From Candidatus Fermentithermobacillaceae bacterium (lineage in GTDB: Bacteria; Bacillota; Sulfobacillia; Fermentithermobacillales; Fermentithermobacillaceae): 33,801 bases of DNA. The stretch is from contig DUSI01000057.1 of NCBI GenBank assembly GCA_012842685.1, positions 1 to 33,801 on the forward strand, written 5' to 3'. The notes under the pieces are model-generated. The model did no database searches. It was not told the DNA's origin and saw only the letters and a program-made list of their open reading frames with translations. The stretch's first letter is position 1, and each line of letters opens with the position of its first letter. This document shows, piece after piece, positions 1-33,801 of the stretch. The position numbers and the translations under genes were made by a program.

Positions 1-1287
1 GAGGAAATAGACAAGCGGAAGGACGAGATAATCGAGATAGGGAACGACATCTTCGCCCACCCGGAACTTGGCTACAAGGAGTTCAGGACCAGCGAGATTG
101 TGGGCAAGATGTTTGAGAAGATGGGCCTCAAGTACGAAGACGGGCTCGCCATAACCGGGAAAAAGGCCCGCATACCGGGCAGAAACCACGACCTGAACGT
201 CTGCATCATGGGCGAGCTGGACTCGGTCCTGTGCCCAGACCACCCCTACGCAGACCCAAAGACCGGCGCCGCCCACTCCTGCGGCCACAATGGACAGATC
301 GCGGCCATGATCGGAGCCGGGTTCGGCCTCGTGTTCTCGGGCGCCATGGATGAACTGGACGGCGATGTAACCCTCATGGCGGTTCCAGCCGAGGAGTACG
401 TTGAAATTGAGTACCGGGACTCCCTGAGGCGCGAAGGGAAGATCAGGTTCCTGGGCGGCAAGCAAGAGATGATCGCCATAGGGGCCTTGGACGATGTGGA
501 TATCGCGATGCTCACCCACCTATCCGCCTTCGACGACCCAGCCAAAAAGGCTAAGTGCGGCGGCACAAACAACGGATTTATCGGTAAGAACATATTCTTC
601 AAAGGCAAGGAAGCCCACGCAGGCGGGGCACCGGAGAAAGGCATTAACGCCCTCAAGGCGGCAATGCTTGGCCTCACCGCCATCGACATGCAGAGGGAGA
701 CATTCAGAGAGGCGGATACGATAAGGATACACCCCATAATCACCAAGGGCGGCGACCTCGTAAACATCGTGCCCGCCGACGTGCGCGTCGAAACTTACGT
801 GAGGGGCAAGACGGTGTCCGCGATCCTGGACGCCTGCAAGAAGGTGGACCGGTGCCTCAAGGCCGGAGCGTTCGCTTTCGGGGCGGAAGTCGAGATCCGG
901 ACTTTGCCCGGGTACCTCCCGAACACAAATAACCCCGACCTCGTAGAGATCCACGTGAAGAACCTGGTAAGCCTCCTGGGCCAAGACGCTGTAGTAGTCT
1001 CGAGCGACCACTCCACCGGCTCCACCGACATGGGCGACGTTAGCGCGATAATGCCCTCCATCCACCCCTACGGAGGCGGCGTGGTAGGCCAAGGCCATAC
1101 CAAGAACTACGAGATCGTGGACCCCTACGTGGCCTATGTGGTCCCAGCCAAGGCGATGGCGATGACGGCTATAGACCTGCTTGTAAACGGCGCGGCAGAG
1201 GGGCTCAGGATAAAGAGGGAGTTTAAGCCCCTCTATACCAAGGAAACCTACCTCAAGATGTGGGAAGAAGCGGTGCGAAGTGAGTAG
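1..1287 (+). CDS. M20 family metallo-amidohydrolase (AbgB/M20D-like), 5' end outside window
   Basis: The reading frame is open from base 1, so the start codon lies upstream of the window; at least 428 residues are visible. Features of the M20 peptidase/amidohydrolase family are clear: the metal-binding SCGHNGQ motif, the catalytic glutamate pair in PAEE, the dimerisation-domain stretch KEAHAGGAPEKG, and a C-terminal STDMGDVS followed by a conserved His region. The family hydrolyses amide bonds of acylated amino acids or aminobenzoyl-glutamate-type substrates using two metal ions in the cytoplasm. Residues around the first motif (HN rather than the more usual HDGH) differ slightly from the consensus, and I cannot assign a substrate. 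A strong hairpin terminator follows about 95 bases downstream. The family assignment is firm; the substrate is not. Confidence 0.9.
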   Translation, partial: EEIDKRKDEIIEIGNDIFAHPELGYKEFRTSEIVGKMFEKMGLKYEDGLAITGKKARIPGRNHDLNVCIMGELDSVLCPDHPYADPKTGAAHSCGHNGQIAAMIGAGFGLVFSGAMDELDGDVTLMAVPAEEYVEIEYRDSLRREGKIRFLGGKQEMIAIGALDDVDIAMLTHLSAFDDPAKKAKCGGTNNGFIGKNIFFKGKEAHAGGAPEKGINALKAAMLGLTAIDMQRETFREADTIRIHPIITKGGDLVNIVPADVRVETYVRGKTVSAILDACKKVDRCLKAGAFAFGAEVEIRTLPGYLPNTNNPDLVEIHVKNLVSLLGQDAVVVSSDHSTGSTDMGDVSAIMPSIHPYGGGVVGQGHTKNYEIVDPYVAYVVPAKAMAMTAIDLLVNGAAEGLRIKREFKPLYTKETYLKMWEEAVRSE

Positions 1288-1380
1288 CGCCGGCCGGTTC
1301 GCCCCAAGTGGCGACTGGAACCCGCAACCCATAGAGGAAGGTCCGCCGGACGACGTAAGATAGGCATAGTCTCCGGAAAA

Positions 1381-1416
1381 CCGAAAAGAGCACGCTTCCA
1401 AGCGGGCTCTTTTCGG
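1381..1416. terminator. Bidirectional intrinsic terminator
   Basis: An 11-base inverted repeat (CCGAAAAGAGC at 1381-1391 and GCTCTTTTCGG at 1406-1416) has a further pairing CGCTT/AAGCG inside it. Read on the plus strand this is a GC-rich stem flanked by AAAA and TTTT, and it reads almost the same on the minus strand. It can end transcription of the M20 gene from the left and the rubrerythrin operon from the right. Confidence 0.7.
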
Positions 1417-1516
1417 ACCCTACGCACCGCGCTCGCTCCGCTTCGCTCTTGCCCAGATGGGCAGCTCACCGGACAGCACACGCTCTACCGTGGGGTTTCC
1501 TAAGACCTCAGCCTCT

Positions 1517-1530
1517 TCCCACCGCTCCGT
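1517..1530. repeat. Copy 1 of a 14-bp intergenic repeat
   Basis: TCCCACCGCTCCGT occurs here and again at 2685-2698, in the two non-coding stretches that flank the perR-rubrerythrin operon. Read on the minus strand both copies sit in a similar context (TACGGAGCGGTGGGA or CACGGAGCGGTGGGA). Function unknown; it may be a remnant of a dispersed repeat. Confidence 0.4.
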
Positions 1531-1588
1531 GGTATGGCTATGGAGTGTTACGGGTTGGCCAACTGTGGTTTTGCGGTCTCTCTTCTCG

Positions 1589-2032
1589 TTATTTCCCGCA
1601 ACACTTCCCGGGGAAGTATCTCTTAAGGAGGCCCGCCAGGGCCTGAGCGTGTCTGGCCTCGTCCCTAGAGGTCTCATCGAAGTAGTCGTGGGCCGCATCG
1701 ATCCCGAGTTCCTTTGCCTTGATGGCGGCTTCCCTCTTCGCTTTGTTGGACATCTGCTCTCCCGCCAGCATCTTCTTCAGGTTCTCCTCGGTGGACTCGG
1801 AGATCTGACCTGTGAGTTCGGCGTAACCGGCCGCATGGGCGGCTTCCTCGTACGCTATCCTAACGAGCACCTCGCCGATCTCGGGGTACCCCTCACGATA
1901 GGCCTGCCTGGCCATCGCAAGATACAGACCGACTTCGGTTACCTCGCCGCTGAAGTTCTTTCCTGCCATCTCCTCGAGTTCGGTGCCTTTGCAGACACCA
2001 AGCTTAGCCTGGTTGATGAGGTCCAGATCCAC
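1589..2032 (-). CDS. Rubrerythrin-like ferritin-family diiron protein
   Basis: The 147-residue protein is predicted to be a four-helix bundle of the rubrerythrin/ferritin-like group. Two iron-ligand helices are visible: one with E-(x)n-EEAAH (residues about 29-68) and one with E-(x)n-DEARH (about 91-128). The C-terminal rubredoxin domain of classical rubrerythrin (two CxxC knuckles) is absent; there is only a terminal KCCGK. Such proteins reduce hydrogen peroxide in the cytoplasm of anaerobes. The start is GTG at 2032 behind AAGGAGGAG. It lies 31 bases downstream of a PerR-like gene on the same strand, which suggests co-transcription and peroxide control. The electron donor would have to be a separate protein. 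Family confident, exact activity inferred. Confidence 0.88.
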   Translation of the reverse strand: MDLDLINQAKLGVCKGTELEEMAGKNFSGEVTEVGLYLAMARQAYREGYPEIGEVLVRIAYEEAAHAAGYAELTGQISESTEENLKKMLAGEQMSNKAKREAAIKAKELGIDAAHDYFDETSRDEARHAQALAGLLKRYFPGKCCGK

Positions 2033-2063
2033 TCGTTACTCCTCCTTGTGTCTTGGCTAGTTT

Positions 2064-2528
2064 CTACTCCCCTCGGAGCGCATCCGGGCGCTCGCGACAG
2101 TCGTCGCAATATCCGTAGAAGCAACAATCCATCGCTATGATGTCCCAACTGGTGCTGGCCGAACCTTTCGCGAGGAGCTCGTGGAGGAGCGGCTCCAAAT
2201 ACCCGTTGGTGTCGTCTACCCTGCCGCACCGGCGGCACACAAGGTGCGCATGGGGTTCTACGTTTGCGTCGTACCTGTAGACGTTGTCTTCCATGCTGAT
2301 GCGGCGGAGCAGCCCTGCCTCTTCCAGCGAATGCAGCGTTTGATAGACCGTGTTCGGGCTCAGACCGGGGAACTCCGGTTTGAGGTGGTCGTAGACCATC
2401 TCCGGACTGGGGTGCGACTTGGTGCCCTTCATGTAACGCATGATGGCGAGCCTCTGGGGTGTAACCCTGAGACCTGCAAGTCTTAGTGCCTGTTCTTCTT
2501 CGGATACCGCAAACTGTCGTTTCTGCAC
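2064..2528 (-). CDS. perR: Fur-family transcriptional regulator, PerR-like
   Basis: The 154-residue protein has an N-terminal winged helix (residues about 15-80, with GLSPNTVYQTLHSLEEAGLL as the recognition region) and a C-terminal metal-binding dimerisation domain. Two CxxC pairs (C98/C101 and C141/C144) form the structural zinc site. The regulatory-site residues H39, D87, H93, H95 and an Asp at 105/106 match the PerR pattern, including Asp where Fur usually has Glu, so a peroxide sensor is more likely than an iron regulator. The start is GTG at 2528, placed by AAGGAG nine bases upstream. It heads an operon with a rubrerythrin-like gene, and its promoter overlaps a palindrome, which suggests autoregulation. 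The subtype call rests on motif comparison from memory. Confidence 0.88.
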   Translation of the reverse strand: MQKRQFAVSEEEQALRLAGLRVTPQRLAIMRYMKGTKSHPSPEMVYDHLKPEFPGLSPNTVYQTLHSLEEAGLLRRISMEDNVYRYDANVEPHAHLVCRRCGRVDDTNGYLEPLLHELLAKGSASTSWDIIAMDCCFYGYCDDCRERPDALRGE

Positions 2529-2548
2529 CCGGATTCACTCCTTGCTGT

Positions 2549-2572
2549 AATGAATACTATCTAGTAATCATT
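2549..2572. promoter_or_regulatory. Probable PerR/Fur-family operator
   Basis: The palindrome AATGAATAC-N6-GTAATCATT has 8 of 9 arm positions paired. It is AT-rich, has the size of a PerR/Fur box, and covers the -10 region of the perR promoter, so a bound repressor would block initiation. Confidence 0.65.
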
Positions 2573-2582
2573 CCTATGTCAA
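2554..2582 (-). promoter_or_regulatory. Sigma-A type promoter of the perR-rubrerythrin operon
   Basis: On the minus strand TTGACA (2577-2582) is followed by a 17-base spacer and TAGTAT (2554-2559). The GTG start of the regulator lies 25 bases further on. The -35 is a perfect consensus and the spacing is ideal. Confidence 0.8.
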
Positions 2583-2684
2583 TAGATCGGGTGTTTTTTT
2601 CTTGGAAAAATCTCCGCCGCCATCCTCTCAGGGATCACGTCCGCCAGGACGTACCTCTCACCTCTTTCGCCCGGTTCACGGGCC

Positions 2685-2698
2685 TCCCACCGCTCCGT
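2685..2698. repeat. Copy 2 of the 14-bp intergenic repeat
   Basis: Second exact copy of TCCCACCGCTCCGT (first at 1517-1530). It lies between the perR promoter and the CAP-protein gene; the rest of 2583-2805 holds no gene I can recognise. Confidence 0.4.
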
Positions 2699-2805
2699 AG
2701 TTTTCCCGCGATATGCTGGGCTTTTGCCACGAATTGACTTTGATGCGGGCCGAAGCCGTCCCCTAGAATTGATAGAAAAGAACAGCAACTAGGAGGTCAC
2801 CATAC

Positions 2806-3423
2806 ATGAAGCAGGCGCGGATCCTGGCGCTACTCCTGGCAGTAGCTTTCGTGCTCATAAGCAGTGGACAAGCCTTGGCGGCTATGACGCCCGAGCAACG
2901 GGCGATGTACAACGAATGGTACCTGGCCCGGTTCGGACGTCTCCCTTCTACTTCCGACCCTGCGCCAACGCAGCCAGAGCCTACTCCCACACCGTCTAAT
3001 CCGCCTTCGGGCGCTTCAAAGGGAAAGATAGCTCCGGTTGAGCCTTCCGCGTTTGAGCAGGAGGTCTTCCAGCTCATTAACCAAGAGCGCGTGAAGATAG
3101 GGCTCAAGCCACTCAAGCTGAACCCTTACGTGTCGGCGGTCGCGCGAGTCAAGGCCGATGACATGATAAAGAACAATTACTACGCCCACGGATCCAGCTA
3201 CGGCTACTCGGGCAGCATGCTCAGCTACTTTGGCGTCTCGGTTAACCTTTCGCGGGAGAACATCTGCCAGGCCTATAACGCCCAGGGCGCCCATAAGTCG
3301 TTTATGGGGAGCACGTCTCACAGGGAGAACATGCTGAAGGCTTACTGGGAAGAGGTCGGAATCGGCGTCATTAAGAAGCCCGGTTCCCAGCTCTACTACG
3401 TGGTCGAGATATTCGTGCGCTAA
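2806..3423 (+). CDS. Secreted CAP/SCP-domain protein (YkwD-like)
   Basis: The 205-residue protein starts with a Sec signal peptide (KQAR, hydrophobic core, likely cleavage after QALA near residue 25). A Pro/Thr-rich linker (about 45-70) follows, then a CAP domain (about 80-205) with the family landmarks LINQERVKIGLKPL, YYAHGS, SRENICQAY and SHRENML. Bacterial CAP proteins of this YkwD type are secreted or envelope-associated; in spore formers several are made during sporulation, but their biochemical role is poorly known. The ATG at 2806 is preceded by AGGAGGT at good spacing. It is a single-gene unit with its own terminator. Family call firm, role unknown. Confidence 0.9.
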   Translation: MKQARILALLLAVAFVLISSGQALAAMTPEQRAMYNEWYLARFGRLPSTSDPAPTQPEPTPTPSNPPSGASKGKIAPVEPSAFEQEVFQLINQERVKIGLKPLKLNPYVSAVARVKADDMIKNNYYAHGSSYGYSGSMLSYFGVSVNLSRENICQAYNAQGAHKSFMGSTSHRENMLKAYWEEVGIGVIKKPGSQLYYVVEIFVR

Positions 3424-3426
3424 AGA

Positions 3427-3479
3427 GCCAAGAAGCAAAGCTCGAGAGAGGGGACTCCGGTCCCCTCTTCCTTCTTGGC
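3427..3479 (+). terminator. Nested hairpin terminator after the CAP gene
   Basis: An outer inverted repeat GCCAAGAAG (3427-3435) / CTTCTTGGC (3471-3479) encloses a 9-bp inner stem AGAGGGGAC (3447-3455) / GTCCCCTCT (3460-3468) with loop TCCG, followed by a pyrimidine-rich TCCTTCTT. The symmetry makes it a plausible terminator. Confidence 0.7.
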
Positions 3480-3635
3480 GCCTTAACCCTCGCGGCCACA
3501 TGGTCCGGTTCTCTGAAAGAATGAGACCGGTCTGGCGAGTCACTGATTCAGAAAAGAGTACCCTTCAGGTACCTCCCCGACATAGAGATGGATGAAACGT
3601 TAAATGGACTCAAAGCCGGACAAGGGGAGATCGGC

Positions 3636-5636
3636 ATGTATCTCTTGATGCATAACCGCGAAGTGCGATCCCAGAGGATAGCCTGCCCTCCTGCAGAAGC
3701 ATTGGAAAGCGCATGCCAGCTTTTCGGGCTTCCTTACAGATATGAAAAACGTTCCGGAGTGTTTGCCGTACACCCGCCCCTCCTAGGTAAGAACATACTC
3801 ATCGAGTCGGTGCGGCCCATACGTCCGCCGGATTCAGACCTGCATGCCAGACTCAAGTCCGAAGTATCGTTCTTGGAACGCCTTCTCTGGATATCCGGCG
3901 CCGAGGTAATCGTACGAGAATCGGCGTACCTTGAAAAACATCCGCCCAGCAGGCGGACAAAGGAACATCCTCACGGCTGGGACCTAGTGCTTTTCCTCCT
4001 TCCGGGTCAGAGCATACCCAACTCCGTCCACCCAGCTGCCATATATCCCTGGTGGCAGTGGGCGAGGGCGAGTTACCGCCTGGCAGGTTGTCTCTCCGCA
4101 GGTTCGGGTCCCTCCTCGCCGGCCTTCACCAGGGCATCGAGCCTCAGGGTAGCTAAGGACGTAAGGAGCTGGTTCTCAGAAGCCATACAGGATACGCGCG
4201 CTCCGGCCGTACTCCTTTCGATCCCGCTCGTGGAAGGGTACATCGACCGGTTCGTCGAGGAACTCTCGGTCGTAGTCAGCGACGGCGTCCTCAAGTACTT
4301 CAGAAAGGAGCCTCTGCCCGGCGCGGTCAGGGATAGACTGAGGCAGATCTCTACCCAGGCACGTGAGAAGGCACCGGTAACCCTTGCCTTACGAGATGCG
4401 TCTGCGGAAAGCACGCCGCCCGAGGGTCTCCAGTCTGGAACCCAGGGGACACCTGTCTACCGGGTCGAGCCACCCTCGACTCTCTTGAGGCCTATGGCGC
4501 CCTCCCCTGTACAAGATCTCCTCCATGCGAAGCAAGACGCAGACGTAGAAACGCCCCTTCCCGAGGCAGACGTCTCCGAAAAAACAGCCAGGCCGCCTGT
4601 CAGCAAACTGGAACTCGCCCAGCTTGACCTGGCGAGACGACGGGAAGCGCTCCTTACGGCCCAGAAGGCCGCGTGGCGCGATAAACTCGAGCGCGCCCAA
4701 GTCCCACAGATAGTCATCCAGCCGGGCATGACGGCCCTTTTCCAAGAACAGAGAGAACCCGCCGCGCAGCCGGAAACACAGGAATCCCGGCAGGCGGTGG
4801 GACCGAAGGAGCAGGATCCAGGTCAAGAGATATCGCGCGAAGTAGAAAGACCACTTAAGTCAGAAGAGCGAGAACCCGTGAAGCAGCCGGACGAGAAGGA
4901 AATCGCCAAGACGTCAGGGCAACCGGCTACCGCGCCGGCGTCCCCGCAGCCTTCCCAGCAGCTTGTCAAGGAAACTCCAGAGCGTCTACTCCGGCAGTCC
5001 GAACCCGAGTCCGTCAAGGAATCTCCTGAGCGCCGGCTCCAGCATCCCATCCAGGAACCTGCCAAGGAGCCTCTAGAACACCCGGTCCGGCAATCTCTTG
5101 AGCGGACGAAGGAGCCTTTAGAGCACCCGCTCCGGCAGCCCCTGCAGCTTGCCAAGGGGCTTCCAGAGCACGCATCGCGGCAGCCCATCCGCCCGACCGC
5201 CGCGGAAGCCGCGCCGCAGCCGGCTAATACACCGGGCCGCCCTTCTTTCCGCGGACCTCAGGTCCATCTCGGGGTAAGTCCCCTCCAGCGAAGCGTTCCT
5301 GAGACCAAGCAGGAGGATAAGAAGACCGAAAAACCTGCGCCTCCTGCAGCGCAGGGGACACGCCCGCTTGACCATGCCGCGGTTAGCCGTCCTGCGGTGA
5401 GTCGTCCTCCGGCAGACACCTCACTGTCCCACCTCCCGCGTAGCCAGCGGAGCGACGAGAAAGTCATTAGGCTCAGAGAACTCCTTGCGAAGTCACCGGA
5501 AAAGGCAGCTGCGCAGGCGGCGGAAATCCTGTCGGGGAAGGGTATAACGCCAACTCCAGAGAGGGTCGAGGAATACGTGAAGTACCTAAACCGCATGCTT
5601 TTTCCGCAGAACCCAGGAGACAATACTTCCAGCTGA
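3636..5636 (+). CDS. Large repeat protein with a degenerate amidase_3-like N-terminal domain
   Basis: I do not recognise this as a named gene. With ATG 3636, which has AAGGGGAG six bases upstream, it is 666 residues; an in-frame ATG at 3588 has no visible ribosome binding site. Residues about 51-224 resemble the N-acetylmuramoyl-L-alanine amidase (Amidase_3) fold in layout: a beta strand GKNILIES where the family has its IDPGHGG motif, a helix and strand ending GAEVIVRES, a strand WDLVLFLLPG where SIHAN would be, and APAVLLSIPLVEG then SDGVLKYF at the end. The zinc ligands and catalytic Glu of active amidases are missing (Ser at 195). Residues about 250-600 are Pro/Glu/Gln-rich, low in complexity, with five tandem repeats. 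A charged helical segment (about 605-660) closes the protein. No signal peptide is seen. A non-enzymatic scaffold or wall/spore-surface role is my inference. Confidence 0.7.
   Translation: MYLLMHNREVRSQRIACPPAEALESACQLFGLPYRYEKRSGVFAVHPPLLGKNILIESVRPIRPPDSDLHARLKSEVSFLERLLWISGAEVIVRESAYLEKHPPSRRTKEHPHGWDLVLFLLPGQSIPNSVHPAAIYPWWQWARASYRLAGCLSAGSGPSSPAFTRASSLRVAKDVRSWFSEAIQDTRAPAVLLSIPLVEGYIDRFVEELSVVVSDGVLKYFRKEPLPGAVRDRLRQISTQAREKAPVTLALRDASAESTPPEGLQSGTQGTPVYRVEPPSTLLRPMAPSPVQDLLHAKQDADVETPLPEADVSEKTARPPVSKLELAQLDLARRREALLTAQKAAWRDKLERAQVPQIVIQPGMTALFQEQREPAAQPETQESRQAVGPKEQDPGQEISREVERPLKSEEREPVKQPDEKEIAKTSGQPATAPASPQPSQQLVKETPERLLRQSEPESVKESPERRLQHPIQEPAKEPLEHPVRQSLERTKEPLEHPLRQPLQLAKGLPEHASRQPIRPTAAEAAPQPANTPGRPSFRGPQVHLGVSPLQRSVPETKQEDKKTEKPAPPAAQGTRPLDHAAVSRPAVSRPPADTSLSHLPRSQRSDEKVIRLRELLAKSPEKAAAQAAEILSGKGITPTPERVEEYVKYLNRMLFPQNPGDNTSS
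4965..5195 (+). repeat. Five tandem 15-16-residue protein repeats
   Basis: Within the large repeat protein, five units follow each other: VKETPERLLRQSEPES, VKESPERRLQHPIQEP, AKEPLEHPVRQSLER, TKEPLEHPLRQPLQL, AKGLPEHASRQPIRP. The consensus is K-E-x-[LP]-E-[HR]-x-x-[RL]-[QH]. The DNA repeats are diverged, so the expansion is not recent. Confidence 0.85.
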
Positions 5637-5667
5637 GCACCGATAAAGCCGAACCACAAAATGGAGA

Positions 5668-5695
5668 CCGGGAGAGATTTCTCTCCCGGCTTTTT
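5668..5695 (+). terminator. Intrinsic terminator
   Basis: A perfect 9-bp stem CCGGGAGAG (5668-5676) / CTCTCCCGG (5681-5689) with an ATTT loop is followed by CTTTTT. It ends the large repeat-protein gene and lies just before the end of the convergent gene at 5720. Confidence 0.9.
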
Positions 5696-5719
5696 CGCTG
5701 CTTTTGCAACTTGGATCCG

Positions 5720-6553
5720 CTACGGATTCTGTATAGGCGGTATGAAGTAGTCTTGCAGCTGGGGCGGGTTGAAAGGCGGGAACGGCCTGTTGAAGAACTC
5801 GATGCACGGGTTCTCCGCGAGCGGAGGCGGCACAAGGTCCCAATCGCACTCGCCGAAGGCCGTGATCACGAGCTGGGCATCCGCCCAGGTCTTGACGATG
5901 ATGTGGGCTCCGACCGTCACGCCGACCCTCAGGACATCGAGGAACACGTCGACCGAGCAGTCCAGGATCTCCCAGTGGGACTGGGTCTTCACGCTGACCT
6001 GACCGATGAGCTCCTGGTCCGGGAAGAAGAGCACGAGGGACTTGGCGAACTGGACCGGGCAGACCTCGATGTAGCCGGTCGTGGGAGTCCTGCCGGGGGT
6101 GTTGTTCTGGAGCTGCGCCAGCACGGTGTTCCTCACCTGGCAGGTGTCGATGGTCGGAGTCTCGTCAAGACCCGGAGTCACGACGACGTCGATCTGGGCC
6201 GCCGGGGGAACGCCGCCGAGCGGGGTTATGAGCAGGTCAGGCGGCGGGCTCGCGGTCACAAAGATCTGGCCGAGCCGGTTCTCCTTGAAGACGGCGCCGA
6301 GACACACGATATCGTCGGTGGGCTCCCAGTCTACGCCAGGGATGGGGTTCTGATCGATGTCGATCAGGGGCAGCGTGGGCGGTTCGGTACCGAATTCCTG
6401 GAGCCGGAAGAAGGTGTCACACTCAATCTGTTTCCTGGCGTCCAGGATCTTCTGGACTTCCACGCACACACACTCGCACCTGAAATCATTTGGCCTAATG
6501 GGCAGGTTCGGGGGCGGTACTTGCGGCAAGCCCATCGGCACAGCTTTCTTCAT
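5720..6553 (-). CDS. Hypothetical Cys-containing protein, possibly a spore-surface protein
   Basis: I do not recognise the family. The 277-residue protein has no signal peptide or membrane segment. Its N-terminus is Pro-rich (residues about 7-20) and leads into a Cys cluster CECVCVEVQKILDARKQIEC (about 26-45), reminiscent of the VxKVxDSCxQ-xC stretches in structural proteins of spore-forming Clostridia. The middle is beta-prone and rich in Val, Ile, Pro and Thr, with regularly spaced Cys (near 84, 138, 164, 199, 236, 249). The C-terminus is Pro/Phe/Gln-rich (PFPPFNPPQLQDYFIPPIQN). This composition suggests an assembling extracellular or spore-coat-like protein, which is inference. ATG 6553 has AGGAGGAGG upstream. 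It stands alone on the minus strand between convergent and divergent neighbours. Confidence 0.65.
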   Translation of the reverse strand: MKKAVPMGLPQVPPPNLPIRPNDFRCECVCVEVQKILDARKQIECDTFFRLQEFGTEPPTLPLIDIDQNPIPGVDWEPTDDIVCLGAVFKENRLGQIFVTASPPPDLLITPLGGVPPAAQIDVVVTPGLDETPTIDTCQVRNTVLAQLQNNTPGRTPTTGYIEVCPVQFAKSLVLFFPDQELIGQVSVKTQSHWEILDCSVDVFLDVLRVGVTVGAHIIVKTWADAQLVITAFGECDWDLVPPPLAENPCIEFFNRPFPPFNPPQLQDYFIPPIQNP

Positions 6554-6714
6554 GTCTTTTTCCTCCTCCTCTTACAGACTTGGATTCGGGGGTTCCGAAC
6601 CTGTTGCATATTATGTAAATGCCTCCAGCGAGGTTACATAACTGACAAATCAACACGGGCGCAAACCGCACATACACTGCTTATAAAACGGGTTGACATA
6701 AGGGGTTGACGGAC

Positions 6715-7044
6715 ATGGTCGACATAGTGATCATAGGTTCCCGCAAGATAAGGCACCGTACGGGATGCTGCGGATCGCGGAGCCAGGAAGAAGTGATAAT
6801 CGGCTACATCGCCACCCTCTACAGGACGTTCGGGAGGAGGAACCTGAGGTGCAGGTACGTGGACATCGATGACCCTCAGGCCCAGGAGTACCCGCACGTG
6901 GTAGACGCCGTTAGAAACAAGAAAATAGGTCTTCCGGTAGCCGTCCGCGGCCAGGAGATCATCTTCCACGGGCAAGGCTCACTTCATCAGCTGCCCGACT
7001 ACATCCGCGAAGCCATAAGGAACGAAGCCCAACCTGCGCCATAA
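6715..7044 (+). CDS. Small thioredoxin-fold protein (YuzD/DUF1462-like)
   Basis: The 109-residue protein begins with a beta strand MVDIVIIGS followed by a Cys pair in TGCCGSRSQEE and a helix, then a strand RCRYVDIDDP, a helix, GLPVAVRGQEIIFHG and a C-terminal helix. This beta-alpha-beta...beta-beta-alpha order with a cis-Pro-like LPV is that of glutaredoxin/thioredoxin folds, and the middle section resembles B. subtilis YuzD. The redox site is CC rather than CxxC. ATG 6715 is chosen because AAGGGG lies at proper distance; the in-frame TTG at 6706 would sit directly on that site. Role unknown: a redox or metal-handling protein is possible. It is divergent from the gene at 5720. Confidence 0.65.
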   Translation: MVDIVIIGSRKIRHRTGCCGSRSQEEVIIGYIATLYRTFGRRNLRCRYVDIDDPQAQEYPHVVDAVRNKKIGLPVAVRGQEIIFHGQGSLHQLPDYIREAIRNEAQPAP

Positions 7045-7165
7045 CCCGCAGCAGCGAGCCTGTTATCTCCACCTTGTCAGTACAAGGCCGCCGGCTCCCG
7101 GCTCCTTGGAGAAGCGCTTCAGGACTCGTTCCCGGAACGCCCGGTCGCCGTGGGCATGCCGGCGG

Positions 7166-7846
7166 CTAGCATCTTTCGGAGCCTTCTCCGGAAGACTCCT
7201 CGCCCGCGTCAGGGCCTAACGCCGCCGTTTGCACGTCTTTCTTCATCATCTTCTCGAGGATACGGCCACAGTGGACGAGCACCTTTGCGCCCCAGTTCGG
7301 GTCGGTCGCGTACCTCTTCCCAACGCCGGCCACCGTGGGACCGTTATAGAAGGCGCCGGCAGGGTTCAGATACTCTCGCGAGATAAGACGGCAGAAATCC
7401 TCGATGCTCTCCCTGTGCGAACCGTAAGACCGGGCGCTCCCGTAAGGATCGCTGTCGTAGGCCATAATCCCAAAAAGGTTGCGCTTGTCCCGGGCTATCG
7501 CCGAACGCCCGAAATCGCTCTCGTGGCATGCCACGGCACACGCGAATACCGCGTTTACCCGCCACCGTTCTTCGGCTGTCACGAAGTCCGCCCCCAGCTT
7601 CTCCATGGCAGTCCCTGCAAGATACTCGTCCAAGAGCCCGGCGGTCGCGCCGCTCGGAAGCCGGAGGTCGGTGCCCTCGTCCAAAGGCCTGGGCAGTTCA
7701 GAGATCACTACCACTCGCTCGGGCTTCCACTCAACGTAGAACCCCAGGGCTTCTGCCAGATCGCGTACCCTGGCATAGCTCCTTTCCTCGATCAGATGTC
7801 CCTCGAGCTCTATTCCTCCCGGGACTATGATCTTTACGCAGCCCAC
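7166..7846 (-). CDS. Glucosaminidase-type peptidoglycan hydrolase with a copper-amine-oxidase-like stalk domain
   Basis: The GTG at 7846 is preceded by TGGAGGTGA and gives a 226-residue protein; an upstream in-frame TTG at 7897 lacks a good site. Residues about 3-50 (VKIIVPGGIELEGHLIEER...VRDLAEALGFYVEW) resemble the small domain found at the N-terminus of many Firmicute cell-wall proteins (copper amine oxidase N-like). Residues about 65-200 look like the Glucosaminidase/FlgJ-type domain: CHESDFGRSAIARDKRNLFGI carries the catalytic-type Glu and the NLFG motif, followed by SHRESIEDFCRLI and a VAGVGKRYATDPNW region. The enzyme would cut GlcNAc linkages in peptidoglycan. No signal peptide is visible, so action in the mother cell or non-classical export is an open question. 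The C-terminal tail is Gly/Glu/Ser-rich. Confidence 0.78.
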   Translation of the reverse strand: MGCVKIIVPGGIELEGHLIEERSYARVRDLAEALGFYVEWKPERVVVISELPRPLDEGTDLRLPSGATAGLLDEYLAGTAMEKLGADFVTAEERWRVNAVFACAVACHESDFGRSAIARDKRNLFGIMAYDSDPYGSARSYGSHRESIEDFCRLISREYLNPAGAFYNGPTVAGVGKRYATDPNWGAKVLVHCGRILEKMMKKDVQTAALGPDAGEESSGEGSERC

Positions 7847-7962
7847 GCGGTTCACCTCCACGACAATGCCGTAGATACCCGGAAACAAGACCTCCAAGGA
7901 GTCTATCTCAGGCTATGCCCCGATGAACGCGCTGTTGCAGGAAGGTAGACAGGAACCGGGTG

Positions 7963-8283
7963 ATGGAACAGGACGGGACGATCAGGTATCTTGATGGAGA
8001 AATCCGGAATGAGGACGATATTGACGGACTGTCCGCGGTTGACGGAGGATTGATCGAGACTTGCGACCAGCTGGCCGCGTATATGGAGGCACTGCTATCA
8101 GTAGAAAACGGAGTAAGGCCCGCCACTCTTGTGGAGGCGCTTGACAGCATAGTGCTGAGGTACGGAAACCGGTCGCTGGCGGGAGTCTCCTTTGAAGAGT
8201 TGACGAAGGCACTTAGGCGATCTGCCAATCTGGACTTGGGCCATGACCAAGAGCCGTCTCACGATCCGGAGGTAAGCCTATGA
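7963..8283 (+). CDS. Small acidic hypothetical protein coupled to L-serine dehydratase
   Basis: The 106-residue protein has no family I recognise. It is acidic and predicted mostly helical, with no Cys motif, membrane segment or signal peptide beyond a single internal Cys. Two starts compete, GTG 7960 and ATG 7963, both close behind AGGA; I take ATG. Its TGA overlaps the ATG of the serine dehydratase gene (ATGA), the arrangement of translationally coupled genes. It may be a partner or regulator of that enzyme, which is inference only. Confidence 0.6.
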   Translation: MEQDGTIRYLDGEIRNEDDIDGLSAVDGGLIETCDQLAAYMEALLSVENGVRPATLVEALDSIVLRYGNRSLAGVSFEELTKALRRSANLDLGHDQEPSHDPEVSL

Positions 8284-9500
8284 GATCCATTCGGGACGTC
8301 TACAAAGTCGGAACCGGGCCGTCAAGCTCCCATACCATGGGGCCTGCGTTCATAGCGTCAATTTTCAAGGAAGAACACCCGGAGGCTGACCGCTTTGAAG
8401 TCCTCCTATACGGCTCTCTCTCAAAGACCGGGCGGGGGCACGGCACTGACCGCGCGGTTAAGCATGCATTTGCACCGGTCGAAACCGAAGTGGTCTTTAC
8501 CAGCAAGGACCCGGAAAACATGCGCCACCCCAACACCCTGGACCTTATCGCGTACCGCGGCGACGTAGAGATAGGCCGCATGAGGGCCTACAGCATAGGC
8601 GGCGGAGACATACTCATCGAGGGCCGCGAGAAGGATTCGAAAGGCCAAGAGGAAGTCTACCTGGAGAACTCCTTCGCGGAGATCAAAGAGTTCTGCCAGT
8701 ACCGGCATATAGACCTCGTGGAATATATCGCCATCAACGAAGGCGACGATATCTGGGATTTCCTCGCGGGCATATGGAAGGCCATGCGGGCGTCGGTGGA
8801 GGAAGGTCTCTCACGAGAAGGAGTGCTCCCCGGAGGCCTCAATATCGTGAGAAAAGCCAAGTATCTCCACGAGCGCGTCCTGCCGACCGCCCACCCCGAG
8901 ATCATGGAATGCCAGAAGGTCTGCTCTTACGCCTTTGCGGTCGCAGAGCAGAACGCAGACAACGGCACGGTAGTTACCGCCCCTACCTGCGGCTCTGCGG
9001 GCGTGTTGCCTGCCGTGCTTTACTACTTCCAAGAGAAACGGCGCCTGCCCGATGAAGAAATCGTCCGCGCCCTCGGCGTCGCAGGGTTGTTTGGCCAGCT
9101 GGCCAAGACGAACGCCTCTGTGTCGGGCGCGGAATGCGGCTGCCAGGCAGAGATCGGTGTAGCGTGTTCAATGGCCGCCGCGGCTCTCGGGCAGATCTTC
9201 CATTACGACATAAGCCAGATCGAGTACGCCGCCGAAGTCGCCCTTGAACACCACCTGGGACTCACTTGCGACCCCATCCGAGGTTTGGTGCAGGTGCCCT
9301 GCATCGAGCGAAACGCCGTCGCCGCGATGAGGGCGATAAACTCCGCGAACCTCGCCTACTTCCTCTCCAGCACGCGTACCATCAGTTTCGACATGGTCCT
9401 GAAGAGCATGTATCATACGGGGCTGGATATGAACCACCGCTACCGCGAGACATCTGAAGGCGGGCTGGCCCGCGCGTATAGCCGGCGAGGGCGGGTGTGA
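8280..9500 (+). CDS. sdaA: L-serine ammonia-lyase (iron-sulfur, single chain)
   Basis: The 406-residue enzyme converts L-serine to pyruvate and ammonia. It joins the beta-type N-terminal domain (GTGPSSSHTMGP at residues about 11-22) and the alpha-type catalytic domain in one chain, as in the E. coli SdaA/SdaB type but somewhat shorter. Conserved Cys residues that can hold the oxygen-sensitive 4Fe-4S cluster are seen in APTCGSAG (C237), GAECGCQAEIG (C286/C288) and GLTCDP (C330). The final segment carries IERNAVAAMRAINSANLA typical of the family. Its ATG overlaps the stop codon of the preceding small gene. It suits an anaerobe that ferments amino acids. The gene symbol reflects the family; it could equally be called sdaB. 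Confidence 0.93.
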   Translation: MRSIRDVYKVGTGPSSSHTMGPAFIASIFKEEHPEADRFEVLLYGSLSKTGRGHGTDRAVKHAFAPVETEVVFTSKDPENMRHPNTLDLIAYRGDVEIGRMRAYSIGGGDILIEGREKDSKGQEEVYLENSFAEIKEFCQYRHIDLVEYIAINEGDDIWDFLAGIWKAMRASVEEGLSREGVLPGGLNIVRKAKYLHERVLPTAHPEIMECQKVCSYAFAVAEQNADNGTVVTAPTCGSAGVLPAVLYYFQEKRRLPDEEIVRALGVAGLFGQLAKTNASVSGAECGCQAEIGVACSMAAAALGQIFHYDISQIEYAAEVALEHHLGLTCDPIRGLVQVPCIERNAVAAMRAINSANLAYFLSSTRTISFDMVLKSMYHTGLDMNHRYRETSEGGLARAYSRRGRV

Positions 9501-9601
9501 AAACGGGTACTCTAACGATGCCTAACTGATAAGGTCGGGCGAGCTGCCACGCGAAGCTCTCGGGCAGCATCGAACGAAACGCCGACACAATCGCGCAAAT
9601 C

Positions 9602-9718
9602 TCACTGTCCATTGCCGGTTGGCAGCAGCAGGGCCTCGTAGTCTCTTACGGATACTACGATGTCCGGCCTGTGTTTCTCGATGAATTCATCCAGCGTCAT
9701 ATCGCTGTAGAGTCTCAG
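9602..9718 (-). pseudogene. C-terminal fragment of an unidentified gene
   Basis: On the minus strand a frame reads LRLYSDMTLDEFIEKHRP, then DIVVSVRDYEALLLPTGNGQ and stop. The balanced composition and helix-strand pattern (DEFIEKHRPDIVVSVRDYEALL) look like the end of a real protein, somewhat like the C-termini of AlgX/DHHW-type proteins. The frame remains open for only 15 more codons before a stop, and there it overlaps the istB remnant on the other strand, so the junction near 9720 may be an old insertion point. Confidence 0.4.
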
Positions 9719-9723
9719 CCATG

Positions 9724-9855
9724 CTCTTTCAGCTGGTGTCTGCCAGGTACGAGCGCGGGGCGATCATCTTGACCTCTAGCAAAGGGTTTGGAGAGTGGGG
9801 TGAGATATTCGGAGACACCGTAGTCGAACCCGGTTGTTTCAACCGGAACTTGTGA
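9724..9855 (+). pseudogene. istB: IS21-family istB (transposition ATPase) remnant
   Basis: The frame reads LFQLVSARYERGAIILTSSK followed by GFGEWGEIFGDTVV, which closely matches the conserved region of IS21 IstB helper ATPases (family form LFQLVSRRYERGSLILTSNK-SFGDWGEVFGD). It then departs from the family and hits a stop at 9853. The N-terminal Walker motifs and the istA transposase are absent, so this is a decayed fragment and not a functional element. Confidence 0.8.
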
Positions 9856-10111
9856 GAATCTCCTCATTGTTGAACACCTCGTCAAGACGAGCGGACCCGC
9901 GGCGTCCAGCGCAGTAGATTCCCATCTCAAGACCTAATCTGCGGGTAAGGACAAGAGGCATGATTCGCCACGGCTGCAAGAGTCTGAACACCGCCAGTAG
10001 CAACCAATCACAGAAATGCTACGAACCGAAGTGCATCAAGTGTCAAACCTGTCGCTCCATGCTGATGACGGAAGCCCTCGAAGTCAAGACCTCCAGCCCG
10101 AGAATGTCGCG

Positions 10112-11848
10112 TTAGGATGGCGCTTTCTCGACCACCTTGCCGTCTACCAGTGACAAGACCGTGCCGGCTCCTGCGACAACTCCCTCTGTATGTGACACAA
10201 CGAGGACCCCCTTCCTGGAGGCGTACTCATCTACCGACTGCCGGATGAGTGCTTCCGACTCTGCGTCGACCGCCGAGGTCGGCTCATCCAACAGCAGGAG
10301 ATCGGCGTCCTTGAGAAACGCCCTTGCAAGACAGATACGCTGTTTCTGTCCGCCGGAGAGGTTTCCTCCCCGCTCGTCCAGCACCGTATCGTACCCCTCG
10401 GGAAGCGCGGTGATGAAATCGTGGGCGTTCGCGAGCTTGGCGGCAACAATGATCTGGTCCAGAGAGGCCTCTTCATTTCCCATAGCAATGTTCTCGCGAA
10501 CAGTCCCAGGGAATATGTACGGCTCCTGCGTAAGGAGGCCTACCCGGGCCCTGATCTCTCGGAGGGGCATCCTGAAGATGTCCACCCCGCGGAACCTAAT
10601 CGTCCCTTCCCAGGGTTCGTAGAATCTCTGGACGAGCCTCAACACGGACGTCTTCCCGCAGCCACTGGGACCCACAAGAGCGACCTTCTCTCTCTCCATG
10701 ACACTGAAACTCGCTCCGTTCAGCACGGGCTTCTCCGGCTCATAGCCAAACGCCACCGATTGGAACTCAAGAAGGATGTCTCTATCTCCGGGTGGTCTCT
10801 CGTCCTCCGTAACGGCGTGTCCTGCTTCGAGTTCCACCGGTATGTTCATTGCATCCATTATCCGCCTGCTGGCTGCCAAGTTCTGCTGGATTGCCGCCCA
10901 GCTCTGACCAAGTGAACTGAACACACTGATAGGAAGCGAGGCAAGTTGCATGACGCCTATGGCTTGCCCGACAGTCATCCTCCCTCGCAGGGTCAAAAAT
11001 GCGGTCACTAGGAATACACCCGAAGAGGAAAGCGCGCTAGTGATGCCTGTGGCTCCCGATTGGAGGCCGAATAGCCTGCCTCTCCTGCGGCCCACATCGT
11101 ACAGGCGGCAGATAATCCTCCGTACCCGCTCAAGGGCGGTACCTTCAGCGTTCAGTGACTTCACAACCGCCATACCAGTCAGAAGCTCAGCAGCGGCAGA
11201 AGTGGTATTGGCGGTCTCAGACTGGTACTCGTCACTAGCTTTTCTCACCGGCAAGGCAAAGCGGGCTCCCACATACGTGTTGATGCCCGCCACGGCAAGG
11301 AGGGCCAAGGCGGTGGCGGGTCCCCAGGCGATGAGGGTTACGACGCAGGAAACGATGAGGCCGATGTTACCGATAAGGCCGTGGAACATGCTGAGGCCCT
11401 GCTTGGCAGCCTCAGTATCGTTAATCAGCACCGATACTGTATCGCCCGTCTTGTGGGTATGCCAATAGGAAAGGGGTGCCCTCAATGCCCTGGATATGAC
11501 CTTCCTCCGGATGTTGACCGCCACGGCTTCCAGGGTCCAGCTGGACAGGAAGTGAGATAGTCCCGCCAGAGAACCCATGGTTACTGCCATAAGCACAAGA
11601 AGTCGCGCCGCCTTCCACACCAGAGCGATGTCTCTGGCGATTATGGAATCCGTAAGGACCGCAAGGGAATATGCCACACCTGGACCGTAAGCCAGATTCG
11701 CACAGATGTTGAGGACGATGCAGAAGATGAAAAGAGGCCAGTAGCCACCGAGGAACGAAAGGAGATCCAAGATGTCATTCACCTTTCGGGGCACGGCTTG
11801 CTGCACACCCAGCCGACCGCCGGCATTAGTACCCCGTTCCTGGCTCAT
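10112..11848 (-). CDS. ABC exporter half-transporter B (TMD-NBD fusion)
   Basis: The 578-residue protein has an ABC type-1 exporter membrane domain (about six helices, residues 35-320) and a C-terminal nucleotide-binding domain (about 358-578). The NBD shows Walker A GPSGCGKTS (about 393-401), a Q-loop LLTQEPY, signature LSGGQKQR, Walker B LLLLDEPTSAVD with the catalytic Glu, and the switch His in VVSHTEG. The upstream partner gene overlaps it by four bases, so the two halves very probably form a heterodimeric exporter. The substrate (peptide, lipid or drug) cannot be read from sequence. No signal peptide or peptidase C39 domain is present. The last codons overlap a meaningless plus-strand frame. 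Confidence 0.9.
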   Translation of the reverse strand: MSQERGTNAGGRLGVQQAVPRKVNDILDLLSFLGGYWPLFIFCIVLNICANLAYGPGVAYSLAVLTDSIIARDIALVWKAARLLVLMAVTMGSLAGLSHFLSSWTLEAVAVNIRRKVISRALRAPLSYWHTHKTGDTVSVLINDTEAAKQGLSMFHGLIGNIGLIVSCVVTLIAWGPATALALLAVAGINTYVGARFALPVRKASDEYQSETANTTSAAAELLTGMAVVKSLNAEGTALERVRRIICRLYDVGRRRGRLFGLQSGATGITSALSSSGVFLVTAFLTLRGRMTVGQAIGVMQLASLPISVFSSLGQSWAAIQQNLAASRRIMDAMNIPVELEAGHAVTEDERPPGDRDILLEFQSVAFGYEPEKPVLNGASFSVMEREKVALVGPSGCGKTSVLRLVQRFYEPWEGTIRFRGVDIFRMPLREIRARVGLLTQEPYIFPGTVRENIAMGNEEASLDQIIVAAKLANAHDFITALPEGYDTVLDERGGNLSGGQKQRICLARAFLKDADLLLLDEPTSAVDAESEALIRQSVDEYASRKGVLVVSHTEGVVAGAGTVLSLVDGKVVEKAPS

Positions 11849-13662
11849 ACCGCCACCTCCCCTTCGCTCTCACCTACCAGAGTGCTATAAAGCGTTCCGG
11901 GTCTGTACAGTTCCGCATGGGTCCCGCATTCGACAACGCAGCCCTCTTCCATCACGACGACAAGGTCGGCTCTTTTGGCTATGTCCAACCTGTGAGTTGC
12001 CACCACACACGTCTTTCCCTTCATCGCAAGGAGGAGACTTGCCCAGATCCGCTCTTCTGATTCCCTATCCACGGAACTTGTCGGTTCGTCGATGAGTAAC
12101 ACCGAGCCTCCTTTCAAAACCGTCCTGGCAATACACAGGCGTTGTCTCTCTCCACCTGAAAACGAGCTCCCCCTCTCGGACACCTCGCGGTCGAGGCCAT
12201 CCTTATCCCGCTCGATGAAGTCCAGGGCGTCGGCGATCGAGAGCGCCTGTCGCAATTCTTCCCCGGATGCCTGCGGCCTGGCCAGTTCCAGGTTTTCTCG
12301 CAATGTGCCCGAAAAGAGCAAAGGCTCTTGGGGCAGGTAGGCAGTCACGCCGCGGACCCAACTCGCATCGTAGTGAACGTCCCGATCGTCCATGAACACC
12401 GTGCCCGGAGACGGACGGTACAGACCGGCGAGGATCTTCAGCAGAGTGCTCTTGCCAGACCCGCTTTTCCCCGCAAGGACAACGAGAGCCCCGGGCGGTA
12501 TCTCGATTGAGATGTCTTTCAAGACTGGAGTGCCTTGGACATATTCAAAGGAAAGATTCCGGACGGTTATCGAAGGACTTGCGTCCTGGGCTACGCTTTG
12601 ACCTGGTATGGTCACCGCTCCTGCTACGCCTGGGACCGCTTCGGGCCCGGCTGAACGCTGCTTGAGGTCTCCATGGCCTCGAACCGGGTCCACTTCGCGC
12701 GGGTAGTCGAGGATCTCCATCACACGCCGAAAAGCTCCCAAACTCCTTCGCACGTCGGCCAGTGATTGTCCCATCCCCGCCAGCGGCCAGGCCAGGTGGT
12801 TGCAGAGGCTCACAAGCGCAAGAATCCCTCCAACTGTGAGTCTGCCTTGCACGGCCATGTAACCGCCGTATCCGAAAGCGACCACGAAGGGCAAGATGGA
12901 ACCCGTCCCCATCCAGGCAGCGTTTAGTGCGAATACGAAGGACATCTTCACGGCAGCTTGCCTGACAGCGGAAGCTTTCGTGAGAAAGCGCTTCTCAGTC
13001 GAATCCTCTGCCAGGTAGGACTTGATGACCGGAATCCCCTCGAGTGCATTCAGGGCCTCGGAAGATGCTTGGCCCAAAGCCGCCTGAAGTTCCTGCGACC
13101 TCTTGTTGACCGGCCTGGAGATGGCCGCGCCGACAATCAGGGTAACCGGACCGGTAAGGGAGCAGGCCAAAGCAACCTGCCAGTTTAGGGTGACCATATA
13201 GGCTGCAGCAGCCACGGCTCGCAGAACGGCCATGGCCAAAAGGTAGCACTCGGTGATGATTCTTGAGGAAACGGCAACATCTGATGTCAGTCTAGACATC
13301 ACGTCGCCACGCGGAAGTTTCTCGAACTGAAGGAGCGGGATCTCAACCACGGAGCTCAACAGGGCCTCTCGTTGCCGGAGGGCCAGCTCCTCTACAAGGC
13401 GGACTCTCGCTGAGACAGCTGAGCCACCAACAACCGCTCTCAAGACCATGATGCCGAGGTACACAAGCGCAGTCCGCAAGGCAAGAGGAGCATTGAGAGA
13501 CGCGAAGGCGTCCAGAAAGCCCTTCAGGGCGAAAGCCGCCAATACGGGGTCCACCGACTCAGCCATCAAGAAACAGCCGATCTTCAGGTAAGTCTTTACG
13601 GGGTTTTTGACCATCGCTGTGACTCGCCGGAGATCGCTGACGATCGCTGCTCCCGTCTTCAC
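11845..13662 (-). CDS. ABC exporter half-transporter A (TMD-NBD fusion)
   Basis: The 605-residue protein is the first gene of an ABC exporter pair. The type-1 membrane domain covers about residues 20-310; a Gly/Pro-containing linker (about 330-370) leads to the NBD with Walker A GKSGSGKST, Q-loop LPQEPLL, signature FSGGERQR, Walker B VLLIDEPTSSVD and switch His in VVATHRLD. Both nucleotide sites of the predicted heterodimer therefore appear catalytically competent, unlike many heterodimeric exporters that have one degenerate site. GTG 13662 follows AGGGATGA. The overlap with the downstream half is four bases. The pair lies between debris on one side and a tRNA gene with a gene fragment on the other, so lateral acquisition is possible. 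Confidence 0.9.
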   Translation of the reverse strand: MKTGAAIVSDLRRVTAMVKNPVKTYLKIGCFLMAESVDPVLAAFALKGFLDAFASLNAPLALRTALVYLGIMVLRAVVGGSAVSARVRLVEELALRQREALLSSVVEIPLLQFEKLPRGDVMSRLTSDVAVSSRIITECYLLAMAVLRAVAAAAYMVTLNWQVALACSLTGPVTLIVGAAISRPVNKRSQELQAALGQASSEALNALEGIPVIKSYLAEDSTEKRFLTKASAVRQAAVKMSFVFALNAAWMGTGSILPFVVAFGYGGYMAVQGRLTVGGILALVSLCNHLAWPLAGMGQSLADVRRSLGAFRRVMEILDYPREVDPVRGHGDLKQRSAGPEAVPGVAGAVTIPGQSVAQDASPSITVRNLSFEYVQGTPVLKDISIEIPPGALVVLAGKSGSGKSTLLKILAGLYRPSPGTVFMDDRDVHYDASWVRGVTAYLPQEPLLFSGTLRENLELARPQASGEELRQALSIADALDFIERDKDGLDREVSERGSSFSGGERQRLCIARTVLKGGSVLLIDEPTSSVDRESEERIWASLLLAMKGKTCVVATHRLDIAKRADLVVVMEEGCVVECGTHAELYRPGTLYSTLVGESEGEVAV

Positions 13663-13820
13663 GGATCATCCCTGCCCCCAGAATGTGTATGCGCACGGGG
13701 GGTCATGCCAATATCTAGGTCTGATCATGTGGTGTTTATTGTGCCAATGCCCCGTGGGTGTCCCTGCAGTCTGACGGGATTGGGTACGCGATGCCATCGT
13801 ACCGGTACTGGAAAGACGTG

Positions 13821-13992
13821 TCAAGCTGTCCAGATGATGCATTCCAATGCGTTTGTGAAGCTGTCTACGTAGATCAAGATGCTCGGCAACTCATCGCGAT
13901 GGGTGTAGATCTCCGTAACCCGTATCCCGGTTTATGGTTTCGCGGAGAATGCGGTAGGCCTCGTAAGCTCCGTAGATGCTGTAATGGTCATC
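13821..13992 (-). pseudogene. Frameshifted gene fragment near tRNA-Ala
   Basis: The minus strand reads DDHYSIYGAYEAYRILRE through NRDTGYGDLHPSR (13992-13894) and then, after a -1 shift, RDELPSILIYVDSFTNALEC and IIWTA, stop (to 13821). Both parts have the composition of real coding sequence and join without a gap, so I read this as a remnant of one gene with a frameshift. I do not recognise the family, and no start codon with a ribosome binding site is seen. The remaining bases 13663-13820 hold nothing I can name beyond two TGCCAAT direct repeats near 13708 and 13743. Confidence 0.35.
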
Positions 13993-14007
13993 CTTCGCAA
14001 AACAAAC

Positions 14008-14083
14008 TGGTGGACCGGATGCGAATCGAACGCACGACCTCCTGAATGCCATTCAGGTGCTCTCCCAACTGAGCTACCGGCCC
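14008..14083 (-). tRNA. tRNA-Ala (anticodon GGC)
   Basis: The 76-base minus-strand sequence folds as a complete cloverleaf: acceptor GGGCCGG/CCGGTCC (one G-U pair), anticodon stem CCTGA/TCAGG with loop ATGGCAT giving anticodon GGC, T-arm with GTTCGATTC, discriminator A and encoded CCA. It reads alanine GCC/GCT codons. A consensus promoter lies upstream. Confidence 0.97.
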
Positions 14084-14124
14084 ACCTGACTCGGCCACAG
14101 CCACAAGCTGCGGTCACAAAGTAG

Positions 14125-14153
14125 ATTATATACAGCGTCTATACTCGAGTCAA
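14125..14153 (-). promoter_or_regulatory. Sigma-A promoter of tRNA-Ala
   Basis: On the minus strand TTGACT (14148-14153), a 17-base spacer and a perfect TATAAT (14125-14130) precede the tRNA by about 41 bases. It starts directly after the end of the dppA-like gene, so the tRNA is transcribed on its own. Confidence 0.88.
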
Positions 14154-14167
14154 CTTCTAGACCCAGA

Positions 14168-14998
14168 TTAGCCTAGCCAACCTCTGGCAGCGTCTTTGGC
14201 TATTATGAGGCACCCGAAAAGCTGCTTGTACGCGTCCAGGTAGTTGTCTGCCTTGACCGCTACCACCTTGGGCCCGCGCCGCTCCACCGTGGGGAACAGG
14301 CAGCACATATGGGCCATGCTGGTGAGTTTCATGGTGATCTCGAACTCGACCGGCGTCTCCACTTTGTGAGGCTTGAAATCGGGAAGCCGCTTGAGAGCCC
14401 TAATGGCCGCCTCTTTGATGAGCTTCTGTACCCTCTTGGGCGGAAGGAGCCTGGCGGCGTACCGGTCTATGGCCCTCTTGGTCACGACGGTTTCAACGTC
14501 CCCCAAGAACCTCTTGGCTTCCTCGCAGAGGATGTGGTCCCCCGCCACGAGCACGACGGGCACGCCGAACGCCCCGGCAATCCCGGCGTTTATGGCCGTC
14601 TCCCCCACAACCACGCCGTTTCTCCGGATCTCGGTCACAGCGGTGCCCATGATCGTGTGGTTCATCACCGCGTCCTCGTTGCCCTCGTGGGCGTGGTAGC
14701 CAAGGAAAAACACAGCGTCGAAGGTTTCATCGATGCCTTCCATCTGGAGGAGGTGCTTGTTATTCCCGCTTATGAGCTCGGCGCGATCGTCTAGTTCCTC
14801 GATCAAGATGTTAGCCATGTTTCCGTGGGCATCATTTACCAGAACCTCGGTAGCCCCTGCCTCGAAAGCCCCTTCTATCGCGGCGTTGACTTCCTGGGTA
14901 AGGAGCTTTACCATCCGGTTGTACCCGCCGTCTGTCATGTGAGACGCTCCGGCGATACCGGTCCCGCCTTCCATATCCACGGATATGTAGACTTTCAC
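14168..14998 (-). CDS. dppA: M55-family D-aminopeptidase (DppA-like)
   Basis: The 276-residue protein belongs to the M55 zinc D-aminopeptidases, which release N-terminal D-amino acids from peptides such as D-Ala-D-Ala fragments of cell wall. The metal ligands are all present: D8 and E10 in SVDMEG, H58 in NDAHG, H102 in GYHAHEG, and E133 in GETAINAG. The length matches the family. GTG 14998 is placed by GGAGGGAT a few bases upstream. It is monocistronic here; no peptide ABC transporter genes accompany it as in the B. subtilis dpp operon, so recycling of wall peptides during growth or sporulation is inferred. The end lies just before the tRNA-Ala promoter. Confidence 0.93.
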   Translation of the reverse strand: MKVYISVDMEGGTGIAGASHMTDGGYNRMVKLLTQEVNAAIEGAFEAGATEVLVNDAHGNMANILIEELDDRAELISGNNKHLLQMEGIDETFDAVFFLGYHAHEGNEDAVMNHTIMGTAVTEIRRNGVVVGETAINAGIAGAFGVPVVLVAGDHILCEEAKRFLGDVETVVTKRAIDRYAARLLPPKRVQKLIKEAAIRALKRLPDFKPHKVETPVEFEITMKLTSMAHMCCLFPTVERRGPKVVAVKADNYLDAYKQLFGCLIIAKDAARGWLG

Positions 14999-15109
14999 GA
15001 AGATCCCTCCGTTCGCGAATATCAGCCTCTACGCAAGACCCCAGTGAGAGGGGATACACTTGACCTAATACGCCGGGCTCTAATCCTGCCCCTCCCGCGA
15101 TACGATTGT

Positions 15110-15136
15110 TAAATATATGCCCGGCCAGCACGATAA
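15110..15136 (+). promoter_or_regulatory. Sigma-D (motility) type promoter of the chemotaxis receptor
   Basis: TAAA (15110-15113), a 15-base spacer and CACGATAA (15129-15136) match the SigD/FliA consensus TAAA-N15-GCCGATAA at 10 of 12 positions. The spacing is exact and the next gene downstream is a methyl-accepting chemotaxis protein, which is the expected class of target. Confidence 0.7.
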
Positions 15137-15219
15137 ACATCGTGTGAGTGGGATGCCCAGTTCCTACGCAGAAATACACGCCCTCTAAACACGAGCGGAG
15201 AATAGAGAAGGGATGATGG

Positions 15220-17409
15220 GTGTTGAAGAACCGACCGACGATGGCAGTGAGACTTCTTGCTTCAATGCTTCTCCTGGCCCTAATCCCCGTCACCGTCGTG
15301 GGGGTCTTGGCCTTTAGGTCGTCGAGCAACTTCATAAAGGATCAAGTCACCGAAACCCTCAAGCTGGAAGCCAAGCTCCTGGGCCACGATGTCGATTCAT
15401 TCATTGACGAGGCTCTCGCCCAGCTGCTAAGCCTTGCCGAGACCAACCTGTTTTCAAACCCTTGGAGTTCCGTGAGCGAGCGCAGAAAGCAGCTGGAAGG
15501 CATCGTGGGAGATGACATCGCCTGCGCCTACCAGGTTGACACGAGAGGAAATCTGCTCGTATCGGCGGGCCTTCCCGAAAACCCGAAGGTAGACGTAGCT
15601 GAAATCCTCGAGAAGGTGCAAGACGGGGAGCTCTACGTGGGCGATTGTAGGTTGAGCCCCCTCTTGGGCAAACCGACCATGACCATAGCCGCCCCGCTCT
15701 TCTACTACGGTACTCTCAGGGGAGCCCTCATCCAGGAGATCGACATGGCGGCCATCCAGCGGATAGTGGATACGTACGCCGAAACCCAGGCGGAAAAGGG
15801 GTACACCGGATATGCCTATATCGTAAACCGGAGGGGCGAGATAATCGCCCACCCGGACAAAGAGCTCTACTTCGTGAACGCAGGAGACTTGGGTGTGCCC
15901 GAGCTCACCGAGGCAGTCCCCAAGATGACGGCGGGTGAAGAGGGCCTCACGATATACACGTTCAATGGCGTTGAGTCGCTGGTCTTGTACCGCCCGATGA
16001 CCGGCCACGACTTGTACGAGGGGAACGGCTGGGCCATAGCGACCAAGGTTCCGACCGCAGAAGTGTTCAAGGGTGTCTCTTCCCTTCGCGCGCACATGGT
16101 GGTCCTGGTCACGCTCTCGGTCATAGCCGCGATCATCGCCGGGACACTCACGGCCCGCAGGATTTCGGCTCCGCTCACGGCGCTCTCCAGCGCCGCCGCC
16201 ACGATAGCGGAAGGCAACCTCTCCGTTAAGGTACCGCCGTACGAGTCTGATGACGAGATAGGGATCCTCACGCGGAGCTTCCAGGCGATGGTGGATGGTC
16301 TCAAGGGGATCGCCAAGAGCATCTGGGACACGGCCGAAGAAGTTGTGGCCATGAGCGAGGAACTCAAGTCGACGGCGTCGGTATCCGTTTCAGCCCTGGA
16401 GCAGATCTCCACGACCATGCAACAGCTGGCGGCCGGCGCCGAAGACCAGTCCAGCGCGGCCATGCAGATGGCGCGTGAGGCCGAGACGCTCCTCGAGGCC
16501 GCATCCAGCGTGGCAGAAGGCGGGCAGAAAGAGTCCGAAAGCGCAAATCTGGTACAGGAAGCCGTAAACGGAATAGCGTCGGCTATCAGTGAAGCATTGA
16601 GCGCGGCGTCCGAGATCCAGACCAACGCCGACGAAAACGCCGCGTCGGCCTCTTCCGGGCTCGAGGCCATAGGCCGTGTGTCGCAGACCATGGACAAGAT
16701 CAGGGTCGACACCGAGTCGCTCGCGAACATCATAGCCAAACTCGGCGATCATTCCGAAGAAATTGGCCGCATTGTCCAGGTCATAACCGAGATCTCCTCC
16801 CAGACCAACCTCCTCGCTCTGAACGCGGCGATCGAGGCCGCCAGGGCGGGCGAGCACGGAAGAGGATTCGCTGTCGTGGCCGAGGAAGTCCGCAAGCTGG
16901 CCGAAGACTCGTCCAAGGAAGCCAAACTCATCGCGGAACAAGTGCAAGGAATCCGCAAGGCCATAGACAACGCCATACGCTCCGTCAACACCGTATCCCA
17001 GGAAGTCGGGAACGGCAGCGAAGTGGTGCACCAGGCCGGAGGCGTATTCCAGGAGATCGCCGAAGGGGCTTCCAGGGTGACTGCCCTCCTGGCCAGCATG
17101 ACCGACATGTTCAGGACTCTCCAACAGACGGCGTCCAACGCCCAGGAAGCGGCTCGTTCAATCGCCGCGATAGTCGAGCAGAACGCCATATCCAGCGTGG
17201 AGATGGTCCAGAGCACGGAGAAGGTAAGGCAGCTTATCGACAGCGTCGCGGCGGTTTCCGAGGAGAATGCCGCGTCGGTGCAAGAAGTGGCGGCCTCCAC
17301 GGAAGAAGTAAACGCCTCCTCAACGTCGGTCGCCCAGACGGCCAATTCCCTGGCAGAACTGGCCGCCAGCCTCAGAGACATCGTGGCGAAGATCAATCTC
17401 GATGGCTGA
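15220..17409 (+). CDS. Methyl-accepting chemotaxis protein with dCache-type sensor
   Basis: The 729-residue receptor has a first membrane helix (about 7-28), an extracellular double-Cache-type sensor (about 35-285, with [19 protein letters not shown] and VLYRPMTG), a second membrane helix (about 289-312), a HAMP domain (about 312-365), and a long cytoplasmic signalling region. The conserved hairpin tip is present: [20 protein letters not shown] followed by [18 protein letters not shown]. Its ligand cannot be predicted; Cache sensors often bind amino acids or small acids. GTG 15220 lies behind AAGGGATGA. A sigma-D-type promoter upstream ties expression to motility genes. A strong hairpin ends the unit. 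Confidence 0.95.
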
Positions 17410-17476
17410 GGAAGAGGCAGGAACCGGTGTCTATCGCCGGGTTCCGGAGAAACCCGGGCAGACGGCTTGAAACAGC

Positions 17477-17511
17477 GGCCTCCCAGCCTGAGTTACCGTG
17501 GCTGGGAGGCC
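17477..17511. terminator. Terminator between the receptor gene and rsfS
   Basis: A perfect 12-bp stem GGCCTCCCAGCC (17477-17488) / GGCTGGGAGGCC (17500-17511) with an 11-base loop is followed by TTCTTC on the plus strand. The convergent rsfS gene ends 49 bases away, so it may serve both strands. Confidence 0.8.
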
Positions 17512-17559
17512 TTCTTCGCAGTAAGTGTGCCCCTGGTTCATGCCATGTCCAGCGGCCGT

Positions 17560-17973
17560 CTACTCGGGCGTGGCGAACGCCACCCTCGGCGCGTCGCCCC
17601 AAAGCCTCTCAAGACCGTAGAACGCCCTTTCCTGCTCGCGAAACACGTGGACGATGAAGTCGCCGTAGTCCATGAGGATCCACAGCCCGCCTTCGTAACC
17701 TTCGATGTGATCGGGCTCGCGCTTATCCGAAAGACCTTCGAGCACCCTGTCCGCGAGCGCCCGGCCGTGTCTCTGGTTTGACACCGATGCGATCACAAAA
17801 TAGTCGGCTATCAGAGTGAGTCCCTGGACTTCGAGGATCACAACGTTGGTGGCTTTACCTTCGTCGAGAATCCGCGCGGCTGCTTTGGCCATTTCTCTGG
17901 CGGAAGCCTCGCCGGGATGAGTCTTCGTTTCAACCTGCAACTCGGGTTTTCGCACCTCCGCAAGGGTATTCAC
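17560..17973 (-). CDS. rsfS: Ribosomal silencing factor RsfS
   Basis: The 137-residue protein is a member of the RsfS/Iojap family, which binds ribosomal protein L14 (uL14) and keeps the subunits apart under starvation. The family core is clear: ATNVVILEVQGLTLIADYFV, then SNQRHGRALADRV, GLWILMDYGDFIVHVF and FYGLERLWGDA. The N-terminus is about 20 residues longer than usual; GTG 17973 overlaps the preceding gene by four bases but has no strong Shine-Dalgarno, so coupling is likely and a later start (for example ATG in SAREMAKAA) is possible. It is the last gene of the housekeeping block. Confidence 0.94.
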   Translation of the reverse strand: MNTLAEVRKPELQVETKTHPGEASAREMAKAAARILDEGKATNVVILEVQGLTLIADYFVIASVSNQRHGRALADRVLEGLSDKREPDHIEGYEGGLWILMDYGDFIVHVFREQERAFYGLERLWGDAPRVAFATPE

Positions 17974-19403
17974 GGCCGCTTGTAATCCTTGCCTACGATG
18001 ATTAGCACGTCGGCTCCTTCAGGGATGTTGTTGCTCTTGTACGGTTTGGCCGACGGGCAGATCACCCTCACGCCGCGGAGAGCCAGGGCCTGGGCGACCT
18101 CGTCGGAGCCCCTGGCCACAACCCGCGTCTCCTCATAATCCTGTTTGCTAGCGTTCCCCACGGAGACGACCTGGAAACCGAGGTCGCGCAGTATGGTGGC
18201 GAGAGCGTCTGCGGCTCCCGGAACCCCGTTCCCGTTCTCGATGGCCACCCGGACCGAAGCGTTCCTTTCCCTGCTCATGCCCTTGATGAGGTCGTTCACC
18301 AGTTTCTCGGTCGCGGGCCCGTCAGGGAGCCAGTAGCTTACCTGCCTGTCGTTCTCGGTAAGGTATTTGTCCGTCCCCGGCACGATGGCCATCTGCACCG
18401 AATCGGGGTCGATGTGCCTCGCTATTTCCGCGAGCTTCAGGATCTCCTGGAGCGTAAGATCTGTCGTGAAGTAAGGCTTAAGCTGTTCGTAAAGGGACCG
18501 GATCTTGAGCACGTTTGCCAGGCTCGCCGCCTTTTTTATGAGCGCTTTAAGAAACAGCTCCTGCATCTGTACCCGGCCGATGTCCGCGTTGCTGTACCCG
18601 CGGTAGCGAACCAGTTCGAGAGCCTTCTGCCCATCCAGGTGCTGCGGGCCTTTTTCGATCTTGATGTAGAGGTTCTGGGCAGGGTCAGAGTACTCCCCGG
18701 ATACGGGGACATCCATGTCCACACCGCCGAGGGCGTCCACGGCCTGTTTGAACGCCTCAAAATCGACCCGGACGAAATAACCGATCTCAATGTCCAGGAA
18801 CCTTTCGACAGTCTCAATGGCAAGGTTCGGGCCGCCGTAAGCATGGGCGTGGCCCATCTTGCTGTATTCGTTTATCTTGCCGGGGATAAAGACCCTGGTA
18901 TCTCGAGGTATATGCAATATGGCGGCATCCTTGGTGACGGGGTCTATGCTCACCACTATGTTCACGTCCGACCTGGTCCATTCGCTACTCTTTTGCCCGT
19001 TCACTCCGGCATCTACGCCAAGAACCAGTATGTTTACCCGGCCCGTGAGGTCGGCTCCGAGCTCCATTTCGAATTCCGAGGGAGCAGTGACAGACTTGTA
19101 GAAACCGAAAACCAGCCCGCTCGCAAAAAGCAGCAAGGCCAAGAGGACGTAGCCCACGATCTTAGGCCACCGCTTCTTCGGCGGGGCTATATCAGAACGG
19201 TTGAACACTTTGGTCTCGTCCGTCGTCACGGCCGCTTCTCTGCGGGCCGGTTCTCTATCCCACGGGTTTCTCTCTACCCGTCGTCTTTGCGCTCTCCGCG
19301 ACCTCACCCAAAACCACCACCGTACCCGATCTCGCTCCAGAGGCAAACGAACCAACATTACATAATCGCCGTTTATTGCATTATACCGTCGAGATGCCTT
19401 CAC
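17970..19403 (-). CDS. LytR-CpsA-Psr (LCP) family protein with LytR_C domain
   Basis: The protein (up to 477 residues) has a basic cytoplasmic N-terminus, one membrane helix (about 79-101), an extracellular LCP domain (about 140-330, with ILVLGVDAG, DVNIVVSIDP, ILHIPRDTRVFIPG and LVRYRG), and a C-terminal LytR_C domain (about 383-475, VRVAIENGNGVPGAADAL). LCP enzymes transfer undecaprenyl-linked glycopolymers to peptidoglycan. The start is uncertain: GTG 19403 lacks a clear ribosome binding site, and a TATAAT sits inside its first codons, so ATG 19358 or a later GTG may be the true start. The position before rsfS, overlapping by four bases, is a conserved Firmicute arrangement. Confidence 0.9.
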   Translation of the reverse strand: MKASRRYNAINGDYVMLVRLPLERDRVRWWFWVRSRRAQRRRVERNPWDREPARREAAVTTDETKVFNRSDIAPPKKRWPKIVGYVLLALLLFASGLVFGFYKSVTAPSEFEMELGADLTGRVNILVLGVDAGVNGQKSSEWTRSDVNIVVSIDPVTKDAAILHIPRDTRVFIPGKINEYSKMGHAHAYGGPNLAIETVERFLDIEIGYFVRVDFEAFKQAVDALGGVDMDVPVSGEYSDPAQNLYIKIEKGPQHLDGQKALELVRYRGYSNADIGRVQMQELFLKALIKKAASLANVLKIRSLYEQLKPYFTTDLTLQEILKLAEIARHIDPDSVQMAIVPGTDKYLTENDRQVSYWLPDGPATEKLVNDLIKGMSRERNASVRVAIENGNGVPGAADALATILRDLGFQVVSVGNASKQDYEETRVVARGSDEVAQALALRGVRVICPSAKPYKSNNIPEGADVLIIVGKDYKRP

Positions 19404-19583
19404 GGGTAAGGGATACCTGAGAAGGCCCTTCTGGCAATATCAAAGAAAGCGGGCGAATCTTGACAAGATCCACACTCGATGGGAACCGTCAAACTGGGCA
19501 CCCAACATAATTAGACGGGAGACGACACGTGAAGTTTCCTGGCTCGATCTTGCATCGGGGGACTCTTCTCAGGGTTTCTCCCG

Positions 19584-19624
19584 AAAAATGAACTGCCTCC
19601 GCATCCCAGGAGAGATAAGGAGGC
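19584..19624 (-). terminator. Weak terminator after the RRM gene
   Basis: On the minus strand GCCTCC (19619-19624) and GGAGGC (19595-19600) can pair around an 18-base loop, followed a few bases later by ATTTTT. The stem is short, so read-through into the LCP gene is likely. Confidence 0.4.
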
Positions 19625-19652
19625 AAGATTCACGCTGAAGGTCTACTGCTTC

Positions 19653-19907
19653 CTAGTACTTCGGCTGGCGCGGACGGGCCTCGTTGACGATAATCTGGCG
19701 GCCTCCGAGCATGGTTCCGTTCATTGCCTCCACGACTCTGTCGCCGTCAGCGTCATCAACTTCGACGAATCCGAACCCGCGGGATCTGCCGGTGGCCTTG
19801 TCGGTTATCACGCGGCAGCTCTTAACCTCAGCCACCTGGCTAAACGCCCTGTGCAGGTCTTCCTCGGTAGTGCTCCAAGGCAGGTTTCCCACATAGAGGG
19901 TCTTCAC
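19653..19907 (-). CDS. Small RRM-type RNA-binding protein
   Basis: The 84-residue protein is a single RNA recognition motif. RNP2 (TLYVGNLPW, residues 3-11) and RNP1 (RGFGFVEV, about 43-50) are intact with the aromatic RNA-contacting residues. The short basic tail is RPRQPKY. Similar free-standing RRM proteins in bacteria are RNA-binding and sometimes cold- or stress-induced; their targets are mostly unknown. GTG 19907 sits behind GGGGTGAG. It lies between nadD and the LCP gene, where many Firmicutes carry yqeK, so it is unusual context for this family. Family certain, role inferred. Confidence 0.93.
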   Translation of the reverse strand: MKTLYVGNLPWSTTEEDLHRAFSQVAEVKSCRVITDKATGRSRGFGFVEVDDADGDRVVEAMNGTMLGGRQIIVNEARPRQPKY

Positions 19908-19962
19908 AATCTCACCCCCTCTCTACAGCCTCCGTTCCGGCAACCCGCAAAGACGCGGCTGC

Positions 19963-20619
19963 CTAGGCCATGATGTCGGGCCCGGCAGGTCGCACTGCGC
20001 GCCTGTCCGCGTCTCTACGGTAGAGTCCTTCTTTCTCGATGTACTTCATCACCGGGTCGGGGACCAGGTACTTGGTGGACTTCCCTTCCCTCACCCTCTT
20101 CCTTATGTCTCTGGACGAGATGGCGAGGAGGGTTACGGGGAATGGGTGTATCTTGGCGAACCGATCTTCTCCAAGGTACACCCCCAGGGCGCTCAGCGCC
20201 TGCACACTGTACCCTGGGCGCGTAACGGCTATGAAGTCGGCGAGGTCGAACAGCTCCATGTAGCCGTTCCAAGACGTGATGCCCAAGACGGCGTCAAGCC
20301 CGGTAATGAAGTAGAGCGCCGTTTCGGGGCTGTAGATACGTCTGAACTCGCGCAGCGAGTCCAGAGTATACGAGGGACCTTCCCGGTCGATCTCCATGCG
20401 CGATACTTCAAAATAGGGGTTATCTGCCGTTGCGAGGAGCGTCATCACGTAACGGTGTTCTGGAGCGGTGACTTCCTCCGCTGGTTTGTGGGGAGGTCTT
20501 CCTGAGGGTACGAAAATAACCCGTTCGAGACCAAAACCCTGTCTTACCTCTTCGGCGGCCCTCAGATGCCCGTAATGGATAGGGTCAAAGGTGCCGCCCA
20601 TTATTCCGATTGCCGTCAT
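19963..20619 (-). CDS. nadD: Nicotinate-nucleotide adenylyltransferase NadD
   Basis: The 218-residue enzyme joins nicotinate mononucleotide and ATP to give deamido-NAD in NAD synthesis. The nucleotidyltransferase motif GGTFDPIHYGHL (residues about 8-19), PPHKP, the central EGPSYTLDSL and FITGLDAVLG segments, and the C-terminal ISSRDIRKRV motif (variant of ISSTxIR) are all present. ATG 20619 is chosen because the protein then begins MTAIGIMGGTFDP as in the family; an upstream TTG at 20649 gives an unsupported extension. It follows obg in the block. The 166 bases between it and obg carry no clear promoter. A basic tail follows YIEKEGLYR. Confidence 0.95.
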   Translation of the reverse strand: MTAIGIMGGTFDPIHYGHLRAAEEVRQGFGLERVIFVPSGRPPHKPAEEVTAPEHRYVMTLLATADNPYFEVSRMEIDREGPSYTLDSLREFRRIYSPETALYFITGLDAVLGITSWNGYMELFDLADFIAVTRPGYSVQALSALGVYLGEDRFAKIHPFPVTLLAISSRDIRKRVREGKSTKYLVPDPVMKYIEKEGLYRRDADRRAVRPAGPDIMA

Positions 20620-20785
20620 AGTTGCCCCCAAGACCAAGAGACCGGACAAACGATGCGAACAGACCAGGTGCTTAGTTCTCTCTCCTCACAAGAAATCCTT
20701 CTTAACTTGCCAAAACGTAGATGATTAGTCCCTGGCCGCCCGCAAGGCATCTCCAAGGTCCCCTGCCGCGACCTGAAGTACCCGT

Positions 20786-21787
20786 TCATCCCTTGACCGC
20801 CTGGATAAGCCCGTCGATGAGCTCGCCGATGCCATCGCCAGTCAGCGCGGAAATGAGATACACGGGCATCTTGGCCACGCTCCGCAGGGAATCCTCTATC
20901 TCCGCGAGGCGCTCCTTTGGTTCAACGAGGTCAATCTTGTTTATGGCCAGGAGGTTCTTCTTCTCTTTCATAGTCTCGCTGTAGGCCATGACTTCCCGTC
21001 TCACCGTCAGGAAATCGCTCACGGGGTCGCTGCCGATGCCCGCGGCGTCGACAACATATAGTAAGACGGATGTGCGCTCGATGTGCCTGAGAAACTCGTG
21101 CCCCAGCCCACGACCTTCGCTCGCGCCTTCGATGAGGCCGGGAATATCTGCCACGACTATCTTTTCGAGGCCCTTTTCCACCACTCCCAGGTGAGGTGTG
21201 AGGGTTGTAAACGGGTAGGGTGCCACCTCGGGGACCGCGTTGGATATTGCCCTGAGGAGCGTCGACTTACCCGCGTTGGGGAAGCCTACAAGACCCACAT
21301 CTGCGATGGACCTGAGCTCCAGTTCTATGCGCCTTTCCTCGCCGGGCGAACCCTCCTCGTATTTCCGGGGAGCCCTGTCGCTGGGAGTCGCGAAGCGAGC
21401 GTTCCCCCTGCCACCTCTACCTCCCCTGGCGACCACCGCCTCGGCGCCTACTTCGACGAGGTCCGCCAAGAGCTCGCCCGTATCGGCGTCCCGGACCGTC
21501 GTGCCCGGCGGGACTTTGACTATGAGGTCGTCCCCTTTCTTGCCCGCTTTCATGTCTCCCTGGCCGTTCCGGCCGTTCTTGGCCCTGAGGTACGGCCTGA
21601 ACCGGAAGTCATAGAGGGTGTTCATCCCCGGGTCCACCTTCAGGATGACGCTGCCGCCGTCGCCGCCGTCACCGCCGGCCGGACCGCCCCTGGGAACGTA
21701 CTTCTCCCTCCGGAAAGCCACGCAGCCGTCGCCTCCGTCGCCGGCCTTCACCTGCACTATGACCCGATCTATGAACCGAGAACTCAC
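20786..21787 (-). CDS. obg: Obg/CgtA GTPase lacking the OCT domain
   Basis: The 333-residue GTPase acts in 50S subunit assembly and stress signalling. It has the glycine-rich Obg fold (residues 1-158) and the G domain (about 160-333) with G1 GFPNAGKS (168-175), the TTLTPHLG switch I, DIPGLIEGASEGRGLG switch II, NKID and SALTGDG. The C-terminal OCT domain found in many Firmicute Obg proteins (about 430 residues in all) is absent; the protein ends soon after the G domain. GTG 21787 has GGGAGGAG upstream. It follows rpmA with a hairpin between them. The call is firm. Confidence 0.96.
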   Translation of the reverse strand: MSSRFIDRVIVQVKAGDGGDGCVAFRREKYVPRGGPAGGDGGDGGSVILKVDPGMNTLYDFRFRPYLRAKNGRNGQGDMKAGKKGDDLIVKVPPGTTVRDADTGELLADLVEVGAEAVVARGGRGGRGNARFATPSDRAPRKYEEGSPGEERRIELELRSIADVGLVGFPNAGKSTLLRAISNAVPEVAPYPFTTLTPHLGVVEKGLEKIVVADIPGLIEGASEGRGLGHEFLRHIERTSVLLYVVDAAGIGSDPVSDFLTVRREVMAYSETMKEKKNLLAINKIDLVEPKERLAEIEDSLRSVAKMPVYLISALTGDGIGELIDGLIQAVKG

Positions 21788-21818
21788 ACCTCACTCCTCC
21801 CGCCCTTAATAGCTGAAA

Positions 21819-21840
21819 AGCGGCGGAGTCCTCCGCCGCT
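21819..21840 (-). terminator. Intrinsic terminator or attenuator between rpmA and obg
   Basis: On the minus strand AGCGGCGGA and TCCGCCGCT form a 9-bp perfect stem with a GGAC loop, followed directly by TTTT. It lies 27 bases after the rpmA stop and about 30 bases before the obg start. No room for a promoter remains, so obg must depend on read-through. Confidence 0.7.
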
Positions 21841-21867
21841 CATCCTCCTAAGTTATCCGGAAAAAGC

Positions 21868-22197
21868 TTAGTCTCTGTCTCCCGACCCGGCTCCGGCTGC
21901 CTCTGCCACCATATCGGCAGGCGCGGGGATAACCGACACTACCTTGTCGCTCTTGCCCTTGCGGCCAAAAGACACAAAACCGTCGATCCTGGCGAACAGC
22001 GTGTGATCCTTGCCCATGCCGACGTTCTGCCCGGGATGGACCCGTGTACCCCTCTGCCTGACTATGATGCTGCCTGCCGTCACGAACTCACCGTCATAGG
22101 CCTTGACGCCCAACATCTTGGGCTTGGAGTCACGCCCGTTGCGGGAGCTCCCTACTCCCTTCTTGTGGGCAAACAGCTGAAGGTCCATGCGCATCAT
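21868..22197 (-). CDS. rpmA: Large-subunit ribosomal protein L27 (bL27) with Prp-cleavable extension
   Basis: The 109-residue protein carries the bL27 core [24 protein letters not shown]-like region [20 protein letters not shown] and KDHTLFA. The N-terminus [10 protein letters not shown] before HKKG is the Firmicute-type extension that the protease Prp removes after the LQLFA motif so that the mature N-terminus can reach the peptidyl-transferase centre. The prp gene is the one immediately upstream. The C-terminal tail is longer than usual and Ala/Gly-rich ([19 protein letters not shown]). ATG 22197 has GGAGGG upstream. Confidence 0.98.
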
Positions 22198-22217
22198 CCG
22201 ACTTCCCTCCTTACCGC

Positions 22218-22565
22218 TTAGCGCCCTGTGTCGTCAATCCTAACGGACTGCGGGTAACTAGAGGCGATCGATCTCAGCCCGATCTCGAAAGCCCGGAGGA
22301 GAGCCTTGGGCCCCTCCTCGAGGGCCTTTTCCAGAGCGACGCTCACCCGCATGTCTCCTTTTTCAACCCTACAATCCACCTGGTCCTCGCCCAGCGTATC
22401 CTGAAGGGCGAACAGGATCGTCTGGGCTATGGCCGAAACGGCCGCGCACACGATGTCGGAACCGTACTCAGCGTACCCGGCGTGCCCCTCCACGACGTAG
22501 CCGCATAGGACACCGCTCGTGGAACTTCCGGTCCCAGCCTCACGGAGCAGCCGCACGCGTACCAT
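22218..22565 (-). CDS. prp: Ribosomal-processing cysteine protease Prp
   Basis: The 115-residue protein matches the Prp (YsxB) family. The catalytic pair is visible in [19 protein letters not shown] as H28 and C40, twelve residues apart as in the family. Prp removes the N-terminal extension of L27. It is encoded between rplU and rpmA, and its ATG overlaps the rplU stop by one base (TAATG), indicating translational coupling. The C-terminal [10 protein letters not shown] is also typical. Confidence 0.95.
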
Positions 22566-22876
22566 TACCCTTCCACAGCGTCTACTCTGACCTCGGTGAA
22601 CGGCTGCCTGTGGCCGTAGCGCCGCCTGTAATTGGTCTTGGACCTGTACTTGAAAACCAAGATCTTCCTCGCCTTGCCCTGGCGGAGGATAGTCGCTTTC
22701 ACGGTGGTCCCTTCGAGATAGGGGTTGCCCACTCTCAAGCTCCCGCCATCGGAAACTGCAAGCACTTTATCGAAAACGAGGGTATCGCCGCGGGTCCCCG
22801 GGAGCTTCTCCAGTCTCACAACGTCTCCGGGAGAGACTTTATACTGCTTCCCGCCTGTCTCAACTATCGCGTACAA
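22565..22876 (-). CDS. rplU: Large-subunit ribosomal protein L21 (bL21)
   Basis: The 103-residue protein has the bL21 signature: YAIVETGGKQYKVSPGD at the start, VRLEKLPGTRGDTLVFDKVL, and KILVFKYRSKTNYRRRYGHRQPFTEVRV at the end. It binds 23S rRNA and supports assembly of the large subunit. The start is TTG 22876, with AGGGGG at correct distance. A sigma-A promoter just upstream gives the ribosomal genes their own transcription start within the longer block. Confidence 0.98.
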   Translation of the reverse strand: MYAIVETGGKQYKVSPGDVVRLEKLPGTRGDTLVFDKVLAVSDGGSLRVGNPYLEGTTVKATILRQGKARKILVFKYRSKTNYRRRYGHRQPFTEVRVDAVEG

Positions 22877-22921
22877 CGTGGAAACCCCCTACTTAAGCCA
22901 TAGCTCCAAAGATACCGTTAC

Positions 22922-22951
22922 AGTCTAGCACGCTGCCCAAAATCGTGTCAA
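22922..22951 (-). promoter_or_regulatory. Promoter for rplU-prp-rpmA overlapping the rng stop codon
   Basis: On the minus strand TTGACA (22946-22951) is followed by an 18-base spacer and TAGACT (22922-22927). The TGA of the RNase G gene lies inside the -35 hexamer. The distance to the TTG start of rplU is 45 bases. Confidence 0.65.
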
Positions 22952-25008
22952 GAAACGCTTAGCCGCGCTTTCGCGTAAGTGCGGTAGCAAGCGGTGATTT
23001 GGACTGAAACCTTCTGGCCTACCCGGTGCCCGGCACCTTCTATGTCTATCACGTAACCTTCCAGCCTGGCTATACCGTCGGACGGGTTTTTCTCGTGGGG
23101 CTCTTCCACCACGAGCTCCAGGATGTCCCCCACGCGGACCGGGATGGCCTTCTCGGCTATCTCCTCTCTCGTGCCGATAGCCTTCACGTTCATATCCTCA
23201 AGGTGCAGTCCCTCGGAGCCCCTTATGAATATGCTCCGTCCCGTCTCCTTCTCTAGCTCCCTGAGGTTCTGCCCGCCGGGGCCGATGAGGTGGGAGGCAA
23301 CTCCCGGGTGGACCTCCACCAGGATGGCTTCGCAGTGGGAGTTCGCCAGGACCCTCCGTATCTCCCTGCGCACCCTCGCGGCGACGGTTTCCTCCGACAT
23401 CACCGTGCCCCTCCCGCCGCAGTAGGGACACATTCTCATCATGGTCGCGTCAATGCTCTGCCTGACCTTCTTCCTGGTGATCTCCACGAGGCCGAGGCCG
23501 GTGAGGCCCACCACCACGGTCTTGGTGTGATCCCGCTTGAGCTCCTTCTCCAGCTCCTCGAGGAGCTTCTGTCTGTGGGCGGGGACATCCATGTCGATGA
23601 AATCCACGACAATGATGCCGCCGATGTCCCTGAGACGGAGCTGCCTGGCGATCTCCTTGCAAGCCTCCATGTTTATCTTGAACACGGTATCGGCGAGGTT
23701 CTTGCTTCCCACGTACCTGCCGGTGTTTACGTCGATGACGGTCAGGGCTTCCGTCCTGTCTATCACCAGGTATCCGCCTGACTTGAGCCACACCTGTCTT
23801 TGAAGAGCCTTATCTATGGCGGCGTCTACCCCATAAAGCTGGAAGAGCGGGTATTCCTTATCCCTGTAGAAGATCACCCGGTCCTTCATCTCAGGGGACA
23901 CAGAATCGAGGAGGTCCAGGATCCTGCCGTAGGTGTGGACGTCGTCCACCAGGAGCCTCGAAGTATTCTGGTTGAGCTCGTCCCTCACGATCCGGAAGAC
24001 AAGCCCTAGATCCTGGTGGATCAACGCCGGGGCCTTGGCCGAACGAGCCCTCTTCTGGACTTTCTCCCACACTTTGAGGAGGAATTCCAGGTCTCGCCTG
24101 AGTTCCTCTTCGGACTTACCCTGGGCCACAGTGCGGATTATGAGCCCCATATCCTTGGGTTTTATCGCCCTTGCGATTCTCCTCAGGCGCTGCCTTTCTT
24201 CTTCGTCGGTGATCCTGCGGGAGACGCCCGTGTAGTTCACGGTGGGCATGAGGACGAGGTAACGCCCCGGGAAGGTGACGTGGCAGGTCACCCGGGCCCC
24301 TTTTGTCCCCATGGCCTCCTTTACTACCTGGACCATGATGTCCTGGCCTTGCTTCACGATGTCGGTGATACTGCGATTTTTCCTTCTGTTTACCGGTAGG
24401 TCTTCGTCTGAGTCGTCTAGGTTTGGAGGGAGCAAGGCGTCGTCCACATAGAGAAATGCGTTCTTTTCTTCGCCAATGTCTATGAACGCAGCCTGCATGC
24501 CCGGAAGCACGTTCATCACGCGCCCAAGGAATATGCTCCCCGCAAGCTGCTGGTTGCTCGGCCGTTCAACGTAAAACTCGACTACGACGCCGTCCTCTAC
24601 AACCGCCACCCTTGTCTCATCTCTCGCCGCGTTCACAAGGATCTCGCGGTTTGGAGGAGGTGGCTGAAAAGCGGGCTGAGCAGCGCTCGCCTTCTTGGGA
24701 CTGGCTTTTCGGGCTTTCTGTGTCTTTTGCTTGTCCGGCTTTTCGTAAAGCACAGACACGTCCTCCAAAGACGCGGTATCTTCGCCGTCTGCCGCGAGGG
24801 AAAGTCGTTTCTTCGCCCTTTTCTTGGATGATGAGCCTTTCTTCCTGGAGGAACCTTTCCTCTCGACGGAATCTGACTCGGCGGCAGCTTTCGCGGCAGA
24901 AGCCCTCACATCCGCTTCCTCTCCCGGCGGCCAAGCCGGCAGCTCGCCGGGCATCTCGTCATAAGGCCCTTCTCCGGGCCGCTTCGTGTTATCAAATGAG
25001 TTACTCAA
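22948..25008 (-). CDS. rng: Ribonuclease G/E family endoribonuclease
   Basis: The enzyme cuts single-stranded RNA in rRNA maturation and mRNA decay. After a lysine-rich low-complexity N-terminus (about 1-115) come the S1-containing region (NREILVNAARDETRVAVVED, then GSIFLGRVMNVLPGMQAAFI), the catalytic DNase I-like region with VIDVNTG and VVDFIDMD metal-binding Asp residues, the Zn-link CPYCGGRGTV, and a C-terminal TRAM-like stretch EGYVIDIEGAGHRVGQKV. I choose TTG 25008, which has AGAAGGA upstream and overlaps the stop of the preceding gene by eight bases; the frame stays open to 25122 but that would overlap the neighbour by about 120 bases, and ATG 24954 has a poorly spaced site. The rng-rplU order is typical of Clostridia. 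Confidence 0.93.
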   Translation of the reverse strand: MSNSFDNTKRPGEGPYDEMPGELPAWPPGEEADVRASAAKAAAESDSVERKGSSRKKGSSSKKRAKKRLSLAADGEDTASLEDVSVLYEKPDKQKTQKARKASPKKASAAQPAFQPPPPNREILVNAARDETRVAVVEDGVVVEFYVERPSNQQLAGSIFLGRVMNVLPGMQAAFIDIGEEKNAFLYVDDALLPPNLDDSDEDLPVNRRKNRSITDIVKQGQDIMVQVVKEAMGTKGARVTCHVTFPGRYLVLMPTVNYTGVSRRITDEEERQRLRRIARAIKPKDMGLIIRTVAQGKSEEELRRDLEFLLKVWEKVQKRARSAKAPALIHQDLGLVFRIVRDELNQNTSRLLVDDVHTYGRILDLLDSVSPEMKDRVIFYRDKEYPLFQLYGVDAAIDKALQRQVWLKSGGYLVIDRTEALTVIDVNTGRYVGSKNLADTVFKINMEACKEIARQLRLRDIGGIIVVDFIDMDVPAHRQKLLEELEKELKRDHTKTVVVGLTGLGLVEITRKKVRQSIDATMMRMCPYCGGRGTVMSEETVAARVRREIRRVLANSHCEAILVEVHPGVASHLIGPGGQNLRELEKETGRSIFIRGSEGLHLEDMNVKAIGTREEIAEKAIPVRVGDILELVVEEPHEKNPSDGIARLEGYVIDIEGAGHRVGQKVSVQITACYRTYAKARLSVS

Positions 25009-25654
25009 AGATGATCTTCCTTCTGTCAATGATGGCCTCTCTGGGATCTGTCTTGAAATCAAATCGCTCCAGAGAGGAAATAACCCATTGCGGGCGTACG
25101 GTCCGTCCCCTGTCATGGGCAATCAGCATTTGGATTATTACCCGGCCCTCTCCTATTTCTTCCGGTTCTCCTACCTCGAGGACGTAGGGCTTTAGATCTA
25201 CGGTTTTCACCTCGTCTGGACGGACCACGTCGAAAAGCACATTGGGCGCCTCGAGAAAAGCCTCCAGCGCGCGCCTCACCGCCTCGGGTTCCACCCCTGT
25301 CATATCCACGGAATAAAGGGATGCCCTTATCGTGTCTTCGAACGGCGGAGCATCGTCCCGGACGGGATAAATCTCATGGAGGGCAAACCCCTCGGGAAAA
25401 GAGCGGGAAAGAGATCTGGCCAGCGCACCCATATCCGGCCGCTCTGTGAGGACCGCGTCGAAATACTCCCTCATGCCCGCTACGCCGACAGGAAGGGGTG
25501 CGTAGATCGAGATCTTGGGCTTAGGCGAGAACCCCTGGGTCCACTCGAGGGGCCAGCCCGCGCGCCTCAAAGCAAGCCTTATGCACCTGCCGACGTCCAG
25601 GTGCCCAAGAAACCTCACCTTATCCCCTTTTTCATAAACCGCGCGAACTCTCAT
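25001..25654 (-). CDS. TIGR03936/DUF2344 family protein
   Basis: The 217-residue protein begins RVRAVYEKGDKVRFLGHLDV, continues LRRAGWPLEWTQGFSPKPKI and then a domain with YFDAVLTERPD, the characteristic opening of the radical-SAM-linked DUF2344 family. The family is nearly always encoded next to, or fused with, the TIGR03960 radical SAM protein, as here. The function is not established; a role in RNA or tRNA modification together with that enzyme is a reasonable guess. ATG 25654 lies 45 bases after the radical SAM gene, and its end overlaps the rng start. Confidence 0.9.
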   Translation of the reverse strand: MRVRAVYEKGDKVRFLGHLDVGRCIRLALRRAGWPLEWTQGFSPKPKISIYAPLPVGVAGMREYFDAVLTERPDMGALARSLSRSFPEGFALHEIYPVRDDAPPFEDTIRASLYSVDMTGVEPEAVRRALEAFLEAPNVLFDVVRPDEVKTVDLKPYVLEVGEPEEIGEGRVIIQMLIAHDRGRTVRPQWVISSLERFDFKTDPREAIIDRRKIIFE

Positions 25655-25699
25655 CGGTCACCTTCCCGGCCGGCTCACTAAGTCCGGCGATCGTCGCCT

Positions 25700-27604
25700 T
25701 CAAACCCTTTCTGACTCACGGGCATCAAAGGACGGTCCCTCACGTCCTCCCGCAAGGCGAACTGAAACCCCAAAGTCTCCGCAAATGCCGCAGCCCGTAC
25801 ACCGGCCTTCCCTGCAATCCCAGGTAGTGAGCGCTTCCCGTGCTTTCTCCCTCTCTCTCCACAAGAACCTCTTGCGCACTCCGGAACTCAGGTGATCCCA
25901 AGGGAAGACTTCTTCTCTGTCCCGCTCTCTGAAGGCGTAAGAATCGGGATCAATCGCGGCCTCGCGGAACGCTTCCGCCCACGCGTCGAGGCGCACCTTG
26001 TCAGGCCACGCGTCGAACCTGCATCCCTTCCTGAAAGCTGCCTCGAGCGCGGCGCCCAGCCTCCTGTCTCCCCTGGCAAATACCGCCTCCAGCGCCGTTA
26101 GGTCAGCGTCGTGGTAGCGGAACTCGAGCCCCGGTCCCCTCAGAGCGTTCCTGAGCAGCCGCTGCCTGCGTCTCAGTTCGTCGGGCCGGACCGCTGCCTC
26201 CCACTGGAACGGAGTATGGGGCTTCGGCACGAATCCGGACACCGAGACGACAACCGTAGGCCTCTTCCCTTTCTTGCGGCCTATCTCCCGTATGTTCCTC
26301 GCCAGGCGGGCTATCTCGAGCACGTCCTCGTCGGTCTCGCCGGGCAGCCCGATCATGAAATAGAGCTTTATGTGGGAGTACCCGGCCGAAAAGGCGCTCT
26401 CCGCGGCATCCATGATCTCTTCCTCGGTGACCCTCTTGTTGATGACATCTCTCATCCGCTGGGAACCTGCCTCCGGAGCAAGGGTGAGCCCGCTGGTGCT
26501 CGTCGCGCCGAGCATCTGGGCGAGGCCTACCGAGAACGAGTCCACCCTGAGGGACGGGAGAGATACCCTGGCGCCACAGGGAGCCTCTCTAACCAGGCGG
26601 CTCAGGGTCTCCGTGATGAAGGTGTAGTCGGCAGATGAAAGCGAGACCAGGGAGACTTCGTCGTACCCAGAGTGCCTCAGGATATCCCTTACGAGCCGGT
26701 CTACCGTCTCGGGTTCTCTCTCCCTGACAGGACGGTAGAGCATCCCTGCCTGGCAGAACCGGCAGCCCTGGGTGCAGCCGCGGAAGATCTCCACCATACC
26801 CCTGTCGTGCACGGGCGGGATTAGCGGGATAAACGGCCTATCTGGATAGGGAGCGCCTTCCAGGGACTTGAGTACCCGCCTGCGGACCACTTCGGGCGCC
26901 CTAAACCCATCCAGGTCTTTGGGTACAACCCTCGCTCCTTTCCCGTCATAGACCGCGTCGTAGAGGGACGGAACATACACGCCGTCTACCTGGGCGAGCC
27001 TCCTTAGGAGCTCCGCCCGAGTACCCTTTTCCCTTTTCCAGTCCCGGTACACCCTCACGATGTCCACCGCGAGCTCTTCGCCGTCGCCCAGGGCGAAAGC
27101 GTCCACGAAGTCCGCGAGTGGCTCGGGAGCCATGGCGCAGGGACCGCCCGCGATGACGAGGGGGTGCCGTTCTCCTCTTTCAGCAGACCTCAGGGGGATG
27201 CCGCTTAAGTCTAGCATCGCCAAGACATTCGTGTAGGTGAGCTCGTACTGCAGGGAAAAACCCACGATATCAAAGCTTCCTATGGGCGCGCGGCTTTCCA
27301 CGGAGAAAAGAGACCAGCCCTTCTGTCTCATGAGCTCTTCCATGTCCGTCCAAGGCATGTAGACCCGCTCGCAAGCCACATAGTCCAAAGAGTTCAAGAT
27401 GGAGTAAAGGATAAGGGACCCGAGGTGGCTTACCCCCACCTCATACACGTCGGGGAAGGCGAGGGCAAACGTTACATCCACGGAGGCCAGCTCTTTCCGG
27501 ACGGCCCCGACTTCTCCACCCAGGTATCTTGCGGGTTTTTCGACTTTTCCCAGCTGGCGTCTCAGGTCATCCCAGGACGGAACCGAAAGCCTTTCGTCAC
27601 GCAA
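25700..27604 (-). CDS. TIGR03960 family radical SAM protein
   Basis: The 634-residue protein has an N-terminal B12-binding-like region (about 40-190: FALAFPDVYEVGVSHLGSLI, VIAGGPCAMAP), a radical SAM domain with FRGCTQGCRFCQAG carrying the 4Fe-4S Cys C277, C281, C284, and LAPEAGSQRMRDVINK, then a C-terminal region with a Cys cluster WDCREGRCTGCGICGDFG. It belongs to the TIGR03960 family that pairs with DUF2344; the reaction is unknown. The start TTG 27604 keeps the usual beginning ahead of VEKPARYLGGE, but no strong ribosome binding site is seen, so it is tentative. It heads the long housekeeping block. Confidence 0.92.
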   Translation of the reverse strand: MRDERLSVPSWDDLRRQLGKVEKPARYLGGEVGAVRKELASVDVTFALAFPDVYEVGVSHLGSLILYSILNSLDYVACERVYMPWTDMEELMRQKGWSLFSVESRAPIGSFDIVGFSLQYELTYTNVLAMLDLSGIPLRSAERGERHPLVIAGGPCAMAPEPLADFVDAFALGDGEELAVDIVRVYRDWKREKGTRAELLRRLAQVDGVYVPSLYDAVYDGKGARVVPKDLDGFRAPEVVRRRVLKSLEGAPYPDRPFIPLIPPVHDRGMVEIFRGCTQGCRFCQAGMLYRPVREREPETVDRLVRDILRHSGYDEVSLVSLSSADYTFITETLSRLVREAPCGARVSLPSLRVDSFSVGLAQMLGATSTSGLTLAPEAGSQRMRDVINKRVTEEEIMDAAESAFSAGYSHIKLYFMIGLPGETDEDVLEIARLARNIREIGRKKGKRPTVVVSVSGFVPKPHTPFQWEAAVRPDELRRRQRLLRNALRGPGLEFRYHDADLTALEAVFARGDRRLGAALEAAFRKGCRFDAWPDKVRLDAWAEAFREAAIDPDSYAFRERDREEVFPWDHLSSGVRKRFLWREREKAREALTTWDCREGRCTGCGICGDFGVSVRLAGGREGPSFDARESERV

Positions 27605-27661
27605 TGAATACGGCCAATCCTCTCAGTGCGCTTCTACTAGAAGCAGTATCTCTTCACAAGA

Positions 27662-27690
27662 ATTATAACCTACGCTTGAACATGAAAGCA
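27662..27690 (-). promoter_or_regulatory. Possible promoter of the housekeeping block
   Basis: On the minus strand a perfect TATAAT (27662-27667) lies 58 bases before the radical SAM start. The hexamer 17 bases upstream (TGCTTT, 27685-27690) is a poor -35, so another factor or an activator may be needed. Confidence 0.4.
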
Positions 27691-27704
27691 CTGCGTGCCT
27701 TTCC

Positions 27705-28631
27705 TCACTCGGGACCGGTCCTCTCCCATATATCCCTCATGCGCAAGTGGGTCCCGCCCCGGTAAAAGGTTTCCAGGAGCTTGGTCTCGGTGACCCTCCC
27801 CAGGACTTTCATGTTCCTCCCGGCCACCAGGATAATGTGGTACCTGGAGGGGGTAAGCTTCGTCACCACCTCAGCCACTGTGGCGTCCTGGGGCACCATA
27901 ATCTCGGCCACGGGGATGGCCCTCCTCTGGCGGAGCCTCTCGCCCCGGTTCAGGATCTCCATGATGTTCCCGTGGGCGGCGCTCTCCCTTTCTTCGGCCG
28001 CGCCCCATATGACGACCGGTCCGGCCACAGCCAGTACATGCCAGTCGCTCCCCCCGGCTAAACCGGCGAGGCCCAAGACCGTCATGAGGGACCCTACCGC
28101 CAGGCCCCACGTGGCCATCTTCCTTGTGGCTTCCACATATCCCATCCTGAGGGCCAGCCTTGACCTCAGGATGCGTCCTCCGTCCAGTGGAAGGCAAGGG
28201 ATCAGATTTACCAGGAAGATACCCAGGTTTACTTTGATGAGGAGGTCGAGGAGCGGGTACGTTGACGGCGTGACGAGGGAGCCGGATTGTATGAGCCCAC
28301 GCTGGAAGGCTGAAGCCACCGACGCAAGGAGCCCGCTGTTCAGCGGACCCGCAAGAGCCACCACAGCGTCGGCGTATGGCGTGAGCTGCCAGGAACGCTC
28401 GAGCTTGGCAGAAGCCCCAAAGGGCCACACCTCTATCCGGGTTATTTCGGCTCCCATGAGGGCCGCGGCAAATATGTGGCCCAGTTCGTGAAAGGTGAGG
28501 CTCCCAGCGAGGACCAAGAGTTGGAGCCCGTAGCCGGCGAGGGTCAAGACGAGGGCGGCGAGTACGAAAGTGATGTGAAGGTAGACCCGGGTGTTCCCCA
28601 GACTGGCCACCTGGATGGACACTGCGTCCAA
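27705..28631 (-). CDS. SpoIVFB-like M50 intramembrane metalloprotease with CBS domain
   Basis: The protein (up to 308 residues) has several membrane helices, the zinc motif HELGH (H48, E49, H52) in the second, and NLIPCLPLDGGRIL with the third ligand D150. A single CBS domain (about 240-308) follows, as in SpoIVFB. SpoIVFB cleaves pro-sigma-K in the mother cell during sporulation. The gene directly upstream encodes an M23 membrane protein, the partner arrangement of SpoIVFA. The start is TTG 28631; the AAGGAA is very close to it, so GTG 28622 is an alternative. The name SpoIVFB is by homology of layout; other M50 roles remain possible. Confidence 0.85.
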   Translation of the reverse strand: MDAVSIQVASLGNTRVYLHITFVLAALVLTLAGYGLQLLVLAGSLTFHELGHIFAAALMGAEITRIEVWPFGASAKLERSWQLTPYADAVVALAGPLNSGLLASVASAFQRGLIQSGSLVTPSTYPLLDLLIKVNLGIFLVNLIPCLPLDGGRILRSRLALRMGYVEATRKMATWGLAVGSLMTVLGLAGLAGGSDWHVLAVAGPVVIWGAAEERESAAHGNIMEILNRGERLRQRRAIPVAEIMVPQDATVAEVVTKLTPSRYHIILVAGRNMKVLGRVTETKLLETFYRGGTHLRMRDIWERTGPE

Positions 28632-28649
28632 TTCCTTTCTAGCCTCCGG

Positions 28650-29405
28650 TCAGGGTCCCTTCACCAAGGGCGGGAGGAGAGTCATGGGGTCGACTTCGAT
28701 GCCGTCCTTCCTGACCTCGAAATGGAGATGGCTTCCGGTGGCGTTGCCGCTATCGCCAACGGTACCTAGGTAGTCGCCGCGGTGGAGCTTATCTCCTTCC
28801 TGTACCAGGGCCGTATCGAGGTGGCCGTATACGGTGGAGATGCCGCCGCCGTGGTCTATCTCCACAACCAGGCCGAACTGAGGCGACTGGCGGACGCTGG
28901 AGACAACTCCGTCGAGGACGGCTGCGACCTTGGTCCCTTTGGGAGCGGCTATGTCAATGCCCTGGTGGAGAGACATACCCGGCGAATCGGGGTTGGGACG
29001 CCAGCCGAAATATGAGGTGATCTCGCCCATCACCGGCCAGGCCATCTCTTCTTTGTTCGCCGTTACCGCCCTGGACCAGAAGTCGCGGAGGTCGAGGGCT
29101 GCAAGGCTTCTTACCTTCTCAGGAAGTCCGGTCGCAAACTCCTTGACCTCTTCCCACGTAAGGTCCGCGGTGACGGCGTTTCTGGCAAAATCGGCCACGC
29201 GGACCGCAAGACCTCGGTCCGCTTTGGACGCGCCGAGGATAAGCGCAAAGATAAACGCGCAGGCCATAGTCTGTCTCACCCAGAGCGGCAGGGACCTGAC
29301 GCTCGCCACCTCGCGCTGAGCGCGACTGCGAATGCGCCGCCCGAGGGCACTCCCGGCCCTGCCCGTAGCCACAATTCTTTCTCTAAGGTCGCCCCTCCAG
29401 GACAC
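28650..29405 (-). CDS. Membrane-anchored M23 (LytM) protein, SpoIVFA-like
   Basis: With GTG 29405, which has GAGGTGG five bases upstream, the protein has 251 residues; longer frames would overlap the divergent gene. A basic N-terminus precedes one membrane helix (about 41-59), a linker (60-120) and a LytM domain (about 123-245). The zinc motifs are complete: H147 and D151 in LHQGID, and H226/H228 in GSHLHFEV, so unlike degenerate SpoIVFA homologues it may be an active endopeptidase. It is followed 18 bases later by the SpoIVFB-like gene, which suggests it anchors or regulates that protease in the outer forespore membrane. That role is inferred. Confidence 0.85.
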   Translation of the reverse strand: MSWRGDLRERIVATGRAGSALGRRIRSRAQREVASVRSLPLWVRQTMACAFIFALILGASKADRGLAVRVADFARNAVTADLTWEEVKEFATGLPEKVRSLAALDLRDFWSRAVTANKEEMAWPVMGEITSYFGWRPNPDSPGMSLHQGIDIAAPKGTKVAAVLDGVVSSVRQSPQFGLVVEIDHGGGISTVYGHLDTALVQEGDKLHRGDYLGTVGDSGNATGSHLHFEVRKDGIEVDPMTLLPPLVKGP

Positions 29406-29504
29406 AGGTACCACCTCGCCTAGAGAAAAGCTATTATGGAGCCTGGCAAGATATGATAGTATTGGCTCATGACTGTTCCGGCACCGGGCGAGGAGGATCG
29501 CTCC

Positions 29505-29945
29505 ATGAGGGACGCCCCGAGGGTAATTATAGGAGGCATTCAGTACACTCCGGACGACCCCATCCCTTCCCCCATCATCGCCGTGTCTTACCCGACTCGA
29601 GAAGAGGCTCTGTGGGCGGCGCGGGTGCTGCTGTCCATCCAAAACGGGAGGCGACCCTTTGAGACCGGTCCTGCGGTATACATGGGGGACACGCGGGTCA
29701 AAGTAAGAGCCCGGCCGGCGACCAAGGACGTGTTGGTGGAAGTGTTCGCCTATGCGGAGCCATCCCACCTGACCGCGTCGCTCTATGCCGCGAGCCGCGT
29801 CGGGAGGGATCTATACGGGGCATTCAGGCGCCTTGTGGATATCCATAAGCGGTACACGCTTACGGTCGCAGAAGGAGACAGGCTCCTCATGGAGGAACTT
29901 GATTTGGTGAAGTACGTAATCGACGAGAAAGAGGTTGGTTTTTGA
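29505..29945 (+). CDS. Hypothetical protein
   Basis: I do not recognise the family. ATG 29505 is placed by GAGGAGG eight bases before it; an earlier in-frame ATG at 29469 has no such site. The 146-residue protein looks globular and cytoplasmic: MRDAPRVIIGGIQYTPDDP, then ISYPT-like strands, a helix EEALWAARVLLSIQNG, strands VKVRARPATKDVLVEVFAY, and two helices (LTASLYAASRVGRDLYGAF, LLMEELDLVKYVID). No Cys motif, membrane segment or signal is present. It abuts a NUDIX gene (stop and start adjacent), so the two are probably co-transcribed. Confidence 0.65.
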   Translation: MRDAPRVIIGGIQYTPDDPIPSPIIAVSYPTREEALWAARVLLSIQNGRRPFETGPAVYMGDTRVKVRARPATKDVLVEVFAYAEPSHLTASLYAASRVGRDLYGAFRRLVDIHKRYTLTVAEGDRLLMEELDLVKYVIDEKEVGF

Positions 29946-30575
29946 GTGGCCGGAAGACATAACGCAGTACCCAACGAACTCGTACTCGCCGTACCTACCG
30001 CCGATCTCTATGAGGCCGTCGGCGAATGGCGTGGAGTGCGGAGGGATTCCCCAGACATCTGGCGGCTTCTGGCCAAGAGGAGCGTGTTCAGGCCCCGGCC
30101 CGAGCTGGAAGAAGACCCTACGATGAAGCAGCTCATCTCCTACACCATATTCACCTCTGACCGTCGGGTTTTCGTAATGAAGAGGCTCGGTACCCAGGGC
30201 GAATCCAGGCTCCACGGGCTCCTTTCCATCGGCGTGGGAGGCCACATGAACCCCGCAAAAGAAGTCCCCTGGCCCGGAAGGCGGAGGATATCAGATCTCA
30301 AGGCCCTCGCGATACTCAACACCCAGCGGGAAATCCGGGAGGAAGTCGTGTTCGCGGGCAATCCGCCTATGTCCATCGTGGGATTTCTAAATGACGACAG
30401 AAACTCAGTCGGGCGGGTCCACTTGGGTCTCGTTACGGTCGTCCACCTTCCGGCTCCCATATTGGCCGTCAGGGAGACCGACAAGATGCTCGGCGCGTGG
30501 GTCGAAATATCCAAGCTTAACCTACTGGGCAAGTTTGAGTCCTGGTCTTCCCTCGTGCTCGAGGGGATAGTCTGA
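29946..30575 (+). CDS. NUDIX-domain protein (COG4112-like predicted phosphoesterase)
   Basis: The 209-residue protein resembles the COG4112 MutT-family phosphoesterases: an N-terminal region (VLAVPTADLYEAVG), then KQLISYTIFTSDRRVFVMKR, GESRLHGLLSIGVGGHMNP, and the Nudix helix QREIREEVVF (REIREEV at 128-134), followed by VGFLNDDRNSVGRVHLGLV. An insertion separates GGHMNP from the Nudix helix, a known feature of this group. It would hydrolyse a nucleoside diphosphate linked to another group; the substrate is unknown. GTG 29946 follows the stop of the previous gene without a gap, with GAGGTTGG upstream. Confidence 0.85.
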   Translation: MAGRHNAVPNELVLAVPTADLYEAVGEWRGVRRDSPDIWRLLAKRSVFRPRPELEEDPTMKQLISYTIFTSDRRVFVMKRLGTQGESRLHGLLSIGVGGHMNPAKEVPWPGRRRISDLKALAILNTQREIREEVVFAGNPPMSIVGFLNDDRNSVGRVHLGLVTVVHLPAPILAVRETDKMLGAWVEISKLNLLGKFESWSSLVLEGIV

Positions 30576-30656
30576 GAGGCCTCGGCAAAGACGGATGGCC
30601 TAGCCAGAGGCCTCGCCTCTAAGGGCGCGCTGAGCAAGAATGCCTACCGAAAGCAT

Positions 30657-30683
30657 GAAGCCGGCGGACAACCCGCCGGCTTC
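30657..30683. terminator. Hairpin terminator between convergent units
   Basis: A perfect 11-bp stem GAAGCCGGCGG (30657-30667) / CCGCCGGCTTC (30673-30683) with loop ACAAC separates the NUDIX gene from the end of the membrane-protein operon. It is followed by TCCTCTCC on the plus strand, and no long T run on either strand. Confidence 0.7.
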
Positions 30684-30706
30684 TCCTCTCCCAGGGCGGA
30701 AGGAGG

Positions 30707-31312
30707 TTACAGGCTTATACCTAGCCAATCGCTCAGGAGGAACGAGAGCCTGCCGAGGAAGAGGGATATACGTCCCGAAACCGTATTTCCGAAGGCCGCA
30801 CCGAAGTTGATCATAAGGATCCAGCGGCCGACCTTACTAATCTGCTGGAAGGTCTTTGAGTTCCCGCCTACGGTCAGGAAGAAGTACATCATGGACAGGA
30901 CGAACATGAGGAAGAACAGGATGTTCTCAAACTGACCCAAGTCCCTGACCGAGTCGGCGATCTGAACAGCGTACTGTCTCGGGAACAAGGAGAAGTAGTA
31001 ACCCAGGGCCCATCCTACGCTGATGGAGACGGGGTATCTGGTAATCCACGCGTACCTCGCCGGGAGGAACCTCGCGTAGTAGAGGACTCCGAAGGCGAAG
31101 AAGATCCAGAACCACCACCAGCCCTTAGTCTTCACATGGGTCTCGATGTACGGGATGAACGTATTGTGCCAGCCCGTAACAAGCGAGTGCGCAACCGCCA
31201 GAGCGATCATCGTGTGCTCTGCGATCCTGAAGAAGATGTTCTCCTTGTAGAGGTAGCTGTAGACCGCCAGCGTGCAGAGAGCGGCGACCCATGTCTGCGG
31301 ATTTGTAGACAT
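30707..31312 (-). CDS. Polytopic membrane protein, last gene of a four-gene membrane cluster
   Basis: I do not recognise the family. The 201-residue protein has about five or six hydrophobic helices (near 8-22, 32-48, 64-82, 93-112, 127-147, 158-176) and few charged loops. Notable features are the aromatic WWWFWIFFAFGVLYYARFLP and an amphipathic C-terminus. There is no signal peptide or transporter motif. ATG 31312 has GAGGTGAG at good distance. It lies 33 bases after the 283-residue anchored protein, and the hairpin behind it probably ends the operon. Membrane component of an uncharacterised complex is my inference. Confidence 0.8.
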   Translation of the reverse strand: MSTNPQTWVAALCTLAVYSYLYKENIFFRIAEHTMIALAVAHSLVTGWHNTFIPYIETHVKTKGWWWFWIFFAFGVLYYARFLPARYAWITRYPVSISVGWALGYYFSLFPRQYAVQIADSVRDLGQFENILFFLMFVLSMMYFFLTVGGNSKTFQQISKVGRWILMINFGAAFGNTVSGRISLFLGRLSFLLSDWLGISL

Positions 31313-31345
31313 CTACTCTCACCTCACTTTCCTCTTCAGGTCACA

Positions 31346-32197
31346 TCAGGCGCGCTTCCGCGTGTTGCGCAGCTTGAGCCTGTATCCGATATTGCCAAGG
31401 ACTACCAAGATTATGATGATCAGGTGGCCCATAGACTGAGCGTCCATGAGCTTGACACCGAGACCGGGACGTTCGATGAGCTTCTCGTACTCCGCGGCGC
31501 CCCTAAGACCGGGAATAATTCCCTTCACCTGTCCGGAACGGAGCAGGTTGCTGGTGCCAGCCACCTGAACCGCCACGTCACCCACGTACAGGTTGTGGTC
31601 GGGGAAGTACTGGGTGAAGGTGGGGATACCGGGGCTACCGGCCGAGAAGCAGATGATCCCCTTGACCGTCTGAGGAGTCCATTGCCTCAGGTTCTGCAGG
31701 AGCGGCAGCTCGCTGAAGTGATTGCCTTCAACGTCGACATTGCCGCAAGCGGTCCAGAAGTCGTCCTGCATGGACCTCCAGGTAGGACCGCCTCCGGCTT
31801 TGTAGCCGGGCATTACCCAGTCTATGCCGTACTCAGCAGAGATGCCCTGGGCTTCGAGCTCCTGAGACAGACTCTTGAGAGCGTTGTAGGCAAGCTGTGA
31901 ACCGGACTCCCACTGGGCAAGACCCACTACCTTGACGCCCCTCATCATGCAGTGGGTGAACCACGCCTTGAGCTGGGGTTCGAGCTCGGACGAGGAGCCG
32001 CCTCCATAAGCGGCATCGAAGATGACGATGTCGCCCGGATTCAGGCTCTCGATCCAGTCGTACACGGGCCTCGTGAGCTGCTGGTTGATGCTCAGGGGAA
32101 GTCCGATGGGTTTGAGCACCGGGAATATCAAGAACACCGCCATGATCAGGTATATGATCTGCGGGTTAATCTGGTCGAACCTTTCCAGGAACTTCAA
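31346..32197 (-). CDS. Membrane-anchored alpha/beta protein of the four-gene cluster
   Basis: I do not recognise the family. The 283-residue protein has a membrane helix near each end (about 13-33 and 254-272) and a soluble alpha/beta domain between them. Repeated strand-helix elements (DIVIFDAAYGGGSSSELEP, VKVVGLAQWESGSQLAYNAL, EYGIDWVMPGYKAGGG, KGIICFSAGSPG) look like a Rossmann or flavodoxin-like layout. Gly- and Ser-rich loops could bind a ligand. The side of the membrane is uncertain. TTG 32197 is placed by AAGGAGGG upstream. The gaps to its neighbours are 39 and 33 bases, so it is part of one operon. Confidence 0.8.
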   Translation of the reverse strand: MKFLERFDQINPQIIYLIMAVFLIFPVLKPIGLPLSINQQLTRPVYDWIESLNPGDIVIFDAAYGGGSSSELEPQLKAWFTHCMMRGVKVVGLAQWESGSQLAYNALKSLSQELEAQGISAEYGIDWVMPGYKAGGGPTWRSMQDDFWTACGNVDVEGNHFSELPLLQNLRQWTPQTVKGIICFSAGSPGIPTFTQYFPDHNLYVGDVAVQVAGTSNLLRSGQVKGIIPGLRGAAEYEKLIERPGLGVKLMDAQSMGHLIIIILVVLGNIGYRLKLRNTRKRA

Positions 32198-32236
32198 CGC
32201 TAATTCCCTCCTTTCTACTACTTAGTGAGGGTCAGG

Positions 32237-32890
32237 TTACTCTTGACCAAGGTGACGTCTCTCGATACCGAGCAGTATACGGCTCTGGGTTGCCATGATC
32301 CCCAGGAAGATACCCAAGTTAATGGCCCTGTTTCCGGCAGCGTTCGGGACGCGCAGGATCCAGTCCTTAATCCCTGTGAATCCGCCCAGCGGCCCGTTGG
32401 GGCCCCATATGAGCTCACCTATCGGAACGTTGCCCATCATCAGGAAGAATGCCGCCGCCAGCATGACAGCCGCGTCGGAGTTCCTGACTCGGAAGGCCCT
32501 GTAAGCAGCCGAAGCAATATAGAACGCGAGGAGCGAGAACATCGTCGAGTCTATCGGCACGTATATGCCCTGGTAACTCCAGGCATACGCCGGATGCGTA
32601 TGGTGGGTGAAAAGACCCAACAGGCTCTGGAAGACGAGAACCACCAGGAGGTACACGCTGAGCTGCCAGTGGGGTCTCCTCCTCCGGATGTTGTTCCCGT
32701 GGATCCGGAACAGGTTGAGAACCCCGAGGAACAGGGCGCCGCAGGACATGAAGGTCATCGCCCACGACATCGCGTTCAGGAGCTTGTCACCGGAAACGAG
32801 CGTGTAGTTGTAGGGACCGTCGAATGCCTCGAGGGCGAACCTGAAGGCCGCGAAGATCAAGCTTATGATAAACGGGACTTCTTTCCTCAC
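32237..32890 (-). CDS. Polytopic membrane protein of the four-gene cluster
   Basis: I do not recognise the family. The 217-residue protein has about six membrane helices (near 5-21, 38-58, 76-96, 108-126, 138-155, 187-205). A short basic loop RIHGNNIRRRRPHWQ separates the second and third, and FTHHTHPAYAW follows the third; the His residues could bind metal or heme, which is speculation. GTG 32890 has AAGGAGGTG at ideal spacing. It lies 40 bases after the DUF6754-like gene. A channel, anchor or energy-coupling role cannot be decided from sequence. Confidence 0.8.
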   Translation of the reverse strand: MRKEVPFIISLIFAAFRFALEAFDGPYNYTLVSGDKLLNAMSWAMTFMSCGALFLGVLNLFRIHGNNIRRRRPHWQLSVYLLVVLVFQSLLGLFTHHTHPAYAWSYQGIYVPIDSTMFSLLAFYIASAAYRAFRVRNSDAAVMLAAAFFLMMGNVPIGELIWGPNGPLGGFTGIKDWILRVPNAAGNRAINLGIFLGIMATQSRILLGIERRHLGQE

Positions 32891-32930
32891 CTACTGCACC
32901 TCCTTCCAACGTCAGGTTGGACGCAAAGCT

Positions 32931-33761
32931 CTAGAACTTGATGAACTTCGTGATGAAGTTGTTCTCCGGCGAGAGCCACTGGATGATCCCACCGATGAGG
33001 ATGATCACGTACAGGGAGATACGCACTATGTCCTGAGCAACAACAGTACCCGTGATGACCGGGTCTCTGGAGACATAGGCGGCGCCGGCGTAAAGCTCCT
33101 CACCGATCATGGTGTAGTCGCACGCGGCGACGAAGAACGGGATCTGGGCAGGCGAGCTTGCGGCGGCTACCTGGATGGCACCTACGAGGTTCCCTGCCTC
33201 GGCCAGGATCAGAGACTCAGCGTAGAAGTAACCGACCAGGAACTGGGCCGCAGGCTTCTCGCGCGCGATGAGACCCGCGACACCCATCGCCCAAGCGAAC
33301 TGGGAACCGGCGATAAACCTGATATCGTCCGGGTTGTATGCTTCGGGCTTGCCGGCTTCGAGGTAGGCCTGCTTGACGATCTCCTGGTTAACGACGTTGA
33401 CCAGGTAGTTGGCGTCGGTCGCGATGAACCTCGTGTCGTACTGGGCGCACTGCTTGGCGATGTAGGCGAGGAACGACCAGTACGCGAAGGTCGAGTCGCT
33501 ACCCAGAGCGGTGCTGTAGTCGGTCATATGGACCGGCCTACCCATCTCGGTGGCGCGGCCAATCGCTTCGTCAAACGCCTCGATGCCGGGGATCTTGCGG
33601 ATCTCGGGGATCTTCTCGCCCCTCCTGGCCCTGTTAATCATCACATAGACCAGGATGATCATGACGATGCTTATGAGCACCGAGAAAACGCAGTTATCCA
33701 CGGGGCGGAAGATGCCCAGCTTGGGTGGAGTGGCCTGCTGAAGAAGCAGGAATCTAAGCAC
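32931..33761 (-). CDS. DUF6754-like membrane protein, first visible gene of the cluster
   Basis: The 276-residue protein fits the DUF6754 group of uncharacterised proteins as I remember it. An N-terminal membrane helix (about 26-43, FSVLISIVMIILVYVMI) is followed by a short basic stretch NRARRGEKIPEIRKIPG, which places the next domain in the cytoplasm by the positive-inside rule. The soluble alpha/beta region (about 60-240) includes GRPVHMTDYSTALGSDSTFA, DTRFIATDAN and SQFAWAMGVAG, and a membrane helix closes the protein (about 247-264). GTG 33761 has AGGAGGTG upstream. Function unknown. Further genes of the operon may lie beyond the window edge. Confidence 0.82.
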   Translation of the reverse strand: MLRFLLLQQATPPKLGIFRPVDNCVFSVLISIVMIILVYVMINRARRGEKIPEIRKIPGIEAFDEAIGRATEMGRPVHMTDYSTALGSDSTFAYWSFLAYIAKQCAQYDTRFIATDANYLVNVVNQEIVKQAYLEAGKPEAYNPDDIRFIAGSQFAWAMGVAGLIAREKPAAQFLVGYFYAESLILAEAGNLVGAIQVAAASSPAQIPFFVAACDYTMIGEELYAGAAYVSRDPVITGTVVAQDIVRISLYVIILIGGIIQWLSPENNFITKFIKF

Positions 33762-33801
33762 GCTGTTTCACCTCCTAACAGTGACTTGGAGGCACGAAAA
33801 C

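Follow-up and report, generated by a model that had tools for sequence, protein, structure and literature searches.

A conserved four-gene membrane cassette containing DUF6754 is associated with MutL-X and may act in solute transport

Four closely packed genes at a contig end

Four short membrane-protein genes crowd the end of a contig from a Candidatus Fermentithermobacillaceae bacterium, and the question they raise is whether they belong together and, if so, what they do. The window analysed here is the entire contig C57 (33,801 bp), which ends 40 bp upstream of the first gene of the set. The genes are transcribed in the order A-B-C-D on the minus strand, from position 33761 to 30707, and the A/B, B/C and C/D spacings are 40, 39 and 33 bp. 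Gene A (32931..33761, minus strand; 276 aa, GTG start) encodes a DUF6754 protein and is preceded by the Shine-Dalgarno sequence AGGAGGTGA (33768..33776, minus strand), and gene B (32237..32890, minus strand; 217 aa, GTG start), a six-helix membrane protein by hydropathy, is preceded by AGGAGGTG (32897..32904, minus strand). Gene C (31346..32197, minus strand; 283 aa, TTG start) encodes a predicted anchored Rossmann-like protein and lies behind AAAGGAGG (32207..32214, minus strand); gene D (30707..31312, minus strand; 201 aa, ATG start), again a six-helix protein by hydropathy, lies behind GAGGTGA (31319..31325, minus strand). A first-pass annotation had described four same-strand genes only 33-40 bp apart, with near-ideal ribosome binding sites, and all of these open reading frames and motifs were found; its further suggestion that the proteins are made in quantity finds no support in the sequence. 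A promoter scan of the window returned a single consensus site, on the wrong strand and not in excess of the number expected.

The four genes form a cassette that duplicates as a unit

This genome (1.89 Mb) contains seven A genes and seven C genes; of the six cassettes other than that of the window, five are complete A-B-C-D sets and the last is cut off beyond C by the end of its contig. Neither the seven paralogous cassettes nor the MutL-X partner pair described below is visible from the window alone. The nearest public relative is a Candidatus Fermentithermobacillaceae genome (92% identity in A), in which the cassette lies between purine-synthesis genes and spoIVF-like genes. Among 101 related genomes, A was present in 45 and B, C and D in 46 each, in nearly identical genome sets and with similar copy numbers, and the number of cassettes per genome ranged from 1 to 23 (maximum 23 A genes).

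A scan of public genomes yielded 80 independent loci, and a six-frame profile search of these showed the four genes as direct neighbours in 75; the cassette is thus not a product of chance. Two of the five exceptions lack only D and lie near a contig end, and the other three consist of A alone. The 80 loci come from Bacillota, several Planctomycetota including anammox bacteria, WOR-3/Stahlbacteria, Latescibacterota, Zixibacteria, Poribacteria, Riflebacteria, Cloacimonadota, Fermentibacteria, Coatesbacteria and others, and from the archaeon Culexarchaeum. Gaps within cassettes have a median of 17 bp, and tandem cassettes occur at several loci, with three each at L115 and L143. The expectation that the four genes co-occur in other genomes, which these searches put at risk, is borne out: they are an obligate set, syntenic in nearly every genome that holds any member.

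The cassettes also diverge together. Pairwise distances among the A, B, C and D proteins were correlated over 106 complete cassettes (r 0.56-0.70; permutation maximum 0.15), and these correlations persisted, mostly with significance, within single paralogue-rich genomes. These data indicate that cassettes duplicate and diverge as wholes, which fits a complex whose subunits must match each other. One stable complex had been suggested on first reading; co-occurrence, synteny and whole-cassette duplication all fit a single complex, and we infer its physical existence from them.

Predicted folds and membrane topology of the cassette proteins

Gene A matched the Pfam profile PF20539/DUF6754 at E 6.7e-87 (291.3 bits against a gathering cut-off of 27), and the DUF6754 name given to it earlier is therefore right. 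B, C and D gave nothing above cut-off in Pfam or NCBIfam, and the outcome was the same when every collected homologue was scanned: a recurrent Pfam match was absent among 70 homologues of C, and the 22-23 homologues of B and of D yielded isolated weak matches only. PADLOC matched no defence system model, so that an anti-phage system was rejected; its single hit, of D to a 4TM effector, was weak (E 0.02).

Alignment-wide hydropathy revealed one clear N-terminal and one clear C-terminal membrane helix in A, one helix at either end of C, six membrane helices in B, with the N-terminus predicted inside by charge, and six in D. AlphaFold2 modelled both A (pLDDT 89.7) and C (pLDDT 95.8) as a membrane helix, a Rossmann-like alpha/beta domain and a second membrane helix. 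The first-pass annotation's division into two polytopic and two anchored alpha/beta proteins thus agrees with both the hydropathy of B and D and the models of A and C.

The positions of the two alpha/beta domains were predicted from hydropathy and charge across the alignments. A is predicted to have its N-terminus outside, a membrane helix at residues 25-43, a cytoplasmic Rossmann-like domain at about 60-232, placed there by a positive cluster after the first helix, and a second membrane helix near 248-266. C is predicted to start inside, to cross the membrane at residues 14-32, to hold its Rossmann-like domain (about 42-240) outside the cell and to return through a C-terminal membrane helix to a positive tail inside; here it is the positive N- and C-termini that argue for an outside domain. 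Most A proteins in other phyla carry 110 to about 500 extra N-terminal residues before the cytosolic domain, and one family is as long as 1011 aa; these extensions mostly have a hydrophobic segment at their start and weakly resemble fibronectin III. They are consistent with A having its N-terminus outside and its DUF6754 domain in the cytoplasm. The A proteins of Bacillota have no such extension.

The domains of A and C thus appear to be separated by the membrane, and both the folds and this topology are supported as predictions by the models and the charge patterns. The models have an identical order of helices and strands; nevertheless, the idea that A and C are homologous halves was rejected, since the comparison of their profiles gave an hhalign P of 0.068 and a probability below 1%, and homology is not claimed for this reason. 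The shared layout noted earlier for the anchored proteins stands; detectable homology is absent, and because the two domains are predicted on opposite sides of the membrane they would not be two equivalent halves. A profile comparison of B with D as homologues was likewise without support.

Fold searches placed A closest to Sir2 (Z 12.1, rmsd 3.5 over 143 residues), followed by GmhA (Z 10.2), MurG (Z 9.8) and RCK/TrkA (about 9.8), with SIS, RCK, transhydrogenase and CODH epsilon domains ranking behind Sir2. Since the matches behind Sir2 are so mixed, the domain is labelled only Rossmann/DHS-like. A search of PDB sequences with A found no relatives. For C, the best VIA Z was 7.9 (short-chain dehydrogenases), with nothing clear beyond a generic Rossmann type; a viral fold library returned nothing, and matches to PDB sequences were at chance level. 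Conserved polar residues of A (E182, Q197, D215, E222) and of C (E71, D126, Q223, E238) fall mostly in or near strand-end loops, as read from the secondary structure of the models, and in these models they look like ligand or catalytic sites.

The cassette is accompanied by MutL-X

The partner of the cassette is a pair of genes, MutL and X. MutL belongs to PF13941, with an actin-like ATPase fold (E about 1e-122), and the partner copies are long (about 600-650 aa). X has an RnfC_N/NQRA_N-like barrel-sandwich domain (2e-9 in the best copy) and ends in a KOW-like stretch; against PDB sequences it gave weak H-protein and KOW matches. MutL and X also occur in each of the 45 A-positive genomes among the 101 relatives, and Fisher tests gave P 2e-22 for the pairing of A and X and 6e-10 for that of A and MutL. 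A second set of 28 genomes was selected for having either no MutL adjoining ABCD or an isolated A; of these, 27 contain MutL and 26 contain X, and every genome has at least one of the two. The association of ABCD with MutL-X is near-strict.

It is also seen in gene order. In single-copy Bacillota genomes MutL-X comes after ABCD, then genes for small proteins, then a second MutL-X, and a block S-MutL-X-A-B-C-D, in which the order of the halves varies, recurs in Planctomycetota, Latescibacterota, Fermentibacteria, Riflebacteria and others. MutL and X are fused into a single polypeptide at five loci. The genome of the window has seven ABCD cassettes and four to five pairs of MutL and X. One pair adjoins ABCD and lies on contig C48 with a second MutL-X nearby; on C17 a third pair comes after PH and S genes, and C34 holds two pairs, one of them divergent, beside LolD/FtsX-like ABC genes. 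A relative in the family has 14 ABCD cassettes and a similar number of MutL genes.

MutL/GlmL proteins were first recognised as accessory proteins of B12-dependent mutases (glutamate, ornithine), and a separate MutL of the window's genome does adjoin an operon of the D-ornithine 4,5-aminomutase type. No B12-dependent mutase was recognised by eye beside ABCD-linked MutL in the loci inspected. Because MutL also occurs with B12 aminomutases, and MutL-X beside ABC exporters, MutL need not be the motor of ABCD.

Gene neighbours and candidate substrates

Paralogous cassettes lie close to genes for a creatininase (at 17 and 31 bp), an M24 peptidase (17 bp) and an amidohydrolase (21 bp); other neighbours are M20 and D-aminoacylase-like enzymes. 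In a Pfam tally, amidohydrolase, M20, M24 and S9 families accounted for about 10 of 77 neighbours against 2 of 77 random genes (P 0.03), the families having been chosen afterwards and the background being random genes of one relative's genome. This enrichment is modest and, given its weakness and the post-hoc choice of families, the tally serves as support only. A close same-strand neighbour was present for only 20 of 54 cassettes, and many cassettes adjoin housekeeping genes that have no catabolic link. The organisms concerned are rich in such hydrolases anyway.

The flanks of the single-copy locus consistently hold Alr, a PLP-dependent enzyme, C26, S58, asparaginase II, M55 and often M20, and in the archaeon an M55 D-aminopeptidase is encoded close to MutL-X. 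A closed Fermentithermobacillaceae genome is described as that of a peptide and amino acid fermenter (PMC10215811).

A possible role in solute transport, and the alternatives

The hydrolase neighbours, the flanks of the single-copy locus, the archaeal M55 and the peptide-fermenting family lead us to favour, tentatively and at rather less than an even chance, the proposal that ABCD transports small peptides, amides or amino acids in a substrate-specific manner and that MutL-X is its shared motor or gate. ABCD would be a single membrane complex in which B and D, with about 12 membrane helices, form the membrane core, and the Rossmann-like pocket of C would face the outside of the cell and that of A the cytoplasm. 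The complex would work with cytosolic MutL, of the actin/Hsp70-type ATPase fold, and X, usually together with the small proteins S and PH, to carry a small solute of the amide type (a peptide, an amino acid or an N-acyl compound) from one side of the membrane to the other. Of the 1-23 cassettes in a genome, each would have its own substrate specificity, and a few MutL-X pairs common to all of them might act as motor or gate, by analogy with group II ECF transporters. As with the complex itself, it is from context that we infer transport, the substrate class and coupling to ATP.

A broader claim would be that the cassettes constitute an undescribed transporter class, spread over many phyla of bacteria and present in some archaea, and that a MutL ATPase of the actin/Hsp70 type, common to dozens of substrate-specific four-protein cassettes, drives them in place of an ABC ATPase or an ion gradient; taken as a whole, we consider this claim improbable. 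If the system does move a solute, an actin/Hsp70-type ATPase would energise or gate transport, a role for which we know of no other case.

In both A and C, the acidic and polar residues that are conserved near strand ends also resemble active sites, and the fold of A is like that of NAD and nucleotide-sugar enzymes (Sir2, GmhA and MurG, at the Z scores of 12.1, 10.2 and 9.8 given above). ABCD could accordingly be read as an envelope enzyme or flippase, with the catalytic site in A or C, with B and D binding or flipping a lipid-linked substrate, with paralogues for different envelope components and with MutL-X as a reactivating or assembly ATPase; the place of MutL as partner of B12 aminomutases, with one such pair in this genome, and the presence of Alr and D-aminopeptidases near the single-copy locus would suit this. 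We regard it as doubtful: A-D matched no glycosyltransferase, Sir2 or other catalytic family in Pfam, the closest neighbours of the cassettes are catabolic hydrolases rather than envelope synthesis genes, and 23 cassettes in one genome would be unusual for such an enzyme.

The long, FN3-like extensions of A in most proteins from other phyla, with A reaching 1011 aa in one family, point in a different direction, namely to a sensory, adhesion or envelope-spanning scaffold in which the extracytoplasmic part of A and C sense and MutL-X responds inside. Actin-like ATPases work with membrane partners in the FtsA, PilM and MreB systems, and unrelated housekeeping genes stand beside many cassettes. 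This seems unlikely, however, because the A proteins of Bacillota lack the extension, neither a signalling domain (receiver, kinase, cyclase or chemoreceptor) nor a recurrent regulator partner turned up, and diversifying exoplasmic and membrane subunits fit substrate handling better. Least likely of the readings is that ABCD works as a secondary transporter or channel, with MutL-X serving it only as an assembly or repair chaperone and not as a motor, as the accessory role of MutL/GlmL at B12 mutases (one such pair being in this genome) and the far fewer, often unlinked MutL-X copies might suggest, since the near-strict association across many phyla and an archaeon is stronger than is usual for a dispensable chaperone.

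Relation to known systems

The transport proposal was compared with the known systems that it might be taken for. No subunit passed a family cut-off for TRAP, TTT or another known transporter (22-23 homologues of B and D, 70 of C), and an ABC or ECF transporter was rejected because A-D have no ABC_tran match and the partner ATPase is PF13941. Group II ECF transporters have one energising unit common to many substrate-specific membrane subunits, and the likeness of ABCD to them, many membrane cassettes with few common cytosolic ATPase units, is one of analogy only; ABCD differs in having no ABC ATPase, an ATPase of actin/Hsp70 type, four membrane proteins per cassette and no sequence match. X resembles Rnf/Nqr in its RnfC/NqrA-type domain and its tie to a membrane complex, but it ends in a KOW-like stretch, and an Rnf/Nqr complex was rejected as no protein among A-D matches any Rnf/Nqr subunit, those of the membrane included. 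The cytosolic domain of A is similar by fold to Sir2/DHS-like NAD-binding and RCK domains, with no sequence match in Pfam or PDB; this is, on the model, a Rossmann-type resemblance and not one of function, and a sirtuin was rejected since A lacks a Sir2 profile match. No sequence of the four matches a known transporter component, and the earlier statement that none has an assigned function is upheld, in that A is a DUF only, B, C and D are familyless and the open literature searched contains no description.

The open-access literature searched gave no description of the cassette, its MutL-X link, DUF6754 or PF13941. We rate ABCD with MutL-X as categorically new as a system, with a function that is proposed only, and DUF6754 itself as already catalogued. 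Bacillota, anammox Planctomycetota, candidate phyla and an archaeon all keep the gene set intact, and it is multiplied up to about 23-fold per genome; this wide conservation, the multiplication and the link to an actin-like ATPase imply that the cassette must do something important. Three of its four proteins stand outside any named family, and together with its named partners it offers a concrete system for experiments on many hard-to-culture lineages. Two catalogued families reach into it. A is a clear member of PF20539, a functionless entry that covers A and none of B, C, D, MutL, X or S. The partner ATPase is a member of the PF13941 MutL/GlmL family, here longer than usual, paired with X and situated beside membrane genes rather than a mutase.

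Genes associated with MutL-X and the ABCD cassette

On contig C34 of the window's own genome (L158:5401-17367), genes for LolD-like ABC ATPases and FtsX-like permeases are interleaved with two pairs of MutL-X, the partner genes of the ABCD membrane cassette, and this interleaving suggests that ABC exporters are further partners of MutL-X, besides ABCD. At two other loci (L054 and L055), ABCD is followed by ABC genes and then by a MutL-like gene, an arrangement that resembles that of C34. In two unrelated lineages (loci L145 and L102), oppD/oppF-like ABC ATPases, named by eye only, were observed downstream of D, as was a large protein of 744-1146 aa. MutL and X are also found fused in a single polypeptide of 874-1067 aa (L240, L241, L242, L244 and L245); such fusions occur in several candidate phyla, and the one at L240 carries a helix-turn-helix-like stretch at its N-terminus.

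Variation and surroundings of the cassette

The anchored A proteins of Cloacimonadota (L131:401-3436 and L138:4561-7410) display an N-terminal extension of ~700 residues that includes FN3/Ig-like segments; however, no Bacillota copy of A has a similar extension. A convergent pair of complete ABCD cassettes, arranged D to D, is present at L075:2421-8461.

Within the window, D and a Nudix-like gene converge on a GC-rich inverted repeat (30661-30682), which, judged from the sequence, is possibly a bidirectional terminator. On the same contig, ~16 kb from ABCD, a gene assigned by eye as M55 D-aminopeptidase-like (14168-14998) adjoins a tRNA (14011-14083).
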